Origin: Streptomyces sp. CBMA291
GTDB lineage: Bacteria; Actinomycetota; Actinomycetes; Streptomycetales; Streptomycetaceae
Reading direction: 5' to 3'
Length of the DNA stretch: 64,000 nucleotides
NCBI RefSeq assembly: GCF_014596525.1
Contig: NZ_MSJP01000053.1
Span: 62,001-126,000, forward strand
Part shown: positions 1-64,000 of the stretch, piece by piece
How positions within the stretch are numbered: position 1 is the first letter of the stretch
How the letters are laid out: each line of letters begins with the position of its first letter
Translations under genes and position numbers: made by a program
Notes under the pieces: generated by a model
Told to the model about the DNA's origin: nothing
Databases searched by the model: none
What the model saw: the letters and a program-made list of their open reading frames with translations, nothing else

Positions 1-154
1 TCGGTCCGCCCGGGACCGGGGGCTGCGCCGCCCTGACGTCGGGGCGCCGGACGAGCAGGCGCACCGTGCCGGGTCCGGGGTGTGCCGCGGCCAGCGCCGC
101 GACCCGGCCGCCGATGAATCCGGTCGCGCCGGTGATGAGAATGCAGGGGCCCAT
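1..154 (-). CDS. NAD-dependent epimerase/dehydratase, partial (N-terminus only)
   Basis: Only the first 51 codons lie inside the window; the gene runs off the left edge. The protein opens with a beta-strand followed by the dinucleotide-binding loop ITGATGFIGG, the Rossmann signature of extended short-chain dehydrogenases. It lies 14 bases downstream of the AfsA-like gene on the same strand, so the two are probably co-transcribed. Reductase- or epimerase-like genes next to afsA homologues are known to take part in gamma-butyrolactone formation, so a tailoring role in signal synthesis is a reasonable inference. The substrate cannot be judged from this fragment. Confidence 0.75.
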   Translation of the reverse strand, partial: MGPCILITGATGFIGGRVAALAAAHPGPGTVRLLVRRPDVRAAQPPVPGGP

Positions 155-168
155 GGTTCCGTTCCGGG

Positions 169-1122
169 TCAGACCGTCCGTCGGCCGCCGTGGCCGGCTC
201 CGGCCGCCGCGAGCGCGCGGGCCGGGGAGGTGAACACGCACCGGAAGACGGGACTGCCGTCCTGTAGTCCGACGACCCGGGCGGTGGTCTTCGCCGTGTC
301 GGCGCCGGGCACGGTCTCGGCCTCGACCCAGCAGGGCCTGTCGAGTTCGGCGTACCGGGTGAAGGAGGCCTGCATGGCGGCGGGCAGATACATGCCGCCC
401 TCGCCGCAGGCGAGCGTCGCCGCCTGCCGGGCGGCTTCGAGCAGCACCATGCCGGGCACGTGGTCGTTGGGGCGCCGGAAGAGGGTGCGGTGGTCGGTGT
501 TGATCCGCAGCTGCCACTGGCCGGGGCGGGTCCCGGGGCCGAGGACGACGTCCTTGGCGTCGTCCCGGCCGACCAGCTCCGGGGCCACCCCGCCGATCAG
601 CGGCACCGGGCGGCCGAGCGCGGCCATCCGCTCGCCCCTGATCCTGCGGTACGCGAGGGCCGAGGTGCAGCGGGCCATGGCGCCGCCGGTGCCGAGGAAG
701 CGTCCCTCGCGGGTCAGGACCACCGTGGTGCGCAGCTCGCGCAGGCGCCCGCCGCGGCTGACGACGTCGGAGACGATGACGTCGGCGTGGATGTCCGTGG
801 AGGGTCCGTCGACGGCGAGCGCCTCGGGGTCGGTGTCGTAGAAGAGGTTCCACATGACGAACTGGTCCTCGACGGGTACCCCGAATTCGGCATGGGCGAT
901 CAGCATGGTGGTCTGACGTATGGTCTCGGCCACCAGGACGGGGTCGTGCCGGTCTCCTGCCACCGGAGAGAAGAAAGGATGCGCGGCAGGCCAGCTCGCG
1001 GAGACGGAGAACCGATTCTCCTGAAGCCGCGTCCACCCCGTGGGGATGATGTCCGCGGGATCCGCCCGGTGCACGAACTCCCCGGGGATGTGTGTCGTCG
1101 TTCCCCGACGGTTCCGGTCCAT
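169..1122 (-). CDS. AfsA/ScbA-family gamma-butyrolactone biosynthesis protein
   Basis: This 317-residue protein has the usual AfsA length and two A-factor-biosynthesis hot-dog repeats, roughly residues 25-150 and 185-300. The conserved stretches RADPADIIPTGW and HPFFSPVAGDRHDP are near the N-terminus, and NDHVPGMVLLEAARQA opens the second repeat. AfsA homologues condense a beta-ketoacyl-ACP or -CoA with dihydroxyacetone phosphate, the first step towards A-factor-type signals. The ATG is preceded by GAGGGGGA. The gene is divergent from a ScbR-like receptor, the classical arrangement in which the receptor controls synthesis of its own ligand. The exact butyrolactone cannot be deduced. Confidence 0.9.
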   Translation of the reverse strand: MDRNRRGTTTHIPGEFVHRADPADIIPTGWTRLQENRFSVSASWPAAHPFFSPVAGDRHDPVLVAETIRQTTMLIAHAEFGVPVEDQFVMWNLFYDTDPEALAVDGPSTDIHADVIVSDVVSRGGRLRELRTTVVLTREGRFLGTGGAMARCTSALAYRRIRGERMAALGRPVPLIGGVAPELVGRDDAKDVVLGPGTRPGQWQLRINTDHRTLFRRPNDHVPGMVLLEAARQAATLACGEGGMYLPAAMQASFTRYAELDRPCWVEAETVPGADTAKTTARVVGLQDGSPVFRCVFTSPARALAAAGAGHGGRRTV

Positions 1123-1176
1123 GGGTCCCCCTCGTATCCCCGCAAGCCCCCTGAGCGGCGAATCCGCCCGGCTTAG

Positions 1177-1201
1177 AGTACGTACAGCGCGGTTTTCTTT
1201 T
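1177..1201. promoter_or_regulatory. candidate autoregulatory element (ARE) between afsA-like and receptor genes
   Basis: The shared upstream region holds an A/T-rich stretch, GTACGTACAGCG followed by CGGTTTTCTTTT, unlike the G+C-rich DNA around it. It resembles the AREs bound by gamma-butyrolactone receptors, which have a TAC-rich left arm and a CGGT-plus-T-tract right arm. It sits 55 bases from the afsA-like start and about 50 from the receptor start, so one bound receptor could repress both. The match is by eye. Confidence 0.5.
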
Positions 1202-1253
1202 CAACGCTTCACGTCCCACGTTGAGCACAGACAGCGAGACAGCAGGAGGCGCC

Positions 1254-1931
1254 TTGGCGCAGCAAGCGCGTGCGATCCGCACCCGACGGACGATCCTCGA
1301 ATCGGCCGCGACGGTCTTCGCGGAGCGCGGCTACGAGCGTACGACCATCGGCGAGATCCTGGTGCGCGCCGGGGTGACGAAGGGAGCACTCTACTTCCAC
1401 TTCGCTTCCAAGGAAGACCTCGCGCTCGGCGTGCTCGACGCCCAGATGCTCGACGTGCCCCTGACTGCGCAGGAGGTCAAGCTCCAGGAGCTGGCTGACC
1501 AGGCCTTTCTGCTCACCCACCGGCTCCAGCAGGACGCGCTGGTACGGGCGAGCGTGGCCCTGGCCCTGGACAGCGGAGCGACCAGCATCGACCGCACCGC
1601 GCCCTTCCAGGCTTGGGTCGACCAGGTGTCGGAGATCCTGATGGTCTCCAAGGCGCGGGGCGAGCTGCTTCCCCATGTGAACGTGACGGACACGGCGGAG
1701 CTGTTCTCCGGCGCCTTCTCCGGGATCCAGGCGATGTCCCAGATCATGTGCAACCGGCGCGATCTGCCGCACCGGGTCGCGGTGCTGCTCCAGCACTTCA
1801 TGCCGAGTATCTGCACTCCGGCGCTGCTGCCCCGGCTCGACCTGACGGAAAACCGGTGCGTGCAGCTGGGTGTCGAATACGACGCGAGCCGGCTCCGGCG
1901 GGATCGGATCCTTCAGGAGTCACAGGGCTGA
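1254..1931 (+). CDS. ScbR/ArpA-type gamma-butyrolactone receptor (TetR family)
   Basis: The product is 225 residues, the usual length of ArpA/ScbR receptors. Its N-terminus (AQQARAIRTRRTILESAA) and its helix-turn-helix with GVTKGALYFHFASKEDLALG are diagnostic of this TetR subfamily. The C-terminal half carries the conserved GELLPHVNVTDTAELFSG and FSGIQAMSQ blocks of the ligand pocket. I placed the start at TTG 1254 because AGGAGG ends four bases upstream and family members begin at this residue; TTG 1221 would add 11 unconserved residues. The expected role is to repress the divergent afsA-like gene and itself until its butyrolactone accumulates. Targets outside the window cannot be seen. Confidence 0.92.
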   Translation: MAQQARAIRTRRTILESAATVFAERGYERTTIGEILVRAGVTKGALYFHFASKEDLALGVLDAQMLDVPLTAQEVKLQELADQAFLLTHRLQQDALVRASVALALDSGATSIDRTAPFQAWVDQVSEILMVSKARGELLPHVNVTDTAELFSGAFSGIQAMSQIMCNRRDLPHRVAVLLQHFMPSICTPALLPRLDLTENRCVQLGVEYDASRLRRDRILQESQG

Positions 1932-2033
1932 GAGCCACGGGAGACACGGGCGGCGGGCTCCGGGAGCCGAGGGACCGCGCACCGTCAGGAGACGGAGGAC
2001 CGCGCACGGCCGGAAGACGCGGGATCCGAAAAA

Positions 2034-2077
2034 GGACCGACCGACCGGTCCGAGATGCATTTCCTGGTCGATCGACC
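2034..2077. promoter_or_regulatory. two palindromes downstream of the receptor gene
   Basis: An inverted repeat GGACCG-N6-CGGTCC (2034-2051) follows an A-run. A perfect 12-base palindrome GGTCGATCGACC lies at 2066-2077. Both lie between the receptor stop and the terminator. The GACCGACCGGTC core is reminiscent of butyrolactone-receptor sites, but the position behind the gene is unusual. Function is unknown. Confidence 0.3.
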
Positions 2078-2081
2078 GAAT

Positions 2082-2114
2082 GAGCGCCCCGACGCGGAAA
2101 GCGTCGGGGCGCTC
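2082..2114 (+). terminator. intrinsic-type hairpin after the receptor gene
   Basis: GAGCGCCCCGACGC pairs perfectly with GCGTCGGGGCGCTC across a five-base GGAAA loop, a 14-bp stem. It has no U-tract, which is common in Streptomyces. It separates the butyrolactone locus from the acyl-CoA dehydrogenase operon, whose operators begin nine bases further on. Confidence 0.75.
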
Positions 2115-2122
2115 TGGCGTCG

Positions 2123-2160
2123 TGGCACTGAGTGTGTTTTGCTGAGGGTACTCAGTGCCA
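2123..2160. promoter_or_regulatory. paired operator, TGGCACT-N-AGTGCCA type, before the acyl-CoA dehydrogenase operon
   Basis: Two imperfect copies of the palindrome TGGCACTNAGTGCCA lie here: TGGCACTGAGTGTGT (2123-2137, centre 2130) and GGGTACTCAGTGCCA (2146-2160, centre 2153). The centres are 23 bp apart, and the outer half-sites are the best conserved. The same element occurs perfectly at 5686-5700 and as another 23-bp-spaced pair before the TetR gene at 5757-6464. That TetR protein is therefore the most likely binder. The site ends 25 bases before the start codon and would block transcription of the ACAD-etfB-etfA operon. Confidence 0.75.
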
Positions 2161-2185
2161 CAAGCGTCTAGGGGAGCCTCACATC

Positions 2186-3337
2186 ATGGGCAAGGACTTC
2201 GACCTGTATCGGCCTTCCGAGGAGCACGACATGCTCAGGGAGTCGGTCCGCGCGCTGGCGGAGGCGAAGATCGCCCCGTTCGCGGCGGCGGTGGACGAGG
2301 AGGGCCGCTTCCCGCAGGAGGCGCTGGACGCGCTGGTCGCCAACGACCTGCACGCCGTGCACGTCCCGGAGAGCTACGGCGGCGCGGGCGCGGACGCGCT
2401 GGCCACGGTGATCGTGATCGAGGAGGTCGCCCGGGTCTGCGGCTCCTCCTCCCTGATCCCCGCGGTCAACAAGCTGGGCTCGCTGCCGGTGATCCTCTCC
2501 GGCTCGGAGGAGCTGAAGGCCCGGTACCTGGCGCCGCTGGCCAAGGGCGACGCCATGTTCTCGTACGCCCTGTCGGAGCCGGACGCGGGTTCGGACGCGG
2601 CGGGCATGAAGACCCGCGCGGTCCGCGACGGGGACTTCTGGGTCCTCAACGGCGTCAAGCGGTGGATCACCAACGCGGGCGTCTCGGAGTACTACACGGT
2701 GATGGCCGTCACCGACCCCGAGAAGCGCTCCAAGGGCATCAGCGCCTTCGTCGTGGAGAAGTCCGACGAGGGCGTCTCCTTCGGCGCCCCGGAGAAGAAG
2801 CTCGGCATCAAGGGCTCCCCCACCCGCGAGGTCTACCTCGACAACGTGCGCATCCCCGCCGACCGCATGATCGGCGCCGAGGGCACCGGCTTCGCCACCG
2901 CCATGAAGACCCTCGACCACACCCGCATCACCATCGCCGCGCAGGCCCTCGGCATCGCGCAGGGCGCCCTCGACTACGCCAAGGGCTACGTCAAGGAGCG
3001 CAAGCAGTTCGGCAAGCCGATCGCCGACTTCCAGGGCGTGCAGTTCATGCTCGCCGACATGGCGATGAAGCTGGAGGCGGCCCGTCAGCTCACCTACGCC
3101 GCCGCGGCCAAGTCCGAGCGCGTCGACGGCGATCTGACCTTCTTCGGCGCCGCCGCCAAGTGCTTCGCCTCCGATGTCGCCATGGAGGTCACCACGGACG
3201 CCGTCCAGCTCCTCGGCGGTTACGGCTACACCCGGGACTACCCGGTCGAGCGCATGATGCGCGATGCCAAGATCACCCAGATCTACGAGGGCACCAACCA
3301 GATCCAGCGCATCGTCATGGCTCGCAACCTCCCGTAA
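2186..3337 (+). CDS. acyl-CoA dehydrogenase (short/medium-chain type)
   Basis: The 383-residue flavoenzyme oxidises acyl-CoA to trans-2-enoyl-CoA and passes electrons to ETF, encoded directly downstream. All family blocks are present: [14 protein letters not shown] in the FAD-binding middle domain, [12 protein letters not shown], and [20 protein letters not shown] near the end. In [10 protein letters not shown] the Glu is the expected catalytic base of short- and medium-chain enzymes. The start is ATG 2186 behind GGGGAG; a longer reading from 2132 would run through the operator. It is the first gene of an operon with etfB and etfA. Exact chain-length preference cannot be told from sequence. 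Confidence 0.93.
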
Positions 3338-3375
3338 CCCGCCCGCGCGACCCGCCCGTTGAAAGGAGACAGGCC

Positions 3376-4161
3376 GTGACCCTGAAGATCGCCGTCTGTG
3401 TGAAGTACGTCCCCGACGCGACCGGCGAGCGAGGCTTCGCCGACGACCTGACGACCGACCGCGAGGCCGTCGACGGGCTGCTCTCGGAGCTGGACGAGTA
3501 CGCGGTCGAGCAGGCGCTGCGGATCGCGGAGGAGTCCGACGAGGCCGAGGTCACCGTCGTGACCGTCGGCCCGGACGACGCCAAGGACGCCCTCCGCAAG
3601 GCGCTGTCGATGGGCGCCGACAGGGCCGTGCACGTCAACGACGAGTCCATCCACGGCTCGGACGTCATCGCCACCTCCGCGATCCTCGCCAAGGCGCTGG
3701 AGAAGACCGGTTTCGACCTGGTCGTCTGCGGTATGGCCTCGACCGACGGCACGATGGGCGTGCTGCCCGCGCTGCTCGCGGAGCGGCTGAACCTGCCGCA
3801 GGTCACGCTGCTCTCGGAGCTTTCGGTGGCGGACGGGGTCGTGAAGGGCCGCCGGGACGGCGACTCGGCCACCGAGCACCTGGAGGCCCCGCTGCCGGCC
3901 GTGGTCTCGGTCACCGACCAGTCGGGCGAGGCCCGTTACCCCTCCTTCAAGGGGATCATGGCCGCCAAGAAGAAGCCGGTCGAGGAGCTGGACCTGGACG
4001 ACCTGGACATCGACGCCGACGAGGTGGGCCTGGCCGGTTCCTGGACGCTAGTCGACGCGGTGGCCGCGCGCCCGGCCCGTACGCAGGGCACGATCGTCAC
4101 GGACGAGGGCGACGGCGGCAAGCGGCTCGCCGCCTTCCTCGCCACCCAGAAGTTCATCTGA
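3376..4161 (+). CDS. etfB: electron transfer flavoprotein beta subunit
   Basis: This 261-residue protein begins LKIAVCVKYVPD, the typical ETF-beta N-terminus. It contains the AMP-binding-domain stretch DALRKALSMGADRAVHV and the partner-recognition region around PQVTLLSEL. It pairs with EtfA to carry electrons from acyl-CoA dehydrogenases to the membrane quinone pool. The GTG start has AAAGGAG eight bases upstream and lies 38 bases after the dehydrogenase stop, so co-transcription is near certain. Confidence 0.95.
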   Translation: MTLKIAVCVKYVPDATGERGFADDLTTDREAVDGLLSELDEYAVEQALRIAEESDEAEVTVVTVGPDDAKDALRKALSMGADRAVHVNDESIHGSDVIATSAILAKALEKTGFDLVVCGMASTDGTMGVLPALLAERLNLPQVTLLSELSVADGVVKGRRDGDSATEHLEAPLPAVVSVTDQSGEARYPSFKGIMAAKKKPVEELDLDDLDIDADEVGLAGSWTLVDAVAARPARTQGTIVTDEGDGGKRLAAFLATQKFI

Positions 4162-4200
4162 CCCGCCGTCAGCCCGACACCCCCACAGGAGCGAAGAATC

Positions 4201-5157
4201 ATGGCCGAGATCCTGGTTCTGGTGGACCACGCCGACGGTGCGGTCCGCAAGCCGGCCCTCGAACTGCTGACCCTGGCCCGTCGCGTCGGCGAGCCTTCCG
4301 CGGTCGTCCTCGGCGCCGGTGAGGCAGCCGCCTCGATCGCCGCCACCGCCGCCGAGTACGGCGCGGCGACCGTGTACGTCGCGGACGGCGCCGAGTTCGC
4401 CGAGCAGCTCGTGGTCCCGAAGGTCGACGCGCTCACCCAACTGGCCGAGGAGAAGGGGGCGGCCGCCGTCCTGGTGACCTCCTCCGGCGAGGGCAAGGAG
4501 GTCGCGGCGCGGGTCGCGCTCCGCCTCGGCTCCGGTCTGATCACCGACGCCGTCGAACTGGAGGCGGGCGAGAACGGCCCGGTCGCCACGCAATCCGTCT
4601 TCGCCGCCTCGTACCAGGTGCGCTCGACGGTCTCGCGCGGCGTCCCGGTCATCACCGTCAAGCCCAACTCCGCCGCCCCGCAGGCCGCTCCGGCCGCCGG
4701 AACGGTCGAGAACGTCACCGTCGCCTTCACCGGCAACGCGGCGAAGGTCGTCTCGCGCACCGCCCGGGTCTCCAGCGGCCGTCCCGAGCTGACCGAGTCC
4801 GCGATCGTGGTCTCCGGCGGACGCGGGGTCGGCGCCGCCGAGGGCTTCGAGGTCGTCGAGAAGCTGGCCGACTCGCTCGGCGCGGCCGTCGGCGCCTCCC
4901 GCGCGGCGGTGGACGCGGGCTGGTACCCGCACGCCAACCAGGTCGGCCAGACCGGCAAGCAGGTCTCGCCCCAGCTGTACGTGGCGGCGGGCATCTCCGG
5001 CGCGATCCAGCACCGGGCGGGCATGCAGACGTCGAAGACGATCGTCGCGGTCAACAAGGACCCCGAGGCCCCGATCTTCGACCTGGTGGACTACGGCGTG
5101 GTCGGCGACCTCTTCGAGGTGCTGCCGCAGCTGACGGAGGAGATCGGCGCCCGCTGA
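4201..5157 (+). CDS. etfA: electron transfer flavoprotein alpha subunit
   Basis: The protein is 318 residues, the normal length. Its N-terminal domain starts [12 protein letters not shown]. The C-terminal FAD domain carries the EtfA signature: [18 protein letters not shown], then [23 protein letters not shown], then [13 protein letters not shown] and INKDP-like [16 protein letters not shown]. It forms the ETF heterodimer with EtfB. The ATG lies 39 bases after etfB behind CAGGAG, and the operon ends at the strong hairpin at 5190-5232. Confidence 0.96.
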
Positions 5158-5189
5158 TCACCCCGGACCGGGAAGACCGCCCGGACCTC

Positions 5190-5232
5190 GAAGAGGGGGT
5201 GGGTGGCACTCTGTGCCACCCACCCCCTCTTC
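5190..5232. terminator. bidirectional terminator between convergent etfA and the OB-fold gene
   Basis: A perfect 20-bp stem (GAAGAGGGGGTGGGTGGCAC with its complement) closes on a three-base TCT loop. It lies between two convergent genes, so it can end both transcripts. The top of the stem (5204-5218) reads TGGCACTCTGTGCCA. This matches 13 of the 14 defined positions of the operator found at three promoters of this block. Confidence 0.85.
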
Positions 5233-5246
5233 AGCCTGTCCGCTCC

Positions 5247-5636
5247 TCAGTACCAGCGGTCGGCCACCGTCTCCTCGCAGAGCCGTACGACGGGCCTGCG
5301 GCCACCCGTACCGGCGCCGGACGCGAGCTTCACCCGGGCCCCCGGGCGCACCGCGTGGAGCGGTCCGTCGACCCGGCAGCGGACCGTGAAGCCCTCCGCC
5401 ATGTACACCGGCCAGAGATCCGCGTCGGCGGCGGCGAACCCGCGCCGTACGGAGATCACGCCCTCTCCTCCGCTGAGTTCGGGGCTCAGCTCGGTCGACC
5501 CGCAGGTCGGACAGAGCAGGCGTTGGAAGGTGGTGGTGTGGCACCAGCGGCAGCGCTGGAAGTACAGCTCGGTCCCGGCGGCCGACTCCTCGTCGGCGGG
5601 GACGGCGGTCCCGCTCCTCAGTCCCGTGTGGAACAC
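5247..5636 (-). CDS. Zn-ribbon/OB-fold protein of the DUF35 family
   Basis: The product is 129 residues. A rubredoxin-like zinc ribbon (CRWC then CPTCGS, about residues 26-45) is followed by an OB-fold with SVRRGF and ending in a conserved aromatic Tyr. DUF35 proteins normally partner with thiolases or other acyl-CoA enzymes and are thought to help bind CoA substrates. The start is GTG 5636, with GGAGAAGG four bases upstream. A longer reading would place the perfect operator at 5686-5700 inside the gene. It is convergent with etfA and probably shares the same repressor. No thiolase gene is adjacent, so its partner lies elsewhere or is one of the neighbouring enzymes. Confidence 0.85.
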   Translation of the reverse strand: MFHTGLRSGTAVPADEESAAGTELYFQRCRWCHTTTFQRLLCPTCGSTELSPELSGGEGVISVRRGFAAADADLWPVYMAEGFTVRCRVDGPLHAVRPGARVKLASGAGTGGRRPVVRLCEETVADRWY

Positions 5637-5685
5637 GATGCCTTCTCCTCGCACTCGGCGGCTCGACCGTGCTGGAGCAAAGATA

Positions 5686-5700
5686 TGGCACTGAGTGCCA
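5686..5700. promoter_or_regulatory. perfect TGGCACTGAGTGCCA operator before the OB-fold gene
   Basis: A perfect 15-base palindrome with a central G; flanking A and T extend it to 17 bases. It lies 50 bases before the GTG start of the DUF35 gene. It is the best copy of the element seen at 2123-2160 and 6498-6535 and has no clear 23-bp partner. An A/T-rich stretch, TCAAATAAAG, abuts it and may belong to the promoter. Confidence 0.75.
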
Positions 5701-5756
5701 TCAAATAAAGACCCGAGTCCCCTCAATCGGAGATACCCCGAACCCTGACGGGCCCG

Positions 5757-6464
5757 TCAGCTCTCGCCGAGGCTCGACTCCACCTCGCGCACCACACGCC
5801 ACATCGGGGTGGACCGCTTGGTGATCACCACCACCACGTCCTCGCTCGGCTCCCCTGCCGCCTCGGTCGCCGGGTCCGGGCTCCAGGTGGCCCGGACGAA
5901 CTCCAGGGCCCTGTCCACCTCGGCCAGCGCGTCGCCCTCGCCGCCGGAGCGCAGCCAGTGCCGCAGGGCGTGGTTGTGGGCGGCGACCACCGCCGCCGCC
6001 GCGACGTTGGCGCGCAGAGTGCCGTCCCTGCGGTCGGCCCAGCGGGTCCTGAGGTAGTCGCCCAGGGTCTTCTCGTACCGCCAGACGACCGAGAGTTCAT
6101 AGGTGCGCAGTCCGGTCACCTCGCGGGTGAGCCGGTAGCGCTGCACGGAGAAGGTCGGGTTCTCCGCGTACATCCGCAGGACCAGGCGGGCGGCGTCGCA
6201 GACGCGGGCCATGGGGTCGTCGGAGTCGGCGCTCGCGGCGAGGAAGCGGGTCATGTCGTCGAGACACTGCTCGTGGTCGGGGAAGACCACGTCCTCCTTC
6301 GACGGGAAGTACCGGAAGAAGGACCGCCGCCCGACGCCCGCGAGGGTGACGATGTCGTCGACGGTGGTCTGCTCGTAGCCCCGTTCCAGGAAGAGCTGGA
6401 AAGCCGCCGCGATGAGGGAGTCCCGCATCGCAGGCTTCGCGGAGTTCGTCGACGTGGTGCCCAT
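5757..6464 (-). CDS. TetR-family regulator, probable repressor of the beta-oxidation block
   Basis: This 235-residue protein has an N-terminal TetR helix-turn-helix (about residues 13-60) with ERGYEQTTVDDIVTLAGVG and SFFRYFPSKEDVVF. The all-helical ligand domain that follows is not assignable to a named subfamily. The start is ATG 6464; the longer reading to 6503 would overlap the operator pair at 6498-6535. Its own promoter, the acyl-CoA dehydrogenase promoter and the DUF35 promoter all carry the same palindrome. I infer an autoregulated, acyl-CoA-responsive repressor. The binding assignment is inference, not shown directly. Confidence 0.85.
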   Translation of the reverse strand: MGTTSTNSAKPAMRDSLIAAAFQLFLERGYEQTTVDDIVTLAGVGRRSFFRYFPSKEDVVFPDHEQCLDDMTRFLAASADSDDPMARVCDAARLVLRMYAENPTFSVQRYRLTREVTGLRTYELSVVWRYEKTLGDYLRTRWADRRDGTLRANVAAAAVVAAHNHALRHWLRSGGEGDALAEVDRALEFVRATWSPDPATEAAGEPSEDVVVVITKRSTPMWRVVREVESSLGES

Positions 6465-6497
6465 GGCCCGAAACCTAACACCCGTGCGACTCCCGCG

Positions 6498-6535
6498 CGG
6501 CACTAGGTGCCGGGGAGATCCGGCACCGAGTGCTA
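6498..6535. promoter_or_regulatory. paired operator before the TetR gene
   Basis: CGGCACTAGGTGCCG (6498-6512, centre 6505) and CGGCACCGAGTGCTA (6521-6535, centre 6528) are two imperfect copies of TGGCACTNAGTGCCA. Their centres are 23 bp apart, exactly as at 2130 and 2153. The pair lies 34 bases before the TetR start, and the SDR stop is 30 bases beyond it. Autoregulation is the simplest reading. Confidence 0.7.
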
Positions 6536-6564
6536 CGACAGGGGGCGGGGATCAGCGGGCGGGG

Positions 6565-7326
6565 TCAGCGGGCGCTCATCCGCAGTGCGCCGTCCATCCG
6601 GATCGTCTCGCCGTTCAGATAGTCGTGCTCCACGATCATCGTCACGAGCCGGGCGTACTCCTCCGGGCGCGCGAGGCGCTGCGGGAAGGTGACGCTCGCG
6701 GCGAGTCCGGCCCTGACGTCCTCGCCGAACCCGGCCATCATCGGGGTGTCGACGATGCCGGGCGCGATGGTGACGACCCGGATGCCGTACTGCGCAAGGT
6801 CACGGGCGGCGGTGACGGTCATGCCCGCGACGCCCGCCTTGGAGGCGGCGTAGGCGATCTGGCCGACCTGTCCTTCGAAGGCGGCGATCGAGGCGGTGTT
6901 GACGACGAGACCGCGCTGTCCGTGCTCGTCGGGCTCGTGCCGGGCGACGGCCTCGGCGGCGAGCCGCATCACGTTGAAGGTGCCGAGCAGGTTGACGTTG
7001 AGGACCGCCCGGAAAAGCTCCAGGTCGTGCGGCCCCTTGCGGCCCAGGACGCGGGCGGAGGGGGCGATGCCCGCGCAGTTCACGGCAAGCCGCAGTTCCG
7101 CGCCGTCGGCGTCGATCGCGGCGAGCGCGGCGCGGACCTGCTCCTCGTCGGTGACATCGGCGGCGAGCAGCCGGACCCCCTCGGGCGGCGCCCCCGCGGC
7201 GGCCACGGCCTTGTCCAGGTCGAGTCCGTAGACGGTGGCGCCCCGGGCGGCGAGCGCCTCGGCGGTGGCGGCACCGAGCCCGGAGGCGGCACCGGTGACG
7301 AGAGCGGCGGAGCCTGCGATGTCCAT
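6565..7326 (-). CDS. short-chain dehydrogenase, 3-hydroxyacyl-CoA dehydrogenase type
   Basis: The 253-residue protein is a classical [11 protein letters not shown] is the NAD-binding glycine loop near residue 12. The active-site region has [17 protein letters not shown] with YAASK supplying Tyr and Lys. Its closest recognisable pattern is the HSD17B10-like type-2 3-hydroxyacyl-CoA dehydrogenases, seen in the LGRKG insert and a C-terminus ending in MDGALRM. It would oxidise 3-hydroxyacyl-CoA in beta-oxidation, consistent with dehydrogenases on both sides. The ATG follows GAGGAG. The 325-bp gap upstream is repeat-rich. Confidence 0.88.
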
Positions 7327-7398
7327 GGAACTCCTCGTTCGTTGGCGTGGGGACACGACCCTGCTGCCGGTGCCGGAGCGACCGGCGGGTCGGACACG

Positions 7399-7562
7399 GT
7401 GGTACGGGGGGCGTGCGGTCGTACGGGGTTGCGCGCGGGGTATCGGGGTACGGGCCGCACGCGGCGGTACGGGTCGAGGCGGCGGCGGTACGGGCCGAAG
7501 GCAGCGGCGGTACGGGCCGAAGGCAGCGGCGGTACGAGGTCGCGGGCGGGCGGCGGTACGGC
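7399..7562. repeat. degenerate GGTACGGG minisatellite in the SDR/ACAD gap
   Basis: The 7327-7651 gap between two same-strand genes contains about eight GGTACGG-type cores. Two adjacent copies of a 22-base unit, CGGCGGTACGGGCCGAAGGC plus AG, are identical (7483-7504 and 7505-7526), followed by a decayed third. No ORF with Streptomyces codon bias explains it. Confidence 0.75.
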
Positions 7563-7651
7563 CGCCGTCCGGCAGGGCCCCGGGTCGCGACGCGCCGCCG
7601 CCCCGGGGCCCTGCCGGGCCCCACGTGCCCCGCCCGTACCCCTTCCGGGGC

Positions 7652-8806
7652 CTACTTCTCCGGCTGGGCCAGGCCCCGGCTGATGACAAGCCGCTGGATC
7701 TGGTTGGTGCCCTCGAAGATCTGGGTGATCTTGGCTTCGCGCATATAGCGCTCCACGGGGAAGTCCCGGGTGTAGCCGTAGCCGCCGAGGACCTGGACCG
7801 CGTCCGTGGTGACCTTCATGGCCGTGTCGGTGGCGATCAGCTTGGCCGCGCTGGCCTGCCGGCTGAAGGGGCGGCCGAGGTCACGGCGGCGGGCCGCGTC
7901 CAGATAGGTGGCGCGGGCCGCGTCGACGGCGGCGGCCATGTCGGCGAGGAGGAAGCCGAGGCCCTGGTGGTCGACGATCCGGCGCCCGAAGGTGGTGCGC
8001 TGGTTGGCGTACTCCACGGCGGCGCTCAGGGCCGCCTGCGCGAGGCCGGTGGCACAGGCGGCGATGCCGAGCCGGCCGCTGTCCAGGGCGCTGAAGGCGA
8101 TCTGGAGGCCCTGTCCCTCGTCCCCTATCCGCCGGTCGGCCGCCAGCAGGGCCCCGTCCCAGTAGGCGGAGGTGGTGGGGACCGCCTGGAGGCCCATCTT
8201 GCGCTCGGGGGCGCCGAAGCTCAGGCCCTCGACGGCGCCGGGGGCGAGGAAGCACGAGACGCCGTGGGCGCCGGGCGCGGTGCGGGCGAAGAGGGCGTAG
8301 AAACCGGCCTTCCCGCCGTGGGTGATCCACGCCTTGGTGCCGGTGATCCGGTAGCCGCTGCCGTCCTCCTGAAGCTCGGCCTTGCAGCTGAGGGCGGCGG
8401 CGTCGGAGCCGGCCTGCGGCTCGGAGAGGCTGTAGCCGCCGACGGACTCGCCCGCGAGCATTCCGGGGAGCCAGCGCTCCTTCTGCCCGGTGGTGCCGAA
8501 GGTGTGCAGCGGGTGGCAGGCCAGGGTGTGGACGCTGGTGGCGACGGCGACGGCGGCCCAGCGCGCGGCCAGCTCCTCCAGGACCTGGAGGTAGACCTCG
8601 TAGGGCTGGCCCCCGCCGCCGTACTCCTCCGGGTACGGCAGTCCGAGCAGTCCCGCCCGGCCGAGGGTGGCGAAGAGCCCTTCGGGATAGGTCTCGTCGG
8701 CCTCGTACGCGTCCACCAGCGGGGAGAGTTCGCGGTCGGCGATCTCCCGGGTGAGGGCGATGAGGTCCGCTGCCTCGGGGGTGGGAAGCAGGCGGTCGAC
8801 ATCCAT
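7652..8806 (-). CDS. acyl-CoA dehydrogenase (second copy)
   Basis: The 384-residue flavoenzyme has family motifs YSLSEPQAGSDAAA, RRIVDHQGLGFLLADM and [31 protein letters not shown] carries the expected catalytic Glu. It is clearly diverged from the ACAD at 2186-3337, so a different chain length or branched substrate is likely. The ATG 8806 start excludes a seven-residue extension into the operator region. It is divergent from a TetR gene at 8922 across a short palindrome-containing gap. It may be co-transcribed with the downstream SDR despite the 325-bp repeat gap, but its regulator appears different from that of the first ACAD. Confidence 0.92.
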   Translation of the reverse strand: MDVDRLLPTPEAADLIALTREIADRELSPLVDAYEADETYPEGLFATLGRAGLLGLPYPEEYGGGGQPYEVYLQVLEELAARWAAVAVATSVHTLACHPLHTFGTTGQKERWLPGMLAGESVGGYSLSEPQAGSDAAALSCKAELQEDGSGYRITGTKAWITHGGKAGFYALFARTAPGAHGVSCFLAPGAVEGLSFGAPERKMGLQAVPTTSAYWDGALLAADRRIGDEGQGLQIAFSALDSGRLGIAACATGLAQAALSAAVEYANQRTTFGRRIVDHQGLGFLLADMAAAVDAARATYLDAARRRDLGRPFSRQASAAKLIATDTAMKVTTDAVQVLGGYGYTRDFPVERYMREAKITQIFEGTNQIQRLVISRGLAQPEK

Positions 8807-8825
8807 GGCGACTCCAGCGGCGCGC

Positions 8826-8855
8826 AAGTGGTACTGGCGGAGGTACTACAGTACC
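8826..8855. promoter_or_regulatory. candidate TetR operator, GGTACT repeats, in the divergent promoter
   Basis: Between the divergent ACAD and TetR genes lie the palindrome GGTACT-AC-AGTACC (8842-8855) and an extra GTGGTACTGG half-site (8828-8837). The arrangement would let the neighbouring TetR protein control both directions. It differs from the TGGCACT element, which argues for a separate regulator. Confidence 0.55.
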
Positions 8856-8921
8856 GCTGAGCGTAGCGCAGAAGGGCCGCCCCGTAACCCCCTCGGAGCA
8901 GCGGCCTGGAATACTGGGCGG

Positions 8922-9527
8922 GTGATCGAGACCTCAGCCGCCGACGTCCCGAAGCCGACCGGACGGGGCGCGGCGCGCCGCTCGGCCCTCTTCGAGGAGC
9001 TGGTCGCCCTACTCGTCGGCGAGGGGTTCGCCCGGCTGACGCTCGACGACCTCGCCGCCCGGCTGCGCTGCTCGAAACGGACCCTGTACGGCCTGGCCGG
9101 GAGCAAGGAACAACTGGTGCGCTCGGCCGTCGTGCACTTCTTCCGGCGGGCCACGGCCCGGGTCGAGGCGGCCCTCGCCGCCACCACCGACCCGGCGGAG
9201 CGCCTCGCGGCCTATCTGCGGGCGGTCTCGGCGGAACTGGCCCCGGTCTCACCGCAGTTCTTCGACGACGTGGCGGGCTTCGAACCGGCGGCCGAGGTCT
9301 ACGAGCGCAACACGCGCGCGGCGGCGGGCCGGGTCCAGGAGCTGATCGAGGAGGGCGTCAGGGCCGGGGTCTTCCGCGAGGTCCATGTGACCTTCGCCGC
9401 CGACGTCATCTCCTCGGTGATGGTCCGCATCCAGCGGCGCCAGGTGGCCGCCGCGACCGGTCTGGCCGACGCGGAGGCGTACGAGCAACTGGCGGAACTG
9501 CTCCTGAGCGGCCTGCGCCGGGCCTGA
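8922..9527 (+). CDS. TetR-family regulator, probably of the divergent acyl-CoA dehydrogenase
   Basis: The 201-residue protein has a TetR helix-turn-helix at about residues 18-62: GFARLTLDDLAARLRCSKRT then LYGLAGSKEQLV. Its C-terminal ligand domain has the TetR_C look with ERLAAYLRAVS and SPQFFDDVAGF. I chose GTG 8922, which has little 5' sequence with ribosome-binding character and may be a leaderless start. The longer frame to 8751 overlaps the divergent gene. The GGTACT palindrome just upstream is its likely operator. Confidence 0.82.
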   Translation: MIETSAADVPKPTGRGAARRSALFEELVALLVGEGFARLTLDDLAARLRCSKRTLYGLAGSKEQLVRSAVVHFFRRATARVEAALAATTDPAERLAAYLRAVSAELAPVSPQFFDDVAGFEPAAEVYERNTRAAAGRVQELIEEGVRAGVFREVHVTFAADVISSVMVRIQRRQVAAATGLADAEAYEQLAELLLSGLRRA

Positions 9528-9554
9528 GCCGCCCGTTCCTCCCCTTTCGGACCT

Positions 9555-10682
9555 TCACCTCAGGGAGCCGACGCGTCCTGCCGGGGTCTCGTGGTGGATC
9601 GGGGTGCGGACGCCGGTGAGGGGCGCTCCGGTGCCGCCCCGGCGGGCGGCGACGATCTCCGCGCCGATCGACAGGGCGGTCTCCTCGGGCGTACGGGCGC
9701 CGAGGTCGAGGCCGATCGGGGAGCGCAGCCTGGCCAGTTCCCGCGCGGTGACACCGGCCTCGCGCAGGCGGGCGGCGCGGTCCTCGTGGGTACGGCGGGA
9801 GCCCATCGCCCCGATGTAGGCGACGGGAAGCCGCAGGGCGGCCCTGAGGAGGGGCACGTCGAACTTGGCGTCGTGGGTCAGGACGCACAGCACGGTACGG
9901 GCATCGACCGTCGTCGTCTCCAGATAGCGGTGCGGCCAGCCGACGACGACTTCGTCGGCCTCGGGGAAGCGCGCCGCCGTCGCGAAGACGGGCCGCGCGT
10001 CGCAGACGGTGACGTGGTAGCCGAGGAGCTTGCCGACCCGCACCAGGGCGGCGGCGAAGTCGACGGCACCGAAGACGATCATGCGTGGGGCGGGGACGGA
10101 GGACTCGACGAGAAGGGTCAGGGGGCGACCGCAGCGGCTGCCGTCCTCCCCGATCTCCACGGTGCCGGTGCGGCCCGCGTCCAGCATCGCGAGGGCCTCG
10201 CCCGCCGCCGTCCGGTCGAGCGCGGGGTGGCCGCCCAGTCCTCCCTCGTAGCCGCCGTCGGGTCGGACCAGCAGAGCCCGGCCCAGCAGGTCGTCGGGGC
10301 CCGCGACGATCCGGGCCAGGGCCGCCGTCTCCCCCGCCGCGGCGGCGGCGAGCGCGGCGGGGACGACTCCGTCGCGTACCGGTGCGATCAGGACGTCGAT
10401 GACTCCGCCGCAGGTCAGACCCACCGCGAAGGCGTCCTCTTCGCTGTAGCCGAAGCGCTCGACGAGCGCCCTGCCGTCTTCGATGGCGCGCCCGCACAGC
10501 TCGTAGACCGCGCCCTCCACGCACCCGCCTGAGACCGAGCCGATCGCCGTTCCCTCGCTGTCGACGGCGAGGGCGGCGCCCGGCTGCCGGGGCGCGCTGC
10601 CGCCGACGGCCACCACGGTGGCGACGGCGAAGGCACGCCCCTGCCCGACCCACCGGTGCAGCTCCTCGGCGATGTCCAGCAT
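9555..10682 (-). CDS. xdhC: XdhC/CoxI-family molybdenum cofactor maturation protein
   Basis: The 375-residue protein starts MLDIAEELHRWVGQGRAFAV, the XdhC_CoxI domain. About residues 165-330 form the XdhC Rossmann domain (IVFGAVDFAAALVRVGKLLG then VTVCDARPVFATAARFPEAD). XdhC binds molybdenum cofactor, promotes its sulfuration and inserts it into xanthine dehydrogenase. It is the last gene of the xdh operon, 112 bases after the Mo subunit. It is convergent with the TetR gene, with only 27 bases between stops and no clear hairpin. Confidence 0.92.
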   Translation of the reverse strand: MLDIAEELHRWVGQGRAFAVATVVAVGGSAPRQPGAALAVDSEGTAIGSVSGGCVEGAVYELCGRAIEDGRALVERFGYSEEDAFAVGLTCGGVIDVLIAPVRDGVVPAALAAAAAGETAALARIVAGPDDLLGRALLVRPDGGYEGGLGGHPALDRTAAGEALAMLDAGRTGTVEIGEDGSRCGRPLTLLVESSVPAPRMIVFGAVDFAAALVRVGKLLGYHVTVCDARPVFATAARFPEADEVVVGWPHRYLETTTVDARTVLCVLTHDAKFDVPLLRAALRLPVAYIGAMGSRRTHEDRAARLREAGVTARELARLRSPIGLDLGARTPEETALSIGAEIVAARRGGTGAPLTGVRTPIHHETPAGRVGSLR

Positions 10683-10794
10683 GGTCGGTCTCCTCGGGGT
10701 ACGGGGCGGGCGCCGGGTGCCGTGCGGCTCCGGCACGGGGGCGGGGCGGGTGCCGGGGGCCGGGTGGCTCCGGCACGGGGACGGTCTTCTCCCA

Positions 10795-13251
10795 TCATCC
10801 CGCCGGGGGCCGCTCCTCTCCGCCGGTCCCGGTCCCGGGGTCCGCTTCCGGCATGCCGGTGAGGACTTCGGGGCGGACCGGTGTCCTGGTGAGGTCCAGG
10901 CCGGTCGCGTTCCGGATCGCCGCGAGGACCGCCGGAGTGGACGACAGGGTCGGGGCCTCGCCGACTCCCCGCAGGCCGTACGGCGCGTGGGGGTCGGGCA
11001 GTTCGAGGACGTCGACCGGCAGGGGCGGGGTGTCGAGGATCGTCGGGATCAGATAGTCCGTGAAGGACGGATTGCGCACGCGCGCGGTCTTCGGGTCCAC
11101 GAGGATCTCCTCCATCACCGCGACGCCGAGGCCCTGGGTGGTGCCGCCGTGGATCTGGCCGACGACGGAGAGCATGTTGACGGCCTTGCCGACGTCCTGG
11201 GCGGTGGCGAGTTCGACGACCTTGACGAGGCCGAGTTCGGTGTCCACCTCCACGACGGCCCGGTGCGCGGCGAAGGAGTACTGGACGTGTCCGAAGCCCT
11301 GGCCGGTGACGGGGTCGAGGGCCTGGGTGGGGCGGTGCCGGAACTCCCGCTCGATGTCGATCGGTTCCTCCCCTTCCAGGACCTCGGCGAGGCTCGCGAG
11401 GACCTCGCCGTCCTGGGTGACGACCTTGCCGTCCTCCAGGCGCAGCGCCTCGGACGCCCAGGCGGGGTGGCGGGAGCCCCGCTTGCGGCGGCCGATCTCC
11501 AGGACCTTCGCGCGGACGGCCTCGCAGGTGTGCTTCACGGCGCCGCCGGTCATGTACGTCTGCCGGGACGCGGAGGTCGAACCGGCGGAGCCGACCCGGG
11601 TGTCGGCCGGGTGCAGGGTGACCTGGGCGACGCCCAGTTCGGTGCGGGCGATCTGGGCGTGCACGGTGACCCCGCCCTGCCCGACCTCCGCCATGGCCGT
11701 GTGGACCAGGGCGACAGGTTCGCCGTTGACGGCCTGGAGGACCACCCGGGCGGTCGAGTAGTCGTCGAAGCCCTCGGAGAAGCCGACGTTCTTGATGCCG
11801 ACGCCGTAGCCGACGCCCCGGACGACTCCCTCGCCGTGCGTGGTGTTGGAGAGGCCGCCGGGCAGCGCGCGGACGTCCGGGCCCTCGCCCGCCGTCTCCC
11901 ACTGGCGCTCCGGCGGCATCGGGCGGGCCTTGACGAGCCGCAGCAGTTCGGCGACCGGTGCGGGCGAGTCCACGATCTGGCCGGTCGGCATGACCGCGCC
12001 CTGTTCCATGGCGTTGATCCGGCGGAACTCGACCGGGTCCATGCCCAGTTCGGCAGCGAGCTTGTCCATCTGGGCCTCGTAGGCGAAGCAGGCCTGGACC
12101 GCGCCGAAGCCGCGCATCGCGCCGCAGGGCGGGTTGTTGGTGTAGAGCGCGAGCGCCTCGATGTCGACGTCGTCGACGACGTACGGTCCCGCCGAGAGGG
12201 AGGAGGCGTTGCCGACGACGGCCGGGGAGGAGGAGGCGTAGGCGCCGCCGTCGAGGACGATCCGGCACTTCATGTGGGTGAGCCTGCCGTCCCTGGTGGC
12301 GCCGTGCTCGTAGCGGAGCTTCGCCGGGTGGCGGTGCACATGCCCGAAGAAGGACTCGAAGCGGTTGTAGACCATCTTGACGGGCCGGCCGGTGCGCAGG
12401 GCGAGCAGACAGGCGTGGATCTGCATGGAGAGGTCCTCGCGGCCGCCGAAGGCGCCGCCGACGCCGGAGAGCGTCATGCGGATCTTCTCCTCGGGCAGCC
12501 CGAGGACGGGGGCGATCTGCCGGAGGTCCGCGTGCAGCCACTGGGTGGCGACGTAGAGATCGACGCCGCCGTCCTCCGCGGGGACGGCGAGACCGGACTC
12601 GGGGCCGAGGAAGGCCTGGTCCTGCATGCCGAAGGTGTACTCGCCGGTGACGACGACGTCGGCGCGCCGGGCGGCCCGGTCCGCGTCGCCCCGCACGATG
12701 GGCTGGCGGTGCAGGACGTTGGGGTGGGGGACGTGGCGGCTGTGGTGGTCGGTGCGGTTCTCGTGGAGGACGGGCGCGCCGGGGGCGAGGGCGGAGGCCT
12801 CGTCCGTGACGATGGGCAGTTCCCGGTAGTCGACCTTGATCGCGGCGGCGGCGCGGCGGGCGGTCTCCGGATGGTCGGCGGCGACCAGGGCCACCGGCTC
12901 GCCGTGGTAGCGGACCCGGTCGTGGGCGAGGGCGGGGGTGTCCTGGATCTCCAGGCCGTAGTGCTTGGTGTCGGCGGGCAGGTCGTCGTAGGTGAGCACG
13001 GCGTGCACCCCGGGCATCGCGAGGGCCTCGGTGGTGTCGAGGGAGACGATCTCGGCGTGGGCGAGGGGGGAGCGCAGGGTGTGCCCCCAGAGCATGTCCT
13101 CGTGCCACAGGTCCGAGGCGTACGCGAACTCCCCGGTGACCTTCAGGGTGCCGTCGGGGCGCAGCGTGGACTCGCCGACGCCTCCCCTGGTGTGGTGCTG
13201 GGTGACACCGGCGGGGGCACCTGCCGGGACGGTACGGGTGGGCTGGGTCAC
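10795..13251 (-). CDS. xanthine dehydrogenase, molybdopterin-binding subunit
   Basis: The 818-residue subunit carries the a/b hammerhead domain (about 20-130) and the two Mo-binding domains. Visible motifs are GVGGAFGGRED in the cofactor region, GAMRGFGAVQACFAYEAQMD (the molybdopterin loop with Arg) and GVGEAPTL near the C-terminus, where Glu is the catalytic base. It oxidises hypoxanthine and xanthine to urate with the FAD and Fe-S subunits encoded upstream. The start GTG 13251 overlaps a TGA (GTGA) belonging to a 13-residue mini-ORF in a triplicated repeat, so translation is probably coupled. Substrate choice among purines is not provable here. Confidence 0.92.
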   Translation of the reverse strand: MTQPTRTVPAGAPAGVTQHHTRGGVGESTLRPDGTLKVTGEFAYASDLWHEDMLWGHTLRSPLAHAEIVSLDTTEALAMPGVHAVLTYDDLPADTKHYGLEIQDTPALAHDRVRYHGEPVALVAADHPETARRAAAAIKVDYRELPIVTDEASALAPGAPVLHENRTDHHSRHVPHPNVLHRQPIVRGDADRAARRADVVVTGEYTFGMQDQAFLGPESGLAVPAEDGGVDLYVATQWLHADLRQIAPVLGLPEEKIRMTLSGVGGAFGGREDLSMQIHACLLALRTGRPVKMVYNRFESFFGHVHRHPAKLRYEHGATRDGRLTHMKCRIVLDGGAYASSSPAVVGNASSLSAGPYVVDDVDIEALALYTNNPPCGAMRGFGAVQACFAYEAQMDKLAAELGMDPVEFRRINAMEQGAVMPTGQIVDSPAPVAELLRLVKARPMPPERQWETAGEGPDVRALPGGLSNTTHGEGVVRGVGYGVGIKNVGFSEGFDDYSTARVVLQAVNGEPVALVHTAMAEVGQGGVTVHAQIARTELGVAQVTLHPADTRVGSAGSTSASRQTYMTGGAVKHTCEAVRAKVLEIGRRKRGSRHPAWASEALRLEDGKVVTQDGEVLASLAEVLEGEEPIDIEREFRHRPTQALDPVTGQGFGHVQYSFAAHRAVVEVDTELGLVKVVELATAQDVGKAVNMLSVVGQIHGGTTQGLGVAVMEEILVDPKTARVRNPSFTDYLIPTILDTPPLPVDVLELPDPHAPYGLRGVGEAPTLSSTPAVLAAIRNATGLDLTRTPVRPEVLTGMPEADPGTGTGGEERPPAG

Positions 13252-13289
13252 GGCCGGGCCGCCTTTCCGTCGCGGGTGGACTGGGTCAC
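13248..13289 (-). CDS. mini-ORF 2 in the xdh junction (13 residues)
   Basis: This GTG-initiated frame encodes MTQSTRDGKAARP. Its stop overlaps the GTG of the Mo subunit as GTGA, and its own start overlaps the stop of mini-ORF 1 in the same way. GGGGAAG lies nine bases before its GTG. The peptide is unlikely to have a function of its own; it may keep ribosomes coupled across the gap. It is a repeat by-product unless expression is shown. Confidence 0.35.
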   Translation of the reverse strand: MTQSTRDGKAARP

Positions 13290-13327
13290 GGCCGGGCCGT
13301 CTTCCCCTGGCGGGTGGATCGGGTCAC
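13286..13327 (-). CDS. mini-ORF 1 in the xdh junction (13 residues)
   Basis: This GTG-initiated frame encodes MTRSTRQGKTARP. Its GTG overlaps the TGA of the Fe-S subunit gene, and its TGA overlaps the GTG of mini-ORF 2. GGGAGAGG precedes it. The peptide resembles the last residues of the Fe-S subunit (QGEAARP), showing that the repeats copy the end of that gene. Confidence 0.35.
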   Translation of the reverse strand: MTRSTRQGKTARP

Positions 13328-13935
13328 GGCCGGGCCGCCTCTCCCTGGCCGGTGGACTCTCCCTGGCGGGCGGCCGCGAGGCGGACCGCGTCGAGGATCT
13401 TCTCGTAGCCGGTGCAGCGGCAGAGGTTGCCGGAGAGGGCCTCCCTGATGTCCTGGTCGGAGGGGTCGGCCCGGCGCTCCAGGAGTTCGTCGGCGGCGAC
13501 CAGCAGACCGGGGGTGCAGAAGCCGCACTGGATGGCGCCCGCGTCGATGAACGCCTGCTGGACCGGGGAGAGTTCGGTGTCCTCGCCGGTCTCCGGGTCC
13601 TGGTCCGGCCTGGCCCGCCACCGCCGGGCGGTGTCGAGCGGGGTGCCGGGGGCGGCCGGGGAGCGGCCGTTCCGCCGGGCGCGCTCCCTGGCGTGGGCGG
13701 CGAGGCCTTCGACGGTGACGACCTCGCGGCCCTCGACCTGTCCGGCGGCGACCAGGCAGGCGCAGACCGGACGTCCGTCGAGGCGGACCGTACAGGAGCC
13801 GCATTCGCCTTGCTCGCAGGCGTTCTTGGAGCCGGGGAGGCCCAGGCGTTCCCGCAGGACATAGAGGAGGGACTCGCCCTCCCAGACGTCGTCGGCCTGC
13901 TGCGGGCGTCCGTTGACCGTGAAAGTGACGCGCAT
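13324..13935 (-). CDS. xanthine dehydrogenase, [2Fe-2S] subunit
   Basis: The 203-residue subunit has an N-terminal plant-type ferredoxin fold with CEQGECGSC (second cluster ligands at about 43-51) and a C-terminal [2Fe-2S] domain with CGFCTPG and CRCTGYE. It relays electrons from the Mo centre to FAD. A charged insert (about residues 85-125) makes it longer than the usual 160-170 residues. ATG 13935 lies two bases after the stop of the FAD subunit gene. The last codons lie in the third 38-bp repeat unit. Confidence 0.93.
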   Translation of the reverse strand: MRVTFTVNGRPQQADDVWEGESLLYVLRERLGLPGSKNACEQGECGSCTVRLDGRPVCACLVAAGQVEGREVVTVEGLAAHARERARRNGRSPAAPGTPLDTARRWRARPDQDPETGEDTELSPVQQAFIDAGAIQCGFCTPGLLVAADELLERRADPSDQDIREALSGNLCRCTGYEKILDAVRLAAARQGESTGQGEAARP

Positions 13936-13937
13936 GA

Positions 13938-14828
13938 CTAGGCGGCTCCTTCGAACGTACGACGGGTGTCCCGGTACTGCTCCCAGACCCAGCCGAGCTG
14001 ACGGCGGGCCATGACGCCGATGGCGTGGCGGCGGTAGGCGGCGGTGCCCCGGACGTCGTCGATCGGGCGGGCGGCGGCGGCGCACAGCTCGGCGAACCGG
14101 CGCGCGGCCGACGGGGGGACGGCCTCGCCGCTCTCCCAGCAGCCCTCCTCCTCCAGAACCGCGTCGAGGAAGGTCTCGGCCGCCTCGGCGCGGATCGGGG
14201 TCGGCGCGGCGGAGCCGATGCCGGTGCGCACGGTCCGGGTCTCGGGGTGCAGGGCGAGACCGAACGCGCAGACCGCGATGACCATCGCGTTGCGGGTGCC
14301 GACCTTGGAGAACTGCTGGGGACCGTCCGCCTTCCTGATGTGGACGGTCTTGATCAGCTCGTCGGGGTCGAGCGCGTTGCGCTTCACCCCCGTGTAGAAG
14401 GCGTCGATCGGGATGAGGCGGCTGCCGCGCACCGATTCGACCTCGACCTCGGCTCCGGCGGCGAGCAGGGCGGGGTGGGCGTCACCGGCGGGCGAGGCGG
14501 TCCCGAGGTTGCCCCCGACACCGCCCCGGTTGCGGATCTGCGGGGAGGCGACGGTGTGCGAGGCGAGCGCGAGCCCCGGCAGCTCGGCGCGGAGGTCCTC
14601 CAGGATGCGGGTGTACGGGACGCAGGCGCCGAGGCGTACGGTCTCCTCGCCGACCTCCCACTGGTGGAGCGGCTCGACGCGGTTCAGGTCCAGGAGGTAC
14701 TCGGGCCGGCGGTGGTCGAAGTTGATCTCGACCATGACGTCCGTGCCTCCCGCGAGGGGCACGGCCGCGGGGTGCTCCGCCTTGGCCGCGAGCGCCTCCT
14801 CCCAGGTGGCGGGGCGAAGGAAGTCCAT
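13938..14828 (-). CDS. xanthine dehydrogenase, FAD-binding subunit
   Basis: The 296-residue protein shows the CO-dehydrogenase-flavoprotein fold: PLAGGTDVMVEINFD binds FAD near residue 33, RNRGGVGGNLGTASPAGDA is the second FAD loop near 110, and a C-terminal CODH_FAD_C domain follows. It is the first gene of the xdh operon. The ATG start follows TGAGGT; a longer frame to 14885 has no support. It is divergent from the PucR-type regulator. Confidence 0.93.
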   Translation of the reverse strand: MDFLRPATWEEALAAKAEHPAAVPLAGGTDVMVEINFDHRRPEYLLDLNRVEPLHQWEVGEETVRLGACVPYTRILEDLRAELPGLALASHTVASPQIRNRGGVGGNLGTASPAGDAHPALLAAGAEVEVESVRGSRLIPIDAFYTGVKRNALDPDELIKTVHIRKADGPQQFSKVGTRNAMVIAVCAFGLALHPETRTVRTGIGSAAPTPIRAEAAETFLDAVLEEEGCWESGEAVPPSAARRFAELCAAAARPIDDVRGTAAYRRHAIGVMARRQLGWVWEQYRDTRRTFEGAA

Positions 14829-14981
14829 GATGACCTCACTGTCGTGTTCACGCCCTGTCGGCGCACGGTGTGACCCAGTACACAAGCCACCATGACCGGG
14901 GTGCAGTCACGGAAAACATGAAGCGGTTGGCTGGTCCCCCTCACCGTCTTGTAGATTCGAACGAAAGGCAGGAACGGCTAC

Positions 14982-15008
14982 CCCACCGTTCCCCTCTGGA
15001 AACGGTGG
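14982..15008. promoter_or_regulatory. inverted repeat in the xdh/pucR divergent promoter
   Basis: The 245-bp gap between the xdh operon and the PucR gene holds CACCGTTCC-N6-GGAAACGGTG, a near-perfect inverted repeat. It is the only clear dyad there and is a plausible site for the PucR protein or another purine-responsive regulator. Nothing else definite was seen in the gap. Confidence 0.35.
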
Positions 15009-15073
15009 CATCAGGCCACTGCCCACCACACGACACCCTCACCACCCCACGGACAAGAAACGGCGGCGACACG

Positions 15074-16771
15074 ATGCGGCTGCGCGCACTGCTGGAGAAC
15101 GACGCGCTCGGGCTGCGCCTGCTCGGCGGCGAGGAAGAACTCGACCGTGCCGTCCGCGGCGTGATGACGACCGACCTCAAGGACCCCAGCCGGTACCTCT
15201 CCGGCGGCGAACTGGTGCTCACCGGGCTCGCCTGGCTGCGGGAACCGGGCGACGCCGAGGCCTTCGTCCGGGTCCTGGCCGCCGCCGGGGTCTCGGCGCT
15301 CGCGGCGGGCGAGGTCGAACTGGGGAACGTCCCCGAAGACCTCGTACAGGCGTGCGCGCGCCACCGGCTCCCCGTCTTCGCGGTGAACGAGTTCGTTGCG
15401 TTCGCGACGATCACCGAGCACATCGTCCGGCAGGTCTCCGGCGAGCGTGCCGGGGACCTGGCCGCCGTCGTCGACCGGCACCGGCGCCTCATGACCTCGG
15501 GGCCCGCGGGCGGCGGCCCGGAGGTCGTCCTCGATCTGCTCGGCTCCGACCTGGACCTGCGCGCCTGGGTCCTCTCCCCCACCGGACGGCGGATCGCGGG
15601 CGCGGGCGAACCCCTCCCGGCCGCCCTCGCCGCCACCCTCGCCGGAGAACACCTGGCCGCCACCCGTACCGGCCGGCGCGGCCCCCACCGGGTCCTCAGC
15701 GGGGGCACCACGTACTCCCTCTTCCCGATCCGCGGCACCGGCCGGGGCCCGGGAACGACCCCACGGGACCCGCGCGAGACGGCCCTCTCGGACTGGCTGC
15801 TCGCCGTCGAGGCGGACGCGGGCGACTGGCCGGCCGCCCGGCTGGACCTGCTCCAGGGCGTGACCCAGCTGATCGCCGTCGAACGGGACCGGCGCGACGC
15901 GGCCCGTACCGTACGCCGCAGGCTCGCCCAGGAGATCCTGGAGCTGGTGCAGACGGGCGCGGCGCCCGCCGAGATCGCCGCCCGGCTGCGGGTGGCCGCC
16001 CCGGTGCTGCTGCCCGGTCTGGGCACCACCCCGCACTGGCAGGTGGTCGTGGCCCGGGTCGAGTGGGAGCAGGAGGCAGGACCGGGCTCCGCCGCGGATC
16101 CGGGACCCGCCGCGCAGGCGCTCCTTGAGGAGATCCTCGTCGACCCGTCGGCCGCGGGCGCCGAGTCCACCGACCGGATCGCCGTCGCCCACAGCGGTGA
16201 CGAGGCCATCGCCCTGGTGCCGCTGGCGGCGGGCCCGCGACCCGAGGACGGGGGCGAGCACCCGGCGCCCGCCCCCGGTCTGCACGCCGACGCCCTGCTC
16301 GCGTCCGTACGGGGCCCGCTGTCGGCCGGTCTCGGCGAGGACGGGCGGCTCACCCTGGGCGTCAGCGCCGCCGTGCACTCGGCGGAAGGGCTGCGCGGGG
16401 CCCTGGAGGAGGCCCGGCACGCACGCAGGGTCGCCGCCGCCCGTCCGGGCCGGGTCTGCGCCGCCGGGCACCACGAGCTGGCCTCGCACGTACTGCTGCT
16501 GCCGTTCGTGCCGGACGACGTCCGGCGGGCGTTCACCGCCAGGCTGCTCGACCCCCTGCGCGACTACGACCGGCGGCACCGCGCGGAGCTGATCCCGACG
16601 CTGGAGGCCTTCCTGGAATCCGACGGTTCCTGGACCCGCTGCGCAACCCGGCTCCATCTGCACGTGAACACGCTCCGCTACCGGGTCGGCCGGATAGAGC
16701 AGCTCACCGGACGGGACCTCTCCCGTCTGGAGGACAAGCTCGACTTCTTCCTCGCCCTGCGCATGAGCTGA
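15074..16771 (+). CDS. PucR-family transcriptional regulator
   Basis: The 565-residue protein has an N-terminal purine-catabolism domain (about 1-125: RLRALLENDALGLRLLGGEE, LVLTGLAWL). A GGDEF-like middle region follows. The C-terminal PucR helix-turn-helix has LHLHVNTLRYRVGRIEQLTG and ends DLSRLEDKLDFFLALRMS. Family members regulate purine or other nitrogen-source catabolism. The position divergent from the xdh operon makes those genes the likely targets. ATG 15074 was chosen because the PucR domain begins there and the upstream frame is unconserved. Confidence 0.9.
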   Translation: MRLRALLENDALGLRLLGGEEELDRAVRGVMTTDLKDPSRYLSGGELVLTGLAWLREPGDAEAFVRVLAAAGVSALAAGEVELGNVPEDLVQACARHRLPVFAVNEFVAFATITEHIVRQVSGERAGDLAAVVDRHRRLMTSGPAGGGPEVVLDLLGSDLDLRAWVLSPTGRRIAGAGEPLPAALAATLAGEHLAATRTGRRGPHRVLSGGTTYSLFPIRGTGRGPGTTPRDPRETALSDWLLAVEADAGDWPAARLDLLQGVTQLIAVERDRRDAARTVRRRLAQEILELVQTGAAPAEIAARLRVAAPVLLPGLGTTPHWQVVVARVEWEQEAGPGSAADPGPAAQALLEEILVDPSAAGAESTDRIAVAHSGDEAIALVPLAAGPRPEDGGEHPAPAPGLHADALLASVRGPLSAGLGEDGRLTLGVSAAVHSAEGLRGALEEARHARRVAAARPGRVCAAGHHELASHVLLLPFVPDDVRRAFTARLLDPLRDYDRRHRAELIPTLEAFLESDGSWTRCATRLHLHVNTLRYRVGRIEQLTGRDLSRLEDKLDFFLALRMS

Positions 16772-16949
16772 GAACTCCCGTACGGGATTCACCCCTTCGG
16801 GCGAGTTCCGCCGGGTGACGTCCTTCCGCGCGACCGCCCCCGGCCCGGCCCGCCGGGGGCCTCGCCGAGGCCTGATCACGGGCCCCGAGCCGGTCCCGCG
16901 CCCTCTCCGCATCCTCTCGGCCGGCGTCAGGCCGACGCGTCCTACTCTT

Positions 16950-16963
16950 GTGAAAAATTTCAC
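16950..16963. promoter_or_regulatory. A/T-rich palindrome before the TPR-like gene
   Basis: GTGAAA-AA-TTTCAC is a 14-base dyad in a 273-bp gap (16772-17044) that is otherwise G+C-rich. It lies about 80 bases before the gene start and could be an operator or promoter element. Nothing else clear is in the gap. Confidence 0.35.
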
Positions 16964-17044
16964 CTGACCCCTTGGCCAGGTGCTCCCCTTCGTGCTGAGA
17001 TGCGGGTCTACTCAACAGCTCGATGGCGCGCTCGGGGAGGGAAT

Positions 17045-17848
17045 GTGGCGGATACCGCCATGTCTGGTTCCGAATCAAGGGGCGGTGAAGATCCGTCCCT
17101 CGCCTACGGCAAGGAGACTCCCGTGGAGACCGCCATATGGCGTCTCCGCTCCCGGGGCTGCTGGACGGACGCGGCGGCACTGCTCGCCCCGCACACGGCG
17201 GAACCGGCCGCCGCACTCGAACGGGCCGCGCTGCTCATCGAGCGCTGCCTCTACACCGAACAGGGCTGGGCCGACGCCGAGGACGCGCTCAGATCGGCCG
17301 AGGCGGTGACCCGCACCGACGAGGAACGCGGCGCCGCCGCCTGCGAACGCGGCTACCTCGCCTACGCCTCCACCCTCCTGCGGGTACGCGACCGGGCCGA
17401 CGAGGCGCGGATGGCCCTTGGCCGGGCCGCCGCCCTGATCGCCCCGTCCGGCGCGGGCCGCCCCCTGCTCGACCTGCGGCGCGGGCTCGTCGCGCAGAAC
17501 CTCGGCGACTCCCCGCAGGCGGCCCGCGCCGCGTACCGCAGGGCGCACGCCGGGGCGACCGCGCAGGGCGACACCCTGCTGCTCTCCTCCACCTGGCGGC
17601 ACCTCGCCGGACTCGCCTTACGCGAAGGGGAACTCGCCGAGGCCCGGCACGGTTTCGCGGAATCGCTCCGCATCCGGGAGGAGTTGGGCTTCCTCGTCGG
17701 TACGGCTCCGGCGCTCACCGCGCTCGCCTCCACCGAGACGGAACCGGAGGCGGGCCGGCTCCGCGCAGAGGCCCGGCGCCTCTTCCGCCTCCTGGGCGGG
17801 GTGCCGACCTGGCTCGCCGGACAGCTGACCCCGCAGTCGGCCGCCTGA
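17045..17848 (+). CDS. TPR-like helical repeat protein with a TTA codon
   Basis: This 267-residue Ala/Arg-rich all-helical protein has repeating AALERAALLIERCLYTEQGW and ARAAYRRAHAGATAQGD segments typical of tetratricopeptide-like scaffolds. No catalytic motif is visible. GTG 17045 was chosen for the GGGGAGG ending six bases upstream. An in-frame TTA leucine codon lies at 17618-17620, so translation should depend on the bldA tRNA and be tied to development. It is convergent with the AAA-WD40 gene, with 46 bases between stops. The function is unknown; a regulatory scaffold role is possible. Confidence 0.75.
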   Translation: MADTAMSGSESRGGEDPSLAYGKETPVETAIWRLRSRGCWTDAAALLAPHTAEPAAALERAALLIERCLYTEQGWADAEDALRSAEAVTRTDEERGAAACERGYLAYASTLLRVRDRADEARMALGRAAALIAPSGAGRPLLDLRRGLVAQNLGDSPQAARAAYRRAHAGATAQGDTLLLSSTWRHLAGLALREGELAEARHGFAESLRIREELGFLVGTAPALTALASTETEPEAGRLRAEARRLFRLLGGVPTWLAGQLTPQSAA

Positions 17849-17894
17849 ACTCCGTTGCCCGGAGGGGCTGGTGACGCTCCTTCCGGGTGCGGCG

Positions 17895-19598
17895 TCAGCC
17901 CCTCGGCGCCAGACACACCAGGCTCTCGTCGGTGCCGACGAGCAGGGAGCCCGCACCCGTGACGGCGACCGCGCGGACCGGGGGCCCCGGACGGAAGGCG
18001 AGCGTCGCACCGCCCTCGGGGCGGTGCAGTTCGACGAGCCCGTCGGCCCACGCGGCGGCGACGAGCGGCCCGTGCGGGGTCTCCGTCGCGTGCAGGGAGA
18101 CCACCGGCGAGGGGCGCTCCGCCAGCGGCTCGGGCCTCGGGTCCCGGCCCGGGGTCCAGAGCCGTACGGTCCCGTCCGCCCCGCCGGAACAGACGAACGG
18201 GGTCGCGGAGTCGACCGCCGACACCGCCGTCACCCGGCCGCTGTGCGAGGCCGACTGGTGCAGCCCCCGCAGCCCGAAGGCGTGCACGGAGCCCAGCCGG
18301 TCGCCCACCACCACGGAGCCCGCGATCGCCGCGAGCGCCGTCCCCGGATGCCGGGCCAGGGTCGCCGAGACCGCCTCCGTGAGCCGCTCCAGATAGGGGG
18401 CGCGCGGGGCCGCCCCCCGTACCGCGTGCAGCCTGCCCCGGTCGTCCAGGAGCAGCACCGTCCCGTCGGGCGCGGGCGCGAGCGCCGTGATCCGGCCGGG
18501 CACGGTGTGCGCGAGCCGCCCGGCGGGGCTCGCGTCGGCCTCGTGCAGCAGCCGTACGGTGCCGGTCCGGTCGCCGACCAGCAAGGTGCCCTCCAGCGGG
18601 CCGCCCGCCGCGCCGAGCACGGCGACGGGCCCCGGCCAGGGCGGGGTGAGATCGCCCCGGTGGCGCGCCCAGCGCAGCCGCCACGGGGCCGTGGAGGCCA
18701 ACTCCGCGAGGGCCGGGCGCAGTCGGGGATCCGCTCCGTCGCCCAGCGCGGCGAGCAGTACCAACGCCCTTTCCGCCGGGGGCTGTTCGCGGCAGAGTGA
18801 CTGACCGGACCGCATCCACGCGGCCCGCAGCCCGCCGTGGTCGCCGTCCGCGTACGCGCCGGGTCGCGCGGACGGCTCGGGCCCGTCGAGCGTGCCCGGC
18901 AGCCCGGCGACGGCGGCCCCGGTGACGTATGCCGTGGTGACGCGGAGCGGATCGGCCCGGCAGACGGCCGCCGGGTCGGAGAGGTCGGGCGGCGGGGCGG
19001 AGGGGCCGGGTGCGGGGCCGGAGAGACCGGGCTCGGGGTCGGGGGGCAGGGGGGCGGCGGGGTCCGCGGTCTCGTCCAGGTCCACGACGGTGGCCCGGCG
19101 CTCGGTGGTCAGGACGGCGAGGGCGGGAGTGCCCTCGCGCGCCTCGGCCACGAGGCGGATCCAGCCGACCCCGGCGAGGTCGACGACCAGCCGGGCCAGC
19201 GCCTCGGGTTCGGCGGCGGCGTGGAGGTCGGTCAGGAGGAGGACGGTCCGCCCGGCGGGCCGGGCCTCGCGGGTCACGAGGGCGTGGACGAGGTCGCCCG
19301 GCGAGCGGGCGACCACCCCGAGCCGGTCCGCGATCGTCCAGGTCGCGCCGAGCGCGCACTGTCCGGCGAGGGAGACGAGGATCCGGGGTGCCCGGCGGCG
19401 CGGCCGTCCGGCGCGCGGGCCGTGCCGGGCCAGCCAGTCGATCAGCGCCGTCTTTCCGGTGCCGGGGGGCCCGGTGACGAGGCAGAGCCGGGGCGACTCC
19501 GGGTCGGTGAGCCAGCCGAGCAGGGCCGCGGCCTCCGCTTCCGTGCCGGTGACGGGTCGGCGTCCGTTCCAGGCCGGGGACGGGGTCACGGACGGCAT
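17895..19598 (-). CDS. P-loop ATPase with C-terminal WD40-like repeats
   Basis: The 567-residue protein has a Walker A motif, GPPGTGKT, at residues 43-50, and a Walker-B-like strand TVLLLTDLHAA near 130. A low-complexity Pro-rich linker (about 185-215) follows. The C-terminal half is a beta-propeller-like run of WD40-type units (VAVLGAAGGPLEGTLLVGDR, VVVGDRLGSVHAFG, FVCSGGADGTVRLWTPG). Related Streptomyces proteins combine STAND-type NTPase and WD40 sensing domains, and I infer a signal-sensing switch here. Partner and effector are unknown. The start follows GTGAGGTGC with an ATG at 19598. Confidence 0.78.
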   Translation of the reverse strand: MPSVTPSPAWNGRRPVTGTEAEAAALLGWLTDPESPRLCLVTGPPGTGKTALIDWLARHGPRAGRPRRRAPRILVSLAGQCALGATWTIADRLGVVARSPGDLVHALVTREARPAGRTVLLLTDLHAAAEPEALARLVVDLAGVGWIRLVAEAREGTPALAVLTTERRATVVDLDETADPAAPLPPDPEPGLSGPAPGPSAPPPDLSDPAAVCRADPLRVTTAYVTGAAVAGLPGTLDGPEPSARPGAYADGDHGGLRAAWMRSGQSLCREQPPAERALVLLAALGDGADPRLRPALAELASTAPWRLRWARHRGDLTPPWPGPVAVLGAAGGPLEGTLLVGDRTGTVRLLHEADASPAGRLAHTVPGRITALAPAPDGTVLLLDDRGRLHAVRGAAPRAPYLERLTEAVSATLARHPGTALAAIAGSVVVGDRLGSVHAFGLRGLHQSASHSGRVTAVSAVDSATPFVCSGGADGTVRLWTPGRDPRPEPLAERPSPVVSLHATETPHGPLVAAAWADGLVELHRPEGGATLAFRPGPPVRAVAVTGAGSLLVGTDESLVCLAPRG

Positions 19599-19663
19599 GG
19601 TGCACCTCACGGGTGACGCGATGGCGAGCGGTTGACGATCTCGACCTTAGCCGCCCGAAGCGC

Positions 19664-20569
19664 TCAGCACCCCGATCCGGTGAAGTGCTCCCGTACCAGG
19701 CTCTGCACGACGTCCAGGTCCCGCGCGGTCAGGGCGTCGAGCAGGGCCATGTGTTCGGCGGCGTCGGCGACGAGCACCTCCTGCCGGAAGGCGCGGGCGT
19801 TCATCAGGGGCCACTGGGAGCGCCGGTGGAGGTCGTCGGCGACGGCGAGCAGCTGCTGGTTCCCTGCGAGGGTGAGGACGGCCCGGTGGAAGTCGCGGTC
19901 CGCCTCGGCGTAGTGGGCGCGGTCGCCCAGGGCGGCGGCGGTCGCGGTCGCCTCGGCGAGCGGCCGGAGTTCGGCCCAGCGCGCGGCCGGGACCGTGTGG
20001 GCGAGCCGCAGTATGACGGGGACCTCGATGAGCGCGCGGACCTCGGCCAGCTCGGCGAGTTCACGGGGGGTGCGCTCGGTGACGCGGAAGCCCCGGTTGG
20101 GCACGACCTCGACGGCTCCCTCGACGGCGAGGCGCTGCATGGCCTCGCGCACGGGGGTGGCCGAGACGCCGAGGCGCTCGCCGAGGGCGGGAGCGGAGTA
20201 CACCTCGCCGGGGACGAGATCGCCGTCGACGAGCGCCGCCCTGAGCGCGGCGAGGACCTGAACCCGCACGGAGTGCCGGACGACCCGGGGGCCGGGGACG
20301 GAGACCGGCCCGGCCTCGGCCCGGCCCGCCGCCGGTTCGCCGTGGGTGCGGTCCCCGCGAGCGGATCCGGGGGAGGCGGACGCGGGGGCGGGAGCGGATG
20401 GAGGGACGGGCGGGGAGGCGGGGAAGGCGGTGGCGCCCGCCCCGGGGTTCCGTTCCGGTTCGGCGGGCCGCTGGGGCGTCGTCCGGGCCTGCTCCGGTAC
20501 ACGTACGGGGTTGCCGAAGGGCGGTGACGGTCGGTCCGTCGCCCGCTCGCGCGCTGCGCCCTGCTCCAC
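19664..20569 (-). CDS. GntR-family regulator with FCD domain
   Basis: The 301-residue product has a disordered Pro/Ala-rich N-terminus (about residues 1-85), then a GntR winged helix (VLAALRAALVDGDLVPGEVY with LGVSATPVREAMQRLAVEGA), and a C-terminal FadR-like FCD domain with the DRDFHRAV metal-site region. FCD regulators bind small carboxylic acids. GTG 20569 was chosen because AGGAGG lies six bases upstream; longer frames lack support. The extended N-terminus is unusual for the family. The target is unknown; no metabolic operon is adjacent. Confidence 0.82.
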   Translation of the reverse strand: MEQGAARERATDRPSPPFGNPVRVPEQARTTPQRPAEPERNPGAGATAFPASPPVPPSAPAPASASPGSARGDRTHGEPAAGRAEAGPVSVPGPRVVRHSVRVQVLAALRAALVDGDLVPGEVYSAPALGERLGVSATPVREAMQRLAVEGAVEVVPNRGFRVTERTPRELAELAEVRALIEVPVILRLAHTVPAARWAELRPLAEATATAAALGDRAHYAEADRDFHRAVLTLAGNQQLLAVADDLHRRSQWPLMNARAFRQEVLVADAAEHMALLDALTARDLDVVQSLVREHFTGSGC

Positions 20570-20717
20570 CCGGGTCCTCCTGCGGCCTCGTACCGGTCCC
20601 GGCTCGCGTCGCCCGGGTCCCCTGTGCACCATAGGCGAACGGACCGACAGCGGGGACACGAGGGCTGCGCCGCCGAGGGGAGGGGCCGTCACGAGTGAGA
20701 GCGGACCCCAAATCGGG

Positions 20718-20736
20718 TAAGGTAAGGCTAACCTGC
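20718..20736. promoter_or_regulatory. iron box (DmdR1/IdeR-type operator)
   Basis: TAAGGTAAGGCTAACCTGC matches 15 of 19 positions of the actinobacterial iron-box consensus TTAGGTTAGGCTAACCTAA. It lies 26 bases before the FhuF-like gene, where an iron-loaded DmdR1/IdeR repressor would shut off transcription. The downstream gene's likely role in siderophore-iron reduction supports the call. Confidence 0.85.
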
Positions 20737-20761
20737 CAAAGCTCGCGATTCGGTGGTCCCC

Positions 20762-21640
20762 ATGACCGTCCCCGCCCTGCTGTCCGCCCCCGCGGCCCCC
20801 TCCCCCTCGTCGCCCGTCGCGGCCTCCTACGCCCGGCTCGCCGAGGTGTTCCCCGCGCTCCGGATCGCGGAAACCGCCCCCGGCGCACGCCTGCCGCACG
20901 GGGTGGGCTGGGTCGGCGCGGACGAACTGGCGGCCGGCGGGCCCGCCCTCGACGCCTTCCTCGCCTGGGACGAGGCGCAGGTGCTCCGGGACTACGGCAC
21001 CCGGGCCCGCCCCGACGTCGTCGCGAGCTTCGGACTGCACCGGTACGCCTGGCCCGCCTGCCTCCTCGTGACGGTGCCCTGGTTCCTGGAGCGCAGGGTT
21101 CCCCGGCTGCCCGCCCGCGAGGTGGCCTTCCAGCGGGCCCAGAGCCGTCTCGCGGTGCGGATCGAGGAGTTCGCCTGTCTGCCGGACGACCCCGCCGCCG
21201 TACTGCCCGGCGCCCGGGTCGTCGCCGACGAGGAGGCGCTGCGGGCCGAGGTCCGCGCCTCGCTCGCCGAGCACTTCGAGGCGGTCCTCGACGGCTTCGG
21301 CCCCCGACTGCGGCGCGGGCGCCGGGCCCTGTGGGGCATGGCCACGGACGAGATCGTCGAGGGCCTCTGGTACATCGGCGGCCTTCTCGGCGAGGAGCGG
21401 CGGGCGATGGCCCAGCTCGACCTCCTGATGCCGGGCACGTCCAAGCCGTACCGGCCCTACGCGGGCGCGGCGGGCTTCCGCGAGCTCGCCGGCTCGGAGG
21501 GGCCCGACGGCCGGCCGCACGTCACACGCTCCCGGGCGACCTGCTGTTTCTTCTACACCGTGCGCCCCGAGGACACCTGTCTCACCTGTCCGCGCACCTG
21601 TGACGCCGAACGGGTCAGCCGACTGGCCACGACGGACTGA
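20762..21640 (+). CDS. FhuF-like ferric iron reductase with C-terminal [2Fe-2S] motif
   Basis: The 292-residue protein ends with a Cys cluster CCFFYTVRPEDTCLTCPRTC (C-C-x10-C-x2-C), the iron-sulfur signature of FhuF-type ferric-siderophore reductases. The central region (WPACLLVTVPWFLERRVP) also fits. It probably releases iron from ferrisiderophores in the cytoplasm. The iron box just upstream indicates induction under iron limitation. ATG 20762 is preferred over GTG 20753 three codons earlier; neither has a strong ribosome-binding site. No siderophore synthesis or transport genes are adjacent. Confidence 0.87.
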   Translation: MTVPALLSAPAAPSPSSPVAASYARLAEVFPALRIAETAPGARLPHGVGWVGADELAAGGPALDAFLAWDEAQVLRDYGTRARPDVVASFGLHRYAWPACLLVTVPWFLERRVPRLPAREVAFQRAQSRLAVRIEEFACLPDDPAAVLPGARVVADEEALRAEVRASLAEHFEAVLDGFGPRLRRGRRALWGMATDEIVEGLWYIGGLLGEERRAMAQLDLLMPGTSKPYRPYAGAAGFRELAGSEGPDGRPHVTRSRATCCFFYTVRPEDTCLTCPRTCDAERVSRLATTD

Positions 21641-21842
21641 GCCCTCCGGCCTACGCCACCCGAAAGGTTGAGGAAAATCGAATCCACCCTCATATCTCCG
21701 CACTGACATTCGGTCAGATCACCCCTATTCGTATGCTCTGCTCCCTCGATGGCGTGCTCTTGCCCGGAAAGTGCGTGAGCGCCCCACCGCGTCGACCAGG
21801 ATGGGCCGCCAGACACCCTGGACGCGATGCAAGGGACACCGC

Positions 21843-22943
21843 ATGACACTGACCGACATATCGCTGGACTGGCTGCTTCCGGGCGGCGTGATGGTGGCCG
21901 GGGTCCTGGCGGCGGTGGCGGTGCTCGCACGCGGGAGACGCACCGGTGACCAGAGCCCGGCCGACGACTCCTGGGAACGCAGCGAGGAGCGCCGCAGGCG
22001 CAAGGAGGCCGTGTACGGCACCGCTTCCTACGTCCTGCTCTTCTGCTGCGCCGCGGTCGCCGCGGCGCTCTCCTTCCACGGGCTCGTCGGCTTCGGCCGC
22101 CAGAACCTCAACCTCTCCGGAGGCTGGGAGTACCTGGTGCCGTTCGGCCTCGACGGGGCGGCCATGTTCTGCTCGGTGCTCGCGGTCCGCGAGGCCAGCC
22201 ACGGCGACGCGGCCCTCGGCTCGCGGCTCCTGGTCTGGCTCTTCGCGGGCGCGGCCGCCTGGTTCAACTGGGTGCACGCACCGCGGGGTCTGGGCCACGA
22301 CGGGGCGCCGCAGTTCTTCTCGGGGATGTCCCTCTCGGCCGCGGTCCTCTTCGACCGCGCCCTGAAGCAGACCCGCAGGGCGGCCCTGCGCGAACAGGGC
22401 CTCGTGCCGCGACCGCTGCCGCAGATCCGGATCGTGCGGTGGCTGCGGGCGCCGAGGGAGACCTTCGCGGCGTGGTCGCTGATGCTCCTCGAAGGCGTAC
22501 GGACCCTGGACGAGGCCGTGGACGAGGTGCGCGAGGACCGGCGGGAGAGGGAGCAGAGCCGTATCCGGCGACGCGACCAGGTCAAACTCGACCGGGCCCG
22601 GCTCAAGGCGATCAACCGCCAGCACCGCGCCTTCGGGCTCGGCAGGGGCGACGGCCGCCAGATCAAGATGGCGGCGCTCGGCGCCTCGAACGGAGCCCCC
22701 GGCACGGGGGGCGACGGCGGTACGGGGGGCGGATCCGCCTCGGCGCCCGTCCCGGCCGCCGTCGCGGAACCGGCCATAGCGGATTCCGGACAGCCGCCAC
22801 TTCGGTCCCGGCCCTCCCTCCAGGCCGTCAGGGGAGCTGAACCCGTGACGGTCGACCTCACGGCGGAGGACGACACCCAGACGCTGCCCCGTCTCGACTC
22901 CCTTGAGCGCAAGCTCAAGGATCTGGAGCAGCAGTTCGGCTGA
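21843..22943 (+). CDS. DUF2637 membrane protein
   Basis: The 366-residue protein has four membrane segments in its N-terminal half: about residues 8-28 (WLLPGGVMVAGVLAAVAVLA), 58-80, 93-113 and 120-138. This matches the DUF2637/SpdB-like family common in Streptomyces chromosomes and conjugative plasmids. The C-terminal half is cytoplasmic, with charged helices and a terminal coiled-coil-like LDSLERKLKDLEQQFG. No transfer genes are nearby, so this is probably a chromosomal family member of unknown role. ATG 21843 was chosen where the first membrane helix begins. Confidence 0.82.
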   Translation: MTLTDISLDWLLPGGVMVAGVLAAVAVLARGRRTGDQSPADDSWERSEERRRRKEAVYGTASYVLLFCCAAVAAALSFHGLVGFGRQNLNLSGGWEYLVPFGLDGAAMFCSVLAVREASHGDAALGSRLLVWLFAGAAAWFNWVHAPRGLGHDGAPQFFSGMSLSAAVLFDRALKQTRRAALREQGLVPRPLPQIRIVRWLRAPRETFAAWSLMLLEGVRTLDEAVDEVREDRREREQSRIRRRDQVKLDRARLKAINRQHRAFGLGRGDGRQIKMAALGASNGAPGTGGDGGTGGGSASAPVPAAVAEPAIADSGQPPLRSRPSLQAVRGAEPVTVDLTAEDDTQTLPRLDSLERKLKDLEQQFG

Positions 22944-22950
22944 GTGCGGG

Positions 22951-22980
22951 AAGGTCCGCACCCGACCCGGCCCGGACCTT
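22951..22980 (+). terminator. hairpin after the DUF2637 gene
   Basis: AAGGTCCG and CGGACCTT form an 8-bp stem around a 14-base loop, eight bases after the stop codon. It lies between convergent genes and may work in both directions. Confidence 0.5.
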
Positions 22981-23039
22981 CGTGGTCGGTCCGGCGCACG
23001 GCCGGTCCGACCGCCCGCAGCGGACGGCGGGGTCGCCTC

Positions 23040-23444
23040 TCAGGCGGCCCCGCCGTTCAGTTCGAACCACACCACTTTCCCCGCTCCGTGGTCCTCGACT
23101 CCCCAGGAGTCGGCCAGGGCGTCCACGAGGACGAGCCCCCTGCCGTGCGTACCGTCGTCGGCGGGCGGTACGAGCGGCGGGGCGAGTCCGGGGACGAAGT
23201 CGCGGACCTCGACCCTCAACTGCTCGGGGACGACCGTCGCGGTCACGACGGCTCCGTGCTCGGTGTGGATCAGGGCATTGGTCACGAGTTCGCTGGTGAG
23301 CAGTTCCGCGACGTCGGAGGCGCCCGGTCCGCCCCATCGCCGCAGTAATTCCCGTAAGGCATGTCGTACCTCCGGCACCGCGGTGAGATCCGCGCATCCC
23401 ACCTTCCTGAGCAGTTGAGTCGGCTGTCGCGCCTTCCCGGCCAT
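23040..23444 (-). CDS. ATP-binding protein of the anti-sigma/HATPase_c_2 family
   Basis: The 134-residue protein is a stand-alone GHKL ATPase: the N-box ELLTSELVTNALIHTEHG lies near residue 52, and the G-box DDGTHGRGLVLVDALAD near 105. Such RsbW/SpoIIAB-like proteins in Streptomyces bind sigma or anti-anti-sigma factors, often as serine kinases. No sigma factor or STAS partner gene is adjacent, so the target is unknown. ATG 23444 follows a GGGTGGGGG stretch. Confidence 0.85.
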   Translation of the reverse strand: MAGKARQPTQLLRKVGCADLTAVPEVRHALRELLRRWGGPGASDVAELLTSELVTNALIHTEHGAVVTATVVPEQLRVEVRDFVPGLAPPLVPPADDGTHGRGLVLVDALADSWGVEDHGAGKVVWFELNGGAA

Positions 23445-23514
23445 AACCCCCACCCACAGATCGTGTCGAACAGGCTCACGGGGATGCATGCCCCGACGAA
23501 CCGTCCGCATTCCC

Positions 23515-25257
23515 TCAGGGTCGGGGCACGTTGCGCAGGTTGGAACGGGCCATCTGGAGCATCCGGCCCACTCCCCCGTCCAGGACGATCTTGCTGGCGG
23601 ACAGGGCGAATCCGGTCACCATGTCGGCGCTGATCTTGGGCGGGATGGAGAGCGCGTTGGGGTCGGTGACGACATCGACCAGCGCGGGCCCCTTGTGCCT
23701 GAACGCGTCCTTGAGGGCTCCGGCCAGCTGCTTCGGCTTCTCCACACGGATGCCGTAGGCCCCGGCGGCTCGGGCGATGGCGGCGAAATCGGGGTTCTTG
23801 TTCGTCGTTCCGTACGAGGGAAGTCCGGCCACCAGCATCTCCAGTTCGACCATGCCGAGCGAGGAGTTGTTGAAGAGCACCACCTTCACCGGCAGCTCGT
23901 ACTGCACCAGGGTGAGGAAGTCGCCCATCAGCATCGAGAATCCGCCATCACCGGAGATCGAGACGACCTGCCGGTCGAGATCGGTGAACTGGGCGCCGAT
24001 CGCCTGCGGCAGCGCGTTGGCCATCGAGCCATGGCTGAAGGAGCCGATGATCCGGCGCCGCCCGTTGGGGGTGAGGTAGCGGGCCGCCCAGACGTTGCAC
24101 ATGCCGGTGTCGACGGTGAACACGGCGTCGTCGTCGGCGAGTTCGTCGAGCACCGAGGCCACGTACTCCGGGTGGATCGGAACGTGCTTCTCCACCTTGC
24201 GGGTGTACGCCTTGACCACGCCTTCGAGGGCGTTGGCGTGCCTCTTCAGCATCTTGTCGAGGAACCGGCGGTCGGTCTTGGCGCGGACGCGCTGCACGAC
24301 ACAGCGCAGGGTCTCGCGGACATCGCCCCAGATGGCCAGATCGAGCCGGGAGCGACGCCCGAGCCGCTCGGGTCGCACGTCCACCTGCACGATCCGGACG
24401 TCGTCGGGCAGGAAAGCGTTGTACGGGAAGTCGGTGCCGAGCAGGATCAGCAGATCGCACTCGTGGGTGGCCTCGTAGGCGGCGCCGTAGCCGAGGAGGC
24501 CGCTCATCCCCACGTCGTACGGATTGTCGTACTGGATCCATTCCTTTCCGCGCAGGGCGTGGCCGACCGGTGCCTTGATCCGCTCGGCGAACTGCATGAC
24601 CTCCGCGTGCGCCCCCGCCGTGCCGCTGCCGCAGAAGAGCGTCACCCGGTCGGAGGCGTCGATCATCCGTACGAGGGCGTCGATCTCCTCGTCCCCCGGG
24701 CGCACGGTGGGCCGGCTGGTGACGAGGGCGGTCTGCGCCCCGCGTTCCGGGGCGGGCTGGGAGGCGACGTCGCCGGGGAGCGAGACCACGCTGACGCCGC
24801 CGCCGCCGACGGCGTGCTGGATCGCCGTGTGGAGCAGCCGGGGCATCTGCCGGGGGGTGGAGATGAGTTCGCTGTAGTGGCTGCACTCGCGGAACAGCTG
24901 GTCGGGGTGGGTCTCCTGGAAGTAGCCGAGGCCGATCTCGCTGGACGGGATGTGCGAGGCGAGGGCCAGGACCGGGGCCATGGAGCGGTGTGCGTCGTAC
25001 AGTCCGTTGATCAGATGCAGGTTTCCCGGGCCGCAGGAGCCCGCGCAGACCGCGAGGGAGCCGGTGATCTGGGCCTCGGCGCCCGCCGCGAAGGCCGCGA
25101 CCTCCTCGTGCCGCACCTGGATCCAGTCGAGGGCGGGCGTACGGCGGATCGCGTCGACGATCGGGTTGAGGCTGTCGCCCACCACGCCGTACATGCGCCG
25201 GACGCCCGCGCGCACGAGGATGTCGACGAGTTGCTCCGCCACGTTCTGTTTGGCCAT
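23515..25257 (-). CDS. PoxB-like pyruvate dehydrogenase (quinone) / ThDP-dependent enzyme
   Basis: The 580-residue enzyme has the three-domain ThDP-oxidase layout. The pyrimidine-binding domain (GVRRMYGVVGDSLNPIVDA, then VRHEEVAAFAAGAEA with the activating Glu) is followed by a central FAD/CoA-type domain. The ThDP domain has GDGGFSMLMGDFLTL to NNSSLG as the metal and diphosphate motif. It most resembles pyruvate:quinone oxidoreductases (PoxB), which turn pyruvate into acetate and CO2 with membrane quinone. It lacks the acetolactate-synthase look. Substrate assignment is by resemblance. It is a same-strand neighbour of the PP2C-like gene, 27 bases downstream. Confidence 0.87.
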   Translation of the reverse strand: MAKQNVAEQLVDILVRAGVRRMYGVVGDSLNPIVDAIRRTPALDWIQVRHEEVAAFAAGAEAQITGSLAVCAGSCGPGNLHLINGLYDAHRSMAPVLALASHIPSSEIGLGYFQETHPDQLFRECSHYSELISTPRQMPRLLHTAIQHAVGGGGVSVVSLPGDVASQPAPERGAQTALVTSRPTVRPGDEEIDALVRMIDASDRVTLFCGSGTAGAHAEVMQFAERIKAPVGHALRGKEWIQYDNPYDVGMSGLLGYGAAYEATHECDLLILLGTDFPYNAFLPDDVRIVQVDVRPERLGRRSRLDLAIWGDVRETLRCVVQRVRAKTDRRFLDKMLKRHANALEGVVKAYTRKVEKHVPIHPEYVASVLDELADDDAVFTVDTGMCNVWAARYLTPNGRRRIIGSFSHGSMANALPQAIGAQFTDLDRQVVSISGDGGFSMLMGDFLTLVQYELPVKVVLFNNSSLGMVELEMLVAGLPSYGTTNKNPDFAAIARAAGAYGIRVEKPKQLAGALKDAFRHKGPALVDVVTDPNALSIPPKISADMVTGFALSASKIVLDGGVGRMLQMARSNLRNVPRP

Positions 25258-25284
25258 GGCTCCATCAACACACGGCCCGGCGGG

Positions 25285-26991
25285 TTACGCCTCCCAGACG
25301 CCCACCCCCGTACGGTCGTCGGCGTAGCCGGTCACCCTCAGCTGGGTGTCGGCGAGGAAGGCGGCCAGACCCGGCGGCTCGGGGTCCGACCAGCGGGCCG
25401 CCAGCTCCCCGGCCAGGGCCGGTTCGCCCCGCATCGGCTCCGCGAGGCCGGGCGAGGCGAGGAGGAGGGTGTCACCGGGGCGGGCGACGGAGGCACGGAA
25501 CCGGAACGGTTCGGCGGGCGGCGGCACGGGTTCCTCGACGAGCGGTCCCGGGGCGGTGGCGATGCCCAGATCCACGGTGAGCCGGTCGCCCTCCCCGGTG
25601 GTCTCCCCGGCGGCCGTCGTGGCGGGCGGTGGCGAGCCGAAGCCGACGACGGGGGCGCCGGTCGTGGTCCCGGGGCCCGGCAGGCGGGGTTCCAGGTCCT
25701 GCCAGGCGCCGTCCCTGAGCCGGAACAGACCGCCCGAGCCGATGCCGAAGAAGACCCGGGTGCGGCAGCCCGGGTCGGCGGGGACGAGCAGACAGCGCAG
25801 GGTCGCGGTGTACTCGTCGGGGGCCAGCCCGCGCTCGGCGGCGCGGCTTCGCAGTCTGCCGTAGGTCCGGTCGGTGAGCCGGTGCAGTCCCGCCTTCAGC
25901 TCTCCCCTGCGGTCCGCCCGGATGTCCTCGGAGAGCCGGGCGTGGCTGCGGCAGACGGCCTCGGCGATCCACCGGCAGACGTCGGTGGCGGCGAGGTGCG
26001 CGTCCTCGGCGGCGCGGGAGCCCGAGGCGACCGCGACCAGGACGAGCGCGCTCTCGTCGTGGCCGAAGCGGGCGATGAGCAGGGCGTCGCGGCGGGGCTC
26101 GCCCCGGTAGCGGGCGGAGTCCCCGCGCACGGAGGCGGCCCGCAGGGTGCCGGTGCCGTAGCGGGCGCCGTCGAGCACGGTGTCGGCGACGAGTTCGCCG
26201 AGTTCACCGGGGCGGGCGACGGGCAGCGCGGTCGGCTCGGCCTCGTAGGTGGGCGGCCTGTCGCCGACGAATCCGGTACGGGGCCGGGGCACCCAGACCC
26301 GCACGGTGAGGTCGGGACCGTCACCGTCCTCCGGCGTCTCGTCGTCCGGCACCGGGAGATGGGCGACCACGGCGGGCACCTCGACGGGCGGGGACGGCGG
26401 CGGGGGCGGGGGCGGAGGGGGGCCGGGGAAGGTCCGGGGCCCGGCGGGGGCAGCCGCCTCCCAGGGGGCGGGCTGTGGGGTGGGTGGGGGTGCGGGGGTG
26501 GGTGGTGTTACCGATGCAGGGGGTGCGGGTGGGGGCGTGGGGGCCGGTGGGGCCACCGGGACAGAGGGGGCCACCGGGACAGAGGGGGTGGCCGGGACAG
26601 AGGGGGTGGCCGGGACAGAGGGGGCGGTCGGGGCAGGTGGGGTGGCCGGTACGGGTGGGGCCACCGGCGCCTGCGCCCGTGGTGCGACCCGTGCAGGGGG
26701 TACCGCCGGTTCCCGAGGCGCTTCCGGTGCGGGCGGCGCAGGTGGTGCGGGTATGGCGGGTGGTGCGGGTGTGGCAGGCGGCGCAGGTGGTGTGGGCGGT
26801 GCGGGTGTGGCGGGTGTAGCGGGTGGTGCGGGCGGTGCCGGTGTGGTGGGTGGTTTCTCCGGGGCGGGCGTGGCCGCGTCGAGCGCCGTGGCGAAGTGCT
26901 CGTCAAGCGTGTCGGCCGAGACCGTCGGGGCCGTGTCCGGCGCCGATGTGTCGTACAGCTCGTCCCACCAGCTGTCCCCCTGCTGAGTCAT
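25285..26991 (-). CDS. PP2C-like phosphatase domain protein with long Pro/Ala linker
   Basis: The 568-residue product begins MTQQGDSWWDELYD. It then has a roughly 200-residue Pro/Ala/Thr linker (about 50-220) and a C-terminal PP2C-type domain. SVRGDSARYRGEPRRDA matches the first PP2C motif and GYADDRTGVGV the last, with its metal Asp residues. At the second motif, where active enzymes have a DG metal site, the sequence reads VAVASGSRAA, so one conserved Asp seems to be Ser. The protein may be a weak or regulatory pseudophosphatase. No kinase gene is adjacent. The linker DNA (26480-26870) is a strongly biased run of GGTGYGGG-type triplets. Confidence 0.75.
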   Translation of the reverse strand: MTQQGDSWWDELYDTSAPDTAPTVSADTLDEHFATALDAATPAPEKPPTTPAPPAPPATPATPAPPTPPAPPATPAPPAIPAPPAPPAPEAPREPAVPPARVAPRAQAPVAPPVPATPPAPTAPSVPATPSVPATPSVPVAPSVPVAPPAPTPPPAPPASVTPPTPAPPPTPQPAPWEAAAPAGPRTFPGPPPPPPPPPSPPVEVPAVVAHLPVPDDETPEDGDGPDLTVRVWVPRPRTGFVGDRPPTYEAEPTALPVARPGELGELVADTVLDGARYGTGTLRAASVRGDSARYRGEPRRDALLIARFGHDESALVLVAVASGSRAAEDAHLAATDVCRWIAEAVCRSHARLSEDIRADRRGELKAGLHRLTDRTYGRLRSRAAERGLAPDEYTATLRCLLVPADPGCRTRVFFGIGSGGLFRLRDGAWQDLEPRLPGPGTTTGAPVVGFGSPPPATTAAGETTGEGDRLTVDLGIATAPGPLVEEPVPPPAEPFRFRASVARPGDTLLLASPGLAEPMRGEPALAGELAARWSDPEPPGLAAFLADTQLRVTGYADDRTGVGVWEA

Positions 26992-27061
26992 GCCCTTATT
27001 GTCCACCGCGTACGGCGCTCGACAACGGCACACCCGTAAAACCGTTGCCGCGAAGGGGTGA

Positions 27062-27105
27062 TCCGCCGGGCGACCCCACCCCCCACGGGAAGGACGCCCG
27101 GCGGA
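27062..27105 (-). terminator. hairpin after the S8 protease gene
   Basis: TCCGCCGGGCG and CGCCCGGCGGA form an 11-bp stem with a 22-base loop. It lies directly after the protease stop (27115) in the direction of transcription and before the PP2C-like gene. Confidence 0.6.
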
Positions 27106-27114
27106 CCGGCGTGA

Positions 27115-30100
27115 TCAGCGCACGTCGTAGGCGCGGACCACGGTCTGGGTGACGGAGTTGCCCTGGGCGTCCGTCAGTTCGGTCTTCAGCGTGACCGGCT
27201 TTCCGGCCGCGCCCGCGTGGTTCACGGTCGCGGTCCAGATCCCGCCCTGCCGGGAGACCGGTGCTTCGGTCCAGGTCTCGCCTCCGTCGTAGGAGTACGA
27301 GAGCGTGGCCGAGGTGAGCGCCGCGGGGGTGTAGCCCGCGTGGCCCGTCACGGTGAGGCCGATGTGCTGGCCGTCGGCCGCGGCGAGGGTCTTGAGACCG
27401 TCCACCGGGAGGTCGTACCGGGGGAAGAGAATCGGGATGCCCTGAGAATAGACGTTCTCGTCAAGCTTGGAGGTGAATTTCCACACCGAGTTGACCGAAG
27501 TCGAGCGCTTCCAGACCTGACTTCCGAACTTCATCGTGCTCTGTTCGAGCGTGTACGTCCCGGATTCGGCCGGTACTTCGAAGGCGCCGGCCGGCCAGCC
27601 GTTCTCGCCGAGGAGCTTTCCGTCGCGGCTGAGCCGCAGATTGCCGACGTCTCCGAAGGAGCCGGGCTCGGCGTGGTGGACGCCGTCGCCCCACATCGCG
27701 GCGGAGAAGCCGATCACATTGCCCTGACGCTCGGCGACGAGGACCTCCTTGCCGGTGGCGTCGCGCGGGGCGGTGGGGACGACGACGCCGTCGTACCACT
27801 TCTCGGTGCGTCGCTCGCCGGGCTGGTAGCCGTGCCGGGTGCCGATCATCAGCTCGCCGAACGGGAAGCTGCTGCCGGTCATCTCGGACCAGGCGGTGTC
27901 GCCGGTCGAGTAGTAGTCGGTGCGGCTGCCGGGTGCGGCGACCGTCTCCAGGGAGGCGAAGGAGACGGTGGTGCCGTCGGGCCGGTGGGCGGCGGGGAAG
28001 TGCATGAAGTCGGCGGCGACACCGGCGGAGCCGTAGCGGGAGTCCGTACGGCCGAGGGAGGCGTCCCGGACCCGGTAGGTCTTCTCGGAGCGGACGGCGG
28101 TCTCGGGGAAGGCGAGGCTGTAGGAGTACGGGCTGTTCGCGGTGGCCTGCCAGGTGAGCGTTACCTCTCCGGCGGCGAGCCTGCCGAGGAGCGCGGCCGC
28201 CTCGCCGGACGGCACGGAGAGGACGGGCAGGCCGAAGCTGGTGAGGGTGCCGCCCGGGTACCAGCGTTCGGGCGTCGCGCGGTGGACGAGGACGGCGACG
28301 GCACCGGCCGCCTGGGCGTCGCGGGCGACGGTGAGGGCGGCGGTGGAGTCGGCGGGCAGCCGGACGAGGACGACGCGGCCCTTCGCTCCCGCGGCCTTCA
28401 GCTCCGCCGGGGTGCCGGTTCCCGCGTCGACGAGCCGGGCGGAGCCGGTGCCGTCGAGGTTGTCGGAGGCGAGGGAGCCGGTGAGCGGGTGCAGGGTCAG
28501 GCCGTCGGTGGTGCGCATCGAGGCGATCTGCGGGGCGGCGGCGCGCCAGTAGCTGCCGAACTCGAAGTCGCCGTCACGGGCGGCGCCTTCGACCGAGGCG
28601 TAGTACGCGCGGATGGAGCGCGGTCCGCCGGCGGTGCCGGAGTGCATCCAGAAGTCGTCCCAGGACCGGGCGAACGCGAGGGTGGCGCCCCGGAGTTCGG
28701 TGGGCCTGTCGGTCTTCACGGACAGCTGGTGCGCCTTGCGGGCGTCGAGGACGACCGTGGTGTCCTTCTTCAGCTCCAGCTGCGGGCGGCCGAGGTAGCT
28801 GAGCGAGTCGGTCAGCGTGGCGTTCGCCCCGGCGTCGGCGGTGGTGACGAAGGAGGAGAGGAAGTAGGAGCCGGGGCGCAGGCGGTAGACCTGGTCGGCG
28901 GCGCCCTCGTTGAAGCGGCGCTCGCCGCTCGCGGTGTCGGTGCCGATGGCGTCGAGGGAGGAGGAGCCGGCGGCGGGCCTGCCCTGACGGTCGATCAGTT
29001 TGACGCGGAGGGTGACCGTCTCGGGCTCGACGTAGAGGGAGAAGGGGGTGGAGACGTGGACGCCGCCGGGGCCGGTGGCGAGGATGCGGCCGGTGACGTC
29101 GCCGTACTGGGCGCGCTCCAGGTGGGCCTTCGGGTCGATCTCCAGCGGGACGCGGACGGTGGCGCCGGCCGGGACGGTGACGGTGCGCTTGCCGAGGCGG
29201 GCGACCGGGCCCCGGACGGCGGAGCCGTCGTTGCCGGTGACGCGGTCGACGGCCAGGTCCAGGGTGACCGGGGCGGCGGTGGTGTTGGTGTAGGGGACGG
29301 AGACGGTGGTGCGGTCGCTCCGGTCCTGCGGCCAGGCGAAGGTGCCCGCCTGGACGGCGGGGGCGCCGAGGACCGTCTGGTCTATGGCCGCCTTGACGTC
29401 GAGCCGGCCGCCGCCGACCTCGCGGACGTCGCCGGGGACGGAGCTGTCGGCGGAGGCGACGAGCGCGGCCTTGATCTGCTGGGCGGTCCAGTCGGGGTGG
29501 CGCTGCTTGACGATGGCGGCGGCGCCCGCGACGTGCGGGGTGGCCATCGACGTACCGGACATCGACTGGTAGGCGTAGAGGCCCCGGCCGCCCGCCGCGG
29601 CGGCGGAGATGCCGACGCCGGGCGCGGCTATCTCGGGCTTGAGGGTGTGCTGTCCGAGGGTCGGGCCGCGGCTGGAGAAGTACGCGGTGGCGTCGTCGCG
29701 GTCGGTGGCGCCGACGGTGAGCACGCCGGGCGCGCAGCCGGGCGAGGAGACCGTGCCGAGGGCGGGTCCGGAGTTTCCGGCGGCGATGACGAACAAGGTG
29801 CCCTCGTTACGGGCGAGTTCCTCGGCGGCGACGCTCATCGGGTCGGTGCAGTCGGTGGGTTCGGGGTTGCCGAGGCTCATCGAGACGACGTCGGCGCCCT
29901 GGGCGACGGCCCACTCCATGCCCGCGATGATCCACGAGGTCGCGCCGGAGCCGTAGTCGTTGAGGACCTTGCCGTTGAGGAGGGCCGCGCCGGGGGCGAC
30001 GCCCTTCTTCCTGCCGTCGCTCGCGGCGCCGGAGCCGCCGACGGTGGAGAGGGTGTGGGTGCCGTGGCCCTGGTGGTCGGCAGCCGTGTCGGAGTCGGTG

Positions 30101-30873
30101 AAGTTCTCCGCCGCGACGATGCGGCCCTTGAGGTCGGGGTGGTCGGCGTCGGCGCCGGTGTCGAGGACGGCGACCTTGGTGCCCGTGCCGTCGTAGCCGG
30201 CGGCCCAGGCCTCGGGGGCGTGGACCTGCCGGGTCGAACCCTCCAGGGTGGCCTGGACCTTGCGGTCGAGCCAGAGCTTCCTGATGCCGGTGGCGGTGCG
30301 GGCCCTGGGGGCCTCGATCTCGGCCCAGAAGGTGGCGGCCCGCTTCTTCTCCGCCGTCAGGGCGACGCCGTCGACGGTTTTGAGGACCTGGCCGCGCCGG
30401 GCGCCGCGCGGGGCGGCGGGGACGGAGCGGGCGAGGTCGGAGCCGTAGATCGCGATCAGGGGCAGGCTGTCGCTCGCGGCGTCGTCGTAGCCCTGGCGGA
30501 CGAGTCCGGTGACGTTGAAGAGTTCCTCGTCGACGCGTCCCGCGGCCAGCGCGGCGGTGGCGGCCTCGGGGTAGACGTACAGGTCCCGGCCGGAGCGGCG
30601 GGTCTGGACGAGGGGGACGGTGCCGTCCTCGCGGGGCAGGGCCGTGGCGGCCGGGTTGCCTTCGGCGTCGTGGGTGACCACGACCCGGTCGCCGGTGACC
30701 AGGGTCACCGTGGCGGCCCGGTCCCCGGCGCGGGCCTGGGCCTCGCTGCCGACCAGCGGTCGCTTTCCGGTCGTGTCGTCCTGCGGCTCGTCGGCCATGG
30801 ACGGCGCGACCGCGGTGACGGCCAGGACGGCGGCGGTCGCCGCCCCCAGGGCCGTACGCGAAATCGGGCGCAT
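27115..30873 (-). CDS. secreted S8 (subtilisin-type) serine protease, very large
   Basis: The 1252-residue protein starts with a Sec-type signal (RTALGAATAAVLAVTAVAP, cleavage near SMA|DE after residue 27) and a propeptide to about 215. The catalytic triad is visible: VAVLDTGADADH (Asp238), GHGTHTLS (His270) and GTSMATPHVAG (Ser442). The C-terminal 650 residues include a protease-associated-like segment (KGRVVLVRLPADST, AGAVAVLVH) and beta-rich domains. It would degrade external protein. ATG 30873 follows GGGGAG. It is divergent from a LuxR-type regulator across a 230-bp gap. Confidence 0.92.
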   Translation of the reverse strand: MRPISRTALGAATAAVLAVTAVAPSMADEPQDDTTGKRPLVGSEAQARAGDRAATVTLVTGDRVVVTHDAEGNPAATALPREDGTVPLVQTRRSGRDLYVYPEAATAALAAGRVDEELFNVTGLVRQGYDDAASDSLPLIAIYGSDLARSVPAAPRGARRGQVLKTVDGVALTAEKKRAATFWAEIEAPRARTATGIRKLWLDRKVQATLEGSTRQVHAPEAWAAGYDGTGTKVAVLDTGADADHPDLKGRIVAAENFTDSDTAADHQGHGTHTLSTVGGSGAASDGRKKGVAPGAALLNGKVLNDYGSGATSWIIAGMEWAVAQGADVVSMSLGNPEPTDCTDPMSVAAEELARNEGTLFVIAAGNSGPALGTVSSPGCAPGVLTVGATDRDDATAYFSSRGPTLGQHTLKPEIAAPGVGISAAAAGGRGLYAYQSMSGTSMATPHVAGAAAIVKQRHPDWTAQQIKAALVASADSSVPGDVREVGGGRLDVKAAIDQTVLGAPAVQAGTFAWPQDRSDRTTVSVPYTNTTAAPVTLDLAVDRVTGNDGSAVRGPVARLGKRTVTVPAGATVRVPLEIDPKAHLERAQYGDVTGRILATGPGGVHVSTPFSLYVEPETVTLRVKLIDRQGRPAAGSSSLDAIGTDTASGERRFNEGAADQVYRLRPGSYFLSSFVTTADAGANATLTDSLSYLGRPQLELKKDTTVVLDARKAHQLSVKTDRPTELRGATLAFARSWDDFWMHSGTAGGPRSIRAYYASVEGAARDGDFEFGSYWRAAAPQIASMRTTDGLTLHPLTGSLASDNLDGTGSARLVDAGTGTPAELKAAGAKGRVVLVRLPADSTAALTVARDAQAAGAVAVLVHRATPERWYPGGTLTSFGLPVLSVPSGEAAALLGRLAAGEVTLTWQATANSPYSYSLAFPETAVRSEKTYRVRDASLGRTDSRYGSAGVAADFMHFPAAHRPDGTTVSFASLETVAAPGSRTDYYSTGDTAWSEMTGSSFPFGELMIGTRHGYQPGERRTEKWYDGVVVPTAPRDATGKEVLVAERQGNVIGFSAAMWGDGVHHAEPGSFGDVGNLRLSRDGKLLGENGWPAGAFEVPAESGTYTLEQSTMKFGSQVWKRSTSVNSVWKFTSKLDENVYSQGIPILFPRYDLPVDGLKTLAAADGQHIGLTVTGHAGYTPAALTSATLSYSYDGGETWTEAPVSRQGGIWTATVNHAGAAGKPVTLKTELTDAQGNSVTQTVVRAYDVR

Positions 30874-31103
30874 CGCTCTCCCCATCTGATGCCGGAAAAA
30901 GGGCGGACTCCGCCCCACTCCAGAGGCTGTTGGTGCTGCGGTGGCGCCACATTGGCAGAGGTGAGGGCGGTACAGGGATGATGAGCGAGGCGGGAATACG
31001 CCGTGGCCGTTTCCCGCCAGGCCACCAACGGAACGCATGCCTCCGGTGAATGTCCCGGGAAGATCCGGGGAGTTCGCCGGGGTACGGGAGGAGCGGGGCA
31101 TCC

Positions 31104-32087
31104 ATGCTGGGAGCGATAGGGCTCGACGAGCGTCAGGAGGCCGCCTACCGGGCGCTCGTCGCGCTGGGCGCGGCCGAGGTGACCGATCTCGCGCACCGGC
31201 TCGCGCTGCCCGAACGGGAGACCGAGCGGGCCCTGCGCCGCCTTGAGGCGCAGGGGCTCGCCGCCCAGTCCTCGGCGCGCACCGGGCGGTGGGTGGCGGC
31301 GCCGCCCGGGGTGGCGCTCGGCGCGCTGCTCACCCAGCAGCGGCACGAGCTGGAACAGGCGGAGCTGGCGGCGGCGCTGCTCGCCGAGGAGTACCGGGCG
31401 GAGGCGGCGGAGGCCGCCGTGCACGATCTGGTGGAGGTGGTGACGGGCGCGAGCGCCGTGACCCATCGTTTCCTCCAGCTCCAGTTGGGCGCGCAGGAGG
31501 AGGTCTGCGCGCTGGTGACGGGGAAGCCGATCGCGGTCTCGGGTCTGGAGAACGACGCGGAGGAGCAGGCCGCCGGGCGCGGGGTGCGCTACCGGGTGGT
31601 CATCGAGCGGGAGGTGCTGTCGCTCCCTTCGGGGCTGCTCGAACTCTCGGCGGCGATCGGCCGTGAGGAGCGGATCCGGGTCGCCGACCGGGTCCCGACG
31701 AAGCTGGTGATCGCCGACGGGAGTCTGGCGATGGTGCCCCTGACCGGGCGGGGCGCGGAGCCCGCCGCGCTCGTCGTGCATGCGAGCGGGCTGCTGGAAT
31801 CGCTGCGGGGCCTGTTCGAGTCGGTGTGGCGGGACGCGCTGCCGCTCCGGCTCGGGGAGGGCGCGCGGATCACCGAGGACGAGGCACCGGGGCCGGACGT
31901 CATGGACCTGGAGATCCTGTCGCTGCTGCTCGCCGGGATGACGGACGCGAGCGTGGCGAAACAGCTGGACCTGGGGCTGCGGACGGTCCAGCGCCGGGTG
32001 AAGGGCCTGATGGAACTGTCCGGGGTGACGACCCGCTTGCAGCTGGGCTGGCACGCGTACGAGAAGGGGTGGGTGGCGCGGGGGTGA
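31104..32087 (+). CDS. regulator with N-terminal TrmB-like and C-terminal LuxR-type HTH
   Basis: The 327-residue protein opens with a winged helix (GLDERQEAAYRALVALGAAE, then TERALRRLEAQGLAAQ) of TrmB/MarR type. It closes with a LuxR-like helix-turn-helix: LEILSLLLAGMTDASVAKQL then RTVQRRVKGLM. Proteins of this shape occur next to secreted peptidase genes in Streptomyces; the protease divergent at 30873 is a likely target. ATG 31104 is preceded by GGGAGGAG. The middle region may bind a small molecule or peptide, but no motif identifies it. Confidence 0.85.
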   Translation: MLGAIGLDERQEAAYRALVALGAAEVTDLAHRLALPERETERALRRLEAQGLAAQSSARTGRWVAAPPGVALGALLTQQRHELEQAELAAALLAEEYRAEAAEAAVHDLVEVVTGASAVTHRFLQLQLGAQEEVCALVTGKPIAVSGLENDAEEQAAGRGVRYRVVIEREVLSLPSGLLELSAAIGREERIRVADRVPTKLVIADGSLAMVPLTGRGAEPAALVVHASGLLESLRGLFESVWRDALPLRLGEGARITEDEAPGPDVMDLEILSLLLAGMTDASVAKQLDLGLRTVQRRVKGLMELSGVTTRLQLGWHAYEKGWVARG

Positions 32088-32139
32088 GGCGCGGCCGGCC
32101 GGGGTGGGCGCCTCGGCTTGTCGGCCAGGGTGAGCGGGT

Positions 32140-32285
32140 GGACCGGCGACCCGGACCGGCGGCTCGGACAGGTTGCTGGGACAGGCGGCTCGGACCGGCG
32201 GCTCGGGACAGGCGGCCCGACCTGTGGCCCGGACCGACCGCTCGGGACAGGCGGCCTGGACCGGCTGCCCGGACAGGCGGCTGGG
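32140..32285. repeat. 13-14-bp tandem repeat array (GGACMGGCGGCTC) between genes
   Basis: About eleven imperfect copies of a 13-14-base unit, GGACAGGCGGCTC alternating with GGACCGGCGGCTC, fill most of the 271-bp gap between the LuxR-type and DUF456 genes. No coding sequence is credible there. Confidence 0.75.
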
Positions 32286-32358
32286 CCCGGTGGCCGGTCC
32301 GTACTCCGGCCGTCGGTCTTGACCTGCGGGAACACCCGGGTTCCGGCACGCTGGGCGC

Positions 32359-32841
32359 ATGGGTGTGTGGCAGCTCCTGCTGATCGCGACGGTGATGCTG
32401 CTCGGACTGTTCGGGGTGCTGGTCCCCGGAGTGCCGGGGACGTGGCTGGTGTGGGCCGGGCTGCTGTGGTGGTCGCTGCACGAGCAGACCGACCTCGCCT
32501 GGCTGCTGCTCGCCTCCGCGACGGGTCTGCTGCTGCTCACCCAGGTGGTCGTCTGGCAGCTGCCGCCGCGCCGCTTCAGGGGCGTCGGCATCACCCGTCG
32601 GATGGCGGTGTACGCGGGAGCGGGCGCGCTCCTGGGCTTCGTCCTGGTCCCGGTGGTCGGCGCGGTGCCCGGTTTCGTCGGCGGGATCTACCTCTCGGAG
32701 CGGCTCAGGCTCGGCGGTCACGGCCAGGCCAGGGCGGCGACCCGGACGGCGATGCGGGCGGCGGGCACGAGCGTGCTCGTGGAGCTGTTCGCGTGCCTGC
32801 TGATCGTGGGGGCGTGGGCCGGGGCGGTGCTCTGGGGGTGA
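32359..32841 (+). CDS. DUF456 integral membrane protein
   Basis: The 160-residue protein has about four hydrophobic segments: residues 5-25 (LLLIATVMLLGLFGVLVPGV), 28-42, 48-66 and 88-112. The family motif GVPGTWLVWAGLLWW lies near the N-terminus, and GVGITRRM plus GAVPGFVGG fit the DUF456 pattern. Function is unknown in the family. The gene is transcribed away from the repeat array. Confidence 0.85.
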   Translation: MGVWQLLLIATVMLLGLFGVLVPGVPGTWLVWAGLLWWSLHEQTDLAWLLLASATGLLLLTQVVVWQLPPRRFRGVGITRRMAVYAGAGALLGFVLVPVVGAVPGFVGGIYLSERLRLGGHGQARAATRTAMRAAGTSVLVELFACLLIVGAWAGAVLWG

Positions 32842-32920
32842 GGGACGCGCTTACGAGTGGGGCCTCAGGGGTGGGAGCCCTTAGGGGTGGGGGCTTTCCT
32901 GAGGGCTGAGGGCGTGTCCG

Positions 32921-32953
32921 TCCCGTAGGGGACGGTCGCGCACCCCTACGGGA
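32921..32953. terminator. bidirectional terminator between DUF456 and Ada-AlkA genes
   Basis: TCCCGTAGGGG and CCCCTACGGGA form a perfect 11-bp stem around an 11-base loop between convergent genes. A further CCCCTACGGGAC copy overlaps the end of the downstream gene (32991-33002), so alternative folds are possible. Confidence 0.7.
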
Positions 32954-32994
32954 CCGGATATCCCGCCCCTGCGGAACACGGAACGGGGAGCCCC

Positions 32995-34371
32995 CTACGG
33001 GACGGGCACGGCATCCTCGTGCGCGGTGGCGGCTGCCCCTATGAGGTAGCGCGTCGCGTAGGAGCGCCAGGGGCGCCAGGTCTCCGTCTCCGGGGCGTCC
33101 GTCAGGGAGACGTCGGGGTCGCCGAGCGCCCGCATCCGGATCAGGGCCGCCTCGGTGGCGCCGACGCCCGGGACGGCCCGGAGCGCGCGCTCCGCCTCGA
33201 CGCGGTCGGCGCCCGGGTCCAGACGGACGTCGCCGTCGGCGAGCGCGCGGGCCAGCGGACCGGCGACGGGGTGCCCGATGAGGGCCTCCGGGGCGGGGAA
33301 CACATGGGTGAGGGTCCCGCAGGTGGTGGCCAGGGGGGTGCCGTACGCCCCGGCGACCCGGGCCGACTCCACGGGTCCCAGGAGCGTACGCAGGGCGAAC
33401 TCCTCCGGTTCGGCCGTGCCCGGGGAGCGGACGCCGGGCCGGGCGGCGACCTCGGCGGCCAGCCCGGGGACGGTCCCCAGGTGCTCGGCGACCGCGTAGG
33501 GGTCGGCGTCCAGGTCGAAGAGGCGGCGCAGCCGGTGCACGGCGGTGGTGAGGTCGCGCAGTTCGGTGAGGTGGATGCGGGCGTCGAGCCAGCTCCCGGC
33601 GGACCGCTCGTCGACGGAGACGATGCCGGTGCCGTACGGCAGCCGGAGCGTGCGCCGGTAGGTGCGGGCGCCCCGGGAGCCGACGACCGTCTCCACCCGG
33701 GGCAGCGCCTCTGCGGCGAGCAGGTCGAAGACCTCGCCCGCCGCGTACGGCCCCCGGTGGGCGAGGCGCAGGGGCACCCCGGCGGCGAGCGCGGTGCGGG
33801 CACCGGCACCGCTGCCCGCCTCCGCGCGCAGGGAGGTGGGGGTGCGGGCGTAGACGGCGCGGATCGTCTCGTTGAACTGGCGGACGCTGGCGAATCCGGC
33901 GGCGAAGGCGATCTCGGTCACCGGGAGGCCGGTCGTCTGGAGTAGCAGCCGGGCGGTGTGGGCCCGCTGGGCGCGGGCGAGGGCGACGGGTCCCGCGCCC
34001 AGCTCGGCGGTGAGCTGACGCTGGACCTGCCGGGTGCTGTAGCCGAGGCGTCCGGCGAGACCGGGCACGCCCTCGCGGTCGACGACGCCGTCGCCGATCA
34101 TGCGCATGGCGCGCCCGACGACATCGGCCCTTACGTCCCAGGCGGCGGAGCCGGGCACGGCGTCGGGACGGCAGCGGCGGCAGGCCCGGAAGCCGTTTCC
34201 CTGGGCGGCGGCGGCCGTCGGGTAGAAGGCGACGTTGCGGCGTTTGGGGGTCACGGCGGGGCAGCTGGGACGGCAGTAGATGCCGGTGGTCCGCACCGCG
34301 AAGAAGAACTCGCCGTCGAACCGCGCGTCCCTGCTGCTGACCGCCTGATAGCGGGTGTCGTCGTCCGTCAC
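32995..34371 (-). CDS. Ada-AlkA fusion: methyl-accepting regulator with DNA-3-methyladenine glycosylase
   Basis: The 458-residue product joins three parts. An Ada N-terminal zinc/methyl-acceptor domain has FDGEFFFAVRTTGIYCRPSC and CRRCRPD. An AraC-type helix-turn-helix follows with LGYSTRQVQRQLTAELGAGP and EIAFAAGFASVRQFNETI. An AlkA N-domain and HhH-GPD glycosylase make up the rest, with PGVGATEAALIRMRALGDPD. Actinobacteria use such fusions to sense methyl phosphotriesters and excise alkylated bases. GTG 34371 has GGAG just upstream; GTG 34422 is possible. The usual Trp after PGxGPW is absent (GVGATEA), so glycosylase activity may differ. Confidence 0.88.
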   Translation of the reverse strand: MTDDDTRYQAVSSRDARFDGEFFFAVRTTGIYCRPSCPAVTPKRRNVAFYPTAAAAQGNGFRACRRCRPDAVPGSAAWDVRADVVGRAMRMIGDGVVDREGVPGLAGRLGYSTRQVQRQLTAELGAGPVALARAQRAHTARLLLQTTGLPVTEIAFAAGFASVRQFNETIRAVYARTPTSLRAEAGSGAGARTALAAGVPLRLAHRGPYAAGEVFDLLAAEALPRVETVVGSRGARTYRRTLRLPYGTGIVSVDERSAGSWLDARIHLTELRDLTTAVHRLRRLFDLDADPYAVAEHLGTVPGLAAEVAARPGVRSPGTAEPEEFALRTLLGPVESARVAGAYGTPLATTCGTLTHVFPAPEALIGHPVAGPLARALADGDVRLDPGADRVEAERALRAVPGVGATEAALIRMRALGDPDVSLTDAPETETWRPWRSYATRYLIGAAATAHEDAVPVP

Positions 34372-34470
34372 GCTCTCCAGTGTGCGGCCGGGCGCGGGCC
34401 GGGGCTCGCGGGAATCGGACACGACGCTGGCGCCGGGGGCGCGCGCCCGGCAGGAGGTGAGAGCGTGCGC

Positions 34471-34573
34471 GGGGCGTGCGAGGCGTGCGGGGCGCGGGGC
34501 CGGGGGCGTACGGAGGAGTCACCCACCCCCGCAAGCCCCAACTGCACGCCCCTGCACGCCTTCGCACGCCCCC
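34471..34573. other. long imperfect inverted repeat between rsgA and the Ada-AlkA gene
   Basis: GGGGCGTGCGAGGCGTGCGG (from 34471) can pair with the complementary CACGCCCC-rich arm at 34548-34573 with about one bulge and one mismatch over 24 bp. The loop is about 53 bases. It lies after rsgA in its direction of transcription and may serve as a terminator or a tandem-repeat fold. Confidence 0.45.
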
Positions 34574-34605
34574 ATCCGTCTCCGTGCGTCTCCACACGCC
34601 CCCGG

Positions 34606-35724
34606 CTACCGCACGCGCCCGCGCTTCAGGTCCATGGCCTGACGGCCCTCCACGCCCTTGCGCTTCCAGTCCTTCAGGATCTCGGTGCGCAGTCGGGCGT
34701 CGGTCTTGGCGACGAGCCGCTGGTTCTCGCGGAGCAGCTTGCGGTAGCTGTCGAGGCGGCGTGCGGGAAGCGAGCCGTCCTCGATCGCCGCGGCGACGGC
34801 ACAGCCGGGTTCGGAGGCGTGGGAGCAGTCGTGGAAACGGCACCCCCCGGCCAGTTCCTCGATCTCCGCGAAGACCTGTCCGACTCCGGTCTCGGCGTCC
34901 CAGAGACCGACTCCGCGCAGTCCGGGGGTGTCGATGAGGACTCCCCCGCCGGGCAGGACGAAGAGGTTGCGGGTGGTGGTGGTGTGGCGGCCCTTGCCGT
35001 CGACGTCGCGGGCCGCCTGTACGTCCATGACGTCCGCGCCGACGAGGGCGTTGGCGAGGGTGGACTTTCCGGCGCCGGAGATGCCGAGCAGGACGGTCGT
35101 GCCTCCCGCGACGGTCGCGGCGAGTTCGTCGATTCCTTCGCCGGTGGCGGAGCTGAGGGGCAGCACCCGGACGCCGGGGGCGACCGTCTCGACGTCCTCG
35201 ACGAGGTAGGAGAGTCCGGTGGCGTCGGGGACGAGGTCCGCCTTGCTGAGGACGACGAGGGGCTGGGCGCCGGACTCCCAGGCGAGGGCGAGGAAGCGTT
35301 CGATGCGGCCGAGGTCGAGTTCGACGGCGAGGGAGACGGTGATGACGGCGTGGTCGACGTTGGCCGCGAGGATCTGCCCCTCGGACCGGCTGGAGGAGGT
35401 GGACCGCGCGAAGGAGGTACGGCGCGGCAGATACGCCCGTACGTAACGGGGGTCGCCGCCCTCGGGGTCGACGGCGGCCCAGTCCCCGGTGCACAGGACC
35501 CGCAGCGGGTCGTGCGGTGTCACGAACGCGGTGTCGGCGCGGACCGTCCCTTCGGTGGTGGCGATGTCGCACTGCCCCCGGTCGACCCGGACGACCCGCC
35601 CGGGAAGGAGCCCCTGGGCGTCGTACGGGGCGAAGGCGGCCTCCCACTCCTCGTCCCAGCCGTAAGCGGCGAGCGGGTGCGAGTCGGCGGAAAGGGAAGA
35701 CGAGTGACGCGAAGCGTGGAACAA
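34606..35724 (-). CDS. rsgA: ribosome small-subunit-dependent GTPase RsgA
   Basis: The 372-residue circularly permuted GTPase has an N-terminal OB-fold (about 35-110). The G motifs are in permuted order: VVLSKADL (G4), LGISGAGKST (G1, near 205) and IDTPGLRGVGLW (G3). The C-terminal zinc knuckle is CRFHDCSHASEPGC. It checks late 30S subunit maturation. I accept TTG 35724 because homologues begin about a dozen residues before HPLAAYGWD and GAAGGG lies upstream. A perfect 14-base palindrome ACCCTTCGAAGGGT (35731-35744) covers that ribosome-binding site. A possible 23-residue ORF ends 60 bases upstream. Confidence 0.93.
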   Translation of the reverse strand: MFHASRHSSSLSADSHPLAAYGWDEEWEAAFAPYDAQGLLPGRVVRVDRGQCDIATTEGTVRADTAFVTPHDPLRVLCTGDWAAVDPEGGDPRYVRAYLPRRTSFARSTSSSRSEGQILAANVDHAVITVSLAVELDLGRIERFLALAWESGAQPLVVLSKADLVPDATGLSYLVEDVETVAPGVRVLPLSSATGEGIDELAATVAGGTTVLLGISGAGKSTLANALVGADVMDVQAARDVDGKGRHTTTTRNLFVLPGGGVLIDTPGLRGVGLWDAETGVGQVFAEIEELAGGCRFHDCSHASEPGCAVAAAIEDGSLPARRLDSYRKLLRENQRLVAKTDARLRTEILKDWKRKGVEGRQAMDLKRGRVR

Positions 35725-35730
35725 GGGGAA

Positions 35731-35744
35731 ACCCTTCGAAGGGT
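35731..35744. promoter_or_regulatory. palindrome over the rsgA ribosome-binding site
   Basis: ACCCTTCGAAGGGT is a perfect 14-base palindrome six bases before the TTG start. In RNA it can form only a small hairpin or a dimer, but it would mask GAAGGG, the only ribosome-binding-like sequence there. It could link rsgA translation to the ORF upstream. Confidence 0.35.
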
Positions 35745-35784
35745 GGCCCCGGCGGCGCGCTCCGAGCGCGCGGTTCGATGGGTG

Positions 35785-35856
35785 TCAGCCGGAGACCACA
35801 GGGGTGGGAACGATGAACTCCTGAATGCGGGCAGAGCCCGTCACCGTGACAGTCAT
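35785..35856 (-). CDS. possible small ORF upstream of rsgA (23 residues)
   Basis: This ATG-initiated frame begins MTVTVTGSARIQ, continues with a hydrophobic EFIV segment and ends in a Pro/Val-rich tail. AGGAGGTGAGG lies eight bases upstream of the ATG, one of the strongest ribosome-binding sites in the window. It is on the same strand as rsgA, which starts 60 bases after its stop. No RiPP enzymes or toxin-antitoxin partner are nearby. A leader peptide for rsgA or an independent small protein are both open. Confidence 0.45.
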   Translation of the reverse strand: MTVTVTGSARIQEFIVPTPVVSG

Positions 35857-36183
35857 CAATGTCCTCACCTCCTGCTTCTTCTTCGACGAATCGCTCTCGC
35901 CGAGTCGCCCTCGGCCAGTCGTTCTCGACGAACCGACACCGTCCCCTGCGGAACCGATGCGCAGACCATAGCCCCGCCCCGGCGGCCGACACCACCGATT
36001 AAATCCGCGACCTCACCCACCCGACGCACCACCGCTTCCGCCCGTACAGGGGCGAGGTCTTCCTGATCGGTTGACGGCAGGTCCGGGAAGTTCACGCGGG
36101 CCGCCGGTGGCCATGTGGCTCATCGTGATCGTCTTGATCTCCGCGTCGACGGCTGACCGGCCCCCGGTGCCCCGAAGCTTCCC
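35857..36183. other. 327-bp gap without a recognised gene
   Basis: The gap lies between the small ORF and the stop of the membrane-protein gene, and all flanking genes run leftwards. It should contain the promoter for the small ORF and rsgA. A tract of degenerate CGACGAATCG/CTCTCGCCGAGT-type repeats is visible at about 35880-35935. No ORF with a credible start and codon bias was found. Confidence 0.6.
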
Positions 36184-37332
36184 TCAGACCCTCGCGAGCA
36201 GCACGAGGAGCGCCCCCGTGAGGACGGCGGCGGTCAGCACCGCGGGGGTGCCCGGGGCCGGGGTGCGGAGCCTGGGGGCGGGCGGGGCGTCCCCGGTGCG
36301 TACGGCGGCGCGGGCCCGGTTCAGCGTGGCGGTCGGCGGGTGCTGCGGGAGTTCGACCCGCCAGGGGCGGCGCGGGTCGTGGCGGACGACGGCCGCGCGG
36401 TGGGTGCGGACGTCCTGGAGGTCCACGGAGTGCTCGACCTCGATCCGGTACGGGGCTCCCGCCTCGGGCAGGACGGTCAGGTCGAAGACGAGCGCGGTGC
36501 CGCGCCCCCGGAAGGCGTGCAGCCGCGCGGGCACGTGCGCGGCCCGCGCCGGGGCCACTCCCCCGCGCGCCACGCCCGGCCGGTGCCCGAGCCGCAGCCG
36601 GGCGAGCAGGAACAGGAGGGCGGCGGTGACGTTGAGGCCGAGGACCATCGCCCACCGGGGCCCGTCGAGCGCCCCGTGCAGGAACGCGGTGGCGGCGACG
36701 GCCGCCGGGACCGCGACGGCCAGGGTCCCGGGCGCCACGGCCGTCCACAGCAGGGGTCCCAGGGGAAGGCGGGGCGCCGGGGCAGGCGTCTCGGACGGGC
36801 CACCGCGCGGGTCCCCGTCCCCGACGGCACCACCATTCTCATTCCCGACGCCTCCGCCGTTCCCGTTCCCGCCCCCGGCGGCACCACCGTCCCCGGCCCC
36901 GTACCCGCTCCCGTCACCGTCCGGGCGTGGCCCCCGGCGCGCGCCCCGTACGGCCCCCCGTACCCCCCGTACGGCCCCGGCCGCGAGGAGGATCGTGCCG
37001 AGCGCCGCGAGGCCGTAGCCGACGAAGACGGCGTGGTCGTCCTCCCGGCCCGCGAGGAAGCCGAAGGCGGCGAGGAGCGCCGCGAGGCCGGTGGCCGCGG
37101 AGCCGCCGAGGTACGGGGCCGCGAGCAGGGCCGCGCCCACCGCCGAGGGGGCGGCGAGGAACAGCGCGCCGCCCGCCAGCTGGTCGGTCGCGCAGCCCTC
37201 GTCGTCGCAGGTCCAGCGGACGCCGGACCGCTCGGTGGCGTACACATGGCAGAGGTACCAGGTCTGCCAGAAGAGCAGGACGGCCGCCGCGCCCCAGGGC
37301 CAGGAGGTCCGTCCGTACGCGCGCGTGCTCAT
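36184..37332 (-). CDS. integral membrane protein of unknown function
   Basis: The 382-residue protein has a Trp/Tyr-rich first helix (WGAAAVLLFWQTWYLCHVY, about 12-30) and a two-Cys loop (CDDEGCATD). Two or three more helices lie between 55 and 130. A Gly-rich low-complexity linker (about 150-185) is followed by two helices, a soluble beta-rich domain (ALVFDLTVLPEAGAPYRIEV) and a C-terminal helix. The soluble domain could bind a partner, but I do not recognise the family. ATG 37332 precedes the first membrane helix. It is divergent from the VOC gene. Confidence 0.75.
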   Translation of the reverse strand: MSTRAYGRTSWPWGAAAVLLFWQTWYLCHVYATERSGVRWTCDDEGCATDQLAGGALFLAAPSAVGAALLAAPYLGGSAATGLAALLAAFGFLAGREDDHAVFVGYGLAALGTILLAAGAVRGVRGAVRGARRGPRPDGDGSGYGAGDGGAAGGGNGNGGGVGNENGGAVGDGDPRGGPSETPAPAPRLPLGPLLWTAVAPGTLAVAVPAAVAATAFLHGALDGPRWAMVLGLNVTAALLFLLARLRLGHRPGVARGGVAPARAAHVPARLHAFRGRGTALVFDLTVLPEAGAPYRIEVEHSVDLQDVRTHRAAVVRHDPRRPWRVELPQHPPTATLNRARAAVRTGDAPPAPRLRTPAPGTPAVLTAAVLTGALLVLLARV

Positions 37333-37430
37333 GGCCCCGACCGTAACGGGTGGGCCGTCCGGAGGGCCCTGCCGGGTCCGTCCGATTCGTTCAAGACCCG
37401 GCGCGCTCCTCCCGCCTACCGTTTCCGTCC

Positions 37431-37865
37431 ATGGACACAGCACCCCGTGACACCCCCACCGCCGCCCCTCGGCTCGACCTCATCGGGATCGTCGTCTCCG
37501 ACATGGCGGCCTCGCTCGCCTTCTACCGGCGGCTCGGGATCGAGCCGCCGCCCGGAGCGGAGACGGCGCCGCACGTCGAGGCGGCGCTGCCGGGCGGCCT
37601 GCGGATCGCCTGGGACACCGAGGAGACCGTGCGCTCCTTCGACCCGGACTGGACCCGGCCCACCGGCGGGAACCGGGTCGAGCTGGCCTTCCGGTGCGGG
37701 TCGCCCGCCGACGTGGACGCGGTGTACGCGGAGCTGACGGCCGCCGGGTACCGGGGGCATCTGAAGCCCTGGGACGCCTTCTGGGGGCAGCGCTACGCCG
37801 TGGTCCTCGACCCGGACGGATCCGGCGTCTCGCTCTTCGCCGACACCGGAAGCGAGGCCGTGTAG
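37431..37865 (+). CDS. VOC-superfamily (glyoxalase-fold) protein
   Basis: The 144-residue protein has two beta-alpha-beta-beta-beta modules: LDLIGIVVSDMAASLAFYRR at the start and a C-terminal YAVVLDPDGSGVSLFAD. These are typical of glyoxalase/bleomycin-resistance/dioxygenase folds, often thiol- or metal-dependent detoxification proteins. The substrate is unknown. Its last 73 bases overlap the 3' end of the convergent AraC gene, so the two coding regions share DNA on opposite strands. Confidence 0.88.
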   Translation: MDTAPRDTPTAAPRLDLIGIVVSDMAASLAFYRRLGIEPPPGAETAPHVEAALPGGLRIAWDTEETVRSFDPDWTRPTGGNRVELAFRCGSPADVDAVYAELTAAGYRGHLKPWDAFWGQRYAVVLDPDGSGVSLFADTGSEAV

Positions 37866-38539
37866 GCGCTCAGGGTCGTCCCCGCCAGGGCCCGGGTCTC
37901 ACGGGCCAGATGGGCCTGGTCGGCGCAGCCCGCGCGCAGGGCCGCCGTCGCGTACGGCAGTCCGGCGCGGACGAGCGCGAGCGCGCGCTGGAGCCGCAGG
38001 ACCCGGGCGAGCGTCTTGGGGCCGTAGCCGAAGGCGTCCAGGGAGCGCCGGTGCAGCTGCCGTGCGCCGAGCCCGACCTCCCGGGCGGTCGCGGCGACGG
38101 ACCGCCCCTCGGCGAGCCGTGCCACGACGGTCCCGAGCAGGGGATCGGGGCCGGTGGCTTCGGCGGCCCTGTCGCGTACGAGGGCGTCCAGGGCGGCGGC
38201 CGGGTCGGGGGCGGCGGTGATCCGGTCGGCGAGCCTTCGCGCCTCGGCGTCACCCCACAGGGCGCCGAGGCCGATCCGGCGGTCGCGCAGTTCACGGGCC
38301 GGTACGCCGAGGACGCGGGGCGCGTCCCCGGGGGCGAAGCGGATGCCCGCGTACCGGGCGGCGGTCTCGCCGGGGACGTACGCGCGCGTGTCGGGGCCCG
38401 CGACGAGGAGATGTCCGTCGGCCCAGATCAGGTCCATGCAGCCGTCGGGCAGGACCGCTCCTGGCCCCCCTCCGGCGGGGACGGCCGTACGGGTCCACAG
38501 GACGGCTCCATCGAGCAGGGCGGGGCGTTCCTCGTACAC
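37793..38539 (-). CDS. AraC-family transcriptional regulator
   Basis: The 248-residue protein has an N-terminal sensing domain (DGCMDLIWADGHLLVAGPDT with the DUF6597-like GCMDL motif). The C-terminal AraC helix-turn-helix has SVAATAREVGLGARQLHRRS and YATAALRAGCADQAHLARET. GTG 38539 was taken as start. The convergent overlap with the VOC gene makes that gene a possible target or simply a compact junction. Effector and targets are unknown. Confidence 0.87.
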   Translation of the reverse strand: MYEERPALLDGAVLWTRTAVPAGGGPGAVLPDGCMDLIWADGHLLVAGPDTRAYVPGETAARYAGIRFAPGDAPRVLGVPARELRDRRIGLGALWGDAEARRLADRITAAPDPAAALDALVRDRAAEATGPDPLLGTVVARLAEGRSVAATAREVGLGARQLHRRSLDAFGYGPKTLARVLRLQRALALVRAGLPYATAALRAGCADQAHLARETRALAGTTLSAYTASLPVSAKSETPDPSGSRTTA

Positions 38540-38591
38540 CCGTCCAACGTACCCGGGGGAAGGTGCGCGCGGCCGGTTGCGCTCCTGCCGG

Positions 38592-39725
38592 TCAGTCCTT
38601 CTCCCAGCCGGAGTGGAGACGGGACTTGACGTCGTCCGGGGGCAGGAACCTGGACCAGCGCTCCGGGAACTCGGAGGGCATGTCCGGGTCGTCCTCGTCG
38701 TCTTCGCTCGCGTACTCCGCCTCGGCGCGCACCCGGGCGACGAGTTCGGCCGCCTGGACGGCGCGGGCCCGCTCGTTGGCCTCGCGGGCGGCGGCGGTGG
38801 CGACGGAGGGCCAGACGCGGTCGATGGCCGCGTTCACGGCGGCGCCGACGAGGACGGCGAAGGCCGAGATGCCGATCCAGAGGAGGACGGCGATGGGGGC
38901 GGCGAGGGAGCCGTAGATCGTCGGGCCCTCGACCTGGCTCGCGATGTAGATCCGCAGCAGGAAGCTGCCGAGCGCCCACATCCCGAGCGCCACGAGGGAG
39001 CCGGGGATGTCCTCGATCCATGGCGAACGCACGGGCACGGAGACGTGGTAGAGCGTGGTGAGGAAGGCGATGGAGAGCAGGATGACGGCCGGCCAGTACA
39101 GGACGGCGACGACCTCCGTTCCCCAGGGGACGAGTTCGACGACCCGGTCGGGTCCGACGACGGCGAGCGGCAGGACGACGGCGCCGATGAGCAGCGCCAC
39201 GACGTAGAGGAGCAGGGCGAGGAGCCGGGTCTTGACGATGCCCCGGTGCCCGTCGAGTCCGTACATCACGGTGATGGTGTCGATGAAGACGTTCACCGCG
39301 CGCGAGCCGGACCAGAGGGCGATGGCGAAGCCGAGGGAGATCAGGTCGGGCCGTTTGCCCTGGGTGATGTCGTCGAGGAGGGGTTCGGCGATGTCGTGGA
39401 CGCCCCGGTCGGAGAGGACCGTGCCGGCCGCGTTGAGGATGTTCTCCCGGATGCTGGTGACGGTGTCCGTGTTCGTCCAGTCGTCGGCGTATCCGAGGAC
39501 GGCGATCAGACCGAGCAGCAGAGGCGGCAGGGAGAGCAGGGTGAAGAACGCCGCCTCGGCGGCGAGACCGAGGATGCGGTACTCGATGCACGAGTTGACC
39601 GTGTCCTTGAGGAGCAGCCAGGCCATCTTCCGCTTCGAGACGTTGCGGTAGAGGACGCGCGCACGCTGGAGTCTGCTCCACGGCCGCCGCTCGGACCGTT
39701 CGGGTGTTTCGCTTGCTGCCTGCAC
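38592..39725 (-). CDS. YihY/BrkB-family inner membrane protein
   Basis: The 377-residue protein has six predicted membrane segments between about residues 60 and 300. It has the family landmarks RILGLAAEAAFFTLLSLPPL and LWSGSRAVNVFIDTITVMYG, plus a late GSLAAPIAVLLWIGISAFAV helix. The C-terminus is charged and cytoplasmic. The family was once called ribonuclease BN and is now regarded as membrane proteins of unclear function. GTG 39725 is chosen; an alternative GTG at 39749 would overlap the divergent AidB-like start. Confidence 0.85.
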   Translation of the reverse strand: MQAASETPERSERRPWSRLQRARVLYRNVSKRKMAWLLLKDTVNSCIEYRILGLAAEAAFFTLLSLPPLLLGLIAVLGYADDWTNTDTVTSIRENILNAAGTVLSDRGVHDIAEPLLDDITQGKRPDLISLGFAIALWSGSRAVNVFIDTITVMYGLDGHRGIVKTRLLALLLYVVALLIGAVVLPLAVVGPDRVVELVPWGTEVVAVLYWPAVILLSIAFLTTLYHVSVPVRSPWIEDIPGSLVALGMWALGSFLLRIYIASQVEGPTIYGSLAAPIAVLLWIGISAFAVLVGAAVNAAIDRVWPSVATAAAREANERARAVQAAELVARVRAEAEYASEDDEDDPDMPSEFPERWSRFLPPDDVKSRLHSGWEKD

Positions 39726-39742
39726 GTGCTTACCGTATCGGC

Positions 39743-41395
39743 ATGGCACCGAGCACCCACACCGTGACCAACCAGGCCCCTCCGCTGGTCGGGTACGACG
39801 TCTTCACGAGCGACCGGGCGCTGGTCGAGGCGGTGGAACGGCATCTCCCGGCGGAACTCCTTCCGGAGGCCCGGGACGAGCTTGTCACCTCGGGTCTCGC
39901 GAACGGCTCCGCACAGGTACGGGAATGGGCCGACCGGGCGAACGTGAACCCGCCCCGGCTGCGGACCCACGACCGGTACGGTCACCGGATCGACGAGGTC
40001 GCGTTCGATCCCGCCTGGCACCGGCTCCTCGGCAGGTCGGTGGGGGCGGGTCTGACGGACGCGTGGGGCCGTCCCGGCGGTCATGTGCGGCGGGCCGCCG
40101 GGTTCCTGGTGGCTTCCCAGGCGGAGGCGGGGCACGGCTGCCCGCTGTCGATGACGCACGCCGCCGTGCCCGCGCTGCGCGCCGAGCCGGAGCTGGCCGA
40201 GGTCTGGGAGCCCGCGGCGCTCTCGCATGTGTACGAGGCGGAGCTGAGGCCGGTCGCGGAGAAGCCCGGGGTCCTGCTCGGGATGGCCATGACGGAGAAG
40301 CAGGGCGGCAGCGACGTACGGACGAACACGACGGAGGCGCGTCCGCTGGCCGCCGCCGGGGAGTACGTCCTGACGGGGCACAAGTGGTTCTGTTCGGCGC
40401 CGATGTCGGACGCCTTCCTGGTGCTCGCCCAGGCGCCCGCGGGACTGACCTGCTTCCTGGTGCCCCGGGTCCTGCCGGACGGGTCGCGCAACGCCTTCGC
40501 GCTCCAGCGGCTGAAGGACAAGCTGGGGAACCGGTCGAACGCCTCCGCCGAGGTGGAGTTCGACGGGACGACCTGGGCGCGCCGGGTCGGCGAGGAGGGC
40601 AGCGGGCTGCGCGTGATCATGGGGATGGTGGCGGCGACCCGGCTCGACTGCGTCCTCGGCTCGGCGGCGCTGATGCGGCGGGCGCTGACCGAGGCGGTGC
40701 ACCACTGCGCGTACCGGAGCGCGTTCGGCGGGCCGCTCGCCGACAAGCCGCTGATGCGGAACGTGCTGGCCGATCTCGCGCTGGAGTCGGAGGCGGCGAC
40801 GGTCCTCGGGATGCGGCTCGCGGCGGCGTACGACTCCGGTACGGAGCGGGAACGGGCGCTGCTGCGGATCGCGGTGCCCGCGGCGAAGTACTGGGTGACG
40901 AAGCGGTGCACGCCGATGGTGGCGGAGGCGCTGGAGTGCCTGGGCGGCAACGGCTACGTGGAGGAGTCGGGGATGCCCCGGCTGCTGCGGGAGTCGCCTC
41001 TGAACTCGGTGTGGGAGGGCTCGGGGAACGTCCAGGCGCTCGACGTGGTGCGGGCGCTGCGGAGCGAGCCCGCCGCGCTCGACGCCCTGCTGCGGGAGGT
41101 CGGCGCGGCACGCGGGGCGGACCACCGGCTCGACCGGGCGATCCGGGGGCTCCTCCAGGAGCTGGCGGACCTGGAGGGCGTCGAGGCGCGGGCGCGACGG
41201 CTCGCGGAGCGGCTCGCACTGGTCCTCCAGGGCTCCCTGCTCGTGCGGTGGGCGCCGCCGGAGGTGGCGGACGCGTTCTGCGCGGCACGGCTGGGCGGGG
41301 ACGGCGGCGCGGCGTTCGGGACGCTGCCGCACACCCTGGACCTGGAAAGCCTGGTGGACCGGGCCCGGACGGGACTGCCGGAGGCGGGGGACTGA
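39743..41395 (+). CDS. AidB-like acyl-CoA dehydrogenase family protein
   Basis: The 550-residue protein is longer than ordinary acyl-CoA dehydrogenases and has AidB features: MAMTEKQGGSDVRTNTTEA, LTGHKWFCSAPMSDAFLVLA and GNGYVEESGMPRLLRESPLN. In E. coli AidB belongs to the adaptive response to DNA alkylation, binding FAD and DNA. It has no neighbouring beta-oxidation genes. An Ada-AlkA fusion lies 5.4 kb to the left, which supports a repair role. ATG 39743 is six bases inside the alternative divergent BrkB start. Enzymatic substrate is unknown. Confidence 0.88.
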   Translation: MAPSTHTVTNQAPPLVGYDVFTSDRALVEAVERHLPAELLPEARDELVTSGLANGSAQVREWADRANVNPPRLRTHDRYGHRIDEVAFDPAWHRLLGRSVGAGLTDAWGRPGGHVRRAAGFLVASQAEAGHGCPLSMTHAAVPALRAEPELAEVWEPAALSHVYEAELRPVAEKPGVLLGMAMTEKQGGSDVRTNTTEARPLAAAGEYVLTGHKWFCSAPMSDAFLVLAQAPAGLTCFLVPRVLPDGSRNAFALQRLKDKLGNRSNASAEVEFDGTTWARRVGEEGSGLRVIMGMVAATRLDCVLGSAALMRRALTEAVHHCAYRSAFGGPLADKPLMRNVLADLALESEAATVLGMRLAAAYDSGTERERALLRIAVPAAKYWVTKRCTPMVAEALECLGGNGYVEESGMPRLLRESPLNSVWEGSGNVQALDVVRALRSEPAALDALLREVGAARGADHRLDRAIRGLLQELADLEGVEARARRLAERLALVLQGSLLVRWAPPEVADAFCAARLGGDGGAAFGTLPHTLDLESLVDRARTGLPEAGD

Positions 41396-41420
41396 GGGGC
41401 TTACGCGGGTGCGGGGTGGG

Positions 41421-41440
41421 TCGGCTGGCTGGCTGGCTGG
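41421..41440. repeat. short GGCT tandem run
   Basis: CGGCTGGCTGGCTGGCTGGC is a simple tetranucleotide repeat of about five units in the gap after the AidB-like gene. It lies directly before the larger array at 41448. Confidence 0.8.
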
Positions 41441-41447
41441 CCGGGAA

Positions 41448-41715
41448 CCGGTACAGGGCGGTTGTAGACGCCGGTACAGGGTGGGTTGGTACGCAGGTAC
41501 AGGGTGCTTCTGTAGACCGGTACAGGGCGAGGTTGCACGCGGGTGCAGGGCCGGTCTCCCGTACGCGGGTCACGGAACAGGTCCCCGTACCCGTGTACAG
41601 GGCGGGTTCCGTACGCGGGTACAGGGCAGGTCCCCTTACGCGGGTACAGGACGGACCCGTACGCCGGTACCGCACTGACCGGGCGCCGGTACCGCTTTGG
41701 CCGGGCGCCTGTACC
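41448..41715. repeat. degenerate 22-26-bp minisatellite with GTAC cores
   Basis: About twelve imperfect units of 22-26 bases follow one another; typical ones read CCGGTACAGGGCGGTTGTAG and CGGGTACAGGGCAGGTCCCC. Most hold a GGTACAGGG core, and later ones decay to GGTACCGC. The array occupies a 698-bp gap (41396-42093). The rest of the gap, about 41716-42080, has no recognised element apart from the ribosome-binding site of the next gene. The absence of distinct spacers and the variable core rule out CRISPR. Confidence 0.85.
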
Positions 41716-42093
41716 GGGCGGCGGCTCTCCGCCCCGTGTGGGCGCGGACGCAAGCGTGGGCCGGGTCCTCACGCCGCGGACCAGGCCCTGTCCACCGCGC
41801 GGTGCGGAGGCCGTGCACCGCGCTGCGGAAGCTTGCCGCGCGTGCCAGGGGTGGACCGGAGGGGGTCGGTACGCGCGAGGGATGCGGGGGTGGTGCTGCG
41901 CCGACACGGCACCACCCGCCGCTCCCCACACTCTCGTCCAGGGGGGCGGTGACGGACAGGGTTGCAAAGGGTTGCAGGATGACCCGAACCGGTCCTCGTC
42001 GGACGGTTTCGAGCGGCACCATGGAGAGCGAACGCTCCGGGCGGCTGCCCTGTGCAGAACCGATACAGCGCCCCGGGTGGCTGGGAGGGACCG

Positions 42094-43401
42094 ATGAACA
42101 ACACGCAGCTCGACATGAAGCGGCTGGCCGCCATGGACGGTGCCCAGGCCACCCGGCTGCTGCGCCGGGTCCGCGAGGAGACTCTCGCGGGCCGCCGGCC
42201 GCCGATCGCGCCCCGGCCCGTCATCGACGCCTCCTGGCAGCGGGTGGCACAGCTCGGTCTCGACCCCGACCGGGGGCGGGACAGTGTGCTGCTGCGCCGC
42301 GACGAGCTGGAGCAGCGGCGCAGGGCCACCCTCCTCGCCGAGGTCCTGGAGACGCTCAACGGCGGACTCGCGGGCATCGCCGACACCACGCTCCAGATCA
42401 TGGTGGTCACCGACGAGCACGGCCGGGTGCTGTGGCGGCAGGGCAACACCTCGGTGATGCGGCGGGCCAACGGCATCTGCCTGGAGGAGGGCGCCGCCTG
42501 GACCGAACACGCCACCGGCACCAACGCGGTCGGCACCGCGCTGGCCCTGGGCCGCGCGGTGCAGGTGCACTCCGCCGAGCACTACGTCGAGTCCCTGCAC
42601 GACTGGACCTGCGCCGCCGCCCCCGTGCACGACCCGCGCGACCGGCGGCTGCTCGGCATCCTGGACGTGAGCGGCCCGGCGTCCACCTTCCATCCGGCGA
42701 TGCTGGCGCTGGTCGGCTCGGTGGCCCGGCTCGCCGAGGCCGAGATGCGGGAGCGGCACCGGGGCGCGGTGGAGCGGCTGCGGTCGGTGGCCGCGCCGAT
42801 CCTGTGCCGGGTGGGCGGCCGGGCGGTCGTGGTGGACGAGCACGGCTGGACGGCGGCGGTGACGGGCCTCGCGCCGGTGGACCGGATCCCGCTGCCGAGG
42901 TCCTTCGCGCCGGGCCGGACGTGGCTGCCCTCCCTCGGGGTGTGCGCGGTGGAGCCACTGCCCGGCGGCTGGCTGCTGCGGGTCGAGGAGGAGGAACCCG
43001 CGACGGCGGAGCCGGAGACGGCGGGCCGGGTGGTACTCGACCTGCGCAAGCCGCGCCGCTGGACGGTGACCGTGACGGGCCCCGCGGGGAGCTGGCAGCA
43101 GGAGCTGAGCCCCCGGCACGCGGAACTCCTCTGCGTCCTGGCGCTGCGCCGGGAGGGACGGACGGCGGCGGAGCTGGCGGAGGACGTGTTCGGCGACCGT
43201 ACGCGGACGGTGACCGTGCGGGCGGAGCTGTCCCGGGTACGCCGGAACCTTGCGGGGGTCCTGGCCCACCGCCCGTACCGCTTCCGCGAGGAGGTCACGG
43301 TGGAGGTGCTGAGCCCGGAGCACCCCTCGGAGCTGCTGCCCCACTCGACGGCCCCGGCGGTCCGGGAGGCGCGCACGGGCCTGCCTCGGCCGGGCCCATG
43401 A
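42094..43401 (+). CDS. GAF-domain transcriptional regulator
   Basis: The 435-residue protein has a GAF sensory domain at about residues 80-230 (TTLQIMVVTDEHGRVLWRQG, GAAWTEHATGTNAVGTALAL, HDWTCAAAPVHDPRDRRLLG). This is the style of AcoR-type activators but without the AAA+ module. A C-terminal winged-helix-like segment (LSPRHAELLCVLALRREGRT, AELAEDVFGDRTRTVTVR) probably binds DNA. ATG 42094 has GGAGGGA four bases upstream. Ligand and targets are unknown. The gene stands alone between two repeat tracts. Confidence 0.82.
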   Translation: MNNTQLDMKRLAAMDGAQATRLLRRVREETLAGRRPPIAPRPVIDASWQRVAQLGLDPDRGRDSVLLRRDELEQRRRATLLAEVLETLNGGLAGIADTTLQIMVVTDEHGRVLWRQGNTSVMRRANGICLEEGAAWTEHATGTNAVGTALALGRAVQVHSAEHYVESLHDWTCAAAPVHDPRDRRLLGILDVSGPASTFHPAMLALVGSVARLAEAEMRERHRGAVERLRSVAAPILCRVGGRAVVVDEHGWTAAVTGLAPVDRIPLPRSFAPGRTWLPSLGVCAVEPLPGGWLLRVEEEEPATAEPETAGRVVLDLRKPRRWTVTVTGPAGSWQQELSPRHAELLCVLALRREGRTAAELAEDVFGDRTRTVTVRAELSRVRRNLAGVLAHRPYRFREEVTVEVLSPEHPSELLPHSTAPAVREARTGLPRPGP

Positions 43402-43406
43402 GGCCG

Positions 43407-43476
43407 GTGCTCCGGTCCCCATTCCTCGATCCCCGTTCCTCGGTCCCCGTTCCTCGATCCCCGTTCTCCGTTCCCC
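43407..43476. repeat. 14-bp tandem repeat directly after the GAF regulator gene
   Basis: Five units of 14 bases, best copy GTTCCTCGATCCCC, begin six bases after the stop codon. A G-poor CCCCGCCCCG tract follows. The rest of the 270-bp gap (43402-43671) contains C-rich sequence and no visible gene. Confidence 0.8.
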
Positions 43477-43671
43477 GCCCCGCCCCGCCCCGCCCCCGGC
43501 GGATGGATCAAGGACGTCGATCCGACCCGGCAGCGCCCTGAGCGAACCACCACCCGCCACCCGGCCGGGCCCCGCGTCCGCCCGGCCGCGTCCGCCCGGC
43601 CCCGCGACCGCCCGCGCGCCTGTCGGCGACCCCGGTCGTCGCAGCTCAAGGTCGCGTGATGCGATGGCCCC

Positions 43672-44241
43672 ATGCGCATCACTCTCACCACGTGGTCCCT
43701 TGAGCAGACCTCGCCGTCCGATCTCCGGCCCTCCCCCGCCCCGGCGGGCGGTGACCTCACGGTCGTCCGTGCCGCGGTCCCCTCCCCCGAGTACAGCCGC
43801 TTCCTCTATACGGCGGTCGGCGGCGACATCCGCTGGAACGACCGGCTGCCCCTGTCGTACGAGCAGTGGCAGGAGGTCGTCGAGAAGCCGGGCACCGAGA
43901 CCTGGGTGGCGTACGAGAGGGGGACGCCCGCCGGGTACGTGGAGCTGGAAGCCCAGCCCGACGGAGTGGTGGAGATCGTCTACTTCGGTCTGATCCCGGC
44001 CTTCCGGGGGCGCGGGATCGGTGGGCACCTTCTGTCGTACGGCGTGGCGCGCGCCTGGGACCTGGCCGAGCGGTGGCCGGAGCGCGAGGAGACCAAGCGC
44101 GTCTGGCTGCACACCTGTTCGCTCGACGGCCCGCACGCGATGGCCAACTACGAGCGGCGCGGCTTCCGGCTCTTCGACACCAAGGTGGAGGAGGTCGAGG
44201 AGTCGCAGACCCCCGGTCCGTGGCCGGGGGCGTACGCCTAG
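43672..44241 (+). CDS. GNAT-family N-acetyltransferase
   Basis: The 189-residue protein has the acetyl-CoA-binding motif IPAFRGRGIGGHLL (R-G-R-G-I-G) near residue 110. EIVYFGLIPAFRG precedes it and HAMANYERRGFRLFDTKVEE follows, all classical GNAT landmarks. It transfers an acetyl group from acetyl-CoA to an unidentified amine. The strong hairpin at 44392-44415 ends the transcript. Confidence 0.88.
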   Translation: MRITLTTWSLEQTSPSDLRPSPAPAGGDLTVVRAAVPSPEYSRFLYTAVGGDIRWNDRLPLSYEQWQEVVEKPGTETWVAYERGTPAGYVELEAQPDGVVEIVYFGLIPAFRGRGIGGHLLSYGVARAWDLAERWPEREETKRVWLHTCSLDGPHAMANYERRGFRLFDTKVEEVEESQTPGPWPGAYA

Positions 44242-44391
44242 ACCGCGCTTCCCGCCGCCGGACGGGGCCGGTCCGGCGGCGGGTCCGGCCCGGCGGACGG
44301 ACCGTTCCGGCGGCGGGTCCCGGTGGCGGTCCGGGAGCGGGCTCGGGCCTCGCGCGGAAGGCCGCGCGGTACGGACCATCGCAGACCGGTG

Positions 44392-44415
44392 AAGGGGCCC
44401 TGATCAGGGCCCCTT
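44392..44415 (+). terminator. terminator before the sulfur operon
   Basis: AAGGGGCCCT and AGGGCCCCTT form a perfect 10-bp stem on a GATC loop, followed by a short TTC. It lies 150 bases after the GNAT stop and isolates the sulfur operon promoter. Confidence 0.75.
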
Positions 44416-44468
44416 TCGCGTGACCCAGGGCACACGGTCTCATCAAGCGAGACGACTACGTCCGCATC

Positions 44469-44493
44469 TTGGACGATGCTGGACTGAGTCCAA
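44469..44493. promoter_or_regulatory. candidate sulfur-operon operator
   Basis: TGGACT-G-AGTCCA (44480-44492) is a perfect 13-base palindrome, and an extra TTGGAC half-site at 44469-44474 is repeated in inverted form by GTCCAA (44488-44493). It lies 23 bases before the leader-peptide ATG, where a repressor of sulfur assimilation could act. The binding protein is unknown. Confidence 0.5.
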
Positions 44494-44515
44494 ACTCCCG
44501 TGACACGCTTCCGTC

Positions 44516-44599
44516 ATGTCTGGAACTGGAATTGCCTTGGTGAGTCGGCGGCACGTCGACCTCGGCCGCATGTCCAGCGCCATCTGTCCGGCGCGCTGA
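44516..44599 (+). CDS. leader peptide of the sulfur assimilation operon (27 residues)
   Basis: This ATG-initiated ORF has the core RRHVDLGRMSSAIC and stops after CPAR. This pattern is seen in small actinobacterial leader peptides placed before sulfur-metabolism genes. It ends 138 bases before the sulfite reductase start. The near-terminal Cys is suited to sensing charged Cys-tRNA through ribosome stalling. A conserved RRHVDL motif makes chance unlikely. No convincing ribosome-binding site precedes it, so it may be leaderless or weakly translated. The sensing mechanism is inferred. Confidence 0.75.
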   Translation: MSGTGIALVSRRHVDLGRMSSAICPAR

Positions 44600-44737
44600 G
44601 AGAACCAGCACCGCCGCGATTTCTTTACTCTGCCCGACTCTGCCCCACCCTGCTGCGCACTGACGCGCCACCCTCTGACCTGAGCGCGAGTGTGCAGGTC
44701 AGAGCCGCCCTCTCGCAGTCCCGAAGGACAAGACGCC

Positions 44738-46435
44738 ATGGCCGCCACCCCGGAAAATCCCACTCCCGCCGCCGCACGCCGCAAGACCGGGCGCCACCGT
44801 GGCGAGGGTCAGTGGGCCGCGGGGCACTTCACCCCGCTGAACGGCAATGAGCAGTTCAAGAAGGACGACGACGGTCTCAATGTGCGGACACGTATTGAGA
44901 CGGTCTACTCGAAGCGCGGCTTCGACTCCATCGACCCCAACGACCTGCGCGGACGCATGCGTTGGTGGGGCCTCTACACCCAGCGCAAGCAGGGTCTGGA
45001 CGGCACCAAGACGGGCGTCCTGGAGCCGGAAGAGCTGGACGACGAGTACTTCATGCTCCGGGTCCGCATCGACGGCGGCCGACTGACCACCGAGCAGCTG
45101 CGGGTCATCGGCGAGATCTCGGAGGAATTCGCCCGGGGCACCGCCGACATCACGGACCGTCAGAACGTCCAGTACCACTGGATCCGCATCGAGGACGTCC
45201 CCGAGATCTGGAACCGTCTGGAAGCGGTCGGCCTGTCCACCACCGAGGCCTGCGGCGACACCCCGCGTACCATCCTCGGCTCGCCCGTGGCCGGCATCGC
45301 GGCCGACGAGATCATCGACGGCACCCCCGCCGTCGAGGAGATCTACCGCCGGATCGTCGGCAACCCGGACTACTCCAACCTGCCCCGCAAGTTCAAGACC
45401 GCGATCTCCGGCTCGCCGCTGCTCGACGTGGCGCACGAGATCAACGACATCGCCTTCGTCGGCGTCCACCACCCCGAGCACGGCCCCGGCTTCGACGTCT
45501 GGGTCGGCGGCGGTCTCTCGACCAACCCCAAGCTCGGTGTCCGGCTTGGCACTTGGGTCTCGCTCGACGAGGTCGCCGACGTCCACGAGGGCGTCATCTC
45601 GATCTTCCGCGACCACGGCTACCGCCGCCTGCGCAACCGCGCCCGGCTGAAGTTCCTCGTCGCCGACTGGGGCCCGGAGAAGTTCCGTCAGGTCCTGGAG
45701 GACGAGTACCTGGGCCGCAAGCTGACCGACGGCCCCGCACCCGAGGACCCCGCCGGCCGCTGGCGCGACCACGTCGGCGTCCACCGGCAGCGGGACGGCA
45801 AGTTCTACGTCGGCTTCGCGCCGCGCGTCGGCCGGGTCGACGGCACCACCCTGACGAAGATCGCCGCCATCGCCGAGAGCCACGGCTCCGGCCGGGTCCG
45901 CACCACCACCGAGCAGAAGATGCTCGTCCTCGACGTCGAGGAGGCGCAGGTCGACTCGATCGTCGCCGCCCTTGAGGCGCTGGACCTGCGGGTCTCCCCC
46001 TCGCCGTTCCGGCGCGGCACGATGGCCTGCACCGGCATCGAGTTCTGCAAGCTCGCCATCGTCGAGACCAAGGGGCGCGGCTCCTCGCTCATCGACGAAC
46101 TGGAGCGCCGCGTACCGGACTTCGACGAGCCGCTGACCATCAACATCAACGGCTGCCCGAACGCCTGCGCCCGCATCCAGGTCGCGGACATCGGCCTCAA
46201 GGGCCAGCTCGTCCTGGACGACCAGGGCAACCGGGTCGAGGGCTACCAGGTGCACCTCGGCGGCGCGCTCGGCCTTGAGGCCGGGTTCGGCCGCAAGGTC
46301 CGCGGCCTCAAGGTCACCGCCACCGAGCTTCCGGACTACGTGGAGCGGCTGCTCAAGCGCTTCCAGTCGGAGCGCGAGAACGGCGAGCGCTTCGCCGTCT
46401 GGGCCTCCCGCGCGTCGGAGGAGGCCCTCTCGTGA
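44738..46435 (+). CDS. ferredoxin-dependent sulfite/nitrite reductase (siroheme, [4Fe-4S])
   Basis: The 565-residue enzyme reduces sulfite to sulfide with six electrons. The cluster/siroheme motifs are TACTGIEFCKLA-type CTGIEFCKL and NINGCPNACARIQ, giving C-x5-C and C-x3-C ligands. Arg/Lys residues for sulfite binding are in NVQYHWIRIED. A Tyr in WWGLYTQRKQGLD and a Cys in TTEACGDTPRT match the Tyr-Cys pair known in mycobacterial SirA, which favours sulfite over nitrite. It is the first gene of a tightly overlapping operon. ATG 44738 was taken; the ribosome-binding site CGAAGGAC lies ten bases upstream. Confidence 0.93.
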   Translation: MAATPENPTPAAARRKTGRHRGEGQWAAGHFTPLNGNEQFKKDDDGLNVRTRIETVYSKRGFDSIDPNDLRGRMRWWGLYTQRKQGLDGTKTGVLEPEELDDEYFMLRVRIDGGRLTTEQLRVIGEISEEFARGTADITDRQNVQYHWIRIEDVPEIWNRLEAVGLSTTEACGDTPRTILGSPVAGIAADEIIDGTPAVEEIYRRIVGNPDYSNLPRKFKTAISGSPLLDVAHEINDIAFVGVHHPEHGPGFDVWVGGGLSTNPKLGVRLGTWVSLDEVADVHEGVISIFRDHGYRRLRNRARLKFLVADWGPEKFRQVLEDEYLGRKLTDGPAPEDPAGRWRDHVGVHRQRDGKFYVGFAPRVGRVDGTTLTKIAAIAESHGSGRVRTTTEQKMLVLDVEEAQVDSIVAALEALDLRVSPSPFRRGTMACTGIEFCKLAIVETKGRGSSLIDELERRVPDFDEPLTININGCPNACARIQVADIGLKGQLVLDDQGNRVEGYQVHLGGALGLEAGFGRKVRGLKVTATELPDYVERLLKRFQSERENGERFAVWASRASEEALS

Positions 46436-46611
46436 GCGAGCGTGCCGCCCCGTTCCACTGCCCCTACTGCGGCGACGAGGACCTGCGTCCGGGCGAGCAG
46501 GGTCACGGCGCCTGGGAATGCGCCGCGTGCAGCCGAGCCTTCCAGTTGAAGTTCCTGGGGCTGCTCGCCCCGGGTACTTCGAGCAACACCCCTGGAAGGG
46601 AAGAGATATGA
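46432..46611 (+). CDS. small Zn-ribbon protein in the sulfur operon (59 residues)
   Basis: This small gene overlaps sulfite reductase by four bases (GTGA) and cysH by four (ATGA). The protein has two CxxC knuckles, HCPYC (Cys10, Cys13) and WECAACSRAF (Cys30, Cys33), and a hydrophobic LKFLGLL segment. Spacing of 17 residues is typical of a single zinc ribbon or a rubredoxin-like iron site. The interlocked position, coupled on both sides, says it is translated. A role as partner of sulfite reductase or APS reductase is inference; the family function is unknown to me. Confidence 0.8.
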   Translation: MSERAAPFHCPYCGDEDLRPGEQGHGAWECAACSRAFQLKFLGLLAPGTSSNTPGREEI

Positions 46612-47315
46612 CGATCGCCCAGGACGCCACGACGGACGAACTCAAGGCGCTCGCCGAGCAGGCGGGCCGCGACCTGGAGGACGCCTCCCCGCTGGAGATC
46701 ATCCGGTGGGCCGTGGACACCTTCGGCGAGGACTTCTGCGTCACCTCCTCCATGGAGGACGCGGTCGTCGCCCACCTCGCCTCCCGCGTCCGGCCCGGCG
46801 TGGACGTCGTCTTCCTCGACACCGGCTACCACTTCGAGGAGACCATCGGCACCCGCGACGCCGTGGACGCCGTCATGGACGTCCGCGTCATCACCCTGAC
46901 CCCGCGTCAGACCGTGGCCGAGCAGGACGCCGAGTACGGCCCGAAGCTGCACGACCGCGACCCCGACCTGTGCTGCGCGCTGCGCAAGGTCAAGCCCCTC
47001 GAAGAGGGTCTGACCCGCTACCGCGCGTGGGCGACGGGTCTGCGCCGCGACGAGTCCCCCACCCGGGCGAACACCCCGGTCGTCGGCTGGGACGAGAAGC
47101 GGCGGAAGGTCAAGGTCTCCCCCATCGCCCGCTGGACGCAGGACGACGTCGACGCGTACGTCACCGAGCACGGTGTCCTCACCAACCCGCTCCTCATGGA
47201 CGGGTACCCCTCCGTCGGCTGCGCCCCCTGCACCCGCCGCGTCCTGGAGGGCGAGGACGCCCGCGCCGGACGCTGGGCGGGACGGGCCAAGACGGAATGC
47301 GGGCTGCACGGATGA
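46608..47315 (+). CDS. cysH: phosphoadenylyl/adenylyl-sulfate reductase
   Basis: The 235-residue enzyme reduces APS (or PAPS) to sulfite. It shows VTSSMEDAVVAHL as the PP-loop-like nucleotide region, and FLDTGYHFEETI. DLCCALRKVKPLE and YPSVGCAPCTRRV are the cysteine pairs that bind a [4Fe-4S] cluster in APS reductases. The C-terminal ECGLHG carries the catalytic Cys. The cluster cysteines favour APS as substrate. ATG 46608 overlaps the stop of the Zn-ribbon gene. Confidence 0.94.
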   Translation: MTIAQDATTDELKALAEQAGRDLEDASPLEIIRWAVDTFGEDFCVTSSMEDAVVAHLASRVRPGVDVVFLDTGYHFEETIGTRDAVDAVMDVRVITLTPRQTVAEQDAEYGPKLHDRDPDLCCALRKVKPLEEGLTRYRAWATGLRRDESPTRANTPVVGWDEKRRKVKVSPIARWTQDDVDAYVTEHGVLTNPLLMDGYPSVGCAPCTRRVLEGEDARAGRWAGRAKTECGLHG

Positions 47316-47344
47316 CGGACACTCAGGAAATTCAGGAGAAGCAC

Positions 47345-47878
47345 GTGACGGGCGCCACCATCTGGCTCACCGGCCTGCCGAGCGCCGGGAAGACCACCAT
47401 CGCGTACGAGCTGGCGGGCCGGCTCCGCGAGGAGGGCCACCGCGTCGAGGTCCTCGACGGCGACGAGATCCGCGAGTTCCTCTCGGCCGGCCTCGGCTTC
47501 AGCCGCGAGGACCGCCACACCAACGTCCAGCGCATCGGCTTCGTCGCCGAACTGCTCGCCTCGCAGGGCGTCCAGGTCCTCGTGCCCGTCATCGCCCCGT
47601 ACGCCGACAGCCGCGAGGCCGTCCGCAAGCGCCATCAGGCCGAGGGCACCGCCTTCGTCGAGGTGCATGTGGCGACCCCGGTGGAGGTGTGCTCGGTCCG
47701 CGACGTGAAGGGTCTCTACGCCAAGCAGGCCGCGGGCGAGATCAGCGGCCTCACCGGTGTCGACGACCCCTACGAGGCGCCACAGACGCCCGATCTGCGG
47801 ATCGAGTCCCAGAACCAGACCGTGCAGGAGTCCGCGGCGCAGCTCCACGCGCTGCTCACCGAGAGGGGTCTGCTGTGA
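47345..47878 (+). CDS. cysC: adenylyl-sulfate kinase
   Basis: The 177-residue P-loop kinase phosphorylates APS to PAPS. GLPSAGKTTIA is the Walker A motif, and VLDGDEIREFLSAGLGFSRE and RHTNVQRIGFVAELLA are CysC signatures. I chose GTG 47345, which has AGGAG six bases upstream and gives the usual length. ATG 47312 overlaps the cysH stop (ATGA) and would add 11 residues, so coupled initiation there is possible. Its presence beside an APS-type CysH suggests PAPS is needed for other uses. Confidence 0.9.
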   Translation: MTGATIWLTGLPSAGKTTIAYELAGRLREEGHRVEVLDGDEIREFLSAGLGFSREDRHTNVQRIGFVAELLASQGVQVLVPVIAPYADSREAVRKRHQAEGTAFVEVHVATPVEVCSVRDVKGLYAKQAAGEISGLTGVDDPYEAPQTPDLRIESQNQTVQESAAQLHALLTERGLL

Positions 47879-48810
47879 CCACCGTTGCCCAAGCCCACGA
47901 CGCGACGGACACCCCGTTCGCGCTGTCTCACCTCGACTCCCTGGAGTCGGAGGCCGTGCACATCTTCCGTGAGGTGGCGGGCGAGTTCGAGCGGCCGGTG
48001 ATCCTTTTCTCCGGCGGCAAGGACTCCATCGTCATGCTGCACCTGGCGCTGAAGGCGTTCGCCCCCGCGGCGGTCCCCTTCTCGCTGCTGCACGTGGACA
48101 CCGGGCACAACTTCCCCGAGGTCCTGGAGTACCGCGACCGGGTCGTCGCCCGGCACGGGCTGCGGCTGCACGTCGCCTCCGTACAGGAGTACATCGACGC
48201 CGGGAAGCTCCGCGAGCGCCCCGACGGCACCCGCAACCCCCTCCAGACCGTCCCGCTGACCGAGGCGATCCAGGAGCACCGCTTCGACGCCGTCTTCGGC
48301 GGCGGGCGGCGCGACGAGGAGAAGGCGCGGGCGAAGGAGCGGGTGTTCTCGCTCCGGGACGAGTTCTCCCAGTGGGACCCGCGCCGCCAGCGCCCCGAGC
48401 TGTGGCAGCTCTACAACGGCCGGCACGCCCCCGGCGAGCACGTCCGGGTCTTCCCGCTCTCCAACTGGACCGAGCTGGACGTCTGGCAGTACATCCAGCG
48501 GGAGGAGATCGACCTCCCGGAGATCTACTTCGCGCACGAGCGCGAGGTGTTCGCCCGGAACGGGATGTGGCTGACGGCCGGCGACTGGGGCGGCCCGAAG
48601 GAGTCGGAGACGGTCGAGACCCGTCTCGTCCGCTACCGCACCGTGGGCGACATGTCCTGCACCGGCGCGGTGGACTCCGCCGCCGTCACGCTCGACGACG
48701 TGATCACCGAGATCGCCGCCTCCCGGCTCACCGAACGGGGCGCGACCCGCGCCGACGACAAGATGTCCGAGGCCGCGATGGAAGACCGCAAGCGCGAAGG
48801 GTACTTCTAA
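47875..48810 (+). CDS. cysD: sulfate adenylyltransferase, small subunit
   Basis: The 311-residue PP-loop ATP sulfurylase subunit has SGGKDSIVMLHLALKAF near residue 45 as the PP-loop. FSLLHVDTGHNFPEVLEYRD and FGGGRRDEEKARAKER follow, and GDMSCTGAV lies near the C-terminus. With CysN it makes APS from ATP and sulfate. Its GTG overlaps the cysC stop (GTGA). Confidence 0.96.
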   Translation: MTTVAQAHDATDTPFALSHLDSLESEAVHIFREVAGEFERPVILFSGGKDSIVMLHLALKAFAPAAVPFSLLHVDTGHNFPEVLEYRDRVVARHGLRLHVASVQEYIDAGKLRERPDGTRNPLQTVPLTEAIQEHRFDAVFGGGRRDEEKARAKERVFSLRDEFSQWDPRRQRPELWQLYNGRHAPGEHVRVFPLSNWTELDVWQYIQREEIDLPEIYFAHEREVFARNGMWLTAGDWGGPKESETVETRLVRYRTVGDMSCTGAVDSAAVTLDDVITEIAASRLTERGATRADDKMSEAAMEDRKREGYF

Positions 48811-50162
48811 TGAGCACGTCCACCGAGCTGTTCTCCGACCAGCTGGCGGCCACCACCCTGCTGCGTTTCGCCACCGCCGGCTCCGTCGACGACGGCAAGT
48901 CGACCCTGGTGGGACGGCTTCTCCACGACTCCAAGTCGGTCCTGGCCGACCAGCTGGAGGCCGTCGAGCACGCCTCCCGCTCCCGCGGTCAGGAGGCGCC
49001 CGACCTGGCGCTCCTCACCGACGGTCTGCGGGCCGAGCGCGAGCAGGGCATCACCATCGACGTGGCCTACCGCTACTTCGCCACGCCCCGCCGCCGGTTC
49101 ATCCTCGCCGACACCCCCGGGCACGTGCAGTACACCCGGAACATGGTGACCGGCGCCTCCACCGCCGAACTCGCCGTGGTCCTCGTCGACGCCCGCAACG
49201 GCGTCGTGGAGCAGACCCGCCGCCACGCGGCCGTCGCCGCGCTGCTGCGCGTCCCGCACGTGGTCCTGGCCGTGAACAAGATGGACCTGGTCGACTACCA
49301 GGAGTCCGTCTTCGCCGCGATCGCCGCCGAGTTCACCACCTACGCCTCCGAGCTGGGCGTCCCGGAGATCACCGCGATCCCGATCTCCGCGCTCGCCGGC
49401 GACAACGTGGTGGAGCCTTCGGCGCACATGGACTGGTACGGCGGCCCGACGGTCCTGGAGCACCTGGAGACCGTCCCGGTCAGCCACGACCTGACGGACT
49501 GCCACGCGCGCTTCCCCGTGCAGTACGTGATCCGCCCGCAGACCGCCGAGCACCCCGACTACCGGGGTTACGCCGGTCAGGTCGCGGCCGGTGCCTTCCG
49601 GGTCGGCGAGCAGATCACCGTCCTGCCCTCGGGGAAGACCTCCACGATCACCGGGATCGACGCGCTCGGCGAGCCCGTGGACATCGCCTGGGCCCCCCAG
49701 TCGGTCACGATCCGGCTCGCCGACGACATCGACATCTCGCGCGGCGACCTGCTCGCCCCGAGCGGTGACGCCCCGACGACCACGCAGGACATCGAGGCGA
49801 CCGTCTGCCACGTGGCGGACCAGGCCCTCGCCGTGGGCCAGCGGGTGCTGCTCAAGCACACCACCCGTACGGTCAAGGCGATCGTCAAGGAGATCCCCTC
49901 GCGGCTGACCCTGGACGACCTGTCCCAGCACCCGAACCCGGGGCAGCTGGTCGCCAACGACATCGGCCGGGTCAGGGTCCGTACCGCAGAGCCGCTCGCG
50001 CTCGACGCCTACGTCGACTCGCGCCGCACCGGCTCCTTCCTGCTCATCGACCCCGCCGACGGCACCACCCTCGCCGCCGGGATGGCGGGCGAGTCCTTCG
50101 CCACCAACAAGGCCGTCGCCGAGGCCGCGGACACCGCGGACGAAGAAGGGTGGGACTTCTAG
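48810..50162 (+). CDS. cysN: sulfate adenylyltransferase, large GTPase subunit
   Basis: The 450-residue EF-Tu-like GTPase has GSVDDGKSTLVGRL (G1), DTPGHVQYTRNMVTGAS (G3) and VLAVNKMDLV (G4). GTP hydrolysis drives APS formation by CysD. ATG 48810 overlaps the last base of the cysD stop (TAATG). It lacks a fused CysC domain, consistent with the separate cysC gene. A 212-bp gap then separates it from the sulfonate transporter genes. Confidence 0.96.
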   Translation: MSTSTELFSDQLAATTLLRFATAGSVDDGKSTLVGRLLHDSKSVLADQLEAVEHASRSRGQEAPDLALLTDGLRAEREQGITIDVAYRYFATPRRRFILADTPGHVQYTRNMVTGASTAELAVVLVDARNGVVEQTRRHAAVAALLRVPHVVLAVNKMDLVDYQESVFAAIAAEFTTYASELGVPEITAIPISALAGDNVVEPSAHMDWYGGPTVLEHLETVPVSHDLTDCHARFPVQYVIRPQTAEHPDYRGYAGQVAAGAFRVGEQITVLPSGKTSTITGIDALGEPVDIAWAPQSVTIRLADDIDISRGDLLAPSGDAPTTTQDIEATVCHVADQALAVGQRVLLKHTTRTVKAIVKEIPSRLTLDDLSQHPNPGQLVANDIGRVRVRTAEPLALDAYVDSRRTGSFLLIDPADGTTLAAGMAGESFATNKAVAEAADTADEEGWDF

Positions 50163-50374
50163 ACCATGCTTTCCGACATCTACTCGACCTTCGCGAAGGA
50201 GGGGGGCCGCGTGGGCAGCGGCACCCTCGGCAGCGGCCAGGGCGGCGTGGGGCGATGTGCGCGGTGACGTACGCGCACCGCTCGCGCGCCCGCACCCCCC
50301 ACGAGCCGTACCCGCCCTTGCTCCATCGCCGAAGACGTGCGTCGTGAGACCACGTGTCGAGAGGAAAGCCTCCC

Positions 50375-51514
50375 GTGTCTGCCCAAGGAAACTCCCGCAC
50401 CACCCGTAACATCGCGCGCCGGGGCGTCGTCGCCGCCGCCGCGCTGCCCCTGCTGGTCGGCGCCCTCGCCTCCTGCGGCTACGGCTCCGAGGCGGCGAAG
50501 GACAAGCCCGCCGACCAGAAGGCCCCGGTCGCGGCCGACGCGAAGAAGCTCTCCGCCCCGGAGGTCCGGCTCGGCTACTTCCCGAACCTGACCCACGCCA
50601 CCGCGCTGATCGGCGTCCAGGACGGTCTGATCCAGAAGGAACTGGGCGGTACGGTCCTCAAGCCGCAGACCTTCAACGCGGGCCCGTCCGAGATCGAGGC
50701 GCTCAACGGCGGCTCGCTCGACATCGGCTTCATCGGCCCCTCGCCCTCGATCAACGCCTACGTCAAGTCCAAGGGCAGCAACCTGCGGATCATCTCCGGC
50801 TCCGCCTCCGGCGGCGTGAAGCTGGTGGTGAACCCGGCGAAGATCAAGACCCTGGACGACATCAAGGGCAAGCGGATCGCCACCCCCCAGAAGGGCAACA
50901 CGCAGGACGTCGCGCTGCTCAACTGGATAGCGGAGAAGGGCTGGAAGGTCGACCCCGAGTCCGGCAAGGGTGACGTCTCCGTCGTCCGCACGGACAACAA
51001 GGTCACCCCGGACGCCTTCAAGTCCGGCTCCATCGACGGTGCTTGGGTGCCCGAGCCGACCGCGTCCAAGCTGGTGGCCGAGGGCGGATCCGTCCTTCTC
51101 GACGAGACCAGTCTGTGGCCCGACAAGAAGTTCGTGATCACGAACGTGATCGTGTCGCAGAAGTTCCTCAGCGAGCACCCGGACGTGGTCGAGGCCGTGC
51201 TGAAGGGCACGGTGAAGACCAACGAGTGGATCAACGCCAACCCGGACAAGGCGAAGGGCTCGGCCAACGCGGCGCTGAAGTCCCTCGGCGGCAAGCCGCT
51301 CGCCGACAAGGTCATCGACCCGGCGTGGCCGAGCATCGCGATCACCGACGACCCGCTGGCGGCGACGTTGAGGACGCAGTCCGAGTGGGCGGTCAAGGCC
51401 CAGCTCATCAAGCAGCCCGACCTGGCCGGCATCTACGACCTGAAGCTCCTGAACAAGGTGCTGAAGGCCGCGGGCAAGCCCGAGGTCTCCGACGCCGGTC
51501 TCGGCGTCAAGTAA
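50375..51514 (+). CDS. sulfonate-type ABC transporter substrate-binding lipoprotein
   Basis: The 379-residue protein has a Tat/Sec-like N-terminus with RNIARRGVVAAAALPLLVGA and a lipobox LASC, so it should be lipid-anchored outside the membrane. The mature part matches SsuA/NrtA folds: VRLGYFPNLTHATALIGVQD, LNGGSLDIGFIGPSPSINAY and DAFKSGSIDGAWVPEPTASK. It follows the assimilatory sulfur genes, so aliphatic sulfonates or sulfate esters are the likely cargo. GTG 50375 was chosen for GAGAGGA nine bases upstream; GTG 50354 is an alternative. Confidence 0.87.
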   Translation: MSAQGNSRTTRNIARRGVVAAAALPLLVGALASCGYGSEAAKDKPADQKAPVAADAKKLSAPEVRLGYFPNLTHATALIGVQDGLIQKELGGTVLKPQTFNAGPSEIEALNGGSLDIGFIGPSPSINAYVKSKGSNLRIISGSASGGVKLVVNPAKIKTLDDIKGKRIATPQKGNTQDVALLNWIAEKGWKVDPESGKGDVSVVRTDNKVTPDAFKSGSIDGAWVPEPTASKLVAEGGSVLLDETSLWPDKKFVITNVIVSQKFLSEHPDVVEAVLKGTVKTNEWINANPDKAKGSANAALKSLGGKPLADKVIDPAWPSIAITDDPLAATLRTQSEWAVKAQLIKQPDLAGIYDLKLLNKVLKAAGKPEVSDAGLGVK

Positions 51515-51558
51515 CCGCGACGAGTCCGAGATTCCGTAACCCCCAGGAGGTGACGACC

Positions 51559-52353
51559 ATGGCCACGACGTTCGCCAAGGCTGCCGACGGCACCGTAGCG
51601 GAGCAGCCGCACGCCGCCCGGATCGAGCACGTCTCGAAGTCCTTCACCGGCCCGGCCGGTACCCAACTCGTCCTGGACGACGTCAGTCTGGACGTCGCGC
51701 CCGGCGAGTTCGTCACCATCCTGGGGGCCTCGGGGTGTGGCAAGTCCACGCTGCTGAACCTGGTCGCCGGACTGGACCTGCCGACCCAGGGCGCCATCGC
51801 GACCCCGGGCGGCCGGCCCGCTCTGATGTTCCAGGAGCACGCCCTCTTCCCGTGGCTGACGGCGGGCAAGAACATCGAACTCGCCCTCCGGCTGCGGGGG
51901 GTGGCCCGCGCCGAGCGCAAGCAGGAGGCGGAGCGGCTGCTCGACCTCGTCCGGCTCGGCGGCTCGCACGGCAAGCGGGTGCACGAGCTGTCCGGCGGCA
52001 TGCGGCAGCGCGTCGCACTGGCCCGCGCTCTCGCCCAGGACAGCCAACTCCTGCTGATGGACGAGCCGTTCGCCGCGCTCGACGCCATCACCCGGGACGT
52101 CCTGCACGGCGAACTCACCCGGGTCTGGGAGGAGACGAACCTCTCCGTCCTGTTCGTCACCCACAATGTGCGCGAGGCCGTGCGTCTCGCGCAGCGCGTG
52201 GTGCTGCTCTCCTCCCGGCCCGGCCGGGTGGCCAAGGAGTGGACCGTGGACATCCCGCAGCCGCGCCGCATCGAGGACTCGGACGTGGCCGAGCTGTCCC
52301 TTGAGATCACTGAACACCTGCGTGGGGAGATCCGCCGCCATGGCCAGCACTGA
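51559..52353 (+). CDS. sulfonate-type ABC transporter ATP-binding protein
   Basis: The 264-residue ATPase has GASGCGKSTLL (Walker A), LSGGMRQRVALARAL (signature) and LLLMDEPFAALDAITR (Walker B and D-loop). LFVTHNVREAVRL holds the switch His. SsuB/TauB/NrtD-type sequence features and the neighbouring genes support sulfonate uptake. ATG 51559 lies behind AGGAGGTGA. The gene overlaps the permease gene by 14 bases. Confidence 0.93.
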   Translation: MATTFAKAADGTVAEQPHAARIEHVSKSFTGPAGTQLVLDDVSLDVAPGEFVTILGASGCGKSTLLNLVAGLDLPTQGAIATPGGRPALMFQEHALFPWLTAGKNIELALRLRGVARAERKQEAERLLDLVRLGGSHGKRVHELSGGMRQRVALARALAQDSQLLLMDEPFAALDAITRDVLHGELTRVWEETNLSVLFVTHNVREAVRLAQRVVLLSSRPGRVAKEWTVDIPQPRRIEDSDVAELSLEITEHLRGEIRRHGQH

Positions 52354-53227
52354 CACCGCCGCGACGGCCAAGCCGGACGACCTCGCGGGTCTGGAGGCCG
52401 GACTCGACGCGCTGGACGCGGTCGAGATCCGCCGCACCCCGGTCCGCGAGGTCCTCGTCAAGAAGATCCTCCCGCCGACCCTGGCCGTCGTCCTCGTCGT
52501 CGCCGTCTGGCAGATCCTCGTCTCGGCGAAGATCACCGAGGAGACCAAGCTGCCCGCGCCGTCCGCGGTGTGGGACGGTCTGGCCGACATGTGGCTCCAG
52601 GGCACCCTGCTCGAAGTCATCTGGACCAGCGTGTCGCGGGGTCTGGCGGGCTTCCTGCTCGCCCTCGCCATCGGCACCCCGCTGGGTCTCCTGGTGGCCC
52701 GGGTGAAGTTCGTACGCGCCGCCATCGGACCGATCCTGTCCGGTCTCCAGTCGCTGCCCTCGGTGGCCTGGGTGCCGCCTGCCGTGCTCTGGTTCGGCCT
52801 GAACGACGCGATGATGTACACCGTGATCCTGCTCGGCGCGGTCCCCTCCATCGCCAACGGACTGGTCTCCGGAGTCGACCAGGTGCCGCCGCTCTTCCTG
52901 CGGGCCGGCCGCACCCTGGGCGCCACCGGCCTCAAGGGCACCTGGCACGTGGTCCTGCCGGCCGCGCTGCCCGGCTATCTGGCGGGGCTCAAGCAGGGCT
53001 GGGCGTTCTCCTGGCGTTCCCTGATGGCCGCCGAGATCATCGCATCCTCCCCCGATCTGGGCCTCGGTCTCGGCCAGCTCCTGGAGAACGGGCGCAACAA
53101 CATCGACCTGCCCGGCGTGTTCATGGCGATCCTGCTCATCCTGATCGTCGGCATCGCGATCGACCTGCTGATCTTCAGCCCGCTCGAACGCTGGGTGCTC
53201 CGCAGCCGCGGTCTCCTGGTGAAGTGA
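52340..53227 (+). CDS. sulfonate-type ABC transporter permease
   Basis: The 295-residue permease has about six membrane helices. The binding-protein-dependent transport fold has the EAA-loop region ATGLKGTWHVVLPAALPGYL and the family motif GWAFSWRSLMAAEIIASSPD near the end. SsuC/TauC-like features fit the two preceding genes. Start ATG 52340 lies inside the end of the ATPase gene. Confidence 0.93.
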   Translation: MASTDTAATAKPDDLAGLEAGLDALDAVEIRRTPVREVLVKKILPPTLAVVLVVAVWQILVSAKITEETKLPAPSAVWDGLADMWLQGTLLEVIWTSVSRGLAGFLLALAIGTPLGLLVARVKFVRAAIGPILSGLQSLPSVAWVPPAVLWFGLNDAMMYTVILLGAVPSIANGLVSGVDQVPPLFLRAGRTLGATGLKGTWHVVLPAALPGYLAGLKQGWAFSWRSLMAAEIIASSPDLGLGLGQLLENGRNNIDLPGVFMAILLILIVGIAIDLLIFSPLERWVLRSRGLLVK

Positions 53228-53237
53228 GCCGAACGCC

Positions 53238-53984
53238 ATGAACCGTCCCGTCCTCCTCGTGGTCGCCCACGGCAGCCGCGACCCCCGGCACGCGGAGACC
53301 GTCCTCGCGCTGGTGCGCCGGGCCGCCTCGCTGCGGCCCGGACTGCGGGCGGAGACGGCGTTCCTCGACTTCAACCTGCCGTCGGTGCCGGGAGTGCTGG
53401 ACCGGCTCGCGGCCGACGGGGTACGGGACGTGGTGGCGCTGCCGCTGCTGCTGACCCGGGCCTTCCACGCGAAGGCCGACATACCCGCCGTCCTGCGGCA
53501 GGCCCCCGCCTCGCTGGACGTCCGGCAGGCGGAGGTCCTGGGACCCTCACCGCTGCTCGTCGCGGCGGTGGAGCGGCGGTTGTACGAGGCCGGGCTCACG
53601 CCCGGCGACAAGAGCACCACCGGGGTCGTCCTGGCCTCGGCGGGCTCCACCGACCCGGAGGCGATCGCGGTGATCGCAGAAACGGCGCGGGAGCTGCGGC
53701 GCACCGGTTGGTGCTCCGTGCGGCCCGCGTTCGCCTCCGCATCTCTTCCCCGTACGGAGGAGGCCGTCGCGGCCCTGCGTACGGAGCCTGGTGTCGGCCG
53801 GGTGGCGGTCGCCCCGTATGTGATCGCCCCCGGCCGGCTCCCGGACCGCATCGCGGCGGGCGCGGCGGACGCGGACGTCCTCGCGGGCGTCCTCGGGCCC
53901 TCCCCCGAGCTGGCCCGGCTGCTCCTCGACCGGTACGACGGGGCGCGGACGGCCCGTCAACCGGTGGCGGCCCGCACGGCCTGA
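53238..53984 (+). CDS. sirohydrochlorin chelatase (CbiX/SirB type)
   Basis: The 248-residue protein starts VLLVVAHGSRDPRHAETVLA, the CbiX signature with a metal-binding His. A second half with VVLASAGSTDPEA suggests an internal repeat. It inserts iron (or cobalt) into sirohydrochlorin. Siroheme is the cofactor of sulfite reductase encoded at 44738, so its place at the end of the sulfur locus is functional. It lies ten bases after the permease gene. Confidence 0.9.
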   Translation: MNRPVLLVVAHGSRDPRHAETVLALVRRAASLRPGLRAETAFLDFNLPSVPGVLDRLAADGVRDVVALPLLLTRAFHAKADIPAVLRQAPASLDVRQAEVLGPSPLLVAAVERRLYEAGLTPGDKSTTGVVLASAGSTDPEAIAVIAETARELRRTGWCSVRPAFASASLPRTEEAVAALRTEPGVGRVAVAPYVIAPGRLPDRIAAGAADADVLAGVLGPSPELARLLLDRYDGARTARQPVAARTA

Positions 53985-54004
53985 GGCCCCGCCCGTCCGG
54001 GGCC
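53985..54004 (+). terminator. terminator after the sulfur locus
   Basis: GGCCCCG and CGGGGCC form a 7-bp stem with a six-base loop directly after the sirohydrochlorin chelatase stop. The next gene is convergent. Confidence 0.6.
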
Positions 54005-54063
54005 GCACCCGGTCTGGGACCCCGTATCGTCCGGTGTGCCGTCCGCCGGGCCCCGGGGTCCGC

Positions 54064-54345
54064 TCACAGCCCCCGGATGGCCTCGGCGAGGTCGGGCCCG
54101 TAGGAAGCCCAGCAGAAGACCGAACCGTCGTGGTTCAGCTCGCCCATGAACCAGTCGCCGGAGTCCTCCACGAGGCAGAACCCGTGGAACGCGAGGATCG
54201 CATGGGGCCGGAGCGTGGTGTGGTCGCCCTGGACGAGGTCCTCGACGACCACGGGCCGGTCGACGGAGATCAGCACGGCACCCGGGTCTCCGGAGAGAGC
54301 CCGTACGCGCTCGATCGTCCATCCGGCAGGGAGGCTTGAGTTCAC
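54064..54345 (-). CDS. hypothetical protein, 93 residues
   Basis: The protein has a mixed alpha/beta look: GWTIERVRALSGDPGAVLIS, then LAFHGFCLVEDSGDWFMGEL and a C-terminal YGPDLAEAIRGL helix. There is no signal peptide or membrane helix. The start is GTG. I do not recognise the family. It lies alone between the sulfur locus and the DsbA-like gene. Confidence 0.65.
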   Translation of the reverse strand: MNSSLPAGWTIERVRALSGDPGAVLISVDRPVVVEDLVQGDHTTLRPHAILAFHGFCLVEDSGDWFMGELNHDGSVFCWASYGPDLAEAIRGL

Positions 54346-54428
54346 CGCCCCATGCTCTCAGCGCGGCGCCCGCCTCAGCCACTCGCCACGAACCGGGGCC
54401 GGATCGACGGCTCCGCGACGCACGGACG

Positions 54429-55079
54429 TCAGCTGAAGTCCAGGCTCCCGGTGCGGGTCCGCTTGAGTTCGAAGAGGTCGGGGTGGTTCGCCAGGACGCG
54501 GAAGCCGTCGAAGAGTTCGGCGGCCTCCTCGCCGCGCGGGACGGCCCGAAGGACCGGTCCGAACCAGACCGTGCCGTCGACGTGAATCGTGGGGGTGCCG
54601 ACGTAGGCGTCGCTCTCCGTCTCCTTGCCCGCGTCGTGGCTGCGGCGGACGGCCTCGTCGTACGCCGGGTCGTGGGCGGCCTCGGCGAGTTCGGCGGGGA
54701 GGCCGAGTTCGGCGAGCGACTCGGCGACGACGGCGTCGAGGTCGTCCCGCTTCCCCTCGTGGATACGGGTGCCGTACGCGGTGTAGAGGGGGCGCAGGAC
54801 GTCCTCGCCGTGCCGTTCGGCGGCGGCCACGGCGACCCGGACCGGGCCGATGGAGGCGTCGACGAGTCTCCGGTACCAGTCGGGCAGGGTGTTGCCCTCG
54901 TTGTGCAGCCAGAGGCTCATGACCTTGAAGCGGAGGTCGATGTCCCGGTGCCGCTCGACCTCCAGGATCCAGCGCGAGGTGATCCAGGCGAAGGGGCAGG
55001 CGGGGTCGAAGTAGAAGTCGACGGCGGTACGGGAGGTGGCGGCGGTCGCGGTCGGTGCGGCGCTCTCGGTGGTCGTCAT
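54429..55079 (-). CDS. DsbA-fold protein of the Rv2466c/mycothiol-dependent nitroreductase type
   Basis: The 216-residue protein has a thioredoxin/DsbA fold: [20 protein letters not shown] carries the active-site region and [20 protein letters not shown] the cis-Pro loop. Family members use a CPWC site with mycothiol. Here the second Cys is Ala (CPFA), so it must act through a single Cys or in a non-redox role. It is probably cytosolic, as no signal peptide is present. Confidence 0.83.
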
Positions 55080-55168
55080 ACGTCGAATCTAGCCAGCGAC
55101 CGGCCCGCTCCTTTGGGCCATTCCAGTGCGCCGGGAGTGGGCCACTTCGCCCCTCCTCCTCTTTCCCG

Positions 55169-55723
55169 TCAGTCCTCGTGGGTCATCTCCACCAGCTTGC
55201 GGACGGTGTTCCAGTTTCGTGCCGTGGCCACCATTCCCCTGGCCGTCGAGGGGCGGGAGATCGCGTCGGCCAGCCTGGAGGTGCCCAGACCGCCGGGGAC
55301 ATGGAGATAGAGGACCCGGTCGCCGAGCGCGAAGTCCTCGGGGAGGTACGCCTCCCGGTCGATCCCGGCGAAGCGCTCGGGGTCGGCGGCTCCGGAGAGG
55401 TAGATGGCGTGGAGCTGCTTTCCTTCCAGCGTCTCGGCGGGGAAGGGGCAGGCTTCGGCCACCGCCGCCAGATAGGCGCCGTCGCGGACGAGGCAGTCGA
55501 CGCGGAAGCCGAACCGGGCTTCGATCGCGTCCTCGATCGCGGTGGCGAGCGCCTCCTCGGAGGCGGTGGAGTCGGTGGTGAAGACCGCGTTCCCGCTCTG
55601 CAAATAGGTGCGGACGTGTCGGTGGCCCAGCTCTTCGAGGCAGGTCCGCAGCTCCGCCATGGGGACCTTGCGGCGTCCGCTCACATTGATGCCGCGGAGC
55701 AGGAGTGCGTATGTCTGCGTCAT
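55169..55723 (-). CDS. DUF1697 family protein
   Basis: The 184-residue protein has the family N-terminus YALLLRGINVSGRRKVPMAE, then HRHVRTYLQSGNAVF and ARNWNTVRKLVEM at the end. DUF1697 proteins are widespread small cytoplasmic proteins of unknown function. Start ATG 55723. No coupled neighbour. Confidence 0.88.
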   Translation of the reverse strand: MTQTYALLLRGINVSGRRKVPMAELRTCLEELGHRHVRTYLQSGNAVFTTDSTASEEALATAIEDAIEARFGFRVDCLVRDGAYLAAVAEACPFPAETLEGKQLHAIYLSGAADPERFAGIDREAYLPEDFALGDRVLYLHVPGGLGTSRLADAISRPSTARGMVATARNWNTVRKLVEMTHED

Positions 55724-55964
55724 GGGATCACCCTAGGTCGGCCACCGCGCCTCGTGGGGGGCGGCGCGGTGACCGGTTCGAACACTGTCCGATCAGGGGA
55801 GCCACGGAAAGACTCTTCACCCATCTGTGATTTATTCAACAATCCTTCGTAATGATGAACCGCTCGCGAACCCTTTCATTTGCGTCGATAGCGGGTGGGC
55901 GGGGGTCGGGGCGGTCGGCACGGGTGGGAGAATTCGGCCCATCGCACGGATGAAGGAGAGGTCG

Positions 55965-56822
55965 ATGGACGAGGCGCGGGCGCGGGAGATCCTGGCCGGG
56001 GCGGGGCTGCCGGTCGCGGAGGCGCGGCTGCTCGCCCTCGGTGAGAACGTGGTCTTCACCGTGGGGGAACTCGTCGTGAAGGTGGGCCGGGACGCCGAGG
56101 TGTTCGAGCGTGCCGAGCGGGAGCTCGCGCTCGCCGGCTGGCTCGCCGAGGCGGACTTCCCCACCGTACGGGCGGCCGAGCCGGCGCCGCGCCGGGTGGA
56201 GGGCCACCCGGTCACCCTCTGGCACCGGCTGCCCGACGCCGTGCGCCCCAGCGAACCGCGCGATCTGGCACCGCTGCTCAAGCGGGTGCACGCGCTGCCG
56301 GAGCCGACGGGCTTCACGCTGCCCCGGCGGGAGCTGCTGGGCGGGGTCGAGCGGTGGCTGCGGCTCGCGGGGGACGCGATCGACCCGGCGGACGCGGCGT
56401 TCCTGCGGGAGCGGCGCGACTCCTTCGCCCCGGCGGCGGCGGCGCTCGCCCCGCGTCTGGCGCCGGGCCCGATCCACGGCGACGCCCTCCCCCGGAATGT
56501 GCACGTCGGTCCGGACGGTCCGGTCCTGGTGGACCTGGAGACCTTCTCCTCGGATCTGCGCGAGCACGATCTGGTGGTGCTCGCGCTCTCCCGGGACCGC
56601 TACGGTCTGGACCCCGCCGCGTACGACGCCTTCACGGAGGCGTACGGCTGGGATGTCAGGGAGTGGGAGGGGTGCGCGGTGCTGCGGGGGGCGCGGGAGA
56701 CCGCGAGCTGTGCGTGGGTGGCGCAGCACGCGCCGGTGAACCCGAAGGCGCTGGCCGAGTTCGAGCGGCGGGTGGCCTCGCTGCGCAGCGGCGATTCCGA
56801 GGTGCGCTGGTACCCGTTCTGA
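55965..56822 (+). CDS. aminoglycoside phosphotransferase-like kinase
   Basis: The 285-residue protein has an APH-type kinase fold: LGENVVFTVGELVVKVGR supplies the ATP-site Lys, PGPIHGDALPRNVHVG is the catalytic loop (HGD, then N), and VLVDLETFSSDLREHDLVVL carries the metal Asp. Substrate is unknown; many actinobacterial members phosphorylate small metabolites rather than drugs. ATG 55965 lies behind AAGGAGAGG. The 241-bp gap upstream is locally A/T-rich, with a likely promoter near 55830-55860. Confidence 0.85.
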   Translation: MDEARAREILAGAGLPVAEARLLALGENVVFTVGELVVKVGRDAEVFERAERELALAGWLAEADFPTVRAAEPAPRRVEGHPVTLWHRLPDAVRPSEPRDLAPLLKRVHALPEPTGFTLPRRELLGGVERWLRLAGDAIDPADAAFLRERRDSFAPAAAALAPRLAPGPIHGDALPRNVHVGPDGPVLVDLETFSSDLREHDLVVLALSRDRYGLDPAAYDAFTEAYGWDVREWEGCAVLRGARETASCAWVAQHAPVNPKALAEFERRVASLRSGDSEVRWYPF

Positions 56823-56868
56823 CATCATGATCCCCGACTGACAGGTCCTAGCGAGCGGGGTGTTGGGG

Positions 56869-57693
56869 ATGAACGTGGAACTGTCCGAGGTGACCCTTGA
56901 CGTCGAGGTGAGCGGGGAGGGTCCGGCGGTCCTGCTGGTGCACGGCTTTCCCGACAGCCGTCTGCTCTGGCGTCATCAGATCCCGGCGCTGAACGCGGCC
57001 GGATTCACCACCGTCGCCCCCACGCTGCGCGGTTTCGGGGCCTCGTCGCGTCCGGAGGGCGGCCCGGAGGCGTACCACCCGGCCAAGCACGCCGGGGATC
57101 TGCTGGAACTGCTGGCGAAGCTGGGGCTCGACCGGGTGCACCTGGTGGGCCACGACTGGGGCTCGGGCATCGTGCAGGGCATCGCCCAGGCTCTGCCGGA
57201 GCGGGTGCGCAGTCTGAGCCTGCTGTCCGTGGGGCATCTGGGTGCCTACCGGGCGGCGGGCTGGGGGCAGCGGCAGCTGTCCTGGTACACGCTGCTGTTC
57301 CAGCTGGCGGGGCTCTCCGAGGAGTGGCTGTCCCGGGACGACTTCGCGCAGCTGCGGGAGATGCTGGCGGAGCACCCGGAGGCGGAGGCGGTGATCGAGC
57401 CGCTGCGGGCGCCGGGCGCGCTGACCTCCGCGCTGAACGTGTACCGCACGGGTCTCACGCCGGAGATCCAGTTCGGCGAGGTGGAGCTGCACCCGCTGGC
57501 GGAGAGCGTGCCGGTGATGGGCGTCTGGTCGGACGGCGACCGTTTCCTGACCGAGCGCTCGATGGCGGACACCGGGGAGTACGTCTCCGGTCCCTGGCGT
57601 TACGAGCGGGTCGAGGGCGCCGGTCACTGGTTCCCGCTGGAGCGTCCGGAACGGCTCAACGAACTGCTGCTCTCCTTCCTCAAGGAGCACTGA
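56869..57693 (+). CDS. alpha/beta hydrolase, epoxide-hydrolase type
   Basis: The 274-residue protein has HGFPDSRLLWRHQIPALNAA (oxyanion HGFP), VGHDWGSGIVQ (nucleophile Asp in GHDWG) and GAGHWFPLERPERLN (catalytic His). The Asp nucleophile indicates epoxide hydrolase or haloalkane dehalogenase chemistry, and the HGFP/GHDWG combination favours epoxides. ATG 56869 follows GGGG; GTG 56860 is possible. It lies 46 bases after the kinase gene and may be co-transcribed. Confidence 0.87.
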   Translation: MNVELSEVTLDVEVSGEGPAVLLVHGFPDSRLLWRHQIPALNAAGFTTVAPTLRGFGASSRPEGGPEAYHPAKHAGDLLELLAKLGLDRVHLVGHDWGSGIVQGIAQALPERVRSLSLLSVGHLGAYRAAGWGQRQLSWYTLLFQLAGLSEEWLSRDDFAQLREMLAEHPEAEAVIEPLRAPGALTSALNVYRTGLTPEIQFGEVELHPLAESVPVMGVWSDGDRFLTERSMADTGEYVSGPWRYERVEGAGHWFPLERPERLNELLLSFLKEH

Positions 57694-57726
57694 GGGCGGT
57701 CCCGCCCCGTCCGGGTCCCCCCGCCG

Positions 57727-57748
57727 GGCCCCGGGTGCTCCCGGGGCC
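57727..57748. terminator. bidirectional terminator between hydrolase and exonuclease genes
   Basis: GGCCCCGGG and CCCGGGGCC form a perfect 9-bp stem on a TGCT loop between convergent genes. It abuts the exonuclease stop. Confidence 0.75.
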
Positions 57749-57749
57749 T

Positions 57750-58475
57750 TCAGACGGTGACGGAGGCCGGTGCGCGCAGGGGCCACACGGGGTCGACGAC
57801 GGCTTCCGTGTCGCCCTTGCGTCGCAGGAAGTCCTGGAAGTTCTCGGCCCAGGCGCGGTACCAGCCAATCTGGCGCTCGTGGAGTTCGGCCGGGTCGAGT
57901 GCGGCGACCTCGCGGTGCCGTCCGGCTATCGCGACGGCGACGCGGACGGCGGCGAGCGCGTCGGCCGCGGCCTGGTGGGCGGCTTCGAGAACCACCCCGT
58001 ACTCCCCGCAGACCGCTTCCAGGGTCCGCTTGCCGCGCCGGTAGCGGTCGACGGCCCGGTCGATGGTGTACGGGTCGACGACGGGTCCGACGGGGATGCC
58101 GCCGAGCCGCTCGCTCAGCGAGGGCAGTCCGTGGCGGCGCAGCTCGGCGGCGAGCAGCGTCAGGTCGAAGGAGGCGTTGTACGCCACGACCGGGACGCCG
58201 TCCTCCCAGTACGCGCAGAGGGCCGCGGCTATCTCGTCGGCGACCTCGGCGACCGGCCGGCCCTCGGCGGCGGCGCGCTCGGTGCTGATGCCGTGGATGG
58301 CCGAGGCCTGTTCGGGGATGCGGATGCCCGGGTCGGCGAGCCAGTCCCGCCGGTGGACGATGTCCCCCCCGCCGTCGACCTCGACGATCGAGGCGGTCAC
58401 GATGCGTGCCTCCAGCGGTTCGGTACCGGTCGTCTCCAGGTCGAAGCCGACCAGCGTCTCGTCGTGCCAGGCCAT
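57750..58475 (-). CDS. DnaQ-like 3'-5' exonuclease (DEDDh)
   Basis: The 241-residue protein has FDLETTGTEP (Asp/Glu), YNASFDLTLL (Asp) and HQAAADALAAVRV (His-x4-Asp), the full DEDDh set. It degrades DNA or RNA from the 3' end and resembles stand-alone DnaQ domains rather than a polymerase subunit. ATG 58475 lies behind AAGGAGGACCCG. It is the same-strand downstream neighbour of the HEPN gene, 87 bases away. Confidence 0.88.
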   Translation of the reverse strand: MAWHDETLVGFDLETTGTEPLEARIVTASIVEVDGGGDIVHRRDWLADPGIRIPEQASAIHGISTERAAAEGRPVAEVADEIAAALCAYWEDGVPVVAYNASFDLTLLAAELRRHGLPSLSERLGGIPVGPVVDPYTIDRAVDRYRRGKRTLEAVCGEYGVVLEAAHQAAADALAAVRVAVAIAGRHREVAALDPAELHERQIGWYRAWAENFQDFLRRKGDTEAVVDPVWPLRAPASVTV

Positions 58476-58562
58476 CGGGTCCTCCTTGCGTGATCTCCCC
58501 CGTGGTGTCGACCACCCTCGCACGTGCCACTGACAACGCCTTCGGGAGCCCCCGGCGAGGGC

Positions 58563-59843
58563 TCAGGAGACCGGCCGGGAGTCGAGCCAGATGGATTCGA
58601 ATTCCTCCCGGTACGTCTCGAAGAGTCCGTGGTCCGCGTCACGTGCGCCCTGGCCGTGCCGCACCACGCTCCGGCCGCCGCCGCGCAGGACGAGGACGGG
58701 TGCCTCCATGCCCCGGGCCCGGCGCAGATAGGACTGGACGACGCCGACGCCGTCCGGTCCGTCGCCGTCCACCAGGTAGGCGGTGAAGCGGGGGGTCTCG
58801 TCGAAGACGTGGATCTGGAAGGCGCCGGGGTCGCGGAGCTTGGAGCGGACCCGGCGCATGTGGAGGATGTTCATCTCGACCGAGCGGCTGAGTTCGCCCT
58901 TCTTCAGGCCCAGTTCCCGTTCGCGGCGCTTGACCGCGCTGCTGGCGGGGTTGAGGAAGAGGAGCCGGATCCGGCAGCCGGACTCGGCGAGCCGGACCAT
59001 GCGGCGGCCGGAGAAGTTCTGGACGAGCAGGTTCAGGCCTATGCCGGTGGCGTCGAGGCGGCGGGCGCCGCCGAAGAGGTCCTCTGCGGGGAGCTGCCGC
59101 TGGAGCCGGACGCGGTCGGGGTGGACGGAGACGACGTCGGCGTAGCGGTCGCCGACGAGGTCTTCGACGGCGTCCACGGGGAGCCGGTCGGCGGAGGGCA
59201 CCGGGGCGCCGCTGCCGAGGATCTCCAGGATGCGGGCGGAGGCCCGTTCGGACTGGGCGAGGACGGTGAGCGAGAGGGCCCGGTTGCGGGAGACGACGTT
59301 CCGGGTGACCTCCAGTTCGTCGAGGGCGAGTTCCACTTCGCGCCGGTCGTCGAAGTAGGGCTCGAAGCAGGGCCAGTGCTGGACCATGAGTTCGCGCAGC
59401 TGGGGCAGGGTGAGGAAGCTGAGGACGTTGTCGTCGGCGGGGTCGAGGAGGTAGCCCTTGCGGCGGGAGACCTCGCGGACGGCGACGGCCCGCTGGACCC
59501 ATTCCTGACCGGCCGGGCCCGCTGCGGCGACCACCCATTCCTCGCCGTGCACGGGCTCGTACACGGGCCGCAGGACGGCGGCGACGACGGCGCGGAGCCG
59601 CTGTTCGACCAGGTTGAGCCAGATGTAGGCGCGTCCGGCGCGCTGGGCGCGGGTGCGGACCTCGCTCCACGCCTCGGCGCCCCAGTCGAGTTCGGCCCCG
59701 ATCTCCACGGGCCGGGTGACGGTGACCGTGCCGGGGGGTACGCCCGGCGGTGCGGCCGTGCCGGGCGTGGACTCCGCGGGTCCGGCCGGTCCTCCGTCGT
59801 GCCCCTCGTCGCCTGGGGGCAGCTCCAGACCTCCCGAGCTCAC
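58563..59843 (-). CDS. SAV2148-type HEPN domain protein
   Basis: The 426-residue protein, conserved in streptomycetes, has a disordered Gly/Pro-rich first 50 residues. An HEPN-like helical domain (about 52-170) contains RPVYEPVH, the R-x6-H pattern (Arg92, His99) of HEPN ribonucleases. A second half has PSSAVKRRERELGLKK-type charged helices and a beta-rich end. Many HEPN proteins are RNases in defence or translation control, but a role for this family is not known to me. GTG 59843 is chosen; the frame extends to 59957. It may form an operon with the DnaQ-like gene. Confidence 0.75.
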   Translation of the reverse strand: MSSGGLELPPGDEGHDGGPAGPAESTPGTAAPPGVPPGTVTVTRPVEIGAELDWGAEAWSEVRTRAQRAGRAYIWLNLVEQRLRAVVAAVLRPVYEPVHGEEWVVAAAGPAGQEWVQRAVAVREVSRRKGYLLDPADDNVLSFLTLPQLRELMVQHWPCFEPYFDDRREVELALDELEVTRNVVSRNRALSLTVLAQSERASARILEILGSGAPVPSADRLPVDAVEDLVGDRYADVVSVHPDRVRLQRQLPAEDLFGGARRLDATGIGLNLLVQNFSGRRMVRLAESGCRIRLLFLNPASSAVKRRERELGLKKGELSRSVEMNILHMRRVRSKLRDPGAFQIHVFDETPRFTAYLVDGDGPDGVGVVQSYLRRARGMEAPVLVLRGGGRSVVRHGQGARDADHGLFETYREEFESIWLDSRPVS

Positions 59844-59953
59844 CCGCGCACCGCCTTCTGCTCCTGGACGCCCGTGTCGACCGGTCCGACAACGATCAAG
59901 GAAGGGTACTCCGGGAGCGGGAGGCGGTGCAGCAGGATCGTCAGGCTCCTTCG

Positions 59954-61279
59954 TCAACTGCCCAGATCGGGCTGCCCGTTCCCGGAGGCGAGTTCGGCCG
60001 GAGTGAGCGGATTCATAGCGGTTACGTCACGGGGGGCGAGCTGGAAGCCCTGCCAGTGGACGGGCATCGGCTGCTGGTCCTCGTCGCGGGCGATGTGGTG
60101 GAAACCGATGTTGACCCAGACGGTCGGTTTGGTCAGAGTCTCCCCATTGACCCATTTGTCGACACTCTTGCCTGCGCTGGCCCCGCAGTCGCCGGTGTTG
60201 TCGCTGGCGAACTTCTCGCAGGCGCGGGACTGGGTGAAGTAGACGTCGTGCTTGGTGAAGCCGCGTCCGGCGTGGGCGTCGGTGTGGCCGGGGACGATCT
60301 CGTAGGAGCGGGGGTGTCCGTCGGCGTTCTTGCCGGTGCCGCTGACCACCCGCCACCAGCGCATGTTCCGGGCGTCTCCGGCGAGTTCCCTGGTGACGGG
60401 GGTGCGCTTGGTCTTCACGGTGGGGCTGCCGCCTGCGGCGGGAGGCGCGGTGACGGTGGAGTCGAACTGTTCGACGCGGTCCTTGCCTCCGTCGAGGCCG
60501 AAGTCGAGCTTCCAGAAGACGTTGTGGGCGTGGCTGGTGGCGTAGCCTCGGGCGCCCTTGCCGAGGGGCCAGCCGCGTCCGTCGGTGGCGTTGTAGTCCA
60601 CCGGGGAGAGGCTGCCGGTGGCTCCGACGGTGGCGCCGATGGCGCCGTCGGCGGAGAAGCGCCATTCGGAGATGTACTCGTACCAGCCGACCTTGTTCAC
60701 GGTGTAGACCAGCAGGTCCTTGGCCTGGGCCTGGTAGACCCCGGAGCCGGTGTCGGCGGCCATGCGGTAGGCGTGGCCGCGTGCCCGGGTGGTGGTGCAC
60801 AGGCCCTTGACCTGGCCGAGTTCGGGGACCTTGACGGTGGTGAGGGTGCCGCCGGGGCACTCGGCGGGCTTGAGGTCCTGGAGTCCCCAGCCGAAGCCCG
60901 CGCCGGTCAGATCGTCGTACTCGGCGCGGCCGTCGTCGTAGGGCACGTGGATCTGGGCGAGCCGGGCGCTGGTGAGGACCTTGACGGGGGCGGTGGCGCC
61001 GGGCGGCTGGTAGGTGACCCGGTCGAGGGTGAGCCCGGCTTCGGTGTCGTAGCGCCAGCACATGCGCCAGGTGGCGCCGCCGTCGAGCTTCTGGGTGATG
61101 CGGTAGGCGGCGGAGCAGTCGGGAGTCGGCGGGGCGGCGGGTGCGCGGGTGGACGCGGGCGGGGCGGGTGCGGCGGCGGCTCCGCCGGCGGGCGCGGCGG
61201 CGGCGGTGGCTGCGCCGAGCAGGGCGGCCGCGGTCAGGACGGCGCTCCGGCGGGCGCGCCGGTCTCGCTGGTGTGGCAT
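59954..61279 (-). CDS. secreted copper-amine-oxidase catalytic domain protein
   Basis: The 441-residue protein has a signal peptide (RRSAVLTAAALLGAATAAAA) and then only the beta-sandwich catalytic domain of copper amine oxidases. LAQIHVPYDD matches the domain start, YATSHAHNVFWKLDFGLDG holds two copper His (250, 252), and VWVNIGFHHIARDED the third. The topaquinone site normally reads NY(D/E); here it is VGWYEY, with Trp199 before Tyr200. Full-length enzymes are about 640 residues; the missing N2/N3 domains appear to be supplied by the upstream gene. It might oxidise amines with changed cofactor chemistry, or be inactive. Confidence 0.82.
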   Translation of the reverse strand: MPHQRDRRARRSAVLTAAALLGAATAAAAPAGGAAAAPAPPASTRAPAAPPTPDCSAAYRITQKLDGGATWRMCWRYDTEAGLTLDRVTYQPPGATAPVKVLTSARLAQIHVPYDDGRAEYDDLTGAGFGWGLQDLKPAECPGGTLTTVKVPELGQVKGLCTTTRARGHAYRMAADTGSGVYQAQAKDLLVYTVNKVGWYEYISEWRFSADGAIGATVGATGSLSPVDYNATDGRGWPLGKGARGYATSHAHNVFWKLDFGLDGGKDRVEQFDSTVTAPPAAGGSPTVKTKRTPVTRELAGDARNMRWWRVVSGTGKNADGHPRSYEIVPGHTDAHAGRGFTKHDVYFTQSRACEKFASDNTGDCGASAGKSVDKWVNGETLTKPTVWVNIGFHHIARDEDQQPMPVHWQGFQLAPRDVTAMNPLTPAELASGNGQPDLGS

Positions 61280-61332
61280 GGGAACGTACTCCCTCGGTAG
61301 GGGCGATGCGGTGGGCGGGGACGGGCCGGTGG

Positions 61333-62211
61333 TCAGCCGACGCGGGTGACGGTCCTCGCCGAGAGGTCGACGATCAGGTCGCGGGTGTCGATCCAGGGGC
61401 CGTTGAGGACCTTGGTGACGAGCCGGACGCAGCGGTGCTCCCCGCAGCGGGCGAGCGGTGCGGGGACCTTCGTCTCCCGGTAGGGGCGGTAGAGGTCGCC
61501 GTTGAAGCGGAGTTGGGCGGGGGAGGCAAGTTCCTTGCCGGTGGCGTCCCGGTAGTCCTCCTTGAGGCCCTGTCCGAGCGGGCTCGCGAGGATCAGTTCC
61601 ATGGCCTCGCGGAGTTCGTCGGGGTGGGCGGAGGGCTGGACGCCGCGCTGGGTGGCGGAGCGTTCGATCTTTCCCGTGTCGAGGTTGACGGTCCTGGTGA
61701 TCAGTTCGTCGTGCGCGTAGTCGTAGAGGCGGACCTCGGCGCGGCGGTCCGGGTCCCCGGGCAGCGGGTCGGCGAGGACGGTGCCGAGGCGCTGTGGTCC
61801 GCGTCCGCCGGTGACGTCCTGCTGGGCGGTGGCGGCGGGCGGGGCGAGCGCCAGGGTCTCGGCGCGGGTCAGCTCGTCGTCGGTGAGCGGGTCGCTGCCG
61901 ACGCCCTTGGCGCCCTCGGCGGCGGCGGGCACGACGGTCGCGGGCGGCGGGGCGCCTCCGGTCCCGCCCTGCCCCCGGCCGGGTGTGGCCTCCCCCGGAC
62001 GGGTGCCGCTCCCCCCGGTGCCGGGCGCCCCGCCCGCGGTGTTCGCGGTGGTGGATCCGGCGGGTGCGGCGGTTCCGTTCGCCCCCACCGGTCCCGGCAT
62101 GCCGATCGCGACCGCGACGGCGGTTCCCGTCACCGCCATGGCCGCTCCGGCCACCACTTTCCCCAAGTGGCGGCGTGCGATTTCGTACACACTTCCCCCT
62201 CTATCCCCCAT
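61333..62211 (-). CDS. secreted protein resembling copper-amine-oxidase N2/N3 domains
   Basis: The 292-residue protein has an N-terminal signal or anchor (RHLGKVVAGAAMAVTGTAVA), a Gly/Pro linker (about 45-105), then SDPLTDDELTRAETLALAPP and EVRLYDYAHDELITRTVNLD. These resemble the N2 domain opening of copper amine oxidases. RGVQPSAHPDELREAMELIL resembles the N3 start (GVQP...). It ends where the catalytic domain would begin. Its gene is 53 bases upstream of the catalytic-domain gene on the same strand, so I infer a split enzyme. ATG 62211 is chosen; GTG 62190 with GGGGGA is an alternative. Confidence 0.7.
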   Translation of the reverse strand: MGDRGGSVYEIARRHLGKVVAGAAMAVTGTAVAVAIGMPGPVGANGTAAPAGSTTANTAGGAPGTGGSGTRPGEATPGRGQGGTGGAPPPATVVPAAAEGAKGVGSDPLTDDELTRAETLALAPPAATAQQDVTGGRGPQRLGTVLADPLPGDPDRRAEVRLYDYAHDELITRTVNLDTGKIERSATQRGVQPSAHPDELREAMELILASPLGQGLKEDYRDATGKELASPAQLRFNGDLYRPYRETKVPAPLARCGEHRCVRLVTKVLNGPWIDTRDLIVDLSARTVTRVG

Positions 62212-62329
62212 TGGTCCTGCGGTCACCCGGTAGGACGGGGCTAAGTCCTAGGAGGTTGCACCTCTTTCGGGCAGGATGCGGCCGAAGAGCTTCCCCCTGA
62301 ACCCGGACAGAAGAGGAACATTCATATCC

Positions 62330-64000
<1,671 letters not shown>

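Follow-up and report, generated by a model that had tools for sequence, protein, structure and literature searches.

Results

The window, a 64,000-nucleotide stretch of Streptomyces sp. CBMA291 DNA, carries on its minus strand a Streptomyces xanthine dehydrogenase (xdh) operon in which an array of tandem units lies between the gene for the Fe-S subunit and the gene for the Mo-cofactor subunit (pucD; hereafter Mo) (Table 1). The Mo protein passed the curated xanthine dehydrogenase model TIGR03196 pucD (798.2 bits; cut-off 783.65); the Fe-S, FAD, and XdhC-family proteins scored above the cut-offs of their Pfam domains and below those of the related NCBIfam models. The translated stretch of the Fe-S gene opens at 13941, with an ATG (MRVTF...) at 13935, and the GTG start of Mo is supported by the homology of its N-terminus (VTQPTRTVPAGAPAGVTQ) to that of the relative L010 (MAQNTRGVPAGTPTNVTQ). 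In many relatives, the Fe-S protein ends in ...AAARQGEAV* or a like sequence.

Table 1. Features of the xdh operon and of its Fe-S/Mo junction in the window
Feature	Position	Strand	Remarks
FAD subunit, gene preceding Fe-S	13938..14885	-	Pfam FAD_binding_5, CO_deh_flav_C; program-called ORF coordinates
Fe-S ([2Fe-2S]) subunit of xanthine dehydrogenase	13324..13941	-	Pfam Fer2_2, Fer2; C-terminus ...AAARQGESTGQGEAARP*
QGESTGQGE codons at the Fe-S C-terminus	13339..13365	-	additional 18-nt direct repeat, read from the sequence
38-bp tandem units, n = 3	13245..13358	-	per unit: purine-rich SD-like tract, CGGCCCGGCC, GTGA overlap
Mini-ORF 1, GTG start, 13 codons	13286..13327	-	MTRSTRQGKTARP; GTGA shared with the Fe-S stop
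Mini-ORF 2, GTG start, 13 codons	13248..13289	-	MTQSTRDGKAARP; GTGA shared with mini-ORF 1 and with the Mo start
Mo-cofactor subunit of xanthine dehydrogenase (pucD), GTG start	10795..13251	-	TIGR03196 pucD; N-terminus like that of L010

TRF placed the array at 13235-13358 of the window with a period of 38, 3.3 copies, 84% matches, no indels, and a score of 185. A repeat search returned three 48-nt copies at spacings of 38 and 38, copies 2 and 3 being 85% identical to the reference copy, and the GTGACC sites of the coding strand are likewise spaced by 38 and 38 nt. The best self-match of the junction scored 56.5, a value reached by none of 2000 dinucleotide-preserving shuffles (maximum, 19.0), and the array is thus far beyond chance. 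These data bear out the triplicated 38-bp unit of the original prediction, and the sequence likewise agrees with its description of a purine-rich segment and a GTGA overlap in each unit, linking Fe-S, two mini-ORFs, and Mo. The units of the two mini-ORFs differ at 6 of 38 positions, whereas a 17-nt run around the overlap is identical in every copy (P = 0.03 for a run chosen post hoc), a hint of a constraint that a pure by-product would not require. The additional 18-nt partial repeat in the Fe-S tail is possibly what is left of a fourth 38-bp unit after loss of 20 bp. Given a draft genome of 116 contigs, a sequencing or assembly artefact had to be considered, but the copies differ by substitutions, the 124-bp array sits inside a 238,625-bp contig, and the frames join at each overlap, making such an origin highly improbable.

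On the coding strand, the Fe-S stop (TGA, 13326-13324) overlaps the GTG of mini-ORF 1 (13327), whose TGA ends at 13286; mini-ORF 2 starts with the GTG at 13289 and its TGA, ending at 13248, overlaps the Mo GTG at 13251. The genes are therefore read in the order Fe-S, mini-ORF 1, mini-ORF 2, Mo, with a 4-nt GTGA overlap at all three steps, so that the serial stop-restart chain of the original prediction exists as anatomy. Stop and start lie close together (overlapping or about 10 nt apart) at each of these GTGA steps but not between Fe-S and Mo directly, the Mo start being 75 nt past the first base of the Fe-S stop. The predicted 13-residue peptides, M(GTG)TRSTRQGKTARP and M(GTG)TQSTRDGKAARP, were recovered as such. 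Their likeness to the Fe-S C-terminus applies to the tails, to which can be added that the N-terminal halves match the Mo N-terminus (MTQPTR); each mini-ORF is thus a chimera with a Mo-like head and an Fe-S-like tail, as expected if the whole junction, including its Shine-Dalgarno (SD)-like tract, was duplicated. The two mini-ORFs disagree at four codons, with a change of amino acid at three; the peptides therefore look unconstrained, and selected peptides were rejected as the function of the mini-ORFs.

An SD-like tract inside the upstream ORF precedes the downstream start at all three steps and is weak for mini-ORF 2. Pairing energies were computed with an anti-SD sequence of 12 nt and with its 8-nt core. 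With the 12 nt, they came to -12.0, -7.0, and -11.8 kcal/mol for mini-ORF 1, mini-ORF 2, and Mo, respectively, so that against a median of -12.0 kcal/mol in 171 relatives mini-ORF 2 is weak and Mo ordinary. With the 8-nt core, the corresponding values were -7.1, -6.2, and -5.5 kcal/mol, and by this measure the Mo tract is weak, only 6.4% of the relatives being equally weak or weaker. Going by the 12-nt measure, de novo initiation may dominate at Mo. This would suit an alternative in which the mini-ORFs are an inert spacer, Mo has de novo initiation from the SD (GGAAAGG) that lies ten bases 5' of its GTG, and the duplication has uncoupled the two genes. The amino acid changes between the mini-ORFs also speak for this alternative, but the weak Mo tract by the 8-nt core speaks against it, as does the finding that three of three overlaps and two of two frames are intact despite the substitutions between the mini-ORF units. 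In simulations, a neutral chain that took 10 to 4 substitutions and no indel survived with a frequency of 0.28-0.58, against 0.02-0.04 when one indel was included, which leans mildly against a spacer. In a further simulation, random triplication of 20-60 bp across a GTGA junction at 74% GC produced a chain in 29% of trials.

Folding energies of the array were those of shuffled sequences, both for 201 nt (z = 0.53) and 114 nt (z = -0.05) and for the single 38-nt stretches (z = 0.01, 0.33, and 1.38), and positions 9000-15000 gave no Rfam match up to an E value of 0.1; RNA structure was on these grounds rejected as the function of the repeat. No consensus promoter (sigma-70-type only) or terminator site was found in 13100-13600, and a plasmid origin was discarded as the plasmid collection gave no match.

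To place the array among relatives, 208 junction sequences were collected, of which 205 had both anchor motifs, L205 and L207 (10-base stretches) and L201 (motif absent; by eye a single junction) being left out. These gave 173 distinct junctions, the window included, a count of sequences rather than species, as some genomes were entered twice under two locus ids. Counted from the first base of the Fe-S stop, 169/173 have a Mo-frame start at -1 to +8 nt. The starts were assigned automatically, by taking the earliest one in the Mo frame from a point 12 nt ahead of the stop, and a value of -1 may in some cases miss the true start. Close Fe-S/Mo spacing is therefore the rule, which weighs against the inert spacer. 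L078, in which the Fe-S end is frame-shifted, has no start value, and in both L068 and L156 the Mo start has been displaced by an insertion bounded by inverted repeats, the nearest in-frame start being at +182 and +88, respectively; these two insertions show that close spacing has been lost elsewhere too, as the spacer reading would have it. Taking both sides together, we consider uncoupling by an inert spacer unlikely, albeit a reading to be reckoned with.

The array is absent from all other distinct junctions. Compared with L010, the window junction has an excess of 94 nt, that is 2 x 38 + 18, and L202 has a single-copy junction with like features (...RDGEAARP* and a GTGA overlap). Strong tandem arrays (score of at least 25; next score, 19.0) occur in four of the 173 junctions, namely that of the window (period 38) and those of L152 (24), L168 (12), and L092 (18), the latter three falling in the codons of the Mo N-terminus, each with a period that is a multiple of 3. 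Peptides under coding constraint within a single ORF, named in the original prediction as the observation in relatives that would speak against it, were not seen among the distinct junctions. In a scan of 394 genomes of the family, in which the two best candidate places per genome were scored, the array was present in one, Streptomyces sp. CBMA291 itself; the best Mo identity outside this genome, among the matches listed, was 85-86%.

Tandem arrays are common in the CBMA291 genome, 14 merged arrays (TRF score of at least 150, period of at least 15), including that of the xdh junction, being present in 412,482 bases, and a second duplication, of 40 bp and without a relay, follows the Mo gene. 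Arrays 3' of Mo in L084, L095, and L113 were dropped as junction duplications, since they seem to lie in non-coding DNA after Mo. When 836,552 bases of loci were scanned for relay-type arrays (tandem units of at least 75% identity with NTGA in each, periods 14-99), the xdh array (the window and the overlapping loci L001, L002, and L118) and one place each with a period of 0 and 1 modulo 3 (L120, L144) were returned. A like scan of the 412,482 genome bases (72%, periods 14-149) gave 30, 4, and 17 rows for periods of 0, 1, and 2 modulo 3, these being rows rather than arrays, with the window accounting for 2 of the 17. No bridging of two same-strand genes as at xdh was apparent in the five scan regions read, for four of which the neighbouring program-called ORFs were inspected, L213 being judged from its sequence region.

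Discussion

The xdh junction of CBMA291 is best read as a real, lineage-specific variant of translational coupling. Our preferred explanation, which we hold with somewhat more confidence than doubt, is that the Fe-S/Mo coupling junction was duplicated in tandem in this lineage, with the relay as a tolerated by-product that keeps the genes coupled and not an evolved tuner of their ratio. The duplication of a coupling signal, as the original prediction had it, is well supported by a unit that holds both the SD-like tract and the overlap, by the make-up of the excess over L010, and by the lack of the array in every other junction examined. The ancestor would have had a single junction, with an SD-like tract in the last Fe-S codons and a GTGA end that supplied the GTG of Mo. 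Slippage or short-homology recombination would then probably have duplicated 38 bp spanning the end of Fe-S and the beginning of Mo. As the unit length is 2 modulo 3, the frame that opens at the GTG of one copy has a Mo-like head and closes, after an Fe-S-like tail, at the TGA of the copy that follows, and the result is a pair of chimeric ORFs of 13 codons each. After terminating at the Fe-S stop, ribosomes most likely initiate again at mini-ORF 1, pass on to mini-ORF 2 in the same way, and so arrive at Mo, and part of them probably begin de novo at the Mo SD. By such serial restarts, Fe-S and Mo would stay coupled despite 75 nt between stop and start.

Published work on reinitiation distance, all of it in species other than CBMA291, makes this plausible. 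Huber et al. 2023 (PMC10666635) found in both H. volcanii and E. coli that an intergenic distance of ~20 nt leaves almost no reinitiation, so that serial termination-reinitiation would be a plausible way across the 75 nt separating the Fe-S stop from the Mo start. They also report that reinitiation needs no more of the upstream gene than its final 15 nt, and ORFs of 13 codons could on that account support it. Counting against this argument, a review (PMC12548453) also cites older work in which coupling fell 3- to 10-fold at spacings as far as about +40 nt, and one study in which none was lost up to +25 nt.

The original prediction had gone further in proposing that copy number could tune the subunit ratio. 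Were the relay selected, the number of units would set how many ribosomes reach Mo, and slippage would act as a heritable dial for the Fe-S/Mo ratio. The retention of the purine tract, CGGCCCGGCC, and GTGA in every unit and the invariant run around the overlap are in line with such selection, and copy number has changed before, to judge by the partial repeat of 18 nt at the end of Fe-S. However, the array is confined to one of the genomes searched, the SD of mini-ORF 2 is weak, there is no RNA structure signal, a unit likeness of ~84% should slow slippage, and the benefit of a dial is uncertain for an enzyme of fixed stoichiometry. As a chain arises in 29% of random triplications, the peptides look unconstrained, the Mo SD is unremarkable when scored with the 12-nt anti-SD, and CBMA291 is rich in tandem arrays, the tuning claim found no support, and selection for a relay appears improbable; copy number is presumably not under selection. 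We are also doubtful, to a marked degree, of the broader proposition that ribosomes pass a relay of chimeric mini-ORFs whose number sets the flow between genes, with junction duplication as a mutational route to new subunit ratios. The tolerated by-product remains our preferred reading: the array has the look of a local duplication accident that may hold the genes together, and not of an established control device, and is probably a by-product that preserves coupling.

The present weight of the finding is modest, this being a single, lineage-specific case known from its sequence. The junction nevertheless offers a natural test object for the passage of ribosomes over serial stop/start overlaps; with a constant efficiency per step, each added unit would be expected to lower Mo output further. 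It also illustrates that, with a unit length of 2 modulo 3, an overlap can be duplicated and the genes on either side still remain linked.

Among the closest known systems is coupling by termination-reinitiation at NTGA (-4 nt) overlaps, with which the xdh junction shares the overlap motif, the SD-like tract in the upstream ORF, and the adjoining subunits of one complex, and from which it departs in a serial threefold overlap, the real genes being separated by two ORFs of 13 codons. A literature search of open-licence PMC text, as far as its excerpts go, returned no natural series of overlapped mini-ORFs arising from junction duplication. Variable-number tandem repeats (VNTRs) that tune bacterial expression consist of tandem units at an expression signal and have copy-number variation as their defining feature. 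The xdh array resembles them in its tandem units at such a signal, but its units are ~84% alike rather than identical and it is found in one genome. Short upstream ORFs serve as boosters in bicistronic designs. The nfORF boosters of PMC13255528 also resemble the mini-ORFs, each being a short ORF for a nonsense peptide with an internal RBS by its stop, directly 5' of the target; the nfORFs are synthetic, whereas the xdh mini-ORFs are natural, stand two in series after a full-length gene, and stem from a duplication.

Results

The Fe-S and Mo subunit genes of the xanthine dehydrogenase (xdh) operon, carried by a draft genome of 6.9 Mb in 116 contigs, are separated by an interval holding three tandem 38-bp units, with coding-strand GTGACC sites spaced by 38 and 38 nt. 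The repeat score of this junction (56.5) lies far above chance, since none of 2000 dinucleotide shuffles reached it (maximum 19.0), and the original prediction of three tandem 38-bp units joined by serial GTGA overlaps is borne out. Two 13-codon GTG-start reading frames, mini-ORFs 1 and 2, fill the interval, the Mo start at 13251 overlapping the second by four bases.

Features of the xdh operon and the Fe-S/Mo junction (window coordinates)
Feature	Position	Strand	Remarks
PucR-type regulator	14870-16771	+	Mechanical ORF; divergent from the xdh operon
FAD subunit	13938-14885	-	xdh operon member, Pfam
Fe-S subunit	13324-13941	-	xdh operon member, Pfam; stop codon is the TGA within the first GTGA
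Mini-ORF 1	13327-13286	-	Follows Fe-S; 4-base overlap with neighbours
Mini-ORF 2	13289-13248	-	Between mini-ORF 1 and Mo; 4-base overlap with neighbours
Mo subunit	10795-13251	-	TIGR03196 pucD, score above cut-off
Second tandem duplication	10695-10784		40 bp x 2.2; lies between the Mo gene, which it follows directly, and the XdhC-family gene
XdhC-family gene		-	Same operon, Pfam match

The mini-ORF peptides begin like Mo (MTRSTR and MTQSTR versus MTQPTR) and end like Fe-S (RQGKTARP and RDGKAARP versus GQGEAARP), so that the proposed resemblance to the Fe-S C terminus holds for their tails; this combination is the outcome expected when a junction-spanning stretch duplicates. Measured between the conserved motifs CRCTGY (Fe-S) and KVTGE (Mo), the junction is 279 nt long in the window and 185 nt in the relative L010, an excess of 94 nt equal to 2 x 38 + 18, although the same distance spans 169-347 nt across the other relatives and the sum thus suits this one comparison rather than a general law. 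The extra 18 nt form a further partial repeat inside the Fe-S C-terminal codons, possibly the remnant of a fourth unit minus 20 bp. In another relative, L202, this type of junction is present in a single copy (...RDGEAARP* with GTGA).

Loci for comparison were drawn from overlapping searches of 295, 61, and 392 genomes, from a scan of named genomes (at least 80 loci), and from 60 fetched stretches, two of them 10 bases long; the 80 named relatives listed comprise 78 Streptomyces, one "Actinobacteria bacterium," and one Actinacidiphila. Both motifs were present in 205 of 208 sequences, giving 173 distinct junctions, and 169 of these have a start codon in the Mo frame at -1 to +8 nt, counted from the first base of the Fe-S stop (NTGA overlap in 21, +2 to +8 in 148). 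The remaining four are the window (+75), L156 (+88), L068 (+182), and L078, which has a frame-shifted Fe-S end. In L068 (1308-1484) and L156 (469-643), an insertion of ~175 nt at the Fe-S stop parts Fe-S from Mo; it is MITE-like, with inverted-repeat ends whose 41-42-nt arms are 73-76% complementary. In L078 (Streptomyces sp. Ru72), the Fe-S C terminus extends over the Mo start in a different frame, reflecting either a sequencing error or a genuine mutation. A 138-bp array query matched 1 of 394 family genomes (17 genera; E up to 1e-6; two candidate places scored per genome), namely its own, and the array was found in no other genome of this set. Among the matches listed from other genomes, the best Mo proteins show 85-86% identity, so the genomes compared include no close relative.

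The array has a repeat-rich background. The genome carries 14 merged tandem arrays in 412,482 bases, including that at the junction (TRF score at least 150, period at least 15), and is tandem-array-rich. Units of the duplication behind Mo each contain GTGCCGGAGCC and have no stop/start overlap, hence no chain. In other genomes, Fe-S/Mo junction arrays occur in the Mo N-terminal codons of L152 (period 24), L168 (12), and L092 (18), all periods being divisible by three and the Mo N terminus lengthened in frame; the repeats include AGTSAGTP, MPAD-like, and GTEAS-like forms. Together with that of the window, these arrays indicate a repeat-prone junction in which Mo stays readable in all four cases. 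Elsewhere in the genome that carries the window, tandem duplications that contain or adjoin stop codons are seen at what appear to be the ends of genes in L214 (7500-7720; period 35), L211 (7150-7370; 34/17), and L219 (10560-10740; 19-20). Heptad runs of ATGAGCC and GTGAGCG also occur on the minus strand of L220 (10308-10336 and 12590-12640), where 5-codon ORFs (MSHEP*, VSGER*) arise at every other unit and are chained by NTGA overlaps, apparently not between two same-strand genes.

Discussion

The most likely reading of the array is a lineage-specific duplication, tolerated, we propose, because it left Fe-S and Mo linked. According to Huber et al. 2023 (PMC10666635), an intergenic distance of ~20 nt nearly abolishes reinitiation in two species, and the final 15 nt of the upstream gene are enough for it; a review describes older studies in E. 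coli in which weaker coupling extends to about +40 nt, and one study without loss up to +25 nt (PMC12548453). At 75 nt past the Fe-S stop, the Mo start is unlikely to be coupled directly, and because the chain supplies three -4-nt steps, serial passage appears most likely: ribosomes would move from Fe-S through mini-ORF 1 and mini-ORF 2 to Mo, and some would also initiate there de novo. The strongest competing reading has Mo now initiating independently and the mini-ORFs inert, in favor of which the L068 and L156 insertions show that close spacing can be lost. Shine-Dalgarno-like tracts bear on both readings. Scored against a 12-nt anti-Shine-Dalgarno sequence, they reach -12.0 (mini-ORF 1), -7.0 (mini-ORF 2), and -11.8 (Mo), the median for 171 relatives being -12.0; against the 8-nt core, they reach -7.1, -6.2, and -5.5 (median -7.1), placing the Mo tract toward the weak end by that measure.

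That unit number is a selected dial of the Fe-S/Mo ratio is possible but has little support. In simulations at 74% GC, triplicating 20-60 bp in tandem and at random across a GTGA overlap gave a chain in 29% of trials, because the unit must be 2 modulo 3 in length and free of in-frame stops. When the units were identical at the outset, the chain survived 4 to 10 random substitutions in 58-28% of trials, and one indel in 4-2%. Between the two mini-ORF units, 6 of 38 positions differ and there are no indels, and 9 of 38 columns vary among the copies; the longest stretch free of variation covers 17 nt around CGGCCCGGCC-GTGA-CCC (P = 0.03 if variable columns are placed at random, a statistic picked post hoc). 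Three of the four codons differing between the mini-ORFs change the amino acid, so their peptides are without visible constraint. RNA folding of the array was no better than that of shuffles (z = 0.53 over 201 nt and -0.05 over 114 nt), and an Rfam search gave no match there.

The mechanism proposed for the Fe-S/Mo chain is that of known translational coupling by termination-reinitiation. The open-licence papers searched yielded no natural series that had arisen by duplication of a junction. In a synthetic parallel, a gene is preceded by a short nonsense ORF that carries an internal RBS (PMC13255528).
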